From NCBI GenBank assembly GCA_002702685.1, contig PABD01000109.1, forward strand, positions 1 through 51,205: a stretch of 51,205 nucleotides of DNA. Direction: 5' to 3'. Positions 1 through 51,205 of the stretch are shown piece after piece. Positions within the stretch are counted from its first letter, which is position 1, and every line of letters begins with the position of its first letter. The notes under the pieces were generated by a model. The model ran no database searches and was not told where the DNA came from. It was given only the letters and a program-made list of their open reading frames with translations. Made by a program: the position numbers and the translations under genes. The DNA is from Planctomyces sp. (GTDB lineage: Bacteria; Planctomycetota; Planctomycetia; Planctomycetales; Planctomycetaceae).

Positions 1-946
1 CATCCAGGGTTTCCTGGGCGCGCTCATTCGTGGTGCCGGCATAACAGAGCACGCGAGCCAGTTGTTTCATGCTGCTGTGCGTCGCATGAATGGAATAACA
101 GAGGCCCCGTTTCTCGCGGACCTCCGTAAAGAGGCGCGAACTCATGCCGCCACTGAGAATGCTGACGGAAGCCCAGGCAGCGTAGTACAGCGGGTCGCTG
201 TAGGTGATGGAATCGTACCCGATGCCAATATGCGTCTGCGCGGAATCGTGTTCGATGTGATCCCATTTGGGACCGACATCTTCCGGAATGAGCGGTGGCG
301 CGTCCTGGGGTTTCCAATCGCCGAAGACCTCTTCCACGATCCCGTGAATCTGATCGAAGTCGATATTACCGGCGATCCCCAGGATGGCATTGTTCGACCG
401 AAAATTCCGCTTCCAATGTTCTTCAATGGTCGCGTTGGTGAGCGACTGAACTCCCTCAATGGTTCCTTCGCTGGGTCTTCCCCATGGTTTGGGAACGCAG
501 CGCTGCTTGAGCTCCGAAAAGATCTTCTGACGCGGTTCATCTTCGAGAGCGTACAGCGACTGCAGAGCCCCTTCCCGCGCGGCTTCGAATTGATCTTCGG
601 GGAGATGGGGACGCAGCACAATATCGCCATAGATACGGAGGACCTCCGGCAGTTTGTCCACCAACGTCGCGCCACTCAGGGTGATGTGCGATGTTCCGGC
701 CGCTTCGCTACGTTGAAGCCCCAGGTTGTCGAGATCGGAGGAGAGCTGACGACTGTCACGACTTCCCGCGCCTCGCGTCAGCATATCGGCAACGAGGGAC
801 GCCGTGCCGAACTGCCCTTCGGGATCATAGATGCTGCCCGCCGGCAGAAGCATGGTGAAGGCGGCCGACTGCACAGCCGGCATTTTTTCCATCACCACGG
901 TCAGCCCATTCGGCAGTACCTCGGTATGAATTTGTTGTTCACTCAT
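1..946 (-). CDS. M16-family peptidase subunit lacking the zinc motif (3' end cut by window)
   Basis: About 315 residues are visible, starting at ATG (944-946); the C-terminus runs off the left edge. The N-terminal half has the M16 fold signature (PNGLTVVMEKMP near residue 12), but the place where catalytic members carry HxxEH reads LVADMLTRGAGS (residues 51-62), so zinc ligands are absent. The second-domain motif SSRLFTEVREKRGLCYS (about 269-285), which supplies the Arg/Tyr pair used to hold substrate, is intact (R271, Y284). In M16B systems two subunits commonly pair, one with HxxEH and one with the R/Y motif; this is the R/Y type. A catalytic partner would be expected just beyond the left edge, downstream on the minus strand. 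No signal peptide is visible, so a cytoplasmic place is likely, or the pair may act on peptides in the periplasm by another route. The family call is firm; the role is inferred. Confidence 0.85.
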   Translation of the reverse strand, partial: MSEQQIHTEVLPNGLTVVMEKMPAVQSAAFTMLLPAGSIYDPEGQFGTASLVADMLTRGAGSRDSRQLSSDLDNLGLQRSEAAGTSHITLSGATLVDKLPEVLRIYGDIVLRPHLPEDQFEAAREGALQSLYALEDEPRQKIFSELKQRCVPKPWGRPSEGTIEGVQSLTNATIEEHWKRNFRSNNAILGIAGNIDFDQIHGIVEEVFGDWKPQDAPPLIPEDVGPKWDHIEHDSAQTHIGIGYDSITYSDPLYYAAWASVSILSGGMSSRLFTEVREKRGLCYSIHATHSSMKQLARVLCYAGTTNERAQETLD

Positions 947-1300
947 AGGTTGTGATTGTTCACTATTACGGCTCTCAGAGAATCAGGCGACTGTGCGTTG
1001 CCGACAGGCTCCGGAACCGGATTGGATGCAAAAACAGGTGGATTCAGGATGTCCGAAGTATCTCAGATCGCGTGAGTTCTAACAAGGAGAGGAGTGAACC
1101 CCCGCCGTCCGATTAGTCGAATCCGGGCCTGATCGCAAGCGTGTCGCCGCCGTCTCCGTCTCATCTACCGCTTAAAAAAATCGAATAATGATCGACCCTG
1201 TTAATCGACTCTGTAGACTGGTTACAATGAGGGCTCCTCCCCTCCTCGTGCGATCAGGGAGCCTCACCGCGTGATTCTCAGATCGTGATTAATTCAACTC
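947..1300. promoter_or_regulatory. Divergent intergenic region between the M16 gene and the Fur-family gene
   Basis: About 350 bases hold no gene. A weak promoter-like pair facing the Fur-family gene is TTAATC (1201-1206) and TACAAT (1223-1228), 16 bases apart; the -10 box is good, the -35 box poor. The AT-rich run at about 1171-1190 could be an upstream element. No clear Fur/PerR palindrome was recognised. Confidence 0.25.
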
Positions 1301-1810
1301 GTGGACAAGGAACAGCTGGTGGTTTCCGAACTGAAGAACCCCCAAGGGAAAAAACTGGACTACGTCATGAATAATTTGTCCGAGCAGGAAGTGGAGGAGA
1401 TTCGCCTGCTGCTGAAAGAAGTGGGGCTCCGCTGTACTTCAGCCCGCCTTACCGTCATCCAGGAACTGAAGGATGCGGCGACGCCCGTCACGCACGCAGA
1501 ACTTGCCGATAAATTAGTCCCGCTCGGATTCGACAAGGCGACCGTGTTCCGAAACCTGGTCGATCTGGCCGAAGTGGGCCTGTTACGCCGAATTGAGCTC
1601 GGAGACCATGTCTGGCGATTCGAATGGATCGCCCGAGAGGTCGATGCCGACGAACACCCCCATTTCCTCTGCACTGTCTGCGGCGAAGTCGCGTGCCTCC
1701 GCGATCTTGCCCTCGAAATTCCCAAACTCACCAGTGTTGATCACTTCGGAGAAGTGACCGAGATTCTGTTGAAGGGACAGTGCACGAAATGCCTTGCCCC
1801 TGCCGGTTGA
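1301..1810 (+). CDS. Fur-family transcriptional regulator (Fur/PerR/Zur type)
   Basis: A metal-responsive repressor of the ferric uptake regulator superfamily. The N-terminal winged helix contains GLRCTSARLTVIQEL and the recognition segment DKATVFRNLVDLAEVGLL, typical of Fur proteins. The C-terminal dimer/metal domain has DEHPHFLCTVCGE, a His-rich stretch followed by a CxxC, and a second CTKC near the end, so a structural Zn(Cys)4 site is likely. The first start is GTG at 1301 (169 aa), without a good ribosome site; ATG at 1367 gives a 147-residue protein that fits the usual family length better and may be the true start. Which metal or oxidant it senses (Fe, Zn, Mn, peroxide) cannot be told from the sequence. 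It stands alone and faces away from the M16 gene. The next gene's start codon lies 46 bases after its stop. Confidence 0.9.
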   Translation: MDKEQLVVSELKNPQGKKLDYVMNNLSEQEVEEIRLLLKEVGLRCTSARLTVIQELKDAATPVTHAELADKLVPLGFDKATVFRNLVDLAEVGLLRRIELGDHVWRFEWIAREVDADEHPHFLCTVCGEVACLRDLALEIPKLTSVDHFGEVTEILLKGQCTKCLAPAG

Positions 1811-1856
1811 CATGCCGATGGGTTCTGACGTTGTCTTTCAGAAGAGTAACCTCACG

Positions 1857-2759
1857 ATGAACAAGCTGATCGCGTCACTATCGTTAGCCCTTTGCTGCTG
1901 GAGTACCGTTACCTTGTCTGCCGATGAAGAGCTGTTTGTCGCGACACCGCTGACACCAGCTAACAGTTTCACCCCCGGTATCGAAGGACCTGCCTGCGAT
2001 GCCGCCGGGAATATCTACGCCGTCAATTTTTGCGAGCAGCAGACGATCGGAATGACGACTCCATCCGGAGAATCGTCGATCTTTGTCAAATTGCCGGGAG
2101 AATCCGTCGGCAATGGAATCCGGTTCAATCAGGCGGGGACGATGTTCGTCGCTGATTATGTCGGCCATAACATTCTGACCGTTGACATGACGACCCGCGA
2201 GGTCGCCGTCTTCGCGCACTCAGATGAAATGTCGCAACCGAATGATATCGCGATTATGGAAGACGGAACGTTGTTCGCGAGCGATCCGAACTGGCCGGCG
2301 GAAAATGGGCGCGTCTGGCGAATCGACCTCGACGGAACCGTCACTCTCGCCGCGGACAATCTGGGGACAGCCAACGGCATCGAGGTCTCGCCCGATGGAA
2401 AAACGCTGTATGTTAATGAAAGCATTCAGCAGAACGTCTGGAAGTTTCAGATTGACCCTGAGAAAAATATCGTCGACAAGCAATTGTTGAAAAAGTTCGA
2501 CGATCATGGTTTCGACGGCATGCGGTGCGATGTCGACGGAAATCTCTACGTGACCCGCTACGGCAAAGGGACCGTAGTGAAGCTGTCGCCAGTGGGGGAA
2601 ATCCTGCAGGAAATCGACGTCCTCGGCGCGAAACCGAGCAACATCTGCTTTGGAGGCCCCGACGGACGCACAGCCTACGTCACCGAAGTCGAACATCAGC
2701 GGCTGGTCCAGTTCCGCGTCGACCGCCCCTCGCTCGCCTGGCACCGCTGGCAGAAGTAA
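1857..2759 (+). CDS. Secreted SMP-30/gluconolactonase-like beta-propeller protein
   Basis: A 300-residue protein starting at ATG 1857 with a clear signal peptide (MNKLIASLSLALCCWSTV, cleaved near TLSADEE). The mature part is a series of blade repeats, each with a DG-N-like turn and hydrophobic strand: DAAGNIYAVN, NQAGTMFVADY, EDGTLFASD, PDGKTLYVN, VDGNLYVTRY. SMP-30-type enzymes bind a divalent metal through a Glu, an Asn and an Asp; matching positions here are E43 in IEGP, Asn in TANGIEVS and Asp in FDGMRCD. It is therefore probably a lactonase or similar esterase acting on sugar lactones in the periplasm. Substrate is unknown. An in-frame ATG 63 bases upstream (1794) would add a tail with no export features, so it is not preferred. 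Confidence 0.85.
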   Translation: MNKLIASLSLALCCWSTVTLSADEELFVATPLTPANSFTPGIEGPACDAAGNIYAVNFCEQQTIGMTTPSGESSIFVKLPGESVGNGIRFNQAGTMFVADYVGHNILTVDMTTREVAVFAHSDEMSQPNDIAIMEDGTLFASDPNWPAENGRVWRIDLDGTVTLAADNLGTANGIEVSPDGKTLYVNESIQQNVWKFQIDPEKNIVDKQLLKKFDDHGFDGMRCDVDGNLYVTRYGKGTVVKLSPVGEILQEIDVLGAKPSNICFGGPDGRTAYVTEVEHQRLVQFRVDRPSLAWHRWQK

Positions 2760-2843
2760 TAGAAGAGCTGATTGGGATCTTTCGAGACGCCCGGACGCAA
2801 AGTGTGCTTCCCCTCGCGCGCCACTTGCGGCTTGCACTCTTAA

Positions 2844-2880
2844 AGGGTGGCACTGCCTGGCTTGCCCAGCAGTGGATTTC
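2844..2880. repeat. Imperfect hairpin with CACTGC/GCAGTG arms
   Basis: The sequence contains CACTGC (2850-2855) and GCAGTG (2870-2875) arms around a TGGCTTGCCCA centre, forming a GC-rich imperfect stem. It lies in the space between two convergent genes (SMP-30-like and MFS). It resembles a short intergenic palindrome that I recall from planctomycete genomes; I cannot count copies here, and only one is seen in this window. It might also help end transcription, though no T-run follows. Confidence 0.35.
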
Positions 2881-2959
2881 TGACTTACTTCTCTGCATAG
2901 ATCTCCAACGCACGCAGACCGACAACCAAGTTGGCAATCTCCGGCGCATGCAAGCGGTC

Positions 2960-4273
2960 TCAGCGAATCCCGCGCCTCCGCTCGTAGACCACTTGCGCGC
3001 CCAGAATAAAAGACGCAACCAGCAGCAGCACTGCCCCTACCCAGAAGATGTTATGTTGCAGGTGCAATCCCTCTTTCGCCAGCAGATACCCGCCGACCAG
3101 AGGTGCAATGAGCCCGCGAATCCCTGTTAATGTCAGGTTGGTCGAATTATACAGCGACACGTATTCCTTTGGTGCGTAATACAGGCTCCCCGTGAGCCAG
3201 TTGATCAGACCACCTGCCACCGCAATGGCGCAGATCGAGATCCCGATCAGGAACCAGACCAGGTTCAAAGTGATCCCGCCGATGGCGAAACAGACAAAGG
3301 CGACGAACTGCATCAGCACGACGACCAGTCGACTTTCACTGGGAGTCTTGTCCGTCATCCAGCGGCCCCAGAGGGGGGCGGTTGTGAATTCCAGTACGGA
3401 TGGGATGACAGCGACAATCAACCCGACGACCATGACATGGACCTTGCGTTCGGTGATATCAAAAAAACCACCCCCATAACTGCTGAAAAACTCCGTCAGC
3501 GTGGCAACCGTCGTCCCCTCCGCCAGCACTTTTTCCTGCAGGATCTCCGCCACGAAGATCAGACTCATGTGATTGGCAAATCCCGCGACAGCGAAGCCGG
3601 TTTGAAACCAGACAAAACGCCAATCCTTCCGGATGATCCCCAGGTTATGCCAGAGGTCGCTCCAGATCGTGGCCCCCTCAGTGGAGATGCGGCGTTTGGG
3701 ATATCGGACGGGGATGAAGGCATACGCAAGCGCCGCCAGCAGCAACAGGAAACCCACGGCGCAGAAAATGACCCAGTAATAGGCGGGGAAGCGGCTGAAC
3801 CAGAGGTAACCGAGCAGCGTGATCACCAGGGCGCAGACACCGGCGATCGACTTGAGCCAGCCGACCGCCAGCGATCGGTGCGTCACTGGATAGACATACT
3901 GGAACATGTTCATTTCCGCGACGCGCGGTGCCGCCTGCAACAGGTAGAGGCTGCTCATCAAGGCAACGAACATCGTCGCCGAATTTTGAGTCAGGGGTGT
4001 CATCCATAAGAGCAGGGTCATGACGAGGCAGGGAACGACCACCAGCTTTTTGTTGCTGATGTATCGTTCCAGCCAGGTCACCACCGGGCTGAGCAGACTG
4101 CTCCCTCCCGCGACGGCGCCAATCATCGCGAGATGTTTTTCATTCCCTTCGAGAATCGACTTGATGACGACCGTCGACAGCGCCGTCAGCGCCACATACG
4201 GACCGAGACCGAAGTTATATACCGACTCCAGGCAAATCGCCGGGCGATACCGCGACGGAAAGGATCGCAGCAT
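2960..4273 (-). CDS. Major facilitator superfamily transporter
   Basis: An integral membrane protein with roughly 12 hydrophobic segments, a loop with charged residues between helices 2 and 3 (WLERYISNKK), a long central cytoplasmic loop (RYPKRRISTEGATIWSDL) and a C-terminal basic end (YERRRGIR). This is the MFS plan; no substrate-specific motif was recognised. The start is uncertain: ATG 4273 (MLRSFPSRYRPAIC, 437 aa) puts the first helix at the usual distance, whereas ATG 4363 would add 30 arginine-rich residues. Neither has a good ribosome site. The TGA stop at 2960-2962 is followed in frame by 24 sense codons that read like real protein before a TAA at 2885; see findings. The gene is convergent with the SMP-30-like gene. 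Confidence 0.85.
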   Translation of the reverse strand: MLRSFPSRYRPAICLESVYNFGLGPYVALTALSTVVIKSILEGNEKHLAMIGAVAGGSSLLSPVVTWLERYISNKKLVVVPCLVMTLLLWMTPLTQNSATMFVALMSSLYLLQAAPRVAEMNMFQYVYPVTHRSLAVGWLKSIAGVCALVITLLGYLWFSRFPAYYWVIFCAVGFLLLLAALAYAFIPVRYPKRRISTEGATIWSDLWHNLGIIRKDWRFVWFQTGFAVAGFANHMSLIFVAEILQEKVLAEGTTVATLTEFFSSYGGGFFDITERKVHVMVVGLIVAVIPSVLEFTTAPLWGRWMTDKTPSESRLVVVLMQFVAFVCFAIGGITLNLVWFLIGISICAIAVAGGLINWLTGSLYYAPKEYVSLYNSTNLTLTGIRGLIAPLVGGYLLAKEGLHLQHNIFWVGAVLLLVASFILGAQVVYERRRGIR

Positions 4274-4451
4274 GCGACTCGGGCGTCTTACTCCCGAGAG
4301 AGTACGGAAGAACTGATGAACGCCACGGTGGCAAAGACGAGCGAAGACTCCATGCGGGCCCATAAACAAAAACTGCTCTCTGATGGAAGCGAGTGGATGT
4401 GCGATGGTTCAGGGGTGGTATGGAGGGGAGGCAGCTCTCTCAGAAGGAGCC

Positions 4452-5189
4452 TCAGGCTTCGCCGCGAAGACGTTTACCGATCTGCGCAATCTGATCAGCA
4501 CATTCCTTGCGGGCCTCTGTGAAACCCGCAACCGTTTTGTTTTCCTGACGGACATAGTTGAGGATGATATCTTCGGCTTCCATCAACTCTTTACAGGCAT
4601 CGGGAACTTCCGACGCGATCTCGATCGGAATCGTCGTCACGCCGTTGCAGTCGCCGTGCAGGAGCTCACCAGGATAAACGCTGATGCCACCGACCGTCAC
4701 CGGAATATTGACCGAAACAATGTGGCAGTAACCGTGAGCGCACGTCGTGCCGGCTGTGAAGCAGGGGAAGTCAATCGCTTCCACCTGATCGAGGTCGCGC
4801 CCGGTACCGGAGGTGATCAACCCTTTGGAACCGAATTCTTTGTAGGTCGTACACATTACTTCGCCGAAGGTCGCCGCGGCGGTCGGTTCGTCGATGTCTT
4901 GGAAGACGATGACGGGGGGACCCGGGATTTCATCGAATGCCGAAAGCTGTTTATCGATGCTCGCGTAGACATCCCCGCCACGCGGCGGTTTCTGTGAGCG
5001 GAACGTGGAGGTCAACGCGAACCCGACCATCGGTTTCAGCTTCGGAAAACACGATTTGATCGTCTCGTTCATGTACCCTTCATTGCGGGGGCGAATGTTG
5101 AAGAGTTCAATCACGTTGCAGACGGTCGGAGTGTCGTATTTTTCGAGCGCAGCCAGAACTTCAGGGGAGAGGGCGGGAGTCGCGGCCAT
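4452..5189 (-). CDS. RraA-like / HMG aldolase-type protein
   Basis: A 245-residue protein of the RraA/4-hydroxy-4-methyl-2-oxoglutarate aldolase family. Seen motifs are [10 protein letters not shown] at the N-terminus (19-28), [10 protein letters not shown] (127-136) containing the Arg-Asp pair (R131, D132) used by aldolase members to bind substrate and metal, and [11 protein letters not shown], equivalent to the family's D-x-x-GV-x-x-(I/V)P turn. The family includes true aldolases of aromatic breakdown and RraA inhibitors of RNase E. Because the Arg-Asp pair is kept, an enzyme acting on small oxo-acids is more likely than an RNase inhibitor, but the substrate is unknown. Start chosen at ATG 5189 ([11 protein letters not shown]); upstream in-frame sequence is long but not protein-like. 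The space to the divergent DUF1569 gene is 282 bases. Confidence 0.8.
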
Positions 5190-5471
5190 GATGTTTGCCT
5201 TGAATTTCGTGCGAGTGGAATGGAAGGGGATCGTGACGCTCGGAGATGGGGGACAGGGTTCCCTGTGGATGCATCCCGAAGCGGGTTCACCTATGATAAT
5301 CTGCCGCCGAAAGTCACAACAGGGATCGGCGCCGATTTGCACTTTTCCGCGTGGAATCCGTCTTCATCTGGAACGGCTGACGGCGAAAACGATATGATGC
5401 CCGCATGTGCTCAAACCGACTGAAAAAATCGGCTTCAATTTCGCTCTGCCTGACAACGGATTATTCAGATC

Positions 5472-5957
5472 ATGATCGCAGCGAAATCCAGGCGACGCAA
5501 AGTCCATTACAATACCCTGGAAGAAATGCGTCTCGATATCGACTTCTTCGCGCAGCATGAGTATGTCACGGTGGGCAACTGGACCTACTCTCAGATCCTC
5601 ACGCATCTCTACCGATACATAAACGCCTCCTTCGACGGCTATCCATTCCTGTTACCCACACCTCTACGGCGGATGCTCCATCTCGCGCGAAAGCCGATCC
5701 TCCGCTACAGCTTCGTCTCGGGATTCAAAATTCCGAAAAAAGCGCGGGCCCTCGAGCCGATCGACGCAGATGATCTGGAAACGGCGCTAGATCGGATCCA
5801 CGACGCCATCTATCGACTCGGCGATCACGTGCCGGGACGAGAGAACCCGGTGCTGGGGCATTTGACCTACGACGAGTGGATCGAATGCCACCTCCGCCAT
5901 GCAGAGCTTCACATGAGTTTTGTGATCCCGGCCTCGGGCGAAGTAGCAGATGAATAG
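5472..5957 (+). CDS. DUF1569-family protein (DinB-like four-helix fold)
   Basis: A 161-residue soluble protein. Conserved pieces are LTHLYRYINASFDGYP near residue 45 and HLTYDEWIECHLRHAELHMSF near the end; the histidines in these two pieces are placed as in DinB/YfiT-like metal-binding bundles, to which DUF1569 belongs. The function is not known; related bundles act as thiol-dependent transferases or have lost activity. It starts at ATG 5472; no strong ribosome site was seen. It stands alone and is transcribed away from the RraA-like gene. AT-rich hairpins after its stop may end its transcript. Confidence 0.7.
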   Translation: MIAAKSRRRKVHYNTLEEMRLDIDFFAQHEYVTVGNWTYSQILTHLYRYINASFDGYPFLLPTPLRRMLHLARKPILRYSFVSGFKIPKKARALEPIDADDLETALDRIHDAIYRLGDHVPGRENPVLGHLTYDEWIECHLRHAELHMSFVIPASGEVADE

Positions 5958-6341
5958 TAAGTGAGTGAAGGTGGCTGGAATATAGGCATCCACTGGACGG
6001 AATCTTCCGAAAAAATGCCGTTTTTTCTAACAATCATCTCGAAAACACGCCTGTTTTTCGAGTATTTTACACCTTCAGCTGAGCAACTCTCTCTGATATA
6101 CATGCGCGCACGGCCTGCAGGAGTATGGGCCGTCTATCTGGATCATTCGCCCTCCCTTTGCCGGATCGATTGAGTCCGTTGCGAATGATGGCTTTCATGG
6201 ATGAGGTCCTTCAGGATCGGTGACCAAGTTACCGGGTCAAGGCCGTCTTTACCCATGCCCGTAACCGTCGCTCTCCGTCTGTAATCAATTTGCGCCTGTT
6301 GAAAAATCGTTTTCAAACTCAGGCTTGGAGATTTCAAAAAT
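5958..6341. other. Gene-free stretch with two AT-rich hairpins
   Basis: No gene was seen in these 384 bases. Just after the DUF1569 stop lie two hairpins: GAAAAAA / TTTTTTC arms (about 6008-6026) and CTCGAAAA / TTTTTCGAG arms (6038-6062). Both have T-runs and could serve as weak terminators. The second half (about 6170-6340) is the leader of the DUF309 gene; I did not recognise a riboswitch in it. Confidence 0.3.
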
Positions 6342-6902
6342 ATGTACCAGGTTGAAGGTGAAATTCAACGACTCTTACCGACTGTAGAACTCCCCAGTTA
6401 TACCTTTGTGCCCGGAACGACAACACCTCATCCGATCCGAGATCCCAAGGGCCACAACTATGGCCGCCGCGGACGTCCTTCGATGGGACTGACCGCCGAC
6501 AATTGGGCCGAAAATCGCGTCTACCTGCTGGCGATCGATTACTTCAACCAGGGTTACTATTGGGAAGCCAATGACGAATGGGAACGCCTCTGGCGCGTGT
6601 CCGGTCCCGATACCCCCGTCGGACATTTCCTTAAAGGCCTCGTCAAGCTGGCCGCTGCGGGAGTGAAAGTTCGCGAGAACAGTATCCACGGCGTCCGTCG
6701 TCACGCGGCTTCCGCCGGTGAAGTCTTCGCCGATGTCGCCGCCGAAGTGAATGTCGACTACCTCTGTGGTCTCGAGTTCGTCATGCTGCAGTTTGCCGCC
6801 GACCGCGCCGCCCAGTTGACCTACCGCGACGACTACCCCGTCGGAGAGCCGACCCGCGTCTTCCCGTTCGCGCTCACCCCCGAGCCGATGCCGTTCGCAT
6901 AA
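6342..6902 (+). CDS. DUF309-domain protein
   Basis: A 186-residue protein whose middle carries the DUF309 helix pair: [22 protein letters not shown] (the G-x-(Y/F)WEAHExWE-x-(L/V)W-like signature, here with Asn in place of the usual His) followed by [18 protein letters not shown]309 proteins are small helical proteins of unknown biochemical role, found widely in bacteria. The first 60 residues, rich in Pro, Gly and Arg, look unstructured and are not part of the domain. Start is ATG 6342; no convincing ribosome site, but GGAG occurs at 6329-6332. A strong terminator follows 34 bases after the stop, so the gene is probably transcribed alone. Confidence 0.75.
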
Positions 6903-6935
6903 CGCGATTCGACAATCGATTGACCAACAAAACAG

Positions 6936-6971
6936 AAAGCCTCCCACTCGAATGAGTTGGGAGGCTTTTTT
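6936..6971 (+). terminator. Rho-independent terminator, probably bidirectional
   Basis: A perfect 11-base stem AAAGCCTCCCA / TGGGAGGCTTT, extended by CTC/GAG, is followed on the plus strand by a T-run. It ends the DUF309 transcript. On the minus strand the stem is followed by TTTCTGTTTTG, so it can also close the long minus-strand terpenoid-type gene run that stops at 7025. Confidence 0.9.
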
Positions 6972-7024
6972 ATTGAGTGATCACGAGTCGCAGTTTTACG
7001 TCCCGTTCGTGATTTAATTCGGCG

Positions 7025-8872
7025 CTACTTAGCGGAGGTGAGATTCAGTGATACCATCACTTCCGATTGAGGTGCCGGTTCCGACTTGTCCTCGGCAGGT
7101 TCTTCCAGAATCGTCTCGACAAGGAAATGCAGTAACTGGCGGAAATCCTCCGACTCGACTTCATCCGCCAGATCCTGAGCACGCCAGCGCGATTTCTCGA
7201 TGAGGCGTTCCGCTTTGTCGAACACGCCGAGCTCCTTGTAAAGCCGACGGAGAGTTCTTACGCGTACTTTCAGGTCGGCATCCTGCTGCAGCACGGCTTC
7301 GAGTTCCTGCTTCTGTTCGCCATTCGCCGTTTCAAGAGCGAGTGCCAGCAGCAACGTCGGTCGCAGCGCAGCGGCATCCTGACCGGAGACGAGTTTATTG
7401 TGATCGTCACCGCGCCAGTCGTTGAGGTCGTTCAGAATCTGGAAACCGACTCCGACCTGACGACAGTAGTTGGTGATGAGGTCGGCGTATTTCTCGACCT
7501 CACCCGCCATGCGGACGCCAGCGAAGAGCGCCGCTTCAAACGCGGGTGATGTTTTCAATGCGTAAATCTGGAGTGCCTCGATCGGGGTGAGCGAAGAAGT
7601 CTCTCCGGAGGACCAGGCCATTTCCGCGCCCTGGCCGTCACTCAACTTCAGATGAGCTTCGGCCATCTTGCCTTGAACATCGGCGACAATGGCGGCATCG
7701 AGTTCGTCACGGCCCAGAGCCAGCAATCGATAGCCGAGTCCGATCAGGTAATCGCCGATGTTGATCGCCTGTCCGATGCCGTACTGCCGATGTAATGTCT
7801 CCTTGCCGTAGCGATACGCATCCTCGTCCTGAATATCATCATGGACGAGCGACGCCTTATGGAACGCTTCAATCGCCATGGCAACGCGTCCCACGGAGAG
7901 CGGGATATCCCACTTGTCGGCTTTGTTCGCCTGATGTGCCTCCGCGGCTTCAGGATGAAGCGCGTAGTACGCCGCGAGCGTGACGAACGGTCGGAAGCGC
8001 TTTCCCCCATGCTGGAGGAACTGATACGCTTCGGTTTCGGTGAAGGCGAGCGCACCTGTTTTTCCCGGGCCACTTCGATGACGCGGCAGGTACTCTTCGA
8101 ATCGGTCTTCGAAGAGATCATTGGCGGCGCGCATCAGCGGGAGATAACTTTTCGTTTCGGGTTCCGGCAGCGGTTCGTATTGTTCGAGGACTTCCCAGAT
8201 CCAGGCTTCATCCATCTTCGTGTTTTTGCAGTCACCCGAATGCAGCGGAACAGCATAGGAAGGAACACCCGCGATGAGGACTTTATCGATCGCCTTTTCG
8301 AGGACGTTCAAACAGGCAACTCCCAAGATCCCGTCGACATAACCGGCGACGATGATCTTGAGAACGACAGGCGAGCCTTCAGCGACAAGAACCTTGTAGC
8401 CGAGTTTCTCCGCTTTGACTTTGTAGTCCGCAATCGAACAGGCGCCGCACTTTTCACAGTCGAGGCCGAATTCGTCGTATTCGGCAGGGCAGCCTTCGGC
8501 ATGTTTGAGACAGTGAGGGAGCAGGAGCAGGCGACGTTCGAACGGGGTTGCCAGGAACTGACGCTTCCAGAAGAAGTTCCCGATCAGCACCATGACGAAG
8601 CCGAGAAATTTTTCCGGCAACTCCATCTGTTCGAGCAGCGTGCGACCATGTTGTTCGAGTTCCCCTTTCAGAAAGGGGCGGGACTTGTCGAGCGGATCAG
8701 TGTATTTCTCCGCCGCCGCTTTGATCGCTTCCCGCATTTCGAGCGTTTCCGGCACCGCTTTCAGGTGACTGGTGCTGCGTCGCTTATTACGTTTGACCGG
8801 CTTGTCGAGATCATCGGCCTCGGAAAGCCGTGTTCGCAACTTTGCCTGGGGATCAGAAGGTGCTATCGACAC
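7025..8872 (-). CDS. DUF116 domain fused to a polyprenyl (geranylgeranyl-type) diphosphate synthase
   Basis: A 615-residue two-domain protein with a GTG start at 8872. Residues about 110-225 form a cysteine-rich DUF116 domain: [10 protein letters not shown] (120-129), [11 protein letters not shown] (138-147), then [11 protein letters not shown] and further Cys at 187 and 215; such cysteines could hold an Fe-S cluster. Residues about 280-600 are a trans-isoprenyl diphosphate synthase: GGKRFRPFV (289-297) and the first aspartate motif VHDDIQDED (343-351), which binds Mg2+-diphosphate. The second aspartate motif is [10 protein letters not shown] (481-490) instead of the usual DDxxD, so the first Asp is Asn. 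It probably elongates allylic diphosphates with IPP, in the cytoplasm. It is the last gene of a five-gene minus-strand run but is separated from the cyclase gene by 284 bases and may have its own promoter. DUF116 function is unknown. Confidence 0.85.
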
Positions 8873-9156
8873 AAGGTGCTCCCAAACGACAACCGTGCCG
8901 ACTCAAATCCAGGATGAACTCGAGGTGAGTCACAACCGTTCCCCGCGGGGCTCACGATTGGGTGACTCCGTGCAGCCGCAATTGCCGTATTGATGTTTAA
9001 GGTCAGTAAATCAGTGGGACAGGTCCGTACTTTATCGCCGTCTGTTCTTCGTCGATAATCCTCAATAAAAGACCTGAGTTACTACTGGCTTTGCTGGTGT
9101 GACAGATCCATCTTCGAGATTTCCGAGACTCCCTGCAATACTCAGCTTCAACGGAT

Positions 9157-10968
9157 TCATTGATTCGCAGTTGAATTCTGAAACCGCCGACACGCCTGGC
9201 GCAAGGCGGACACGGTAAATATTAACGGATAGAGCCGCTCGAAGTACCACAATTTCGCGAAATAAAAGCCGATTGGACTCGGTTCGGCGAAGCGTCCCGA
9301 TTCAACCGCGTCACATAACCAATCGAGTCCCCGTTCGACGGTGGCGTCTGTCTGGCCCGCTACCATCAGGCTTTCGACGGCCAGGGCGGTCTCTTCTACC
9401 GACTCCGGTAAGCCGGGCTGACCACTCCAACCCCCCGATTCATTTTGCGAGCTTGTTATCCAGTTTATGCCGTTTCGAGTTTCGGTCTCGTCCCCGCGAC
9501 CGAGATCGCACCAGGCCGCCAGCACGCGTGCCGTTCCGTATACCGGGTTCTCTTCATCTGTAGCGAATTGGTTTCCAAACCAGAGAGGCAACCAGCTTCC
9601 ATCAGGCCGCTGCGCGCGTTTGAGAAATTCGAAGCCGCGTTCAATCGCGCGATCAATTCGTTGAGCTCTCTTTCTGTCCTCCATGGAGGTCCACTCTTCC
9701 GCGTACGCCTGTTGATACCGATGCAATGCCCGCAGCGTATGAGCAGTGAGGTCCGGCGAACTCCGGTCAAACTGGAGCGTTCCCCAACCGCGACAGAACG
9801 TCGGCCAGCCACCATCCCGATTCTGGAGATCGAGTAGCCAGTTGATCCCCGCATCAGTAGATTCAGGAATGGCGTCCGCATGCTGTGTCTCGAGATCTGT
9901 CCGCAGATTGAGCAGGGCCAGAATCGCCCCGGGTGTATCGTCTGCGTCGGGAACGCCCCCCGACAAATTGGTCCACGCCCAGCCTCCCGGTTCCGCGTTC
10001 GTATAGGGATGAACGGTTTTATATTGCTGATCCAGCAGAAACCCCAACACCTTCTCCCGCTCCTCCTTTGGCAAATCGCCTTCGAGCGCATTGACCGATA
10101 GTGTCGTCACCCAGGTCGCGAGGTTGGTATCGATCGGCCAACTGCCGTCTTCGCGCACGCTGTCAATGATGAACTGCACCCCCTGCCGCGCGACGGGATG
10201 GTCGTGCAGTCCCATCGCGGCGAGACTCATCGTCACAAACGAGGTCAGCGGTGTCGCTTCCAGGAATCCACCCGACTCCGGCTGGATCGCCTGCAACTTG
10301 TCGAGCGTCGGTTTCCGGCTGATATCTCGCAATACTCTCGTCAGCGGATTGCGGGTCTTGGCGAAATGGTGCCGCACCTGTCCAATGGCGATGAGCGCCG
10401 GCAGCGCATAACTGACGACCGGAAGTTGAATCGTGGAATAAAAGCGATGAGGCAACCGCGCGAGTTCAAAAGGCAGCGCGGGGATTTGTCGCCAGTCAAC
10501 CTGTCCCGCAATTGCGCACTGCGTCAGGATCGGAACGGAAAATGTCTTGTCTTTCCCGTATCGGCGAATGACGGCCTCCACACCGCCGATTCGTTCGATG
10601 TAGCTGTCGGCTTTTTCAATGAGGGCCGGATGCTCCTTTACCGCACCGGTCACCTCAAACGCCGCGCGGGCGAGCATCGTGGTCGAGATGTTGCTCAGAC
10701 TTTTGACGGTATCTCCCCACCCGCCGTCGTCGTTCTGATGTTCCGCGAGCCAGCGGAGCGCGCGGGAAATGATCTGTTGATACGGTTTGCTCTCCTCCGG
10801 TAGCGGACGCTGCATCATCTCGAGTGCGACAATGGCGGTCGCGGTCGAGAGCGCCGAGGTGGAGAGTTCCCCTTCCCACCAGCCCGTCGAAGTTCGTTCC
10901 TCAAGAAGCCGGGTGCGTGCCTTTTCGTAAGCGCGCTCGAGTCGTGCGAGATCAATCGAACCGGCCAC
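9157..10968 (-). CDS. Squalene-hopene cyclase-like class II terpene cyclase
   Basis: A 603-residue protein made of the alpha/alpha barrel repeats of squalene/oxidosqualene cyclases. The acid motif DxDD that starts protonation of the polyene is present as VPDADDTPG (D341, D343, D344). QW-type repeats are seen at QNDDGGWGDT, REDGSWPID, LQNRDGGWPTF, RPDGSWLPLWFGN and NESGGWSGQ, and NPVYGTARVL matches the family's GT-x-x-VL segment. Length is slightly below typical hopene cyclases (about 630). It likely cyclises a linear isoprenoid; whether the substrate is squalene or a shorter or head-to-tail chain made by the neighbouring synthase is not known. No squalene synthase (HpnC/D/E) is seen nearby. 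Start is GTG at 10968, three bases after the ferredoxin-like gene's TGA, so translation is probably coupled. Confidence 0.85.
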   Translation of the reverse strand: MAGSIDLARLERAYEKARTRLLEERTSTGWWEGELSTSALSTATAIVALEMMQRPLPEESKPYQQIISRALRWLAEHQNDDGGWGDTVKSLSNISTTMLARAAFEVTGAVKEHPALIEKADSYIERIGGVEAVIRRYGKDKTFSVPILTQCAIAGQVDWRQIPALPFELARLPHRFYSTIQLPVVSYALPALIAIGQVRHHFAKTRNPLTRVLRDISRKPTLDKLQAIQPESGGFLEATPLTSFVTMSLAAMGLHDHPVARQGVQFIIDSVREDGSWPIDTNLATWVTTLSVNALEGDLPKEEREKVLGFLLDQQYKTVHPYTNAEPGGWAWTNLSGGVPDADDTPGAILALLNLRTDLETQHADAIPESTDAGINWLLDLQNRDGGWPTFCRGWGTLQFDRSSPDLTAHTLRALHRYQQAYAEEWTSMEDRKRAQRIDRAIERGFEFLKRAQRPDGSWLPLWFGNQFATDEENPVYGTARVLAAWCDLGRGDETETRNGINWITSSQNESGGWSGQPGLPESVEETALAVESLMVAGQTDATVERGLDWLCDAVESGRFAEPSPIGFYFAKLWYFERLYPLIFTVSALRQACRRFQNSTANQ

Positions 10969-10971
10969 AGG

Positions 10972-12120
10972 TCAGATTCCCAGGCTGTCGAGTTCGTCCA
11001 TCAGATCGTCGAGCTCGTCTCGCTCGCCGCGACAGCGTTTGGTGCTGTTATGCCGATCGGCGAGGCCGATGGTTTTCCCCACCATGTCGCGTCCATCCGC
11101 CATCAGTTCCGCATCGCGCTCGCGCACCGCAAGATCGACGCCATCTCCATCCCCGCCGCCGAATAACTTCGACAGATCAATCTTCAGACCAGCGACTTCA
11201 CCATCCGCACCGGCGATCGCGGGAGTCTTGTGACCCGGGAAGATGATCGCGTTCTCGGGACAGACACGACTGCAGGCCGGGCAACCTTTCTTGCAGTTAT
11301 CCTGCTCTTCCACCAGAATCCGGTCGAGGTTATCGACGCCATATACGCCGAACAGGCAGAAGTCGATGCACTCCATGCAATTGGTGCAACGACTGTAGTC
11401 AATGACGGGGTACCAGCGGCGTTTGATCGGACCCTGGGCCGTTTTGAACTGCTCAATCTCCTCCTTCACCGAGACGTTTTCTTTTCCGCCGGGGTTCAGG
11501 ATGTATTGAGTCAGATCGAATGCGAGGCCGTTGTTCCCGTTAGTCGATTTACCATTCGTGGAACCGTTGGGCTTCGTCCCATTGTGGCTCGGCGAATGAG
11601 CACTTGCGCCATTGGTGGCGGAACCGTTCGAAGCTCCATTGCTCATGGAACCGAATGACAACTGGACGATCTGCTGGTTCTCTTCATCGTAGATACGATG
11701 GACTTCGTCGACATAGTCCTGCGGATTGGAAGAGACCCGCATGTCGATGCAGTAGATACTCCGATTCGGAATCGCCGCCGGATCAACGTTGTTCTGAGCC
11801 GGTTCTTCGATTTCTTCGTCTTCATCCGCTTCTTCGATTAGTTCCGTGACCCCGATCCGTCCGCGAATCTGCTGGCGGTCGAGTGTCCAGTGCAGTGCCC
11901 GGGGATACTGCCAACCAAGGATTACAAACGGACCTTGCAGCGAACGCAGAAAAACGAGTCCCGTGTGATCAGCCGACATGTCGTAGAGATGAGGAACCAG
12001 CGAGACGCTGACCTGGGGATCCATCAACAGCGCGGCCGCAATCCCTTCCTCCAGTTTGGAGCGGACCGGGTGCTTGCCCTGTGCCTGGGAGATCACGACG
12101 GTTAGTTTTTTTCCGGCCAT
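10972..12120 (-). CDS. Dicluster [4Fe-4S] ferredoxin-like protein with N-terminal extension
   Basis: A 382-residue protein. Two [4Fe-4S] motifs lie together: CTNCMECIDFC (C245, C248, C251, C255) and CKKGCPACSRVCP (C276, C280, C283, C287), the second with an unusual C-x3-C spacing. About 240 residues precede them; the first 150 form a soluble alpha/beta domain with no signature that I recognise, and residues about 158-198 are a low-complexity Asn/Gly/Ser/Thr linker. The C-terminus is acidic (DELDDLMDELDSLGI). It should transfer electrons in the cytoplasm. It lies between the GcvH-like gene (100-base gap upstream) and the terpene cyclase (3-base gap downstream), so it may supply electrons for a reduction or radical step in that pathway; this is inference. 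Confidence 0.8.
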   Translation of the reverse strand: MAGKKLTVVISQAQGKHPVRSKLEEGIAAALLMDPQVSVSLVPHLYDMSADHTGLVFLRSLQGPFVILGWQYPRALHWTLDRQQIRGRIGVTELIEEADEDEEIEEPAQNNVDPAAIPNRSIYCIDMRVSSNPQDYVDEVHRIYDEENQQIVQLSFGSMSNGASNGSATNGASAHSPSHNGTKPNGSTNGKSTNGNNGLAFDLTQYILNPGGKENVSVKEEIEQFKTAQGPIKRRWYPVIDYSRCTNCMECIDFCLFGVYGVDNLDRILVEEQDNCKKGCPACSRVCPENAIIFPGHKTPAIAGADGEVAGLKIDLSKLFGGGDGDGVDLAVRERDAELMADGRDMVGKTIGLADRHNSTKRCRGERDELDDLMDELDSLGI

Positions 12121-12220
12121 AAAGTCGAACTCGGGAGGAATCTAGGGAGCGAATCGGGAGGATCGAGTCAGGTCGGGCTCGCATCAGGCGAGATTTGTAT
12201 GAACGCATTCGAAGGACTGA

Positions 12221-12682
12221 TCAGTTGATCTGTCCTTTCAGCATGTTCTGCGTCTTTTCCCAACCTTCGTCGAGGTGGGCGACGTATTCGGAGGGTTGCT
12301 TCATTATCGCACCTGTACGGAGATCATACAACCAGCCAGTTCCGTAACAATCGGTATTGATGGGAGTTGGATCATCCAACAATTGTTCATTAAACCGCAT
12401 CAGTTCTCCATCGGCGGGGGAGTAAAGCGTCGAGAGTGCCTTGGAACTCTCGATCTCACCGATTTCCTGTTTGTGACGGAGCGTCATCGGGGCATCCACC
12501 CGCCATTCAAGGAAATAAACGTCCTGCAGCAGGCGGACGGAGTAGCTGGTTAACCCCACGCGGTAGAGTCCGGGTTCGAGCTCCTGCAGCCAGAGGTGAT
12601 TGCTGCTGTAGACGCGATCCTGCGGAATGAGGGCTTCATATTTGCCCATCATGAATAGAAGCGGATCGGAGGGGTCGGTCAT
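12221..12682 (-). CDS. GcvH-like lipoyl carrier protein
   Basis: A 153-residue homologue of the glycine cleavage H protein. The lipoyl hairpin is clear: EIGEIESSKALSTLYSP, where K81 (in ESSKA) is the expected lipoylated lysine, followed by ADGELMRFNE, INTDCYGTGWLYDL, matching the H-protein P-x-x-G-E...N...P-x-x-I-N-x-x-x-Y-G-x-G-W-(L/I) pattern. No GcvP, GcvT or lipoate ligase lies next to it, so it is probably not a glycine cleavage component. GcvH-like carriers outside that system are known, for example the lipoate-binding proteins of the sulfur-oxidising heterodisulfide-reductase-like pathway. Here it sits with Fe-S and isoprenoid genes, which suggests a carrier of thiol, acyl or redox groups. 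The start may be ATG 12682 or the MM pair 30 bases on. Confidence 0.85.
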   Translation of the reverse strand: MTDPSDPLLFMMGKYEALIPQDRVYSSNHLWLQELEPGLYRVGLTSYSVRLLQDVYFLEWRVDAPMTLRHKQEIGEIESSKALSTLYSPADGELMRFNEQLLDDPTPINTDCYGTGWLYDLRTGAIMKQPSEYVAHLDEGWEKTQNMLKGQIN

Positions 12683-12747
12683 CAGTAGCAGGACTCGGTG
12701 TTTGCGTCAGGAAGCGGGGCTCAGCTGAGCGGTAAGCCGGGACCCTA

Positions 12748-13704
12748 CTACTTCGGTTCCCGACAGCCCCGGAGCATGGATCGACAGTAATCGAGAACCC
12801 CCTGTGAATCAAGCGCGGTGATAATTTCGACGTTCGGTTTCCAGGTCGGATGGGTCCGATCATCGAAGATCGACATCCCTCGGGTCAGTTTTCCCTGCGT
12901 TTCGACATCGACCGCAATCTGCCGCGACTCGGCAGTGAGGGGCCGCGCCGCTACAGCAAGCCCGACCATTTCCCGGATCGGAATTGATTCCCGTCCAAGC
13001 AACTGCCGGTGCGATCGGAAATAACTCGACAGCATTTCCGCGAGCAATTGCCCGATGGGAGTCTGCGACTCGCCGCACCAACTGGAATACATTTCAAAAG
13101 TGAGTTCTACTTTTTCGCTCACATCGAGCGGCACGAGTGTCTTGGTCGCGGGAACAGTGAGGACTGTTCGGGCGCTTAGGGGGTCGGCGAAGAAGTTGAA
13201 CTCCGCCGCCGGGGTGATGTCGCCACAGTGATGGTGGTTGCCACCGACAATTACGATTTCATGCAGTTTCTGCAGGATGCCGTGATTATAATCATTCACC
13301 CGCGCGATGTTCGTAAGCGGACCGAGTGTCAGCAGGGTGATCTCGTTCGGGTACTCACGAACGAGTTCCGCAATCATCTTGTGAGAATCGACCCGGTGAT
13401 GCGGTGTCGGGGGGCGGAAATTGACGTCACCCAGTCCCAGCTTCCCGTTGAGCAGTGCCGAACAGGGTTCATCAGGCAGGCTGGGCATGTTCGACAGATT
13501 CTCGGCCGCCCAACCGATGCGCGGCCGTTTGGGAGGATCGAACAGATCAACAAGCGCTTGGATATTGTTGGACGCCTGCGCGGCGTCGACTCTTCCAGCG
13601 GTGGCTGTAATCGCGAGAAGGTCTACTTCGGAATCCTGCATCGCGGCGAGCAGCGCGAGGGCACTGCCGATTCCTGGATCTGCGTCAATAATGAGCTTTC
13701 GCAC
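12748..13704 (-). CDS. Nucleoside hydrolase homologue with a degenerate active site
   Basis: A 318-residue member of the inosine-uridine preferring nucleoside hydrolase family, starting with GTG at 13704. The scaffold is kept: GPLTNIA (128-134), IVIVGGN (150-156), PAAEFNFFADPLSA (165-178). The N-terminal calcium/ribose loop, DxDPGxDDA in active enzymes, reads DADPGIGSA (7-15): both of the last two Asp are replaced by Gly and Ser. The later HDP-x-A segment, which gives another calcium ligand, reads EMVGLAVAA (245-253) and lacks Asp. Hydrolysis of nucleosides is therefore unlikely; it may bind a ribosyl compound or do another reaction. It is the first gene of the minus-strand run, 65 bases ahead of the GcvH-like gene, which suggests a shared role. 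Confidence 0.8.
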   Translation of the reverse strand: MRKLIIDADPGIGSALALLAAMQDSEVDLLAITATAGRVDAAQASNNIQALVDLFDPPKRPRIGWAAENLSNMPSLPDEPCSALLNGKLGLGDVNFRPPTPHHRVDSHKMIAELVREYPNEITLLTLGPLTNIARVNDYNHGILQKLHEIVIVGGNHHHCGDITPAAEFNFFADPLSARTVLTVPATKTLVPLDVSEKVELTFEMYSSWCGESQTPIGQLLAEMLSSYFRSHRQLLGRESIPIREMVGLAVAARPLTAESRQIAVDVETQGKLTRGMSIFDDRTHPTWKPNVEIITALDSQGVLDYCRSMLRGCREPK

Positions 13705-13873
13705 CCGGTTTACCTGCGACTTTCCGTTGAGAGAAACGCTGCGGCGTCCATCGGACGGAGAACACGGCGCGTGCAGTGCTCCCCGTGGATTGCACCTCTC
13801 TTAAAGTCTAGGTTTCCGGAGGGATTCGGTCAATTCGTCAGCGTTCGCGGTGCGAACGGATCGCGGCGAACCC

Positions 13874-15082
13874 CTATTTCTTTCCCCGCTCAGGATTATC
13901 GTACAGCATCAGCTTGAGAATTTTTTTGTTCTCAGGATCGGGCTCGACGTCATAAACGTGATAATGTTTGCTCGAGTCCGTGGTGGGTTGTCCCGCCACG
14001 AGCTTGGCTTCGTATCCCGCGCCGACGACTTTCGCTTTCGCTTCCTTATAGTGCAACCCGATCAACGGCGCATAAGGATTCGGCTTCGCTTGCGGGCGAG
14101 CCTGCACGGGCGGTTGCTGTGGTTGCGGAGCCGCTTGAGGTTGTTGATCACCAATTTGTTTAATCGGGTTGTCGAGACGCATCGTTGTTTTTTGAGGTTC
14201 GGCGCCGGCGTCCTGATGCTCCTTGTATCCGAACAGTGAAGGATCGAAGGGATCACGCTTGAAGATTCCAAAGAATCCATCACCTTTGTTGATCTCAAAA
14301 TTATCGAAAATGAAGGTCTCGTCTTCAGAGTCGCTCTGAAAAAGTTTGACGCCGAGTGGCAGATAGTTTTCCGGGTGCAGTTTGACGATCGACATCTTGA
14401 AGTTCTGGTAGTCTTGCGCTGTTCTGGGGATGGCGCTGATGATGATCATTTCATCCGTGACGTTCAGCAGTTTCAGTTCGAAGCGGCGATGAGCTTCGTC
14501 CGGTGGCAATCCGAACAGAAACGGGAGCGGCCCGTTCATTACTTTCGCGCCATGAAGCTCTTCGGGAATCGGCATGCGACGATAGGTTTTATCCGATTCG
14601 TCGATCTGCGTGATCTTCGTGCCGTCGGAAATCCACTTTTGCTCGGGCTCCGCCCTGATTTCGTATTCGAGATTCTCGCCATTTCGCGGGACTTTGAATT
14701 TAACACCCTCAGCCCCTTTGATCGGCTCCATATCGATGCGCCCCTTGCCAGGAGCTTCGAAGTAGATTTTTCCCTGGGACTGCGTCACGATTTTGAACGT
14801 ATGATCGAACTTGTAATGTTTCTGTTCGGCCTGCAGACGCTCGATGCGCTTGGAGGAAGCGGACCATTTTTCGAGAACCTCCGGCAGCAGCTCCGCCATC
14901 TTCTTTTCGTGCTCAATCTCCTCGGGGGTCTTTTGTGGCTCGGCGGTAGGCCGGGCAATGCGGGCCTGTCCCTGTTCGGGCGCACCCTGAGCGAAGAGCG
15001 GGGCAGCGGAAATGGCTGTCAGCAGCAATACCGAAGCGAGGTATCGGGGGAGGGAGAGCTGGCTGGAGCGAAAATCGAACAT
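13874..15082 (-). CDS. Secreted TIGR03009-type planctomycete protein
   Basis: A 402-residue exported protein. Signal peptide: MFDFRSSQLSLPRYLASV followed by a hydrophobic core ending ...APLFAQ. A charged helix (residues about 45-85) leads into a beta-rich, LolA-like domain (KWSASSKRIERLQAEQKHYK, then strand pairs such as KIYFEAPGKGRIDM). This layout matches TIGR03009, a family nearly limited to planctomycetes and without known function. The last 110 residues have a Gln/Pro linker and a small domain (PLIGLHYKEAKAKVVGAGYE) that looks PASTA-like, but this is uncertain. Start ATG 15082 is preferred because GGAAGG lies 12 bases before it; ATG 15103 is possible. It may carry or sense lipids in the envelope, by analogy with LolA only. 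Confidence 0.7.
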   Translation of the reverse strand: MFDFRSSQLSLPRYLASVLLLTAISAAPLFAQGAPEQGQARIARPTAEPQKTPEEIEHEKKMAELLPEVLEKWSASSKRIERLQAEQKHYKFDHTFKIVTQSQGKIYFEAPGKGRIDMEPIKGAEGVKFKVPRNGENLEYEIRAEPEQKWISDGTKITQIDESDKTYRRMPIPEELHGAKVMNGPLPFLFGLPPDEAHRRFELKLLNVTDEMIIISAIPRTAQDYQNFKMSIVKLHPENYLPLGVKLFQSDSEDETFIFDNFEINKGDGFFGIFKRDPFDPSLFGYKEHQDAGAEPQKTTMRLDNPIKQIGDQQPQAAPQPQQPPVQARPQAKPNPYAPLIGLHYKEAKAKVVGAGYEAKLVAGQPTTDSSKHYHVYDVEPDPENKKILKLMLYDNPERGKK

Positions 15083-15295
15083 TGGTCGCGGGATCCTTCC
15101 CATTCAAGTTCGAGTGATATCGGAGTCATGTTAAAATCAGGGAGAAGCGTAACCCATTGATCCTCAAAGGATTACGATTTCCAGACAGTCCGTGCGCAAG
15201 CTTGGCCCGCACTATCAAGGCGGGAATCTTACCAACTTCTCCGGAAGGGAGCCAGAGCGATTTTTCATCTGGGCTGATAGGCCGAGTCATGCCGG

Positions 15296-18200
15296 TCACA
15301 TCAGGGCGCGGCTGATTTCCAGGACATTGGTGATCGACTCTTCGAGGTCGTTTTTCAACTTCATCGTCTTCGACTGATAGCCGAGGCGGCGCGCGAGAAA
15401 CTCGAATTCTTCACTGTCGACGGGGGGGACAGTCAAGTCCTTGGCGTTGCCGCGCACCATGCGCAAGGCGTCGATCAGTCGCCGCTGAAACATGTGCGCG
15501 GAGCGAAGTTTCTCGAAGTTTTCCGGAGACAGAATTCCCGACATGTGGAGCGCCGCGATGGCCTGCCGGGTGTTGCTGGACCGCAGAAGATGGTTCGCGC
15601 GGCCGTAGTTGATCTGCAGCCCCTGAACGAGGTATTCGATATCAACGAGTCCGCCGGGGCTCAGTTTGGCGTTGAGTGTGCTGCCTTTCACCAACTGGCG
15701 GACCTGCTTCTCCCGCATCGCCCGCATCGCGGCGGCGTCGAACGGGGGGCCGTGATAAATGAGTTCGTCGCGAATGGTCGTCATCGCGTGGCCGAATTTT
15801 TCGTCACCGCAAACGTGGCGCAGTTTGACGAGCGCCTGTCGTTCGTAGGGCCAGGCGGGGCCTTCCGGCGAAAAGTACTTTTCGAACGCCTCTTTCGAAA
15901 CCGCCAGGCTTCCCGCGCGCCCATAGGGACGCAATCGCAGGTCGAGCTGGAAAATACCTTCCTGCCGGGCACGAATTGTCTGTTTGAATTGCTCGACAAG
16001 GTGCTGGTAGAACTCATTCGTGGTAATCGAATCGGGGCCGCTGGTCTTTCCACTCCCCTCATAGAAAAACATCAGTTCGATGTCCGAAGCAAATCCCAGT
16101 TCCCGTCCTCCGCACTTGCCGAGCGCGCAGACGGAATACCGACAGCGATTGCCGTCGTCCAGCAGGGGCGTCCCATAGCGTTCGAGTAGTGGTTGTAGAC
16201 ACATGTCCGTCGCGGATTCCACGACCACTTCCGCCAGGTCCGACAGTTCCGCGGAGAAGTCGCCAAACTCGGAGATCAGATCAAGAATGTGCCGCATGTC
16301 GATGCGAAACATCTCCCGGTCTTTAAACGCATTCAATGTGTTGATTTTTTCTTCCATGCTCCCCAGAGACGACAGATCGGCGTTCAACTCCGTTCGAAGA
16401 TCCGCTTTTTCTTTGCGGATCTTGAGCGATTCCGTATCTCTGAGCACGGGGAATAGATTCGAGTGCTGCAATCGCAAAAAGTCTTCCCACAGGAAGTCAC
16501 TCACGCCGAGCAATTTCGCGAGGGCGCTCAGTACGTCGGGTTTTCTCAGGGAGGCAAGTTCCTGCGCCCAATCGGGTTGATTGAATACCTGAATCAGAAA
16601 ATCACGAAAGTGAAGTAACGCCGTTTCGGGATTGGGAGAATAGGGGAGGAGGTGCGTGAAATGTTTAATGAGAACAATCGCGGCGCGAAGTTCCTCCAGT
16701 TGCTTGGGATCTGTGATTTTGCTGCCGTCTGCCGTCGTCACGAAGATCGTATCGTGCACGATGTTGTTCTCGCTGTTGATGATCACGCGACCGACGTCGA
16801 CGTTGTTCAACGATAACGCGTTGGCCATTTCGTACAGGAAACCGATAGTGTCTTCGGATTCAATCGTCAGCACCGTCGAGTGAGTGGAGCGTTCGTTGTC
16901 GATCTCGATCGTAACCGGGTAGAGGTTTGTCTGTGTGGAAGAGGTGTCCTTGAGGGCGTGCGCGACCCGTTTCGCCAGCATCCCCTGAGATTCTTCCAGT
17001 CGACCCTGCTGGACCTCGGTCAGCAGAATTCGTAGATCGTCTTCATATCGGTCCCAGACCTGCGGCAGCACGACATCCAGGGGCGGTTTCAATAGAAAGA
17101 CGTTGATGAACTTGCGGTTACTGTCATGGACATCAAGGTTACCGATGACATTGTTCTCCGGACCAATATCGAGGTTCGTAAAGGCATGCCCCCCTTCGAT
17201 GTTGAACCCATATACGAACAGCAACCCGCACACGATCGAAAAGCTGCCGCGCATATTGAAGCCGGTGACGGTCAGTTCCCACAGCCCTTCCGGTTTTTCC
17301 TTCGCTTTGATTGAAATGATTCGCTCCGCGGTCAGTTGCTTCATCATGCGGATATGGTCATCGATCTGACCCTGCTCGAAGACTTTCTTGTAAGTCGTAA
17401 CGATGTGCGAAAAGTTCGGATTCAGTTCTTCCGACGGAACAGCGGCATGCGTCCCCTTGTGCAGAATGTACTTCTCATAAATTCGGCGGATCGCGGCGCT
17501 ATGCTGTTCATACTGCCGGATGAACTGCTTCGACGAAGGATAGTCCAACCGCCGCGCGAGATAGGCCATTTCGCGTTCGTTCTCCGGCAACTGGTGCGTC
17601 TGCTTGTAGTGCATCAGTTGCAGCGAATGTTCGATCGTCCGCAGGAACGAGTAGCCGGTCGACAATTGACGGTATTCTTCCGCGTTGATGTAACCGAAGT
17701 CCGCTAACCGGATCAGTGCTTCCAGCGTGGTGAAATGCCGAATCGATCTGTTCTCGCCGCCATATCTCAGCTGCAGATATTGCGTCACGAACTCGATATC
17801 GCGAATCGAACCCGGTCCCTGTTTCACTTCCCCCCAGCCGTGCCCCTGTTTTTCGACCTTCTGCTCAATTTTGCTTTTCATGTTCTGGATGTTTTCGCGG
17901 ACCGCTTTCTCCGGCAGCGCGAAAATGAGTTCATCCACCTGTCGCAGGAAGTCTTTGCCGATCGTCGAATTCCCGGCGATGATCCGCGCTTTCAGCAGCG
18001 CCTGCTTCTCCCACGTCATGCCATGTTTTTTGAGATAATCGACATGCGCTTTGACCGTATTGACCAGGGCTCCGGAGCGGCCCCAGGGGCGCAGACGCAT
18101 ATCGACCCGGTACAGAAAACCTTCGCCGGTCGACGCCATCAGGGCGTTGATCAGTTTCTGCCCAAGTCCCCAATAACGCGAGGCGTCTTGATCGGTCAGG

Positions 18201-18919
18201 AAGACGAGGTCGATGTCGGAACTGTAGTTGATCTCCTCACCACCCAGCTTTCCGAAGCCAATCACGACGAAGTTCGACACATCGACATCCATGTCTTCCG
18301 CGACGAGCCGCAGACAGCTTTGAATCAGGCTGTCCGCCAAGAGCGAAAGCTGGACAGTAACCGACTTGAGGTCGAGCAGCCCGAAGGAATCGCAGGCCCC
18401 GATCCGCAGCAACTCCCAATGCTGATATCGTCGAATCGCATCCAGTCTTTCGCTGAGCGTGGGATAATCAGCAGTTGCCTTTCGTTCTTCTTCGATAAAC
18501 TGTTGCAGGTATTTGAACTCGGAAAGCCGTTTGTGTCGCGTCAACCGGTTCAGATAGTCCGGATTACGCAGCAGGATCTCCGTGAGGAACTGGCTGCCGA
18601 CGAACAGCTTGATCAGGATCTCAACACCGCGGGGATTATTCGCCAGGTATTCGAACAGCACGGTCCGATCGGAAACCGACTGCACATACCGCTCAAAGTT
18701 GATCAGCGAACCATCGGGAGAGGCCGTGTCGGAAAGTGCGACCAGCAGGGTGTTCAAGCAGCGCCCGAGAGCCGCTCGGCACTGATCATTCGGGCAAAGT
18801 TCCGCGAAGCGCTGCCGCGCCTTCGTGACATCGTCGAATCCAACGGGTTCGAGGATGCGCGCGGCCTCGTCGTCCGTAAGATCGCCGGGAATCAGCAGTC
18901 GGGTGAATTCCTCAAACAT
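15296..18919 (-). CDS. glnE: GlnE-type glutamine synthetase adenylyltransferase with ACT-like insertion
   Basis: A 1207-residue bifunctional nucleotidyltransferase. The N-terminal half has GFGKLGGEEINYSSDIDLVF (221-240; D235/D237), the usual GlnE NTase motif, then RVDMRLRPWGRSG and the helical PII-binding-like segment with GSIRDIEFVTQYLQLR. The second NTase copy has ALGKCGGRELGFASDIELMF (932-951; D946, E948) and LDLRLRPYGRAGSL. GlnE reversibly adenylylates glutamine synthetase; the N-terminal copy normally removes AMP, the C-terminal copy adds it. The protein is about 260 residues longer than E. coli GlnE because of a middle region (about 540-740) with two ACT-like units: GLWELTVTGFNMRGSFSIVC and TVLTIESEDTIGFLYEMANA, reminiscent of GlnD. 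Start at ATG 18919; the longer in-frame upstream sequence lacks protein character. A 9-base inverted repeat sits 18 bases upstream of the start. Confidence 0.85.
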   Translation of the reverse strand: MFEEFTRLLIPGDLTDDEAARILEPVGFDDVTKARQRFAELCPNDQCRAALGRCLNTLLVALSDTASPDGSLINFERYVQSVSDRTVLFEYLANNPRGVEILIKLFVGSQFLTEILLRNPDYLNRLTRHKRLSEFKYLQQFIEEERKATADYPTLSERLDAIRRYQHWELLRIGACDSFGLLDLKSVTVQLSLLADSLIQSCLRLVAEDMDVDVSNFVVIGFGKLGGEEINYSSDIDLVFLTDQDASRYWGLGQKLINALMASTGEGFLYRVDMRLRPWGRSGALVNTVKAHVDYLKKHGMTWEKQALLKARIIAGNSTIGKDFLRQVDELIFALPEKAVRENIQNMKSKIEQKVEKQGHGWGEVKQGPGSIRDIEFVTQYLQLRYGGENRSIRHFTTLEALIRLADFGYINAEEYRQLSTGYSFLRTIEHSLQLMHYKQTHQLPENEREMAYLARRLDYPSSKQFIRQYEQHSAAIRRIYEKYILHKGTHAAVPSEELNPNFSHIVTTYKKVFEQGQIDDHIRMMKQLTAERIISIKAKEKPEGLWELTVTGFNMRGSFSIVCGLLFVYGFNIEGGHAFTNLDIGPENNVIGNLDVHDSNRKFINVFLLKPPLDVVLPQVWDRYEDDLRILLTEVQQGRLEESQGMLAKRVAHALKDTSSTQTNLYPVTIEIDNERSTHSTVLTIESEDTIGFLYEMANALSLNNVDVGRVIINSENNIVHDTIFVTTADGSKITDPKQLEELRAAIVLIKHFTHLLPYSPNPETALLHFRDFLIQVFNQPDWAQELASLRKPDVLSALAKLLGVSDFLWEDFLRLQHSNLFPVLRDTESLKIRKEKADLRTELNADLSSLGSMEEKINTLNAFKDREMFRIDMRHILDLISEFGDFSAELSDLAEVVVESATDMCLQPLLERYGTPLLDDGNRCRYSVCALGKCGGRELGFASDIELMFFYEGSGKTSGPDSITTNEFYQHLVEQFKQTIRARQEGIFQLDLRLRPYGRAGSLAVSKEAFEKYFSPEGPAWPYERQALVKLRHVCGDEKFGHAMTTIRDELIYHGPPFDAAAMRAMREKQVRQLVKGSTLNAKLSPGGLVDIEYLVQGLQINYGRANHLLRSSNTRQAIAALHMSGILSPENFEKLRSAHMFQRRLIDALRMVRGNAKDLTVPPVDSEEFEFLARRLGYQSKTMKLKNDLEESITNVLEISRALM

Positions 18920-18936
18920 GAAATGCTGGACCTTGG

Positions 18937-18956
18937 ACGTAAGCGCACGCTTACGT
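18937..18956 (-). promoter_or_regulatory. Perfect inverted repeat upstream of glnE-like gene
   Basis: ACGTAAGCG (18937-18945) and CGCTTACGT (18948-18956) form a perfect 9-base dyad with a 2-base centre. It ends 18 bases before the ATG, so it could be an operator or an RNA hairpin near the ribosome site (AAGG lies between hairpin and ATG). Confidence 0.5.
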
Positions 18957-19408
18957 GCTGAGATGGAATTTAAAGCACATGTCGACGGGAGGGCGCGGGA
19001 TGGTGCAGAAACAGTATCTCGACCGTCGATGTTGGTAAACGAGATGAATTCAAGATGCCGTCCCACGGTCGGGAGTGACGAAACCGGGGGACAAATTCGT
19101 TTGGCTGATGTATTGTGGCTGATTACCTTGAGTTTAACGGAGAGGCAATGCCGGTGCAAAGGCGCCTCGACATTACCCGAGGCAGGATCGAGCGAGTTTT
19201 CTACCCGGGAATGAATCGAGAAAAAATTCTGCCAGATGTACCGCTGAGATAGACCTTTACGGGCATTTCACTAAACCCGTTTCCTGGTCGACGGGAAGGG
19301 AATTGAGATCCCGCCCCCGCTTGATAGAATGAGCGTACCGACACGGTTTGCCGCGAATTCAGCCCGGCCACTTCTCTCGACGGAATCCCCTCCCCGCAAG
19401 GAATTGCA
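18957..19408. promoter_or_regulatory. Divergent intergenic region, glnE-like / dnaE
   Basis: About 450 bases without a convincing gene. Toward dnaE there is a promoter-like pair TTGAGA (19303-19308) and TAGAAT (19325-19330) with a 16-base spacer, each box matching the sigma70 consensus at five of six bases. The remaining stretch (about 18960-19300) shows no recognisable element. Confidence 0.4.
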
Positions 19409-22400
19409 ATGTCCGAACGCCCCTTCGCCCATCTGCACTGTCACACGCATTACAGCCTGCTCGACGGCGCGACCCGCATACCCGACCTCGTCAAGAAGGT
19501 CAAAGCGAACGGGATGAACTCGGTGGCGATCACCGACCACGGCAATCTGTACGGGGCGATGGAGTTCTACAACACCTGCCGGGAAGAAGAAATCAATCCG
19601 ATCATCGGCATGGAGGCATACATCGCGCCCCTCAGCCGTTTTGATCGGTCGGCCTCACGCATGAAAGAAGCGAGCTTCCACCTCACCCTGCTCGCCATGA
19701 ATCCGACCGGCTTTCAGAATCTCATCCGCCTGAGCTCCAAGTCGTTTCTCGAAGGGTTCTATTACAAACCCCGTATCGACAAAGAGATCCTCGAGCAATT
19801 CAACGAAGGCCTCATCTGCCTCTCCGGGTGCGCCTCGAGTGAACTCTCCCGCCTGATTCTTGCCGAGAAATGGAGCGAGTCGGAAGAACTGATCTCCTGG
19901 TACCAGCGTGTCTTCGGTGATCGCTTCTACATGGAGATTCAGAACAGCGGCGTCGACATTCAACGCGAATGCGGAGAAGGCACGATCGATCTCGCCAAAC
20001 GGCTCGGTTTGCCGCTCGTGGCGACGAACGACGCCCACTACCTCGACCAGGCCGACGCCGATCCGCACGATGTCCTTCTCTGTATCAACACCGGTTCACT
20101 GCGGACCGACGAAAAACGGATGAAGATGTCAACGACGGAATTCCACGTCCGCACATCCGAGGAAATGTACGCCGCCTTCCCGGATCAATACGAGGCGGTG
20201 AAACGCTCGCAGGAAATCGCCGATCGTGTCGACATTCAGCTCGAACAGAAAAAACATTACCCCGTCTTCTACCCGCCGGACAACAAGACCGACATCGATT
20301 ATCTCAAAGAGATCTGCGAGAAGCAGCTCGTCGAACGGTTTGACGACGAACTGACCGATGCCCACTGGGAACGACTCAGATTCGAGCTTGGCGTGATCGA
20401 GAAAATGGGGTACGCCAGTTACTTCCTCATCGTGTGGGACTTCGTCCGGTTCGCCGAGGAAAACGGCATTCCGTGTACGGCGAGGGGATCGGCCTGTGGT
20501 GCGCTCGTTGCATTCGTGCTCGGGCTGAGTACCGTCTGTCCCCTGAAGTACGACCTGCTGTTCGAACGCTTCCTTGACCCGAGTCGTAAGGAGCCACCGG
20601 ATATCGATATCGACTTCTGCCGCGACCGTCGGCAGATGGTGATCGACTATACGAAGAAGAAATACGGGGAAGACTGCGTTTCACAGATCGGCACCTACGG
20701 AACCCTCAAAGCGAAAATGGCGATCCGCGATGTCGGTCGCGCCTTGGGCGTCCCACTCTCCCGCGTGAATGAAATCGCGGGGATGATTCCCGAGACGCTT
20801 AACATCAAACTGAAGACGGCGCTCGAAGAAAGCCCCGAACTCAAAGCGGCCTACGATCAGGATCCCGAGGTCAAAGAACTGATCGACATCGCCATGCGAC
20901 TCGAAGGTCTGGCCCGGAGTGCCGGTACGCACGCCGCCGGAGTCGTGGTCGCGGACACGCCGCTTTACGAGTTACTGCCCCTGCAGAAGATTTCCGGCAA
21001 ACAGGACATCCTGACGCAGTGGGACGGCCCGACGGTCGAGAGCGTAGGCCTCCTTAAGATGGACTTCCTCGGGCTGCGAAACCTGACGATTCTCGACAAG
21101 GCGGTGCAGAATGTGAAGAAGCACCAGGGTGTCGAAATCATTCCGCACAAGCTGCCACTCGACGACGCGAAGACGTTCGCGCTGCTGCAGCGTGGGGAAA
21201 CGAAAGGGATCTTCCAGCTGGAATCGGGCGGTATGCGTGACCTCCTGACCAAGATGAAGCCGGACAGCTTCTCCGACATCATCGCGACCTCCGCACTCTA
21301 TCGCCCCGGTCCACTGGAGGGGGGGATGGTGATGACGTACGTGAACGTCAAACATGGTCGGGAACCGATCCCCGAGGTGCACCCGATCATCGACGAAATT
21401 GTCAAAGAGACATACGGCGTCATGGTCTACCAGGAACAGGTCATGCGGATCCTGAACCGACTGGGGGGAATTGAGCTGCCGCAGTCATACCAGTGTATTA
21501 AGGCGATCAGCAAGAAAAAGCTGAAGATCATCGCCATGTACAAGGAACAATTCCTCAAAGGCGCCGTCGAGAATGGGCTGCCGGAAGAAAAAGCGATCAA
21601 CATTTTTGAGATGATCGAAAAGTTCGCCGGTTACGGTTTCAACAAATCTCACTCGACTGCATACGGGGCCATCGCCTATCAGACGGCGTACCTGAAAGCG
21701 CACTATCCGGTTGAGTTCATGGCGGCGCTGCTTTCCTGTGGTATGGAAAGTTCCGACCGCATCATGGAGCATGTCGACGACGCCCGCCGGCAGAACATTG
21801 AAGTACAGCCGCCCGATGTGAATCACTCTGATGTCGACTTCACCGTAGATGGGGAAAAAATCATCTTCGGAATGGGAGCGATCAAAGGTGTCGGCGAATC
21901 GGTTGTTCACGCGATTGTAAATGAACGCAATGCCAATGGTCCGTATCAACACATCTTTGACCTCACCGAACGCATTGATCCGAAACTGCTCAACAAAGGC
22001 GCCCTCGAGTTACTCATCAAAGCGGGGGCGCTCGATCAACTCGGCGGCAACCGCGAGCAATTGACACTGGTCGTAGAGCGCGCAGTGCAGGCGGCGATTT
22101 CGCGACAGAAGGACCGCCAGATGGGGCAGAAGTCCCTCTTCGGAGACGACAGTCCTGCCGTCGGGGGAAAGGAAGAAGAGGGACAGCTCATGACGCTCCC
22201 CGAAGCCCCCGACTGGACTCATACTCAGAAACTAGCCGGCGAGAAGGAAGTCTTTGGCTTCTATCTGACGTCGCATCCCCTCACCGAGCGACAGGGAGAA
22301 ATTACCCGCTATGCCACGCACACGGTGCACGCCGTCGGCGAACTCGATGATGGTACAGAAGTCACGCTCGGTGGCATGATCTCCTCCATCAAACGGGCGA

Positions 22401-22924
22401 CAACCAAAAAGCCAAGTCGCAATGGACACTCCAAGTATGTGAACTTCGACTTCGAAGACCCGACTGGAATCGTCCGCTGCATCATGTGGCCGGAGGAGTT
22501 CTCGCGGATGGGGGAAAAGGTCGAAGCGGAAGCGATCGTCTATGTAAAAGGAAAAGTCGACCGGCGCAGCCGGGAGCCGAACATCGTCGTCAATCGCCTG
22601 CTGACCGTTGAAGAGGCGGACAAGGAATTCACCACGCAGGTCGCGATCAAGTTTCAGAACGGGCTGCATACCCGCCAGGACATGGTGCGCGTGCGGGACA
22701 TCCTCGATAAATACCCCGGCAACACCGAGGTCGTGCTTCTGCTCGATTCCCAGAACGAACAGGACGAACGTTTACGTTATGTGATTTCGACCCCTGCGGC
22801 GCTCCGGGTCACCTGCAGCAGTGGATTTCGCGATGAATTGACCAAAGCGATCGGTCAGGCGAACTTCCGGATGCATGCTCCGGCGGTAAAACCGAAACGG
22901 CCTTCACAATCGATTGGCCGCTGA
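19409..22924 (+). CDS. dnaE: DNA polymerase III alpha subunit
   Basis: The 1171-residue replicative polymerase. The N-terminal PHP domain begins at once (FAHLHCHTHYSLLDGA, residues 6-21). The palm has SRKEPPDIDIDFCRDRR, with D400 and D402 matching the two catalytic aspartates of E. coli DnaE. Also seen are GRGSACGALVAFVLG-like residues (ARGSACGALVAF), the KSHSTAYG motif of the fingers, a helix-hairpin-helix region, and a C-terminal OB fold (VTLGGMISSIKRATTKK). There is no 3'-5' exonuclease domain of PolC type, so it is the DnaE1 form. ATG 19409 is preceded by AAGGA at good spacing. It acts in the replisome with the beta clamp. It has its own promoter-like sequence upstream and no obvious operon partner. 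Confidence 0.97.
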   Translation: MSERPFAHLHCHTHYSLLDGATRIPDLVKKVKANGMNSVAITDHGNLYGAMEFYNTCREEEINPIIGMEAYIAPLSRFDRSASRMKEASFHLTLLAMNPTGFQNLIRLSSKSFLEGFYYKPRIDKEILEQFNEGLICLSGCASSELSRLILAEKWSESEELISWYQRVFGDRFYMEIQNSGVDIQRECGEGTIDLAKRLGLPLVATNDAHYLDQADADPHDVLLCINTGSLRTDEKRMKMSTTEFHVRTSEEMYAAFPDQYEAVKRSQEIADRVDIQLEQKKHYPVFYPPDNKTDIDYLKEICEKQLVERFDDELTDAHWERLRFELGVIEKMGYASYFLIVWDFVRFAEENGIPCTARGSACGALVAFVLGLSTVCPLKYDLLFERFLDPSRKEPPDIDIDFCRDRRQMVIDYTKKKYGEDCVSQIGTYGTLKAKMAIRDVGRALGVPLSRVNEIAGMIPETLNIKLKTALEESPELKAAYDQDPEVKELIDIAMRLEGLARSAGTHAAGVVVADTPLYELLPLQKISGKQDILTQWDGPTVESVGLLKMDFLGLRNLTILDKAVQNVKKHQGVEIIPHKLPLDDAKTFALLQRGETKGIFQLESGGMRDLLTKMKPDSFSDIIATSALYRPGPLEGGMVMTYVNVKHGREPIPEVHPIIDEIVKETYGVMVYQEQVMRILNRLGGIELPQSYQCIKAISKKKLKIIAMYKEQFLKGAVENGLPEEKAINIFEMIEKFAGYGFNKSHSTAYGAIAYQTAYLKAHYPVEFMAALLSCGMESSDRIMEHVDDARRQNIEVQPPDVNHSDVDFTVDGEKIIFGMGAIKGVGESVVHAIVNERNANGPYQHIFDLTERIDPKLLNKGALELLIKAGALDQLGGNREQLTLVVERAVQAAISRQKDRQMGQKSLFGDDSPAVGGKEEEGQLMTLPEAPDWTHTQKLAGEKEVFGFYLTSHPLTERQGEITRYATHTVHAVGELDDGTEVTLGGMISSIKRATTKKPSRNGHSKYVNFDFEDPTGIVRCIMWPEEFSRMGEKVEAEAIVYVKGKVDRRSREPNIVVNRLLTVEEADKEFTTQVAIKFQNGLHTRQDMVRVRDILDKYPGNTEVVLLLDSQNEQDERLRYVISTPAALRVTCSSGFRDELTKAIGQANFRMHAPAVKPKRPSQSIGR

Positions 22925-23052
22925 TCGGCGGAGAGTCGGACTGTCCACGCTGATTTTCGCAAGCGCGTATTGACTTTTATCTCTCCCTCCCGGAGAGTGA
23001 ATGGTCAGGAGTTTTTTCCGGGTCGCCTGTGCGAGCCAGATCGAGGGACAGC

Positions 23053-24024
23053 ATGCTCATTCGGTTTCGATGTTATCAGTGTCAGCACCTTTTCGGCATT
23101 GGCGATGAGGCTGCGGACCGGCACGTCGACTGCCCTTCCTGTGGCCGGACACTCCAGGTTCCCAAACGAGATGGCTTTGCTTCTCCAGCGCGCACACCAC
23201 ATCCCGCCCGGGATCGGGGACTGCTCGCCGCTTGCGAGGCACTCGGGCAAGTTCCTCCTCCGCGCTCCCGTCCGGAACGACCGGACAAAAAATCATCGCT
23301 CAAGCGGGCGCTGGCGGAAATCGCGACGTTGACTCCACCAGCAGTTGAGAACGCCAACGAAGAAGCGACGGAGCCATCCGCTGCCGGGAATAACATCCAT
23401 CGCCCCCGATCACGTGCCCGTCAGATGGCGTTCATCGCGTCCGTTTATCTGCTGGCGGGTGTCGTGGGTTACTATTCCGGGATGCCGGGAACAGACGGCT
23501 CGGCACCTGTTCCGCGGGAAGTCGCCGCTGCTCCCGCACTGGCTGCTGATCTTCTGCAACCTCCAGTGAATCCTGAGTCCGCCTCTCCTGTCATCAGCGG
23601 CCGAGTCCGTTACCGGACCGAGACGGGACAACTGGTTGCCGATAATGGCTCGCTGATTCTCTTCTTCCCGGATTCCCCGCCGGGCGACGAGCCCCCGTCC
23701 TCGACTCCACTCTCGCTTACGGATCTGGACGCCGATCAGAAACGCCTGCAGATGTTGATTCACGCGCTTGGTGGCGAGTTCGCCCACGTGGATTCCGAGG
23801 GGAATTACTCGCTGTCACTTCCCCGAGTCGGAACTTATCATGCCTTCGTGTTTTCCGAAAACGCGGCCCTGGTGCCACAGATGACCGCGGAAACACGCGA
23901 CGTTCTGTCGCGTTACTTCGCGAAACCGGAAGAGTTCATTGCCTCCCGCCGCGTTCAAACGCAGTTGGTGGAAATCAAACCGGAGAACGGGCGCGCGATT
24001 GATATCGATCTTGAGCGTTCATAA
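23053..24024 (+). CDS. Zinc-ribbon, single-pass membrane protein of unknown function
   Basis: A 323-residue protein with start ATG 23053, preceded by GAGGGA at good spacing. The N-terminus has a four-cysteine ribbon: CYQCQHLF (from residue 7) and CPSCGRTLQVP (near 27). A proline/arginine-rich linker follows, then one transmembrane helix (MAFIASVYLLAGVVGYYSG, about residue 120). The part beyond the membrane is Pro/Ala-rich and ends in a beta domain (about 180-320) with phrases GRVRYRTETGQLV and SEGNYSLSLPRVGTYHAFVF, like the carboxypeptidase-regulatory fold often seen in planctomycete proteins. Likely topology: ribbon in the cytoplasm, beta domain outside. The function is not known. Its last six bases overlap the convergent MfnE-like gene. 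Confidence 0.75.
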   Translation: MLIRFRCYQCQHLFGIGDEAADRHVDCPSCGRTLQVPKRDGFASPARTPHPARDRGLLAACEALGQVPPPRSRPERPDKKSSLKRALAEIATLTPPAVENANEEATEPSAAGNNIHRPRSRARQMAFIASVYLLAGVVGYYSGMPGTDGSAPVPREVAAAPALAADLLQPPVNPESASPVISGRVRYRTETGQLVADNGSLILFFPDSPPGDEPPSSTPLSLTDLDADQKRLQMLIHALGGEFAHVDSEGNYSLSLPRVGTYHAFVFSENAALVPQMTAETRDVLSRYFAKPEEFIASRRVQTQLVEIKPENGRAIDIDLERS

Positions 24025-24639
24025 GCTGTCCGCACCGCATTCGGCGTACGCATGAATCGCCGGCTCCGTCGTCCGAAAGTTGACCCACGACAACCGCTTC
24101 AAGTGAGGCAGGTACGTCTTGAAGGCCCGGTCGACGCCATTCGTTTCGCCCCGGAGGAGTTGCTCCCAGGAAACAGGCGGAATCGATTTCAGCAGCCGCA
24201 GTTCATCGAACTGTTGCGTAATTGTGAACCACGCGGCAATGCTGTCGCTGGTAACATCCCAGTTGTGAGGAAGTTCGAGCTCGTACCGGGATTCCAGTCG
24301 CTCCAGAAGTTGCCATGCACATAGAAACGGTCGTCCCTTTTTCTGTTTGAGCACTTTTCGCAGGTGGTTGTAGTAGCCAACGATAGTGCTTTCCGGATAG
24401 CCCAACGCGAATTCAGCGCCATTCACGCCCATCGCCGCGAGTGCCTCCCAATGGCACAACTCTTCCGACACATCAGCATTGCGCCGCACCTCGCGAATTT
24501 CGTCTACCAGACTCCCTCCCCCAATCAGCAGGATCGGAAATTCCTCGTCGTCACGAGTTCGCAAGAATGCTTCCAGTCGCTCGCGCAAGGTCGCGTCGCT
24601 CAGCAGACTGCCGCCGATCTTATAGAGTACCGTCCGCAT
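24019..24639 (-). CDS. Amino acid kinase family protein, MfnE-like
   Basis: A 206-residue small member of the amino acid kinase (aspartate/uridylate kinase) fold: YKIGGSLLSD at the N-terminus, LLIGGGSLVDEIR for the phosphate-binding glycines, and HNWDVTSDSIAAWF, the segment typical of the MfnE branch. MfnE phosphorylates 5-(aminomethyl)-3-furanmethanol phosphate in methanofuran biosynthesis; homologues occur in methylotrophs and in planctomycetes that carry the tetrahydromethanopterin C1 pathway. It is therefore probably a cofactor-biosynthesis kinase in the cytoplasm. It starts three bases after the stop of the phosphoglycerate mutase gene, so the two share a transcript. The exact substrate in this organism is unproven. 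Confidence 0.75.
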   Translation of the reverse strand: MRTVLYKIGGSLLSDATLRERLEAFLRTRDDEEFPILLIGGGSLVDEIREVRRNADVSEELCHWEALAAMGVNGAEFALGYPESTIVGYYNHLRKVLKQKKGRPFLCAWQLLERLESRYELELPHNWDVTSDSIAAWFTITQQFDELRLLKSIPPVSWEQLLRGETNGVDRAFKTYLPHLKRLSWVNFRTTEPAIHAYAECGADSL

Positions 24640-24642
24640 GAA

Positions 24643-25839
24643 TCACCGGATGAAGAGCGGCACGACTTCGTAACCCGGAATCGAGATTGCCGACTTCGCG
24701 GCCGTCGGTTCGTCGTAGGTCACGGCGCCATCGGCTTCGATTCCGGTGCCGCACATTGTGAAGGGGACGTAGCCGTGACTGTGGGTTTTGGTGCGGATGA
24801 GTGTCGGGTGATCGGGGGAAACGAGAATCCGGTAATCGCCTTGGGATTGCAGGTACTCGTGGACCGGGCCGACAATCTCGCGATCGATCGCTTCCAGGGC
24901 CTTTACTTTCTCGGCGGCGTTCCCTTCGTGCGAGGCTTCGTCGGTCGCTTCCACGTGCACGACGACGAAATCTTTCTCCTTCAATGTTTTAATCGCGTAT
25001 TGACCTTTGGCGGTGTAATCCGTATCGAGATATCCCGTCGCCCCCGGAACTTCAACGACGTCCCAGCCAATCAGCCGTCCCATACCGCGGAGCAGGTCGA
25101 CAGCGGTGATGACCGCGCCGGAGAGACCAAAGCGTGTTTTGAAATCGACGAGCGACGGTGCTTTCCCCTGTCCCCATAACCAGACGTTGGTCGCGGGCGG
25201 AGCGCCATGTGGCCTGTTCTGGTTGGCGTCGCACTTCGCGAAGACCGCTTCGCTCGCTTTCATGAGCTCTTGCAGAATCTCGCCTCCTTTACCGGCGGGC
25301 AGCCAGGGGGCGACCGGTTTGTCCGTGATGTCATGCGGCGGATAGGTCGCCGTGCTGTCATCGAAGGGGCCGTCCCCAGCCTCTCCCCGGTAGAGGAGCA
25401 GGTTGCGGTAACTGACTCCGGGAATGAATTCCCACGGCGAGTCCGCGGGCTGTTCCTGCTGCATCAACCCGAGTAACTCCGCTCCGAGATCCGAGGGGAT
25501 CTGTTCGGCGGTGAAGCTTTTCATGAGGCCATCTTCCACGGTCACCAGGTTACACCGCACCGCCCAGTCGTGCGGGCCGAGTTCGATTCCCTGGGCGGCG
25601 GCTTCAATCGGCGCGCGGCCGGTGTGGAACTGGAGCGGGTCGTATCCGAACAGACTCATCGTGCCCACATCGCTCCCCGCGGGCAGGGAAGGGGGGACAT
25701 TATCAGCCTGACCGATAATTCCCATGTTGCACACTTTGTCCATATTGGGCTTGCGGGCGGCCTGGAGGGGGGTCTTGCCCCCCAGCGAATCCTGGGGTTC
25801 GTCGGCGACACCATCGGGGATGACCAGCACGTATTTCAT
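24643..25839 (-). CDS. apgM: 2,3-bisphosphoglycerate-independent phosphoglycerate mutase, archaeal (ApgM) type
   Basis: A 398-residue alkaline-phosphatase-superfamily enzyme that interconverts 3- and 2-phosphoglycerate without a bisphosphate cofactor. It begins MKYVLVIPDGVADEP, with the first metal-binding Asp; LPAGSDVGTMSLFGYDP holds the region of the nucleophilic Ser; later VVVHVEATDEASHEGN, LVSPDHPTLI and KTHSHGYVPFTM supply the remaining Asp and His metal ligands. This pattern is that of the shorter archaeal-type enzyme, not the 510-residue GpmI. It acts in glycolysis/gluconeogenesis, here paired with the MfnE-like kinase by a 3-base gap. Start could be ATG 25839 or the ATG nine bases upstream; neither shows a ribosome site. 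Confidence 0.9.
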   Translation of the reverse strand: MKYVLVIPDGVADEPQDSLGGKTPLQAARKPNMDKVCNMGIIGQADNVPPSLPAGSDVGTMSLFGYDPLQFHTGRAPIEAAAQGIELGPHDWAVRCNLVTVEDGLMKSFTAEQIPSDLGAELLGLMQQEQPADSPWEFIPGVSYRNLLLYRGEAGDGPFDDSTATYPPHDITDKPVAPWLPAGKGGEILQELMKASEAVFAKCDANQNRPHGAPPATNVWLWGQGKAPSLVDFKTRFGLSGAVITAVDLLRGMGRLIGWDVVEVPGATGYLDTDYTAKGQYAIKTLKEKDFVVVHVEATDEASHEGNAAEKVKALEAIDREIVGPVHEYLQSQGDYRILVSPDHPTLIRTKTHSHGYVPFTMCGTGIEADGAVTYDEPTAAKSAISIPGYEVVPLFIR

Positions 25840-26096
25840 AGCATTCATTTCAGGAAAACAGTTTGGGAAACCTGGGGCAGGATCGATGCTTACCGAGAGT
25901 GCAACTATCTCGAAAATGACTCCCTGACGCAACCATAGACGGCCGCCGCCGAAGCCGGTTCGGGGGCCGGGGTTGTTGCCTTTTCCTCGTTTCTATATAT
26001 TCCCGCTCCCTCCGATCCATATTTTCGGAGGGGAATTGGTTTTCTCCTTCCCCTTCCGTTCCGTCGAATTGACTCAGTGGTGGATTAGACTTAGCG

Positions 26097-26579
26097 GTGG
26101 ATTACAAGTTACGTCCTATCGGAAAGAACTGTGCGGCGACGGGCGAACCCCTCGAACCGGGCTCCGTCTGTTTTTCCGTCGTCATGGAACGGCAGGGACA
26201 ATTCGTCCGCGAAGATTATTCCGAGAAAGCGTGGCAAGGTCCGCCTGAAAACGCGATCGGATTCTGGCAGTCGATTGTGCCGGGCGTGGAGAAGGGGAAA
26301 CCGAAAGTTCTCGACACCGAAACGCTGATGCAATATTTCGAACAGCTTTCGGAAGAGGGAAACGAAGCGGTCGAAAAAAATCGGTATGTCATTGCCCTGA
26401 TGCTGCTGCAGAAACGGCGACTGATCATGGAAGACTCCCGCCAGGATGGTATCGAGGAATTCCTGATTTGTTCCGGCAAGCAGGGTGAGGGGCCCTTCGA
26501 AATAAAAAACTTCACGCTTCCCGATGAAGAGGTTAAACTCCTGCAGGAACAACTGCGGGTCTCCCTGTCGGCGGCGTGA
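26097..26579 (+). CDS. Small conserved unknown protein, planctomycete type
   Basis: A 160-residue soluble protein, GTG start at 26097. Visible pattern: KNCAATGEPLEPG (Cys-rich N-terminal turn), SVVMERQGQFVREDYSEKAW, GPPENAIGFWQSIVPG, a helical stretch, then ALMLLQKRRLIMED and a final strand-helix part. I recognise this as a type of short protein seen in planctomycetes but know no function and no named domain. Nothing in the sequence shows an active site. It shares a GTGA overlap with the lipoprotein gene downstream, so the two are translated together. No strong ribosome site was seen in front of it. Confidence 0.7.
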   Translation: MDYKLRPIGKNCAATGEPLEPGSVCFSVVMERQGQFVREDYSEKAWQGPPENAIGFWQSIVPGVEKGKPKVLDTETLMQYFEQLSEEGNEAVEKNRYVIALMLLQKRRLIMEDSRQDGIEEFLICSGKQGEGPFEIKNFTLPDEEVKLLQEQLRVSLSAA

Positions 26580-27586
26580 GAATCTCATTCATCGCGAATA
26601 CACCCCAGCCAGTTCCTCCTCCGACATCACACAAGACGAATGGATGCGTCCCGGTGAATCTGACTACCTCCACTACCTGCGCGACTCGTCCGGTCTGCCA
26701 AATCCGGTGGTGGTTCTACTGCCTGGTCCTGATTCTGTTCGCGACACTGACCGGCTGTGCGACACGCGGCGGAATGGGTTTCGCCTCCTTCCGCAAGACG
26801 CCTCCCCGATTCACTTTCGAGTCATCCAAAAGCGAACTCTTCGCACATCTCAATCGAACATCGCAACATGTTCACGGCTGGCGCTCCACTGACTGCTCGA
26901 TTCACGCACGCGGAATGCCCGGAGCACCCAAGGCGCTTATCGCCTGCGAAGCACCCCGGCATTTTCGCACGATCGTCTCGGCGCCTGTGATGGGACGCTT
27001 GCTGGATATTGGTTCCAACGACGAGCGGTTCTGGTTCTGGGCGAAGGAACCGGGAAGAACAACGCCGATCCTGACGGCTTCACATCAGGACCTGTCGCAG
27101 GTGCAGAAGCATTTCCCTATCCCCGTGAATCCGGAATGGTTGATGGAGGTCATGGGCGTCGTTCCCTTCGACGAAAATGTATTCCAGCATGAGTACAACC
27201 AGGAAGAGGGGACGTTCAACCTGGTGAGTGCCTCGACCGATTCCGAAGGACGCCGGTTTTATCGCCGGATTCTGTTGGATGGTCAGTCCGGTAATATCCT
27301 GAAGCATGAACTTTATGGTGCCCAGCGCGATCTGATCGCAACGGCCTCTCTCGCGAACTACCGGGCGATCGGCCCCCAGCAGATCCTGTTGCCGCACCAC
27401 ATTCAGCTGGAGTGGCCGCAAACAGGAATGGCATTCAAACTCGACTTCTCGCACATCGAGATCAATCCCACGGCGAACGCGCCTGATTCAAACCAATGGG
27501 ACTTGCCCCGGATCAGCGACCAGGTCGTTGACCTCGGCCGCATGGGTGACCAGCACATCTTCCCCGCCTCCAGCCCGGGAAGATAA
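26576..27586 (+). CDS. Lipoprotein of unknown function, coupled to the gene upstream
   Basis: A 336-residue protein whose GTG start overlaps the TGA of the previous gene (GTGA at 26576-26579), a sign of translational coupling; a later GTG at 26654 would give a shorter, more ordinary signal peptide. The lipobox is LFATLTGCAT, so the Cys would be lipid-modified and the protein anchored to a membrane. The mature part is beta-rich (HVHGWRSTDCSIHARG, FWFWAKEPGR, RRILLDGQSGNILKHELYG, FKLDFSHIEINP), which recalls LolA/LolB-like lipoprotein-handling folds, but this is only a resemblance. It may be related to envelope lipid handling. The partner gene and this one are probably one functional unit. Confidence 0.75.
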   Translation: MRISFIANTPQPVPPPTSHKTNGCVPVNLTTSTTCATRPVCQIRWWFYCLVLILFATLTGCATRGGMGFASFRKTPPRFTFESSKSELFAHLNRTSQHVHGWRSTDCSIHARGMPGAPKALIACEAPRHFRTIVSAPVMGRLLDIGSNDERFWFWAKEPGRTTPILTASHQDLSQVQKHFPIPVNPEWLMEVMGVVPFDENVFQHEYNQEEGTFNLVSASTDSEGRRFYRRILLDGQSGNILKHELYGAQRDLIATASLANYRAIGPQQILLPHHIQLEWPQTGMAFKLDFSHIEINPTANAPDSNQWDLPRISDQVVDLGRMGDQHIFPASSPGR

Positions 27587-27601
27587 TGGTTTGTTGACGG
27601 A

Positions 27602-28018
27602 TTAATCCCGGGGCGTTTGATCATGCGGCCCGTTGATATCCGCCTCGATCTTCGCAATTGCGTCATCAATCGCCGCGCGGACGTTTTCATCGGGGTGATC
27701 TATTTTCGCCCGCAGCACAGTCAGAACAGAACTCGCATTCTTGCGCAGGTCTCCGATGGTTATTGCCGCGCGACGAGCGATGTGGTGATCGTCGCTTTCA
27801 AGTAGCCCTGTCAAGTGCTTCAATTTCCCATCGAGGTCGAAAACCGGCGTTTGCGGTGGGTGAGTTATCCCGTCCTCCCGCGGGCGTTTGGTGTAAGGCT
27901 CGACTTTCTTGCGCACCGTTGAGATCGCGGAGTTCCATGCACCGGCGGCGACCGCGATCAGAATCATGATCGCCATGATGGCGAGTGAGTTGCCGACGAG
28001 ACTACGGAACCGGAGCAT
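27602..28018 (-). CDS. Membrane-anchored protein with HEAT-like repeats
   Basis: A 138-residue protein: one transmembrane helix near the N-terminus (GNSLAIMAIMILIAVAAG), a charged linker, then two or three short helical repeats (LKHLTGLLESDDHHIARRAA, VLTVLRAKIDHPDENVRAAI) that match the HEAT pattern of paired helices with Asp/Arg at turns. HEAT repeats give protein-protein binding; no catalytic feature is present. It lies convergent to the lipoprotein gene, 15 bases from its stop. The function is unknown. Confidence 0.6.
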   Translation of the reverse strand: MLRFRSLVGNSLAIMAIMILIAVAAGAWNSAISTVRKKVEPYTKRPREDGITHPPQTPVFDLDGKLKHLTGLLESDDHHIARRAAITIGDLRKNASSVLTVLRAKIDHPDENVRAAIDDAIAKIEADINGPHDQTPRD

Positions 28019-28120
28019 GGAACAGGGGCCGTCGCTTAGTCGATCCTGGGGGCTTTATAAGTTTCTCGAGAACGCGAAGAAACTCTTGCTCGATTATACA
28101 TCGATATCAATGTTCGACCC

Positions 28121-28158
28121 AAAAGAAAAAGCCCGACCCGCTTTCGCAGGCCGGGCTT
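28121..28158 (-). terminator. Rho-independent terminator for the Deg protease gene
   Basis: Read on the minus strand: stem AAGCCCGGCC / GGTCGGGCTT with a short loop, followed by a T-rich run (TTTTTCTTTT). It lies about 100 bases after the stop of the Deg protease. A second small hairpin (GGCAAC / GTTGCC, about 28204-28219) lies nearer the gene. Confidence 0.85.
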
Positions 28159-28258
28159 CCGCAGTGAGAAATCTGCTTCTTAATCCACTCGTTATTCCTT
28201 AACAGGCAACTTTCGTTGCCGGGTTCCTCCAATGAGAGGTTGCCCGACTGAAGTCAGC

Positions 28259-29767
28259 TTACTTACGAAGCGTCACGTAGCGGGCACCGGCGCTGGTTTT
28301 CACCAGGAGGGCGATTCCTTTTTCTACGGACTTATCTTTCAGGGCTGCTTTCAGTTCTTCGACAGTATTGACGCTGGTCTGTCCGACTTGCGCGATCACG
28401 AGTCCCGGGGTGAGGCCGACTTTGGCTCCCGGTCCGTCGTCATTCACAGAGGTGATCACCACGCCACTGGTCGTTTTGAGACCGAGTTGCTCGGCGAATT
28501 CTTCATTCAGGTCCTGGACTTCGATACCGAGACCGGCGAGTTCCTCCTGTTTGGCTTCTTCGGCTGATTCAGCTTCCTCTTCCGCTTCGTCACCGTCGAA
28601 TGTGGAGATCGTGAAGTTCTCCGGCATTTCGCCGAGGGTCACTTCGATAGTTTCGGTTTTGCCATCCCGCAGCACCACCATCGGGTAGGCTTTCTCGGGA
28701 TGCAGCACTTCGACGATACCCTGAAGTTTACGCGGGGTGTCGACTTTCTGACCGTTGAACTCGAGAATCAGGTCACCGGTTTTGATACCGGATTTTTCAG
28801 CCGGGCTGTTCGCTCCGACGCTGGTCACGGCAACTCCGTGAGTCGTATCGACTCCGAGGGCGTCACGCAGGTTGCGATCCATCTGCTGAATACTGACACC
28901 AAGGAAGGCACGCTTCACCGAACCATTTTCAACGATCTGATCGATCGAGAAGTTGGCCATGTTGATCGGAATGGTGAAACCAATACCGTCATAGCCACCA
29001 CTGCGGGACGAGATCGCCGTGTTGATGCCGATCACTTCACCGTTGATGTTCACCAGCGGTCCACCACTGTTACCCGGGTTGATCGCCGCGTCAGTCTGGA
29101 GATAGTCTTCGCGATCGTTGATACCGGGGCCACGACCTTTGGCACTGATGATACCGGCGGTGACGGTCATCTCAAGACCGAAGGGGCTTCCCAATGCGAG
29201 AACCCAGTCACCGACTTCAATCTCATCGCTGTTGCCCAGTTTCGCCGGGGTGAGATCGTCTGTTTCAGCCAGCTGAATGACGGCGACGTCACTGCGGGGG
29301 TCAACACCCACGATAGTGGCTTCAATTTCACGGCCGTCGTTGAGTCGGGCGACGATATTGTCGGCGTCTTTAACGACGTGGCTGTTCGTCACGACCAAGC
29401 CGGAGTCAGAAATGATGAATCCCGATCCCTGGCCCATGGAACGACGTTGACGGGGTGAGTTCTGCTGGTTCTCGAAGAACTTTTTGAACTCGGGGTTGTT
29501 CCGGAAGAAGAACGGCATGTTGTCTTCGTCAAATGGCAACTGTTGCTTTGCCATCTCGCGGGTGACTTCGGTCCTGATGGAGACGATGCTCGGCAGGACA
29601 TCACGGGAAACATCCCGGAACACAGAAGAGAGCTCTTTCGCGGTCGCAACCGCGGCAGGCTGCGGCTCGGCTTCGCGCTGAGCCATGACATACGCGCCAC
29701 CGACGGCGACAGTCGCCCCCAGAACCAGCGCCATGCCAAAATTTTTCATACGTGAATAGGGTTTCAT
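28259..29767 (-). CDS. Deg/HtrA-type serine protease (Do family) with two PDZ domains
   Basis: A 502-residue exported protease that degrades or refolds damaged envelope proteins. Signal anchor: MKPYSRMKNFGMALVLGA. Trypsin-like triad: H130 in TNSHVV, D160 in RSDVAVI, S234 in PGNSGGP. A PDZ domain follows (about 285-375: GVSIQQMDRNLRDAL, SGIKTGDLILEFNG), then an acidic linker (DGDEAEEEAESAEEAKQEEL, about 394-415), then a second PDZ (GIEVQDLNEEFAEQLG). ATG 29767 has a perfect AGGAGG ribosome site 10 bases upstream. A Q-rich/loop insert near residues 80-110 (LPFDEDNMPFFFRNN) matches the LA loop of DegP. A strong leader region (29768-30211) and a terminator flank it, so it is a single-gene unit. 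Confidence 0.95.
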   Translation of the reverse strand: MKPYSRMKNFGMALVLGATVAVGGAYVMAQREAEPQPAAVATAKELSSVFRDVSRDVLPSIVSIRTEVTREMAKQQLPFDEDNMPFFFRNNPEFKKFFENQQNSPRQRRSMGQGSGFIISDSGLVVTNSHVVKDADNIVARLNDGREIEATIVGVDPRSDVAVIQLAETDDLTPAKLGNSDEIEVGDWVLALGSPFGLEMTVTAGIISAKGRGPGINDREDYLQTDAAINPGNSGGPLVNINGEVIGINTAISSRSGGYDGIGFTIPINMANFSIDQIVENGSVKRAFLGVSIQQMDRNLRDALGVDTTHGVAVTSVGANSPAEKSGIKTGDLILEFNGQKVDTPRKLQGIVEVLHPEKAYPMVVLRDGKTETIEVTLGEMPENFTISTFDGDEAEEEAESAEEAKQEELAGLGIEVQDLNEEFAEQLGLKTTSGVVITSVNDDGPGAKVGLTPGLVIAQVGQTSVNTVEELKAALKDKSVEKGIALLVKTSAGARYVTLRK

Positions 29768-30211
29768 AAGCAGAAAACCTCCTGGAAAACGACTTGTTAT
29801 GGCAGACTCAATAAAAATCCTTCAAATTGAGAATGTGTCTCACAATGTGAAAACGGAGTCAGTTCCATTTCCTTGAATTACTTGAATTAGCTGTTTTGAC
29901 AGATATTTTTCTTACGACCAGCCTTCGGGGATCGTTTGGACATTTGTCTTGAAAATCTCTCCCCGTACAGCGACCAATACCTCCTTGACGAATAAGAATT
30001 TTTCGTTTAGCTTCAAATTCTCATCGAAATCACGTCCAGTGTTTACCTCAAGTGGACTAATGTGTCCAAGTTTCTTGGGCACCGTATTGATCTCCGGCCG
30101 AAATAGTGATACCTGACGGTAGCGCAATTCTGCGTAGCGTTCGGCATCTAAGCATATCTACATTGTTCACCTTGGAAGACTGCCGCCTGGTGGTCCACAG
30201 GAAGTGGCCCC
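29768..30211. promoter_or_regulatory. AT-rich divergent intergenic region, Deg protease / ispE
   Basis: This stretch has lower GC than its surroundings. It holds a symmetric TCACA-A-TGTGA dyad (29840-29850), a perfect 9-base tandem repeat CTTGAATTA x2 (29872-29889), and a GGAACT-like box on the minus strand (29861-29866) that could be part of an ECF-type promoter for the protease. None has a proven function. Confidence 0.35.
29912..30127 (-). CDS. Small possible gene or gene relic (71 codons)
   Basis: A 71-codon open frame inside the AT-rich leader between the Deg protease and ispE. Its translation has normal protein character in the last half (GRDFDENLKLNEKFLFVK, then EVLVAVRGEIFKTNVQ), with mixed hydrophobic and charged residues, but the ribosome site is poor and I recognise no family. 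It might be the remnant C-terminus of a broken gene, or just chance. I cannot decide. Confidence 0.2.
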   Translation of the reverse strand: MRYRQVSLFRPEINTVPKKLGHISPLEVNTGRDFDENLKLNEKFLFVKEVLVAVRGEIFKTNVQTIPEGWS

Positions 30212-31213
30212 ATGTGTCATTGGCTAGATCAACAGTCTGTTATCGTGCGGGCTCCTGCCAAATTGAATTTCCATCTGGAAGTTCTGGGGAGGAGATCGGA
30301 CGGATTCCATGATCTGGAAACGGTCATGGTGAAACTTGCTTTGCACGATACACTTCTGATGCGCACACTCGATGTACGCTCCGCAGAGGGCAAAACGCGA
30401 ATAGATTTTCGCTGCCGGTATGCTTCCCCATTCTTTCAGTCAAATCCCGCACGTCCAGCCCCCATTCCCGACGACGAATCAAATCTGGTTGTTCGCGCGG
30501 CGCGACTGCTCGCGGAAACATTCACCTGTTCACGGGGGACCTCCCCACCTGGAACCGAAATCACGCTGATCAAACGCATTCCGGTTGAAGCCGGAATGGG
30601 TGGCGGGTCGAGTGACGCCGCCGCAGCGCTCGTCGGGCTCAACGCCTTGTGGGGACTCTCACTTCCGACAGAAAAGCTCGAGGCCCTCGCCGCAGAGCTG
30701 GGCAGCGACGTTCCCTTCTTTATCAATACGCATACCGCGGCGATCTGTCGTGGTCGTGGCGAACAGATTACTCCGATTCCTGTTCGTGGCAATTTTTCCA
30801 TCATTCTCGCTCAACCGGGAAGTGGCCTCTCTACACCGGCGGTCTTCAGAAGGTGGAGCGAAGATCACAACACAGGTACGTCTCGTTCGGTCGAGCCTAT
30901 TCAGCAGGCGTTGGCCGAAGGAAAGACGTCTGAAGTTTCACATCTCCTGTTCAATGCGTTGCAGGCTCCTGCGGAACGGTTGAACTCACAAGTCTCACAA
31001 ATCACATCCCTGTTTCGGAAGTTGCCCCTACCCGGCACTCTCATGACCGGCAGCGGTTCCTGCTGCTTTGGTATCTGCCATTCCTTTCGTCAGGCGGCTT
31101 CCCTTTCCCCTCGACTTGCCGCGGCACGGATTGCCCGTGTCTGTGTCACCTCACTTCATCACAAAAGGATGCACCATGGATATCACCGAAGTTCGTATCA
31201 AGTTAATGGATGA
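30212..31213 (+). CDS. ispE: 4-diphosphocytidyl-2-C-methyl-D-erythritol kinase
   Basis: A 333-residue GHMP kinase of the methylerythritol phosphate pathway that makes isopentenyl diphosphate; it phosphorylates CDP-methylerythritol. Motifs: [27 protein letters not shown] at the N-terminus, the ATP-binding glycine loop [18 protein letters not shown], and the third GHMP motif [17 protein letters not shown]. It is somewhat longer than usual (about 290) because of a C-terminal tail of about 40 residues. The last 38 bases overlap the start of spoVG in another frame. IPP made here would feed the neighbouring polyprenyl synthase in the same window. Confidence 0.92.
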
Positions 31214-31844
31214 CCCACACGACCGGTTGCAGGCATTCTGTTCCATCACTCTCGATGGGATGTTCGTAATCCGTGACCTGAAAATTATTCAGGGGGCCAA
31301 GGGATCATTCGTGGCGATGCCCAGTCGCAAATTGACCGATCGGTGTCCGCGCTGTTATTCCAAAAACCACCTTCGCGCGCAGTTCTGTAACCAGTGCGGC
31401 GTGAAACTGGATGAAGATCGCGCTACCAAAGATACGGACGGCAGGGCCAAGCTCTACGCTGATATCGCGCACCCGATCAATTCCGCCTGCCGGGAGCATA
31501 TCCAGACGGTAGTCATCGAGAACTATGAAAGCGAAAAGATCCGTGCCCAGGAGCCCGGTTACATCTGTACCTACGATGACTTTGATGAAGAACAGTTCGC
31601 CACGCTGGCGGACGAGATGCTGGAAACGGCGACGGTGAATGCGAATCCACATCAGAATCAGAATGGGGCAGGTCATTCGTCGACGGTGGTGAAGTCGGAA
31701 GACCGTTACCATCGCATCGATCGCGCCCAGTCGCATGCCTCACAGGCCAACCACATCCAAACATCCGGCAATCATACGCCTCGGGTCACCGCCAACCGAC
31801 AGGATGCTTCCGGAGACGAGGGATTCGGCATGGGCGTCCTCTGA
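31176..31844 (+). CDS. spoVG: SpoVG-family protein with an inserted zinc ribbon
   Basis: A 222-residue protein. Residues 1-50 match SpoVG ([37 protein letters not shown]) and residues 94-103 continue it with [10 protein letters not shown]. Between these halves, 40 extra residues hold CPRC (57-60) and CNQC (71-74), a zinc ribbon not found in ordinary SpoVG (about 85-100 aa). A further tail of about 120 residues is Asp/Glu-rich, then Gln/Asn/His/Ser-rich, probably disordered. SpoVG is a small RNA- or DNA-binding regulator in Firmicutes; the role in planctomycetes is unknown. ATG 31176 is preceded by AAAGGAT at good spacing. It overlaps ispE, an order also found in Bacillus (ispE-purR-yabJ-spoVG). 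Confidence 0.9.
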
Positions 31845-31890
31845 GGAAACCACCGCTCCGAGCGATTTTCAGATAACCCATGATACAACG

Positions 31891-31927
31891 AAACCGAACC
31901 GCACTTTCAGCGCAGTTCGGTTTTTTT
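31891..31927 (+). terminator. Rho-independent terminator after spoVG
   Basis: Stem AACCGAACCGC / GCAGTTCGGTT with a short loop, followed by a seven-T run. It ends the ispE-spoVG transcript. Confidence 0.92.
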
Positions 31928-31964
31928 CGTGCGCCTTTTCACATACGCCAATAAATGCTGGCCG

Positions 31965-32771
31965 CTACTTGAAGTAACCGATGGCATTGTGGAAGAGCTT
32001 CATGCCCTCCCCTTCGCCTTCGAGTCGAAGACGCGTCCATTGCGGATGTTGCGTGGCGAAGAGAAATCGTTCGGGGTGCGGCATCAATCCCAGCACGCGA
32101 CCGGTCGGGTCACTCAGCCCGGCGATGTTCGCCGTGGAGCCATTCGGGTTGTCCGGATAGGCCAGTACATCGTGCGAGGTCGGTTGATCTTTCTCGCCGG
32201 TGTATTGCAGCGCAATCTGCTGCTGATCGGCCCACTTCTTCAGGATGGCTTCGTCGCGGACGACGAGACGTCCTTCGGCATGGGCGATCGGAAGTTCGAT
32301 GGTGTCGATCCCCCGCAGGAAGACATTGTCCATGCTGGCGACCCGCAACCGGGTCCAGAGGGCGGTATAGCGTCCGTTCAAGTTCCACGTCAGCGTCGCG
32401 TCCGGTTCTGAACCTTCGACGGGCGGCCAGGTAGAAGCGCCCCCCGGAAGTATCCCCGCCTTCAGCAGAGTCTGAAAGCCGTTGCAGATACCGAGGATCA
32501 ATTTATCCTTCGTGAGGAACTCATTGATGGCGTCACCAAGCTGATTTCGCAACTGGCGGGAGAGGATGACCCCCGCGCCGATGTCATCACCGTAGCTGAA
32601 TCCGCCCGGAATGCAGAGGGCCTGATAGTTCTCCAGCAGCCTGGGTTTGGACAGCAACTCGTTAATGTGATGCCGATCCGCCGTTCCCCCGGCTAGTTCG
32701 AAGGCATGAGCTGTTTCGAGGTCGCAATTGGTGCCGGGTGCTCGCAATACACAAACGCGGGGTGCAGCCAT
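31965..32771 (-). CDS. purQ: Phosphoribosylformylglycinamidine synthase subunit PurQ
   Basis: A 268-residue class I glutamine amidotransferase that supplies ammonia to PurL in purine synthesis. It starts MAAPRVCVLRAPGTNCD, has IPGGFSYGDDIGAG, the nucleophile elbow LGICNGFQTLL (C96), and PHPERF with the His and Glu of the triad near the C-terminus. The form is long (typical PurQ is about 225), with extra residues around 110-190 as in archaeal and planctomycete proteins. No PurL or PurS is adjacent. It is convergent with spoVG, sharing the terminator side. Confidence 0.93.
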   Translation of the reverse strand: MAAPRVCVLRAPGTNCDLETAHAFELAGGTADRHHINELLSKPRLLENYQALCIPGGFSYGDDIGAGVILSRQLRNQLGDAINEFLTKDKLILGICNGFQTLLKAGILPGGASTWPPVEGSEPDATLTWNLNGRYTALWTRLRVASMDNVFLRGIDTIELPIAHAEGRLVVRDEAILKKWADQQQIALQYTGEKDQPTSHDVLAYPDNPNGSTANIAGLSDPTGRVLGLMPHPERFLFATQHPQWTRLRLEGEGEGMKLFHNAIGYFK

Positions 32772-33252
32772 CTTTGTTCTTCGTCGCCTTCCTGTCTGTT
32801 TCCAACTGAGGGAAACGGCCTGTGGGATTGTCGCCCGCCCCTGAGAGGAGAGCGGAGTGGAAACCTGCGTCCATTTTAGGAAAACTCCGTTCGAAATGAA
32901 CGGGCAGCGGGAAGACTTCCGGACCTTTTCCAGACATCCTCCCCCTCTGTGGGGGGATCATATCGGGAGCCGCACCCCCTCGCCACTGAGGACGGGAGGG
33001 GGACGTGACCCGGCGTTGAAAAAAATACAATCGCAACTCAACCACCTGTGGAGGTGGTGGGAGGTCTGAATCGGGGCCGCTCAAGTCGGGGTATTCACAA
33101 ACAGGGGAAATTGATAATATCCCGCCGCTTTCGAAGCCCAGTCCCCCGCCGTACCGCTTCTGTTCACCCACTTGAAGAGAAGCTGCCCCACCACTGAAGG
33201 GGTGTCTGGAACTCGATGAACCCTGAAGCTTTCTATTCTCAAGGCCCCCTGA
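32772..33252. other. Intergenic region, purQ / small lipoprotein
   Basis: A 481-base stretch without a convincing gene. It holds a GC-rich segment with CCCCC/GGGGG runs (about 32940-33000) and a clean hairpin ACCACCT / AGGTGGT (33041-33047 with 33052-33058). These may act in the purQ leader or the opposite transcript. I did not recognise a purine riboswitch. Confidence 0.3.
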
Positions 33253-33576
33253 ATGCGGTCCACACCGTTCCAGGCCGGGATTCTACTGTTGCTGTGTGCG
33301 AGTGCCTCGGGATGCATGAACCCGAATATTCGCTGGCCACGGTGGTGTAATCCGGACCTGTTAACAGAACGACGTTCGCTGGAACGGTACGATCCGTTTC
33401 CCGACGAGAACGTTGCGCCCGATACATTCACGCGCCCTCCCAGCTTCGTCGATCAACGAACGCCCGAACGCCAGGCCGCGGAGCAGCGTGCCTTCGAAGG
33501 TGTCGTTCCCTCGGGCCCGCTCGGTCCGCGCATCCCGTCGACTTCGTATCGCAACAGCCAGGTCGTACGCCCCTGA
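33253..33576 (+). CDS. Small lipoprotein, planctomycete type
   Basis: A 107-residue lipoprotein: hydrophobic core ILLLLCASASGC with the lipobox Cys at about 21, then a short mature part with the pattern NPDLLTERRSLERYDPFPDE, TRPPSFVDQRTPERQAAEQR. I recall this RYDPFPD-like pattern from small membrane-bound proteins of planctomycetes, but no function is known. No strong ribosome site was seen. It probably sits on the periplasmic side of a membrane. Confidence 0.7.
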   Translation: MRSTPFQAGILLLLCASASGCMNPNIRWPRWCNPDLLTERRSLERYDPFPDENVAPDTFTRPPSFVDQRTPERQAAEQRAFEGVVPSGPLGPRIPSTSYRNSQVVRP

Positions 33577-33792
33577 CGGTTGTTTCTGTAGCAGAGATAG
33601 CCACCACCTCTTTTTACGTTACCCTGCTTGCGCAAACTGTTTTTGCGGAGGAATCGTTAAATTCCTCATGTTCAATAATTGCCGGGCCGATATCTCTTAG
33701 GTCACCTGATAAACCAGCACAGGGACGGGAGGTCGACGACCTCACTCGCATTGAACAGCAGCGTTGAACGAAATTGCAGGAAGTTTTCAGGT

Positions 33793-34395
33793 ATGAGCAA
33801 CCGCTCCGGGATGATGACCGAGGGGAAGCCGAAAAAGCGGTCGACCACCTCTCACCTGTCGAGTGGTTCCTACTTTCTCCGAGCTTGGACGTCCTATGCC
33901 GTCATCGGCGCCAGCTGCGCCTTGGGATTGGGTTTCGTGATTTATGCCCAGTCGAATAACCCCGATATCAGCGCCGCTGAGGCATTGTCATCAGGGACGC
34001 AGACTTCCACGTTTCCGGTCGCAGAATCTGAGACAGAGACTGTCGAATCCGAACAGAGCGACGCGTCCGTCTTTGAAAGCATCGAGTTCGACAACAGCGA
34101 ATTCGATGGCATTGAATCCACACCCATTCGGCAGGCCGCCCACGAGCGTGGCGCCGAATTCACGCAACCGACCCGGGTTGAACTCACCTCCGGGGGCGAT
34201 TTACGAAGTGACTCCCCGGTCCGGTTGTTGGGTGAAATTCACCTCCTCGAAGAAGACGGCAGTCTTCTGGGAACCATCAGCGTTTCGACGAACCCGTCCT
34301 CTGCACCCACTGTGGATTTGCTGGAACTGACGCCCGTCGAAGTTGACGAACCACAGGCGGATGAAGATGTCTCCTTCCCGCCACTCTTTCCATGA
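33793..34395 (+). CDS. Single-pass membrane protein of unknown function
   Basis: A 200-residue protein with ATG 33793, preceded by AGGAAG nine bases upstream. The N-terminus is basic and cytoplasmic (GMMTEGKPKKRSTTSH), followed by one helix (YAVIGASCALGLGFVIYA, about 35-52). The rest is acidic and Ser/Thr-rich (ESETETVESEQSD), with a short beta-like end (VRLLGEIHLLEEDGSLLGTISVS). No domain was recognised. A longer in-frame start at 33679 lacks a ribosome site and is less likely. Confidence 0.6.
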   Translation: MSNRSGMMTEGKPKKRSTTSHLSSGSYFLRAWTSYAVIGASCALGLGFVIYAQSNNPDISAAEALSSGTQTSTFPVAESETETVESEQSDASVFESIEFDNSEFDGIESTPIRQAAHERGAEFTQPTRVELTSGGDLRSDSPVRLLGEIHLLEEDGSLLGTISVSTNPSSAPTVDLLELTPVEVDEPQADEDVSFPPLFP

Positions 34396-34511
34396 GTCGC
34401 ACGCCCGCGGATGGTACGTGATTTTTCGTTCGTGTCGGTGACTTCGGGACCCTGATCGGGTTACAATTCGCGGGAATTCACTTCTTACTCCCGATTCAGG
34501 AAGAATTCCCG

Positions 34512-35687
34512 ATGTCCCATGATCGATCCGACAAACCTTTCCGCAATCTCTCGCGCCGCGACTGCCTGAAGCAGATGGCTATCACCAGTGCCGGGGCAAC
34601 TCTTCTTCCCGCGTTCTTCAGCGGAATGAGACCTGCCAGGGCGGCGGAACCGGTGGCGAATGCGCAGACGGTCCTCGGACCGGTCCCCGTCGATCAACTC
34701 GGGATGACGTTGATGCACGAGCACGCCCCCACGGTCGACTGGTCGGAATTGTACGAGAAAACGCCGGGTGACCTGGACGGCATTCGTGAAGAGATGCTGA
34801 CCAACACCGCGAAGCTGCTCGATGCGTTTCATGAAACGCTCAATGACAAAACGGGCCCCGGCGCAATTGTTGAATGCACGCCGATTCGCGTTGGCCGCTA
34901 CCCACAACTGATGCAGGATCTTGCTAAGCGGACGGCCGTCCATATCATTGCGAGCACCGGGTTCTGGTGCGAAGCCGCCGCGCCGCAACACCGCTGGGCG
35001 ATTGAACTCAGTTATCCCGAGGGAGGCATCCGAAAACTGGCGGACCTCTTTGTGCGGGAAATCACACAGGGCATGGAAGACCCGACGGGTGAGTTCGGTG
35101 AGAAGTTCACCGATATCAAAGCAGGGATGATCAAAGTCGCGACCAGTACCTTTCTGCGTCCGAGCGAACGGCGCGTACACGAAGCGGCCGCGATTGCATC
35201 CATCGAAACCGGCTGTCCGATCACCACGCACACGACCACCGGCGGCGGACTCGAAGAAGCGCAGCTCTTCCTGAAGATGAAAGCGGATCCGTCACGCATC
35301 TGCATCGGTCATCAGGGGAACAAAGACGATCGTGAAAACGAGTACGCCCACGAATACCATCGCCGTCTGGCGGAACTCGGATTCAACGTGCAGTTCGATC
35401 GCGTCGGTCTCTCCAAGTACAAGCCGGACAAATGCGCCGAGCAGATCGAGCAGTTGGTCAGCAGCGGCCATACCGAACGGATCCTTGTCAGTCACGACGC
35501 CGTTCCTTACGTCTACACCAACTACGCGACCGACGAGCACGGTACGGACGGATGGGAGTACGACGCCGTCGACTTCACCGCCTGCTCGACCTCGCTGGTG
35601 GACGAACTGAAGAAACGCGATGTCAGCGACGAAACGCTCTACCAGATTCTCGTCAAGAATCCGCAACGTGTGCTGGGGTTCGCATAG
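34512..35687 (+). CDS. Tat-exported phosphotriesterase-family metalloenzyme
   Basis: A 391-residue protein. Tat signal: LSRRDCLKQMAITSAG with the twin Arg at 15-16. The mature part is an amidohydrolase barrel of the phosphotriesterase (PTE) family: HEH (H69, H71), the carbamylated lysine in MIKVAT (K208), H240 in ITTHTTT, H267 in CIGHQGN, and D329 in SHDAVPY: all six metal/catalytic positions are kept. PTE homologues hydrolyse phosphate esters or lactones; the substrate here is unknown. It probably folds with its metals in the cytoplasm and is then exported to the periplasm. It is convergent with the S4 gene. Confidence 0.9.
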   Translation: MSHDRSDKPFRNLSRRDCLKQMAITSAGATLLPAFFSGMRPARAAEPVANAQTVLGPVPVDQLGMTLMHEHAPTVDWSELYEKTPGDLDGIREEMLTNTAKLLDAFHETLNDKTGPGAIVECTPIRVGRYPQLMQDLAKRTAVHIIASTGFWCEAAAPQHRWAIELSYPEGGIRKLADLFVREITQGMEDPTGEFGEKFTDIKAGMIKVATSTFLRPSERRVHEAAAIASIETGCPITTHTTTGGGLEEAQLFLKMKADPSRICIGHQGNKDDRENEYAHEYHRRLAELGFNVQFDRVGLSKYKPDKCAEQIEQLVSSGHTERILVSHDAVPYVYTNYATDEHGTDGWEYDAVDFTACSTSLVDELKKRDVSDETLYQILVKNPQRVLGFA

Positions 35688-35708
35688 GCGCAGCTGAGAG
35701 ACGATCGA

Positions 35709-35933
35709 CTAATCGTCGAAGTCGTCGTCCGTTGCAACGACGTATTGCTCTCCGCCCAGTTCCACCACGTCGCCGGGGACCAGTTTTTTGCGTCGGCGGG
35801 TCTCGACGGCGTCGTTGACGAGGACTTCGCCGGATTGGATCAGCACCTTGGCCTGCCCTCCCGTGGAGACGACACCGATCAGTTTCAGAAACTGGTCGAG
35901 CTGAATCGATTCTTCATCGTGCGGTTGGGCCAT
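35709..35933 (-). CDS. S4 domain RNA-binding protein
   Basis: A 74-residue protein, ATG 35933. It is a single S4 fold: QLDQFLKLIGVVSTGGQAK, LIQSGEVLVNDAVETRRRKKL, VPGDVVELGG, like YaaA/YbcJ family proteins that bind structured RNA (rRNA or tRNA). A longer in-frame upstream part has the composition of non-coding DNA. It lies 22 bases from the PTE gene's stop. The function is general RNA binding; partner not known. Confidence 0.85.
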   Translation of the reverse strand: MAQPHDEESIQLDQFLKLIGVVSTGGQAKVLIQSGEVLVNDAVETRRRKKLVPGDVVELGGEQYVVATDDDFDD

Positions 35934-36190
35934 CGGGCGACTCTTCGTCGAGCGAGAGGAGGTGGGGAGGATATGTTTGCGCGCCCCTGTTATATCCTTC
36001 TCCCGGGGCGGAGAATAGCTCCCTGAAGGCGTTCCGGTCGGCGAAAGGCGACTTTCGCCACCCGTTTGACCCGTCGGGGGATCACCTTCTATCATATCGC
36101 CCCGTACCAGCGGCGGTCCGACCAATGTTCACGAGTCCCGCCCGCAATCCTTCGTATCGCCTTGACCCTCCTCCGGGAAAGTTTGAAATC

Positions 36191-37153
36191 ATGACCACCA
36201 AAGTACTGCTGACGGACCGCGGCTGGGCCGATTACGAGAACGAACGCAAGCTCCTCGCCGAGTATGGCTACGAACTCGTCACCGCGGAAGAAACCGACGA
36301 AGACTCGCTCGCGGCACTCGCGAAGGATGTCGCGGCGATCGGCACCTGTTGGGCGAAAGTAACCCGCAAGGTGATCGACAGCGCTCCCGATTGCAAAACA
36401 GTGGTGCGGTATGGGATCGGTCTCGACAACATCGATGTCGCCCGCGCGACGGAACTGGGGATGGTGGTCACGAATGTTCCCGACTACTGCGTCATCGAAG
36501 TGGCGGAGCATACCCTCGGGTTCATCCTCGCCTGTAATCGGCGGATTGTGCAGCTCAACAAAATGATGGAAGCGGGAAAATTCGAACGGATGCTGACCCC
36601 TCCGATCGTCCGTCTTGCCGGTCAGACACTGGGCCTCGTCGGCTTTGGCCGCATCGCCCGCGAAGTCTACACCCGCGCGGTCGGAATGGGGCTGAAAGTC
36701 ATTGCTTATACCCCCTCCGGCAACAACTACGGACTCGATTGCGAGATGGTCTCCTTCGACGAATTACTCAAGCGGAGCGACTACATTTCCCTGCACTCGC
36801 CGCTCACCCCGGAAACGCAGCATCTCATGGGGAGCGAACAGTTTAAGGCGATGAAGCCGACCAGCTTTCTGCTCAATACTTCCCGCGGCGGACTGGTCGA
36901 TACCGAGGCACTGAAGAAGGCCATTGACGGGGGAGAAATTGCGGGAGCGGCGCTCGATGTTTTTGAGCAGGAACCGCCCCAAATGGACGATCCATTCTGG
37001 CAGGATGACCGGGTCATCGTGACGCCTCACGCCGCCTTCGTCTCGGAGGAATCACTCGATGATTTACGCCTCCGCGCGACGCGCCAGATCATACAGGTGT
37101 TACAGGGCGAAAAACCGGACAATGTGGTTAATCCGCAGGTTTATAAAAGTTAA
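36191..37153 (+). CDS. D-2-hydroxyacid dehydrogenase (phosphoglycerate dehydrogenase-like)
   Basis: A 320-residue NAD-dependent enzyme. ATG 36191 has GGAAAG upstream. Rossmann glycine loop LVGFGRIAREVY (149-160), catalytic Arg in NTSRGGLVD (R232), Glu in EQEPP (E261) and His in VTPHAAF (H280). It reduces 2-keto acids or oxidises 2-hydroxy acids; with no ACT or regulatory C-terminal domain, it is not a classic SerA. Substrate is unknown (glycerate, phosphoglycerate or CtBP-like are options). It is the first gene of a plus-strand run but its neighbour has 180 bases of leader, so co-transcription is not certain. Confidence 0.88.
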   Translation: MTTKVLLTDRGWADYENERKLLAEYGYELVTAEETDEDSLAALAKDVAAIGTCWAKVTRKVIDSAPDCKTVVRYGIGLDNIDVARATELGMVVTNVPDYCVIEVAEHTLGFILACNRRIVQLNKMMEAGKFERMLTPPIVRLAGQTLGLVGFGRIAREVYTRAVGMGLKVIAYTPSGNNYGLDCEMVSFDELLKRSDYISLHSPLTPETQHLMGSEQFKAMKPTSFLLNTSRGGLVDTEALKKAIDGGEIAGAALDVFEQEPPQMDDPFWQDDRVIVTPHAAFVSEESLDDLRLRATRQIIQVLQGEKPDNVVNPQVYKS

Positions 37154-37255
37154 TGCCGTCGCCTGAATCGATTCAGCGCGCCCGAAGGATTCGCCAAGTA
37201 TTGGGGATAGGAGTACCGTTTCCGAGCTAAATTCAGGGTATGAAGATCCGTTAAA

Positions 37256-37285
37256 TTTCCGTCGATTGGGCCCTCCCGACGGAAA
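37256..37285 (+). other. Leader hairpin before the coiled-coil gene
   Basis: TTTCCGTC (37256-37263) and GACGGAAA (37278-37285) form an 8-base perfect stem with a 14-base loop, about 48 bases before the coiled-coil gene's start. No T-run follows. Its role is unknown. Confidence 0.3.
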
Positions 37286-37332
37286 GCAGTGTACGGATGC
37301 AGCGACTCACCCATAACCGCGAAGCATGCCCC

Positions 37333-38490
37333 ATGTCCTCGGAACTGGACCAACTCCACGAACAGCTGGAAGAGAAAGATGCGATTGTCGCAGCGCTAAC
37401 CGCCCGGTTAGAGCGCGCGGCTGAGCAACTGGACCGGCTGCATCGTCTGGGTGTGGACAGGGCTCTCATCAACTGCGCGACCACCCCCGCGCCCCCGCCT
37501 CCGCCAAAGAAACCCGCGGCCAAAACGGATCCTCTGCACGAGGACCTCGATCGACTGATCCAGCAATGGGATGCGCTGCAGGCGAACAATTCCTTCGGTC
37601 GGATTGAAATTCAGATTGGCGAAGTCCGCGATCTCATCGTGCAGCTCTCGCAGAATGTCCGCGAGCAGCAAGTCGTCGTCCAGCAGGTTCCGGTTCCGTT
37701 ACAGCCGGTGGAGCCTGCTGCTCCCGCCGCGAACCCGATTCCGGATGCGATGGGTGGACGCGCGGACGTCGAAGACGCCCACATCGAGTTGCCGGATCAA
37801 CTCTTCCAGCAACCGGCTCCAGGAATCAATCCCGCTGAGAAATACGCCAGCGGTGGCGGACTTTCCGACTGGAATTCCATCAAGCAGAATCTGCTGTCGG
37901 GCGGGGATTCCCCCGGAGGGACACTTCAACAGCCCGCGCCGATGGAGCCCGTCGCGCCCGCTGAAGTCACCGAGGCGGCGCAGAAAGAGGCGGAAGAGTC
38001 CGCCTTCCTGGCTCAACTCGCGGAGCTGATTCCCGAGGGCTTGAAGGACATCGACCTCAACGAGGCATCGCACAGTGAAATCGCCCGGGCGATCGAAGAG
38101 CGCGACGAATACATTTCCCGCCTGCTGAATTACATCACCGCTGTTCACAAGCTCGATATGAAATGGGACATTATCGCCGAGGGCCCCGCCGTGCTGCAGG
38201 AGCGGCTGGTCAATCTGCAGCATCAGCTGGAAGCCAAGCTGCGGTTGGCGGAAGTGTCCATCGCTGTCGAACGGGCCAAACTCGGCCGCGACGAAATGCG
38301 TATTCGCCAACTCGAAGCAAATGCTCAACGCATCTTGAAACGACTGGGGGTCGACCCGAGCGATCCCGAATCGATGAAAAAAGTCGAGAAGATGGATTCG
38401 AATTCCCCCCCACGAGGCCCGGGCGACGTCGCCGCAGGTGGAAACTGGCGACGACTGCTGGGACTGGGTAAAGAGGACGAGACCGAGTAA
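37333..38490 (+). CDS. Coiled-coil protein of unknown function
   Basis: A 385-residue protein, start ATG 37333. The N-terminal 45 residues form a heptad coiled coil (LDQLHEQLEEKDAIVAALTA, then RLERAAEQLDRLH), a proline run (APPPPPPKK) follows, then a second coil (LDRLIQQWDALQ, LIVQLSQNVREQQ), a Pro/Ala-rich linker, and a last long coil (VLQERLVNLQHQLEAKLRLA, then AEVSIAVERAKLGRDE). No catalytic motif and no membrane segment. It probably forms an elongated oligomer. It may belong with the vWA/ExbBD genes after it, but the gap is 177 bases, so this is only suggested. Confidence 0.6.
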   Translation: MSSELDQLHEQLEEKDAIVAALTARLERAAEQLDRLHRLGVDRALINCATTPAPPPPPKKPAAKTDPLHEDLDRLIQQWDALQANNSFGRIEIQIGEVRDLIVQLSQNVREQQVVVQQVPVPLQPVEPAAPAANPIPDAMGGRADVEDAHIELPDQLFQQPAPGINPAEKYASGGGLSDWNSIKQNLLSGGDSPGGTLQQPAPMEPVAPAEVTEAAQKEAEESAFLAQLAELIPEGLKDIDLNEASHSEIARAIEERDEYISRLLNYITAVHKLDMKWDIIAEGPAVLQERLVNLQHQLEAKLRLAEVSIAVERAKLGRDEMRIRQLEANAQRILKRLGVDPSDPESMKKVEKMDSNSPPRGPGDVAAGGNWRRLLGLGKEDETE

Positions 38491-38667
38491 GCTGTTGCCG
38501 GTCCGGGGAAGCTGTTGTTCCCTGTCGATACCTATGCCCGATGAGGCTGTCCTGCGTCCTTACCCGAAGAGAGGTGTTCCGCCCTCTTCGCCGACTGCCT
38601 ACAATAGAGGTCCTGATCAGCTGTCGGCTGCTGATCCCCCGAACGTCTTTTCGCAAGCGACCAGCGT

Positions 38668-39720
38668 ATGGCCACCTCTCAATATGAACAGCCGGAGCAC
38701 CAGGGAAGAACACTGCTGAAGAGCTGGTTCTCTTCGATCCTGCTCCATCTGCTGTTGTTCTTCGGCCTGCTCTACTGGATGGGCTCCTCCGGCACGGGGC
38801 TCGGGAACCGCAATGGTTCCCTGATGAACTTCAATAAGGTCGGTCTGGAGATTAAAACGCCTCAGATCGATCAGTTCGAACAACGGCCGGAAGACAACGC
38901 GACCCCGACTGAAACCGTAAGCAGTGAAGAATCGAACGCGACGGATCCCACCGAGTCGACGGACCCTTTCGACACCCTCCCTTCCGAGTTGACAGCGCCG
39001 ACGAATGAAGAGTCGGAGCCGGTATTGGGAATGGGACTGCCCTCATCCGTTGATTCCACATTCAATAACAGCGCGCCGCTTGGCGACAGCGTCGTGCAGT
39101 CACCGAGCGGTGATCTTCCCGCGCAGGCGACAGCTCCTTTAGGCATTGGTGAGAGTGCCTTCATGGGAATCCGGTCTCAAGGGGAACAGGTCGTTTTCCT
39201 GCTGGACCGTTCTTCGAGTATGAGCGGAACGCTGCTGGGAACGAAGGTGAGGCCCATCGACGTCGCGAAAGCCGAACTGATGCGCAGTATCAATTCATTG
39301 TCCGGTGATCATGAATTTCAGATCATTTTCTACCACGACGATACCCGCGCGTTGAACTCCGCCGAGGGGGCGATCAAGGGAATCAAAATGCTCCCTGTCT
39401 CGGAGTTGAATCTCAATCTCGCGCGAAACTTCGTCAACCAGGTGCGCGCGGAACAGGGAACGGATCACTTCCGGGCTCTTTCGCTGGCGCTCAGTCTGCA
39501 TCCGGACGTGATTTACTTCCTGACCGACGCTGACTCGAAACTGGGGTTCGACGACATCAATCGCCTGCGCCGCATGAGCCAGGGTACGGTCATCAACTGC
39601 ATCGAATTCGGTCGAGGACCGCAGCTTTCCGGAACGGGTCTCAACGAACGCAATTTCATGCAGCGCCTTTCCGATGAGACGGGCGGCGTTTATCGACATT
39701 TCAACATTACTGAGTTCTGA
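38668..39720 (+). CDS. Membrane-anchored von Willebrand factor A (vWA) domain protein
   Basis: A 350-residue protein. One N-terminal helix (SWFSSILLHLLLFFGLLYWM, residues about 19-38) is followed by a Ser/Thr/Glu-rich stalk (about 70-165) and a vWA domain (about 168-350). The MIDAS metal site is complete: LDRSSSMSG (D180, S182, S184), GTDHFRAL (Thr) and LTDADSK (Asp). vWA domains bind protein ligands by Mg2+. It is the first of four genes (with a repeat protein, ExbB and ExbD). Similar vWA-ExbB-ExbD-like groups are common in planctomycetes; the partner is not known. Confidence 0.85.
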   Translation: MATSQYEQPEHQGRTLLKSWFSSILLHLLLFFGLLYWMGSSGTGLGNRNGSLMNFNKVGLEIKTPQIDQFEQRPEDNATPTETVSSEESNATDPTESTDPFDTLPSELTAPTNEESEPVLGMGLPSSVDSTFNNSAPLGDSVVQSPSGDLPAQATAPLGIGESAFMGIRSQGEQVVFLLDRSSSMSGTLLGTKVRPIDVAKAELMRSINSLSGDHEFQIIFYHDDTRALNSAEGAIKGIKMLPVSELNLNLARNFVNQVRAEQGTDHFRALSLALSLHPDVIYFLTDADSKLGFDDINRLRRMSQGTVINCIEFGRGPQLSGTGLNERNFMQRLSDETGGVYRHFNITEF

Positions 39721-39766
39721 GCAGATTACTGACTTCTGAGCAGAACCGTGCTTTCTCCGGATTGCC

Positions 39767-40849
39767 ATGCCACCTTATCTGACCCCGATCAAATTCAGCC
39801 TTTTTCTGTTGGTCTCCCTGTGCAGTCTATCCTGCGCAGCAATCGCCTATGCGCAGGACCCTGGTTTTCTGCCGACGGATGAAATTGAAATCAGTAAGCC
39901 CAATACAGGTACGACGGCGCGCCTCAAGGGAGAGATCATCGATTTCAACGGGGAAGAGCTGCACTTTCGCGGTGGCGCCAATGAGCGCGTGCAGTACTTC
40001 TCGACGAAAGAAATCCTGCAGACCCGCTACCAGCAAAGCCCCGAGCATCAGCAGGCCGTGGAGCTTCTCGAACAGAAAAAGTATGCGGAAGCAGAACGCA
40101 TTCTTGAAACCGCAATTCATGTTGAGCCGCGCGAGTGGGTCCGGCGCGAGCTGCTGGCCCTGCAGATTCGGGCCGCGCTCGGGACCTTCGATTATGAAAA
40201 AGCCGGCAACCGGTTTATCGCACTGTGCGCCAGCGATGAAAAGACGCGACATTTCAATCTGATTCCGCTCAACTGGAGGATCCCGGAAGTCGACACGGAA
40301 CCGGGGATGGCGGTATTCGTCGGGGAAGTCCCCGAGGCCACCGCACTCCGCTGGTTTAACGATGAGGAACCCGTGGCGCAGCTGCTCGGCGCCAGCTGGC
40401 TGATGTTCCGCGAGCCTGACGATGGGAAACTGTCGCAGAAATTTGTGCAACTGACGCGAAACATGAACGATCGCATTCAACGCGCGGCCCAGATGCAGGT
40501 CTGGCGGACCCACGTCGAGGCGGGACGTTATTCTGAAATCGAACTGAAGCGATGGGAGACGCGTGTTGAAGCGACCGACGATCTGGATCGCGGCGGCCCG
40601 TACTATCTGCTGGCGACCGCCTACGCACGACAACTGCAGCACGATCGCGCGGCCGTCCGCTGGTTGTGGCTGAAGGCGAATCACGCGCCCGATCATCTGC
40701 TGTCGAGTGACGCGCAATTGCAGGCGGGCAAGGCACTCATCGAATCGGGACGTACTTCGCAGGGATTGTTCGTTTACAGGGAATTGGCGGCAGCGTATCC
40801 TGAAAGCCCCGCGGGTAAAGCGGCTCTTGAACAGATAACGTCACCGTGA
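39767..40849 (+). CDS. Secreted protein with TPR-like helical repeats
   Basis: A 360-residue protein with a signal peptide (MPPYLTPIKFSLFLLVSL, cut near AYAQDPG). A short beta region (RLKGEIIDFNGEELHFRG) precedes helical repeats with TPR pattern (QAVELLEQKKYAEAERILET, then AIHVEPREWVRRELLALQIR), and the C-terminus has a tetratricopeptide-like end (LIESGRTSQGLFVYRELAAA, then YPESPAGK). It would act in the periplasm as a binding scaffold. It lies between the vWA gene and exbB-like gene; gaps are 46 and 113 bases. Confidence 0.75.
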   Translation: MPPYLTPIKFSLFLLVSLCSLSCAAIAYAQDPGFLPTDEIEISKPNTGTTARLKGEIIDFNGEELHFRGGANERVQYFSTKEILQTRYQQSPEHQQAVELLEQKKYAEAERILETAIHVEPREWVRRELLALQIRAALGTFDYEKAGNRFIALCASDEKTRHFNLIPLNWRIPEVDTEPGMAVFVGEVPEATALRWFNDEEPVAQLLGASWLMFREPDDGKLSQKFVQLTRNMNDRIQRAAQMQVWRTHVEAGRYSEIELKRWETRVEATDDLDRGGPYYLLATAYARQLQHDRAAVRWLWLKANHAPDHLLSSDAQLQAGKALIESGRTSQGLFVYRELAAAYPESPAGKAALEQITSP

Positions 40850-40962
40850 TCAGGAGAGGATGCTCTGGCCGACTTCCCCAGTCGCGAATCATTTTCTTTC
40901 CAAGCACGCACAACTCGTTCTCCACCGGACTGCATCTGGAAGCAGTCCTTTGAAAGTTGAAG

Positions 40963-41739
40963 ATGACCTGGAAAACCGGATTCTATTTCCTGTTCTATAC
41001 TTCCCTCTGCCTGATGCCGACGGCTGCTTTCGCGCAGGAGCAACCGGCCGCGAATGAAGCGCCGCAGCTGTCTATCGAAGAGCTGATTCAGGCGGGTGGC
41101 ACCATCGGGTTCGTTATTCTATTGCTGAGCATTGCGATGATTGCGCTCGTTGTAGAACACGCACTCACCATCCGGCGCAAGGTCTTGATGCCCCCCGGGC
41201 TGGCCGAGGCTGTGCATCAGAATCTGACAGCGGGGCAGCTGGAACCCGCCAAAGTTGCTTGCCGCGAAGAGCCCAGTTTTCTCGCCAGCCTGCTTCTCGC
41301 TGGTTTGAATGAGGTGGGCCTGGGTTATGCCGTGATTGAAAAGTCGATGGAAGACGCGAGCCAGCAACAGGCAGCGCGGCTCTATCGCAAGATCGAATAT
41401 CTTTCGCTCATCAGTTCCATCGCGCCGATGCTGGGGCTGCTCGGAACCGTCTGGGGGATGATTCAGGCCTTCCTTGAATTTACCGTTCAGGAGAATCCGC
41501 TGCCGTCGGAACTTGCCCCGGGAATCTATCGCGCCCTCGTGACGACGCTGCTCGGGCTGGGAGTCGCCGTGCCGGCGCTCGCGTGTTTTGCGATTTTCCG
41601 GAATCGGATTGATGAACTCGTTGCGGAAACATCTCTGATGGCGGAGCATGTTTTCAGCAGCTGGAGACGATCGCAGGTGAAGCAGCGACAATCAGCAGCC
41701 GCTCCCACCCGATCCGCTTCTGCCGCCGATGAGGTCTGA
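40963..41739 (+). CDS. ExbB/TolQ/MotA-family proton channel protein
   Basis: A 258-residue membrane protein. ATG 40963 has GAAAG six bases upstream (a TTG at 40957 is the alternative). It begins with its own signal-like helix (KTGFYFLFYTSLCLMPTAAF ending ...AFAQEQ), then TM1 (TIGFVILLLSIAMIALVVEH), a cytoplasmic loop and two further helices (LISSIAPMLGLLGTVWGMIQ and LVTTLLGLGVAVPALACFAI). The TM2-TM3 motifs are typical of ExbB/TolQ. It forms a pentamer that uses the proton gradient to drive the TonB/TolR-like partner. The ExbD-like gene follows after 2 bases, so it is an operon. Confidence 0.92.
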   Translation: MTWKTGFYFLFYTSLCLMPTAAFAQEQPAANEAPQLSIEELIQAGGTIGFVILLLSIAMIALVVEHALTIRRKVLMPPGLAEAVHQNLTAGQLEPAKVACREEPSFLASLLLAGLNEVGLGYAVIEKSMEDASQQQAARLYRKIEYLSLISSIAPMLGLLGTVWGMIQAFLEFTVQENPLPSELAPGIYRALVTTLLGLGVAVPALACFAIFRNRIDELVAETSLMAEHVFSSWRRSQVKQRQSAAAPTRSASAADEV

Positions 41740-41741
41740 CG

Positions 41742-42146
41742 ATGCGGATTCCGACACGCGATTCCCGAAGTGGTTTTGAATTCAATGTCACCCCCCTGAT
41801 CGACATTGTCTTCCTGCTCGTCATCTTCTTTCTGGTGGCGAGTCAACTCGTGCAGCATGATTCAGCGCGCGAGGTCATCTTGCCGGACGCGGACCTTGCT
41901 CAGGAAGACAGCGCCGCCCAGCCGAACCGACTGACGATCACAGTGTCCGAAAATGAGGAGTTCTCACTCGGAGGACGTATCCTGTCGCAGATTGAACTGC
42001 TGCAGATCATTGCCCGGACCGAACCGACCGGTTCGGTCCGTTTCCGCACGGACAAGGAAGTCCCCTTCCGGTTGATTGAACCCCTTATGCATGCCTGCGC
42101 GGAACGCGGGATCTCGGACGTGAGCTTCGCCGTCAATCAGAAATGA
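41742..42146 (+). CDS. ExbD/TolR-family protein
   Basis: A 134-residue single-pass protein. The single helix holds the proton-carrying Asp: FNVTPLIDIVFLLVIFFLVA (TPLIDIVFLL). The periplasmic part (about 45-134) has the ExbD fold pattern with LTITVSENEEFSLGGR and RTDKEVPFRLIEPL. It is the energy-transducing rotor/stator partner of the ExbB-like protein, and transfers force to an outer membrane or periplasmic partner. Starts ATG 41742, two bases after the ExbB stop, with strong coupling. Confidence 0.93.
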   Translation: MRIPTRDSRSGFEFNVTPLIDIVFLLVIFFLVASQLVQHDSAREVILPDADLAQEDSAAQPNRLTITVSENEEFSLGGRILSQIELLQIIARTEPTGSVRFRTDKEVPFRLIEPLMHACAERGISDVSFAVNQK

Positions 42147-42238
42147 GTGGCGTTCCGGTCTTCAGGGGAAGTCGCTATCATTGAAGAGAGGCATCACACA
42201 CGAATTCCCCTCCCGATAGACTCAGGCAGCTACCCCTC

Positions 42239-43366
42239 ATGAAGACCCTGGAACTGGCCCAACAGCTGATCCGGTTTGAATCGACCAGTCGACTGACCAA
42301 CGTCCCCGTGACCGACTTTGTCGAAGCCCGAATGAAGGAAGCAGGCTGCGTCACCGAACGAATTGACTACATCGACAAGTTCGGCGTCGCCAAGTCGTGC
42401 GTTGTCGGCAAGAAAGGCGAGGGGACTGGCGGCCTCGGGTTCTTTGCCCATAACGATGTTGTCCCCGCCGATCCCTGGTACATCACCAGTCCCGGTCCAT
42501 TCGAGCCCGTTGTTAATGGGGATAAACTCTACGGCCGTGGCAGCTGTGATATGAAAGGTTCCCTCGCCTGCATGCTGAGCGCAACCGCAGCCGTCGACGC
42601 CTCGACGCTGAAACAGCCGGTCTACGTCACCTGCACCGCCGATGAGGAAGTCGGTTACGTCGGCGCTCGGAATGTCGTGGAACATTCGAAGTTCTACCGG
42701 GAAATGGTCGAGCATGGCACGAAGGGCATCATCGGCGAACCAACGATGCTGCAGGTGATTCACGCGCACAAGGGGACTTTCGGCTTCCGCGTGATCTCTC
42801 ATGGCATCGCCGCTCATTCCAGTACCGATAAGGGGATCAATGCCAACCTGAAAATGATTCCGTTCCTGGGAGAGCTGAAATGGATCTACGACGAAACGAT
42901 GGAAGATCCCCGCTGGCAGAATGAGGAATTCACGCCGCCAACGATCAGCTTTAACATTGGCATCAACGATAAAACATTCGCCGGCAACATCACGCCACCG
43001 CAAAGTATCTGTACCGTTTACTTCCGACCCATGCCCGGCATGGATGGAATGGAACTGATCGAGCGAGTGCGGCAACTGGCGGAACTACACGAACTGGAAT
43101 TTCAGCCGGAGCACATGAATCCGCCGTTGTACGTCGATCCTGAATCGGATTTCGTACAGGAGATGCTCAAAGTCGCGGGGCAGACGGCGTCGAAGACCGT
43201 TGCTTATGGAACGGATGGGGCCGTCTTCCAGGAACTGAAGGAGAAAGTCGTCTTCGGTCCGGGGGACATCGCCAAGGCCCACACACACGACGAATGGATC
43301 ACACTCGAACAACTGGAAGCGGGTCACCAGATGTTCGGCAAGCTGATCTCGCACTTCTGTCAGTAG
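42239..43366 (+). CDS. M20-family metallopeptidase/deacylase (ArgE/DapE-like)
   Basis: A 375-residue cytoplasmic zinc enzyme that removes an acyl group or cleaves a small peptide. Seen motifs: FFAHNDVVPADPW (H71, D73), GRGSCDMKGS (D104, bridging), TADEEVG (E136 base, E137 ligand), and a C-terminal HTHDEW with the last metal His. The dimerisation domain lies between about 180 and 290. The family includes acetylornithine deacetylase and succinyl-diaminopimelate desuccinylase; from sequence alone I cannot choose. It starts ATG 42239 with no clear ribosome site. Convergent with the epimerase gene, 9 bases between stops. Confidence 0.9.
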   Translation: MKTLELAQQLIRFESTSRLTNVPVTDFVEARMKEAGCVTERIDYIDKFGVAKSCVVGKKGEGTGGLGFFAHNDVVPADPWYITSPGPFEPVVNGDKLYGRGSCDMKGSLACMLSATAAVDASTLKQPVYVTCTADEEVGYVGARNVVEHSKFYREMVEHGTKGIIGEPTMLQVIHAHKGTFGFRVISHGIAAHSSTDKGINANLKMIPFLGELKWIYDETMEDPRWQNEEFTPPTISFNIGINDKTFAGNITPPQSICTVYFRPMPGMDGMELIERVRQLAELHELEFQPEHMNPPLYVDPESDFVQEMLKVAGQTASKTVAYGTDGAVFQELKEKVVFGPGDIAKAHTHDEWITLEQLEAGHQMFGKLISHFCQ

Positions 43367-43375
43367 AACACAGCA

Positions 43376-44413
43376 TCAAGCAGTCGCGCGGGACGGGATT
43401 TCTTTCACGTCGTAGTACTCTTTGTACCACTGCACGAAGTTGGCGATGCCCGTTTCAATCGATGTGGCCGGTTTGAAGCCGACATCATTGATCAGGTCAG
43501 CGACGTCCGCATAGGTAGCGGGGACGTCTCCCGGTTGCATCGGCAGCATATTCTTGACGGCTCGTTTGCCGAGGCATTTTTCGAGTGTCTCGATCATGTA
43601 CATCAGCTTGACGGGCTGATTGTTACCGATATTGTAGATCCGGAACGGCGCGCGGCTGGTTCCCGGATCGGGTTGGAAGCTGCTCCAGTGATCGTTCTTC
43701 GCAGCCGTGTTATCAGCGACGCGAATCACGCCTTCGACGATATCGTCGATGTAGGTGAAGTCGCGTTGCATCTTTCCTTCGTTGAAGACGTCAATGGCAC
43801 GCCCTTCAAGAATGGCCTTTGTGAACAGGAAGAGCGCCATATCGGGCCGACCCCATGGACCATAGACCGTAAAGAATCGAAGCCCCGTGGTCGGCAGGTC
43901 GTAAAGATGGCTGTAAGTATGCGCCATCAACTCATTCGCTTTTTTACTCGCCGCGTAGAGGCTGAGCGGATGATCGACATTGTGATGCACCGAGAACGGC
44001 ATCAAGGTGTTCGCCCCGTAAACAGAACTGGACGACGCATACACCAGGTGCTTCACCCCGTTGTGGCGACACCCTTCGAGGATGTTGACGAAGCCGACGA
44101 TGTTGCTGTCGACATAAGCGTGCGGGTTCTCGAGTGAATAGCGAACCCCCGCCTGGGCGGCGAGATTGATCACGACGTCGAACTGATGTTCGGCGAACAA
44201 GCGTGCGATCGCGTCACGGTCTTCCAGATTGATCCGGGCGATGGTGAAATTGGGATCATCGGAAATGCGGCCCAGCCGGTTTTCTTTGAGCTGCACATCA
44301 TAATAGTCGTTCAGGTTATCGAGGCCTACGACATGGTCCCCGCGTTCGAGCAGTCTCATGGAGACATGCGAACCGATAAATCCTGCTGCGCCTGTTACGA
44401 GGTATTTCGTCAT
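43376..44413 (-). CDS. NAD-dependent epimerase, UDP-glucuronate 4-epimerase type
   Basis: A 345-residue extended short-chain dehydrogenase. Cofactor loop [12 protein letters not shown] (6-17), the [17 protein letters not shown] signature of UDP-glucuronate/UDP-GlcNAc 4-epimerases, catalytic YAASSSVYG and [10 protein letters not shown] (Tyr/Lys). It likely converts UDP-glucuronate to UDP-galacturonate for surface polysaccharide. Start ATG 44413. It lies on the same strand as the membrane-fused epimerase (138-base gap); together they suggest a small sugar-nucleotide set. Confidence 0.9.
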
Positions 44414-44550
44414 GATCAGAGTTCTTGTGTTGAGCCACTTGAAACCCGCGATGCCCCGCAGGACCGTCGCCGGCTGAAGTTATTATAACGGAGGAAGTAG
44501 CGGACGCATGCCCGATTTACCCGGCGGAACGGGAATTCGGGAGAGGTTCG

Positions 44551-46149
44551 TCAGGCGACGCGCTGGAGGAATTTCTGGGTCATCGGCATTTCGTTCTCGG
44601 ACGCCTTCCGCTCGAATTTCAAAATGGTGAGCCCATGATCCTGCAAGTGCTGGCGGTTACTGTAGATCGGATCGGACCAGTCCGAGACCTGCCCGCTACG
44701 AACCGCGTTGACGATTTCGCTGATTCCATCTTCGAGTTTCACCGAGGCCCGGAAACCGAGGCGGCTCTTGATCTTGTCGAAATTGACACGGTAATTGCGG
44801 GGGTCTTCGTCGTTGCGGATTTCTTCGAATTCGGCGTCCGGAGCCATCTGTTTCACGATCTGGCCGAGCTGCGTCAGGGTGTAGTTCTGGCTTTCGTCAC
44901 CGACGTTGAAGATTTCCCCGCCAACTTTGCTGAGCGGAGCCTGCAGCGACATCACGATCGAACGGGCGAGGTCCACGGTGTGAACGAAGGGACGCCATTG
45001 TTCGCCGTTGAAGACGCGGAATTTTTTCTGGGTCACTGCCTGGGCGGGCAACAGATTGGCGACCAGATCGAAGCGGGGGCGGTGCGACCAGCCGTAAGCG
45101 GTGGCAAACCGGAGAATTGTCGGCTGGAACACGGAGTCGGCCGTCTCCAGCAGAACTTTCTCCGCGTCGATTTTGGTTGTCGCATAGAGCGAGACGGGGT
45201 TCAGATCGGATTGTTCATCGCGGATATCGTCACTCGCACCATAGACGCTGCAGGTCGACGCAAAGATGAAACGGGAGATTCCGTTCGCCCGGGCGAGTTG
45301 GGCGATCATCTTGGCCGCGGCGTAGTTGACGGCAATGGTTGTTTCGGAGTCGATGGAACAGGCGGGGTCACCGACGATCGCGGCAAGGTGAACAACGGCG
45401 TCCATTCCCTTGAGACCACGAACGACATCTTCAACGTTGCGGAAGTCCCCTTCCATCACTTCGAGGCGGGGATGATCCAGAAGTTCGCTCAAGGCGTTGA
45501 TACCGAAGAGTTGCAGGTCCAGAACGCGGACGCGGTAACCGGCATCGAGCAGTTGACGGGTGGCGATCGAGCCGATGTAGCCCGCGCCGCCGACGACGAG
45601 GACGTCTTCGACTTTCTCTTTGACGTGGGAGCGACGAAGCTCAACCCGGTATCGCTGGGCGACGTACATCCGGGAGAATCGGCTGGCGGTGACGAAGGTG
45701 TAGAGGAACGCCCACGCGAGGCCAATCGCACCGACGACTTTAGCCGTGCTTTCCAGGACCATGCTGCCGACGATCGCGCTGAACACGAAGCCGACCAGGC
45801 AGGCGGAGGCGACGGAAGTGAGGCGTTTCCAGACATGGCTGCTGGGGACAGGTTTATAGAGTCCGCAGAGTGCGAACATCGCGATGGCCGATCCGGAAAA
45901 CCAACCCGCACTTGCCAGCAATTCGGCATTGATGCGGGCGATGATGTATCCGATCGGGCTGCCAAGGGTCACTTTGCCGGTCGCGGCCAGTGAAAAAAGA
46001 GCGGCACAGGCGAGCGACGCATTCGCGAGACAGAAGTCGACTGCGACACGCAGGGCAACTTGTTTACCAGAGGAAGAATTGAAGAAACGGGACCAGAGTT
46101 TATGTTTTAAGCTGGTGGACTTATGCGCGTCGACTGACGGTGCTGTCAT
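44551..46149 (-). CDS. Membrane domain fused to an SDR-type NAD-dependent epimerase
   Basis: A 532-residue protein. Residues about 30-160 hold four hydrophobic segments (VAVDFCLANASLACAALFSL, SGSAIAMFALCGLY, ASACLVGFVFSAIVGSMVLE, VVGAIGLAWAFLYTFVTA). From about 183 a full SDR epimerase begins: VLVVGGAGYIGS, VVHLAAIVGDPACS, FASTCSVYGAS, YATTK (Tyr/Lys). Such a layout resembles FlaA1/CapD-type proteins, but the enzyme part is of GalE/RmlB-like type, not the CapD type. The ribosome site GGAG before ATG 46149 is good. It probably acts on membrane-bound or lipid-linked sugars, or is tethered near the polysaccharide machinery; substrate unknown. Confidence 0.85.
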   Translation of the reverse strand: MTAPSVDAHKSTSLKHKLWSRFFNSSSGKQVALRVAVDFCLANASLACAALFSLAATGKVTLGSPIGYIIARINAELLASAGWFSGSAIAMFALCGLYKPVPSSHVWKRLTSVASACLVGFVFSAIVGSMVLESTAKVVGAIGLAWAFLYTFVTASRFSRMYVAQRYRVELRRSHVKEKVEDVLVVGGAGYIGSIATRQLLDAGYRVRVLDLQLFGINALSELLDHPRLEVMEGDFRNVEDVVRGLKGMDAVVHLAAIVGDPACSIDSETTIAVNYAAAKMIAQLARANGISRFIFASTCSVYGASDDIRDEQSDLNPVSLYATTKIDAEKVLLETADSVFQPTILRFATAYGWSHRPRFDLVANLLPAQAVTQKKFRVFNGEQWRPFVHTVDLARSIVMSLQAPLSKVGGEIFNVGDESQNYTLTQLGQIVKQMAPDAEFEEIRNDEDPRNYRVNFDKIKSRLGFRASVKLEDGISEIVNAVRSGQVSDWSDPIYSNRQHLQDHGLTILKFERKASENEMPMTQKFLQRVA

Positions 46150-46591
46150 AGTGTTCTCCGCAGAGCCAATCCCTGGCCTTATCGAGCTTTCACGCTGAAA
46201 TCGAGAACATCACCGGCGGAAGAGAGAGAGGGACCGTCTGCTGCAGAGTCGGAGTCAAGCGACTGGAAACAACGGAAATCCTTTTCCTGTAGTGATGCGA
46301 TACATCCTTGTATCCTGTTGATGGCAAAGGTGATGAACTCATCCAGAGGTCACGTGGCCTTCACCATGACGTGACCGGACCGAGCCGATCACGCGCGGAT
46401 TATTGAACTTAAGAAACTTTAGGTCAATACGAACATTTTTGAGCTTTTGGTCAAAAAAGGGACCGAAAGGTTCTTTTCTGTTTTGCCGAGTTTCGCTGGG
46501 TTGACGCCGCGCATGAAAAAAACCGGCTTACCTGTCACGCGGGTAAGCCGGTTCTGATCCAATCAATTAACCTGAAGTACTGCATGCGGCC
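46150..46591. other. Intergenic region before the membrane-fused epimerase
   Basis: Holds a terminator (46515-46553, below) and an AT-rich leader with the repeated word GGTCAA (about 46421 and 46449) at 46400-46470. No gene was seen. Confidence 0.35.
46515..46553 (-). terminator. Rho-independent terminator for the Gfo/Idh/MocA gene
   Basis: Read on the minus strand: stem AACCGGCTTACC / GGTAAGCCGGTT (12 bases), followed by a T-run. It lies 40 bases after that gene's stop. Confidence 0.92.
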
Positions 46592-47896
46592 CTAGACGAA
46601 GGGGGTGATTCCCGGCATGGGAACCGGGGCCACTGCCAGCGAGGTCCAGTCATAAGCAGGGGGAGTCAGGTCTTCCTGCGAGTTGAGGGCCTGTTCCCAG
46701 GTGATTTCCTGTCCGGTGTAGGCCGCCATGCGACCCATGATGGCCATCATGGTGCTTTTCGTCATGTAGTCGCCATTGTTGATCGGCTCGCCCTTGCGAA
46801 TCGAGTTGAACAACGCGATGTGCTCGGCATCGTACATGTTGGTTTGGTTGCCACGGAACCGGTAAAGCGATTTGCCGGAGAGGTCTTTGATCTTGTGGCC
46901 CATGACATCGGCGGTCCCTTTGGTGCCGAAGATGTGGTCCGTGACATCGACCGCACAACCATCCTGCTGACGGCAGCGGCTGAATCCGCGGACATCGTTG
47001 TCATACACATACTCGACGGCAAAGTGATCGTAGACGTTGCCATAAATCTCCTGTGTCCGGGTCAGACGACCACCGGTACCACTGGCGGAGATCGGCGTTT
47101 TGTCCTGCATCGCCCAGGCCATCTTGTCGAGGCTGTGGATATGCTGTTCGTTGATATGGTCGCCGGAGAGCCAGTTGTAGTACAGCCAGTTCCGCATCTG
47201 GTATTCCATGTCGCTCCAACCCTCGTCGCGGGGGAAGCTCCAAAGTCCACGGGTGTTGTAACTGGCACGCATGGCGGTGATCTCACCGATCATGCCGTCG
47301 TGAATTCGTTTGAAGATTTCGATCTTCGGTTCGTCATAGCGATAGCAAAGGCCCGAGACGATCGCGAGTCCTTTTTCTTTCGCCAGTTTGCAGGATTCCA
47401 TCACCGACCGCACACCGGGGGCATCCACGGCCACCGGTTTTTCGGCGAAGACATGTTTCCCTTTTTCGACCGCGTAACGAAGTTGTTCGGGCCGGAAGTG
47501 CGGCGGAGTCGCGAGCAGAACGACATCGCACATATCGACGACGCGCTGATAAGCGTCGAAACCGACGAACTTGTTTTCGGGTTCGACCTGAATCTTCTCG
47601 GTGAGTTCGTTGAAAGCGCCCAAGTTGTGCAGCGAGCTTTCAATCTTGTCGCTGAAGGCATCGCCCATCGCAACGAGGCGGGCGCCGTCATCGGCGTTGA
47701 GTGCCTGTCGGGCCGCTCCCGTTCCGCGACCACCACAGCCGATCAAACCGACTTTCAAGGTGTCGGAGGCGCCGGCGTAAACTGCGGATTGCAGTCCGGG
47801 GAGCGTCAGCAGGGAGGAACCAACCGCAGCAGCGGCCGTTGTTTTCAGAAAATCGCGGCGACCTGCGGAAGCGGAATTCTGCTCAGATAAGGGCAT
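46592..47896 (-). CDS. Tat-exported Gfo/Idh/MocA-family oxidoreductase
   Basis: A 434-residue protein from ATG 47896. The start is decided by CAGGAG, nine bases upstream; two earlier in-frame starts (47905, 47917) overlap this ribosome site. Tat signal: GRRDFLKTTAAAAVGSS. The Rossmann loop is LIGCGGRGTGAA and the catalytic Lys motif is AEKPVAV. The central part has GDHINEQHIHSLDK, as in many secreted planctomycete members of this family. It is an NAD(P)-dependent sugar oxidoreductase, folded with cofactor in the cytoplasm and exported. It is divergent from the TIM-barrel gene. Confidence 0.92.
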   Translation of the reverse strand: MPLSEQNSASAGRRDFLKTTAAAAVGSSLLTLPGLQSAVYAGASDTLKVGLIGCGGRGTGAARQALNADDGARLVAMGDAFSDKIESSLHNLGAFNELTEKIQVEPENKFVGFDAYQRVVDMCDVVLLATPPHFRPEQLRYAVEKGKHVFAEKPVAVDAPGVRSVMESCKLAKEKGLAIVSGLCYRYDEPKIEIFKRIHDGMIGEITAMRASYNTRGLWSFPRDEGWSDMEYQMRNWLYYNWLSGDHINEQHIHSLDKMAWAMQDKTPISASGTGGRLTRTQEIYGNVYDHFAVEYVYDNDVRGFSRCRQQDGCAVDVTDHIFGTKGTADVMGHKIKDLSGKSLYRFRGNQTNMYDAEHIALFNSIRKGEPINNGDYMTKSTMMAIMGRMAAYTGQEITWEQALNSQEDLTPPAYDWTSLAVAPVPMPGITPFV

Positions 47897-48335
47897 AGAT
47901 GACATCTCCTGTTTCACAAGCTTCCCGGTGTTACGCGATCTTGAGTTTCGCCGAAGAAGGGAAGTCAGCCTGCTGAAAAGAAAATCGACGCGGCGTTTCT
48001 ATGGTGGGAGCCCAACCGGGGCCAGGATATTGCCGCGTGAAAGTAGTTGAGGGTGGGTCAATCAGGTGGGACGGAATCCACCTTCCGGCTGAGCCGGATG
48101 ACGTTTCCGTACATTTCAACATACCATATCCCGCGGAGCAAATGCGAGCCTCATTCCCGGGAAAGAAACCGGGACCATTCGAATTCGAATTTTCGCTTGG
48201 ACGACCGATATAAGTCGATTTTCATTCCCCGATCGGCCTGACTATGATGAAGTTCCTGAGTCCAACGCCTCCGCCCGTTCGTCCGCCAACGATCTTCGGG
48301 CGGCCGTTTCCCACCTGAACACGAAAGCACCCGCC
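47897..48335. promoter_or_regulatory. Divergent intergenic region, Gfo/Idh/MocA / TIM-barrel protein
   Basis: No gene was seen in 439 bases. It contains a 10-base palindrome TTCCCGGGAA (about 48164-48173) and, just after, a 14-base perfect palindrome ATTCGAATTCGAAT (48177-48190). The pair may be operator sites for one or both divergent genes. Confidence 0.35.
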
Positions 48336-49274
48336 ATGTCCGATCCCGAATCTTTCCTCCCGCGTCGCGAATTCCTCAAACAGGCCGGTTTCGCCACTTT
48401 TTCGGCTGCGGCTCTTTCATCCATGCGCTGGGAGTCTCGTGCGGCAGAGCCTGCGGCGGCGGCGACGGCGGCGCATGGACTCAAAAAGGCGGTCAAAATC
48501 GGGATGGTGCGGGAAGGGGATACGCTCCTCGACAAATTCAATCTCGTCAAATCCCTTGGCTACGATGGGATTGAGCTGAATGCCCCGAATAACCTCAGTC
48601 TCGACGAAGTCCTCGCCGCCCGCGATGAAAGTGGACTGCCGATCCACGGCGTCGTGAATTCAACGCACTGGGACAAAACGCTCTCCCATCCCGATCCCGC
48701 GATTCGCAAAGAGGGCACCGATTCCGTCATTCAATCTGTCAAGGATTCTAAAGCCTACGGGGGAACTTCGGTTCTGGTTGTTGTCGCCAAGGTAGAAAAA
48801 GACGTCCGCTATGATGAAGCATACAAACGCTCGCAGGCGTGCCTGAAAGAAATCCTGCCGCATGCGGAAGACTTGGGCATTCAAGTTCTCGTCGAGAATG
48901 TGTGGAACAACTTCCTGCTGAGCCCGATGGAAGAGGCGACCTATATCGACGAACTCGACAGTCCGATGGCGGGTGCGTATTTCGACGTCGGTAATGTGGT
49001 GCGCTTCGGCTGGCCGGAACACTGGATTCGTATCCTCGGCAAACGGATCAAGAAACTCGACATCAAGGAATACAGCCGCAAACTGCAGTTCGAAGAGGGA
49101 ACAGGCAAAGGCTTCGGTGTCGAACTGGGCGATGGCGATTGCGACTGGCCCGCCGTCATGCAGGCCTTACGCGACATCGGTTACACCGGTTGGGCGACCG
49201 CCGAAGTTGCCGGTGGCGACAAAGCACGCCTCAAAGAAATTGCCGAACGAATGGACAAGTGCTTTGCGAGCTGA
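48336..49274 (+). CDS. Tat-exported sugar phosphate isomerase/epimerase-like TIM-barrel protein
   Basis: A 312-residue protein. Tat signal: PRREFLKQAGFATFSAAALS. It is a xylose isomerase-like TIM barrel: KIGMVREGDTLLDKFNLVKS, GYDGIELNAP, QVLVENVWNNF (metal Glu), GAYFDVGN (Asp), LDIKEYS and ATAEVAGGD (Glu). These match the metal-binding residues of the sugar isomerase/epimerase (AP endonuclease 2) superfamily. Start ATG 48336, no strong ribosome site. It lies 22 bases before the propeller gene, likely the same operon; both may act on external sugars. Confidence 0.88.
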   Translation: MSDPESFLPRREFLKQAGFATFSAAALSSMRWESRAAEPAAAATAAHGLKKAVKIGMVREGDTLLDKFNLVKSLGYDGIELNAPNNLSLDEVLAARDESGLPIHGVVNSTHWDKTLSHPDPAIRKEGTDSVIQSVKDSKAYGGTSVLVVVAKVEKDVRYDEAYKRSQACLKEILPHAEDLGIQVLVENVWNNFLLSPMEEATYIDELDSPMAGAYFDVGNVVRFGWPEHWIRILGKRIKKLDIKEYSRKLQFEEGTGKGFGVELGDGDCDWPAVMQALRDIGYTGWATAEVAGGDKARLKEIAERMDKCFAS

Positions 49275-49296
49275 GCCCATTATTCAATGCGGGCGA

Positions 49297-50271
49297 ATGG
49301 CTGCGGCGCTCTTGAGCGTGGCGATTCTGCTCGGTTCCGCAGTAAGTCCTGCTGCCGCAGAAGAAAAAACCACGGCCTCCCTGCGCATTCTGCTGAAGGG
49401 GGAAGGAGAACTTGAGGTCGCCCCGCACGGCGACGGCAACGTCTACGCGGCGGAGGTGCATCATCATGACGGTCTCTACCGGATGTGGTACGGCGGTCAG
49501 GGGGCCGATGGTCACGACCGGATTCTCTACGCTGTATCGGACGATGGAGAAGCGTGGACGCGTAAGGGGGTCGTCATCGACAACGGCGACGCCAATCACG
49601 TCAACGACCCGACCGTCGCGATCGTGGACGGGCAATACTATATGTATTACACCCGGGCCACCCGCGACGTGATCGACCGCATCTGCCTGGCCACGTCCAA
49701 CGATGGAGAGCACTGGAAAGAACACGGCATCGTCGTTGGTGCCGGTCCCGAAGGAGCGTGGGACGCGTTCTCCATCGGCCGTCCCTCCGTGCTCTATCAT
49801 GAGGGGCGTTTTCATCTCTGGTACGATGGCCGCAAAGATTTTCCCGCCGGTGCCCCCGTGAAGGATGTTCCTCTTTCAGCGAACTCCCGCAGGGCAATTG
49901 GCTATGCCACCTCCCGCGACGGTATCCATTGGCAAAAGCATTCCGCAAACCCGGTCTTCGGCAATAACGCCGGCGGAATTGATGTCTCCCTCTTCGAAGA
50001 TCGATACCTGCTCTTCTACGAATCGGGCCGCGGCACGTGCCTGGCGGAAAGCCCTGATGGAATCCACTGGGAGGATCACGGCCTTTTCCTGCCCAAAACC
50101 GGTGAAGCGGAGGACCAGTTCGGCCACGTCACCCCGCAACTGGTAGTCGACGACCAAACCGGCGACATCAACCTCTACGTCGGAGCCGCCCCGGACCGAT
50201 CCTGGAACAAAAATCAGATCGGGGTGTTTACGATAGATCGAGAGATGTTAAAGCGGTTTCTTGCGCGGTAA
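49297..50271 (+). CDS. Secreted five-bladed beta-propeller, glycosidase (GH43/GH32-like) protein
   Basis: A 324-residue protein, ATG 49297, with a hydrophobic signal peptide (AAALLSVAILLGSAVSPAAA). The mature part has glycosidase-propeller repeats: NVYAAEVHHHDGLYRMWYGG, ILYAVSDDGEAWTRKG, VNDPTVAIVDGQYYMYYT, GRPSVLYHEGRFHLWYDG, IGYATSRDGIHWQKH. These W-x-x-(H/S)-x-D-G-(I/E)-x-W patterns are typical of GH43/GH32-type and related phosphorylases (GH130), but catalytic acids cannot be named without alignment. It likely acts on polysaccharide or oligosaccharide in the periplasm. It follows the TIM-barrel gene by 22 bases. Confidence 0.75.
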   Translation: MAAALLSVAILLGSAVSPAAAEEKTTASLRILLKGEGELEVAPHGDGNVYAAEVHHHDGLYRMWYGGQGADGHDRILYAVSDDGEAWTRKGVVIDNGDANHVNDPTVAIVDGQYYMYYTRATRDVIDRICLATSNDGEHWKEHGIVVGAGPEGAWDAFSIGRPSVLYHEGRFHLWYDGRKDFPAGAPVKDVPLSANSRRAIGYATSRDGIHWQKHSANPVFGNNAGGIDVSLFEDRYLLFYESGRGTCLAESPDGIHWEDHGLFLPKTGEAEDQFGHVTPQLVVDDQTGDINLYVGAAPDRSWNKNQIGVFTIDREMLKRFLAR

Positions 50272-50380
50272 GTTTGAACCCGGAGGCATCCGCGTTCTCA
50301 ACCCGATTACGTGTCATCGGGCATTGGCGTCTGTTCCCTTAAGCATCACCCGTCAGCGGGTGGGGAACAAAAAAAGAGAG

Positions 50381-50453
50381 TGGAGCGGAGGGGAGTCGAA
50401 CCCCCGACCTCTGCATTGCGAACGCAGCGCTCTCCCAACTGAGCTACCGCCCC
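50381..50453 (-). tRNA. tRNA-Ala (anticodon CGC)
   Basis: On the minus strand a full cloverleaf is seen, beginning GGGGCGGTAGCTCAGTTGG with acceptor GGGGCGG / CCGCTCC, anticodon stem CTGCG / TGCAG and loop TTCGCAA, giving anticodon CGC (reads GCG). The G3:U70 pair that marks alanine tRNA is present. The TpsiC arm GGGGGTTCGACTCCCC is normal. No CCA is encoded; a T-run follows six bases later. Confidence 0.97.
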
Positions 50454-51140
50454 ATTTGCGAATCGATCATCAAGTTAAAGCGAATGATCGTCCTGCTTGA
50501 CGATGGGAACCGGGAAAAGGTTCGCTCGAATCAGGTTCGAGTAAGGACCGATTGAATCGGCCGGGCATCGTCAGGTGGCCGCTTGACAGTCCGGTGGATC
50601 CGGAACAGAATTGAGATATTCCTGTCTTACATGGGCCAACTTGCGGGATTTTAACAGAATCGCGGCAACTTCAAAGTCACAAAGGGACTCCGGCATTCCG
50701 GAATCGTATAACTTTGTGGCTGCCGGGCGCTCCGGAACCGATATGTTTGTAGAGAAGACTGTCTGCGGCAGACCTCGCTGACGCCATCTCAAAAAAGACT
50801 GTTTAAGAAAGACTGTTTGGAATTCCAGCGCCTTCACCTGACCGCACCCGACGCACTCTTTCAGGTCACTCAAACATCGGCACCCCATTTCAGACCAGTT
50901 CACGCACCGCAGATTCCGCGGTGCGTCGGTTTCGGGAACCCTTTCATTTCAGGCTCATTTTGCTCACAATCATTCCGGAACTCCTGTTGCGAAAGCCCTT
51001 TCGTAGCGGGCGTCCTATCCGTTCTTCTGTTCTGGAGACGGGTGGAGCTGGCTGATTTCCTGGTGATATGCGCCGCTTGACTTCCCATCAAAGATTCCCT
51101 GAATTCACTATTTGTACGATACCCCTCGGAGAAATGACGC
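50454..51140. other. Gene-free stretch between tRNA-Ala and next gene
   Basis: About 690 bases in which I see no convincing gene; open frames on the minus strand there (about 50571-50903 and 50900-51181) have no ribosome site, no recognisable motif and unusual Cys/Ser/Arg content. The last part is the leader of the gene at 51141. Confidence 0.4.
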
Positions 51141-51205
51141 ATGGCCGAACAATGGCTGGAACAACTGGTAAGCGAAGGCATGATCAGTGCTTCCCAATTG
51201 ATGGA
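51141..51205 (+). CDS. Partial gene, start only (unknown)
   Basis: ATG 51141 with GGAG eight to twelve bases upstream opens a frame running off the right edge: 21 codons (MAEQWLEQLVSEGMISASQL). The helix pattern resembles the first residues of PilB/GspE-type ATPases (a short N-terminal domain with L-x-x-x-G-x-I-x-x-x-Q-L), but 21 residues cannot prove this. Confidence 0.45.
   Translation, partial: MAEQWLEQLVSEGMISASQLM

Follow-up and report, generated by a model that had tools for sequence, protein, structure and literature searches.

A predicted zinc ribbon between the two halves of planctomycete SpoVG and a conserved tip on its disordered tail

The window analyzed here, a 51,205-nucleotide stretch of Planctomyces sp. 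(contig PABD01000109.1), harbors a gene whose product, as judged from its sequence, is SpoVG in its planctomycete version, an orthologue of the SpoVG of other bacteria. SpoVG is a small regulator, dimeric or oligomeric, that binds nucleic acids. The reading we favor, with a probability of about 0.6, is that of a SpoVG orthologue with a ribbon inserted at the edge of its nucleic-acid face and a tail whose tip is presented to a partner.

The insert itself is already known. In its accessible part, the work of Gupta et al. 2012 (PMC3444138, Fig. A3) reports that SpoVG of every sequenced planctomycete, and of no organism outside the Planctomycetes, has a signature insert of 32-36 aa within a conserved region; the insert of the window protein, 36 aa at residues 56-91, lies within that published range and, sharing protein, phylum and conserved region, is evidently the same. 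There the indel serves as a taxonomic marker, and the accessible text speaks neither of zinc, cysteine or a ribbon, nor of a tail tip. A search for SpoVG together with 'zinc ribbon' in full-text literature, a collection outside which most subscription papers fall, gave one paper, by its title on S. aureus tcaA, and in the literature so covered the zinc-ribbon identity appears undescribed. What seems new is this identity, the position that the ribbon takes with respect to the mapped DNA-binding parts, and the conserved tip at the C-terminus.

Results and Discussion

The window protein is a SpoVG orthologue

The Pfam SpoVG profile (PF04026) matches the open reading frame with 91.5 bits (E=3.7e-26, gathering cut-off 29.6), and its positions 1-81 of 82 are taken up by residues 1-118, so the domain is covered whole with about 36 residues inserted. 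The NCBIfam equivalog NF009749 (septation regulator SpoVG) stays below its cut-off, with 86.9 versus 108 bits; the insert breaks the match. Three PDB sequence matches fall below E=0.001, all of them SpoVG of S. epidermidis or B. subtilis (2i9z/2i9x/2ia9), and both PDB alignments printed are interrupted exactly where the insert sits. The protein has the fold of canonical SpoVG (PF04026; 2ia9, 2i9x, 2i9z) as well as its FVAMPS[RK][KR] and DIAHPINS motifs, and the family hallmarks are present in the alignment and the AlphaFold2 model: AMPS is followed by a basic doublet, R51-K52, and residues 103-123 form the C-terminal recognition helix. The canonical form lacks both the 36-aa insert with its predicted zinc ribbon and the long tail predicted to be disordered, whereas the window protein has both. 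Coordinates are collected in Table 1.

Table 1. Features of the spoVG region in the window (positions of the whole stretch).
Feature	Positions	Strand	Evidence
ispE, directly upstream of spoVG	30212..31213	+	TIGR00154 198.9 bits, cut-off 138.7
spoVG CDS, ribbon-bearing planctomycete SpoVG, 222 aa	31176..31844	+	ATG ORF, Pfam, NCBIfam, orthologues
SpoVG first half, residues 1-55, beta strands, ending with R51-K52	31176..31340	+	PF04026, PDB 2i9z/2i9x/2ia9, AlphaFold2
R51-K52 codons, counterpart of the S. aureus SpoVG K50-R51 doublet	31326..31331	+	alignments; mutants of Jutras et al. 2013
36-aa insert, residues 56-91, predicted zinc ribbon and linker	31341..31448	+	alignment with insert-less SpoVGs; matches the accessible part of Gupta et al. 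2012
Predicted zinc ribbon, residues 56-78, putative ligands C57, C60, C71, C74	31341..31409	+	conservation, pLDDT, DZR
SpoVG second half, residues 94-124, including the recognition helix	31455..31547	+	AlphaFold2 helix 103-123
Low-complexity tail, residues 141-222, predicted disordered	31596..31841	+	AlphaFold2 pLDDT mostly <50
Conserved C-terminal tip DEGFGMGVL, residues 214-222	31815..31841	+	motif statistics over 76 tails

The genomic neighborhood adds to the case for orthology, since ispE lies directly upstream of spoVG here as in canonical systems. It precedes spoVG in 76 distinct loci of 85, with its stop between -200 and +60 nt from the spoVG start in 71 loci; in B. subtilis, too, ispE is near spoVG (ispE-purR-yabJ-spoVG). 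In the window, ispE overlaps the spoVG start by 38 nt (31176-31213), an overlap that L001 and L046, the relatives nearest to it, share; other relatives mostly show a short gap. PurQ, assigned by NCBIfam, adjoins spoVG in the window; downstream genes are conserved among close relatives only, purQ being present in 9 loci, the window and its duplicate among them. A promoter-like site sought in 30900-32000 was not found.

The insert is a conserved, predicted zinc ribbon

Alignment with SpoVG of Listeria, Agathobacter, Acetoanaerobium, Paenibacillus and Fusobacterium places the 36 extra residues after MPSRKLTD, between the two conserved SpoVG halves. An earlier note on this DNA had described the domain as split at that point by CxxC...CxxC (C57, C60, C71, C74), and translation, PF04026 and alignment agree with it. 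Residues 55-75 match Pfam DZR with E=1.6e-5 and 25.4 bits, short of the curated cut-off of 27.3. The CxxC-x10-CxxCG spacing is that of Pfam DZR PF12773, Zn_Ribbon_1 PF13240 and eL40-type ribbons, and the insert shows weak sequence and short structural matches to such domains; unlike them, it is a single knuckle pair within another fold, and it stays under the curated cut-offs.

The comparison with other planctomycetes that the earlier note had proposed finds the same cysteines throughout: the columns of C57, C60, C71 and C74 are kept in 83/83 aligned planctomycete SpoVGs, as is G75, while K63 and N64 are each kept in 82. The strict CxxC-x10(13)-CxxC pattern is intact in 82/83, the exception being L060, whose first knuckle is CxC. 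The distance from MPS to DIAHPI ranges from 41 to 53 residues across planctomycete SpoVGs and is mostly 45. By mean column entropy the ribbon (1.40 bits) lies between the core (1.05, residues 3-52) and the recognition helix (2.06), which indicates strong constraint on the ribbon.

Distribution in Planctomycetota, other bacteria and phages

Of 246 Planctomycetota genomes, 145 have a SpoVG. Among the matches listed that cover the profile, nearly all are about 335-378 nt long against some 80 profile positions, hence these SpoVGs carry the insert. A ribbon peculiar to this one genome is thereby ruled out: the same insert occurs across Planctomycetota genomes, is phylum-wide, and has been in print since 2012.

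Concerning other bacteria, tblastn of plasmid and phage collections gave insert-less SpoVGs from Bacillota, one Fusobacterium and phages, with full-domain matches of about 240-285 nt and a few partial ones. The earlier note had considered that the ribbon might be common in SpoVG of many phyla; it is absent from the sampled Bacillota and Fusobacteriota and from most phage SpoVGs, and it is on these limited samples, together with the accessible part of Gupta et al. 2012, which agrees, that the presumed phylum specificity of the insert rests.

A scan of IMG/VR gave 43 SpoVG loci, nine with the ribbon (L095-L103, SpoVG from position 1501) and the rest without; none of these nine has ispE within its 1.5 kb flank. 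In L099 a head-morphogenesis gene (phrog_758, E=3e-16) neighbors the ribbon-bearing SpoVG, and in L103 the latter lies on a 298-kb record containing a terminase (PF03237), so at least those two are phage-borne. The ribbon form seems to be carried by phages, perhaps by those of planctomycetes.

Several further observations were made within the phylum. No SpoVG match at all is found in 43 of 133 near-complete Planctomycetota genomes, and spoVG seems dispensable in some lineages. Six genomes (G110, G141, G023, G058, G012 and G062) have two ribbon-bearing copies each, and in L065 (G084 C1:70080-70331) the SpoVG frame is apparently broken by frameshifts, reflecting either sequencing error or a pseudogene. 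Divergent SpoVG-like proteins that lack the insert, about 240 nt in size, are encoded in G011 C108 (L064:3913-4221, L167), G061, G045, G058, G096, G173, G103 and G179, coexisting with the ribbon form in most of those genomes. A serine recombinase gene lies close to the one in L167, which suggests that it is on a mobile element.

Predicted structure and possible role of the ribbon

AlphaFold2 was run on the full-length protein, with 15 sequences in the alignment, and on the core (residues 1-140), with 46 sequences including insert-less phage SpoVGs. The full-length model has a mean pLDDT of 66.7, with the tail mainly below 50, while the core model reaches a mean pLDDT of 91 and a pTM of 0.74, and in it the ribbon scores 92-94 and shows short strands at 54-56 and 63-65. 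The core is hence confidently predicted as a SpoVG fold with a confident ribbon. With this predicted model, Foldseek gives ten matches to the PDB with E<0.001, and each of them is a SpoVG chain, with a TM-score by target of 0.72-0.87. The next ones, at E>1, include NZF fingers and ribosomal zinc ribbons of the eL40 type that superpose over 25-27 residues with an rmsd of about 1-2 A, matches that alone are not significant and are consistent with a zinc knuckle.

Mutants and domain swaps of the S. aureus and Borrelia proteins showed that in S. aureus SpoVG the K50-R51 doublet is essential for DNA binding and that six helix residues, S66-E71, set sequence specificity (Jutras et al. 2013); Listeria SpoVG binds RNA (Burke and Portnoy 2016). 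The window counterparts of the mapped parts are R51-K52 and approximately S103-H108, and the ribbon lies between them in sequence, a position between basic doublet and recognition helix that makes a role in nucleic-acid binding plausible. Residues 53-95 hold 9 K+R versus 6 D+E; with so modest a basic excess, the ribbon does not readily suggest a contact with phosphates.

We propose that a CxxC...CxxC zinc ribbon was inserted into SpoVG, most simply before the sampled Planctomycetota diverged. Zinc on C57/C60/C71/C74 would make it a rigid knuckle, which would leave the SpoVG sheet right after R51-K52 and return just before the recognition helix, and would be found at the edge of the DNA/RNA-binding face. 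That the predicted ribbon, so placed, extends the nucleic-acid contact or fixes the helix is, in our estimate, an even bet.

The main rival to a nucleic-acid role is a contact with proteins, the ribbon being a protein-protein or oligomerisation module (for a partner subunit, RNA polymerase, or a ribosomal or degradation factor) that does not touch nucleic acid. Its weak structural neighbors include NZF/RanBP2-type fingers, some of which bind proteins, its charge is not markedly basic, and the S. aureus SpoVG complex is tetramer-sized (Jutras et al. 2013), so that intersubunit contacts are available. However, an insert between two mapped DNA-binding elements could hardly avoid affecting binding, and the eL40-type ribbons, matched as well, are ribosomal proteins; we consider this explanation rather less likely than not. 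More improbable still is a ribbon that was fixed early in the phylum and persists as a relic with a structural or redox/zinc-sensing function, i.e. a loop staple, or an off-switch upon thiol oxidation or zinc loss, with no contact of its own. Its fixation in the phylum at near-constant length would suit such a role, and four-cysteine sites can respond to oxidants, but the non-ligand residues K63 and N64 are nearly as invariant as the ligands, which exceeds the need of a pure staple. Finally, an annotation or assembly artefact (a frame error or fused genes) is negligible, as chance or artefact is ruled out by conservation: the genome that the window comes from is a draft, fragmented into 267 contigs and 66% complete, in which nothing specific pointing to an error was found, and the same architecture recurs in phage contigs and in 83 proteins of many planctomycete genomes, of which several consist of a single contig.

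The disordered tail ends in a conserved tip

The other feature of the protein is its tail, which the earlier note had put at about 120 disordered residues. Long and predicted disordered it is, but its length is nearer 80-100 residues (about 98 when counted from the end of the recognition helix at about residue 124), and the conserved tip had been missed. Tails of at least 12 residues were analyzed with the pattern F-[GSAKDN]-x-G-[ILVM] followed by 0-6 residues (usually one), mostly placed after acidic residues. The motif stands at the C-terminus in 41 of 76 planctomycete SpoVG tails, with the consensus D-D-x-F-G/S-x-G-I/L-F/L, and occurs internally once in 5111 tail residues. Shuffled tails gave 0.07 matches on average and 2 at most in 2000 trials, which rules out a chance motif. 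About half of planctomycete SpoVGs are without the tip.

Tail length across planctomycete SpoVGs varies from zero to about 400 residues, and the tip ends tails of very different length. It is spread over many separate deep lineages, in a tree of 128 columns that is too short for placing the root or counting tip gains and losses. It should be noted that some tails have a character of their own: those of L070 and L071, about 300-400 aa long, are RG/RD-rich with the look of an RGG box, and that of L016 has a glutamate run reaching the contig end.

The closest parallel is the C-terminal tip of SSB (SSB-Ct), where a nucleic-acid-binding core, a variable disordered linker and an acidic-then-hydrophobic end peptide are arranged alike, a likeness of architecture only. 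By this analogy the SpoVG tip looks like a docking peptide. The motifs differ: SSB-Ct ends in PF, whereas the SpoVG tip is DDxF[GS]xG[IL][FL], without PF. Four SSBs of related planctomycetes end in DEDIPF, DDDVPF or DDEVPF, so that planctomycete SSBs, where readable, end in D-x-[IV]PF and an identity of the two tips is ruled out. Likewise, the SSB-Ct pattern (D/E-rich, then I/L/V-P-F) is not found at the end of the window SpoVG, which is GVL, nor in most tip-bearing relatives, which end in G[IL][FL]. A ribbon-less phage SpoVG-like protein (L137:1495-1794 / L152:1501-1797) does end in an SSB-Ct-like tip, DENFGNDLPF; a scan of its close relatives found no further such end, and it stands as a single example.

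A DNA pattern search of the window's own genome, 66% complete, gave four places for the tip, only SpoVG being convincing; private to SpoVG there, the tip suggests no partner by its sequence. We propose that the flexible tail would present a partner protein with the tip, [D/E]-x-F-[G/S]-x-G-[I/L]-[F/L], and we see equal odds for and against its letting nucleic-acid-bound SpoVG recruit that partner in the tip-bearing lineages. Joining both modules, SpoVG of planctomycetes may tentatively be viewed, with less than even confidence, as a two-module hub, where a ribbon-extended nucleic-acid-binding core is tethered through a disordered segment to a dedicated docking peptide that would recruit a partner, in parallel to the SSB tip, with a motif and a receptor of its own.

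Significance

Whether SpoVG, which is widely conserved, acts as a regulator by binding DNA or by binding RNA is still debated. A phylum-wide ribbon located between the mapped DNA-binding elements represents a natural experiment on how SpoVG reads nucleic acids, and the conserved tail tip is a concrete bait for a SpoVG partner. To our knowledge, planctomycetes divide without FtsZ, and a septation regulator in these organisms must therefore act outside its textbook role.
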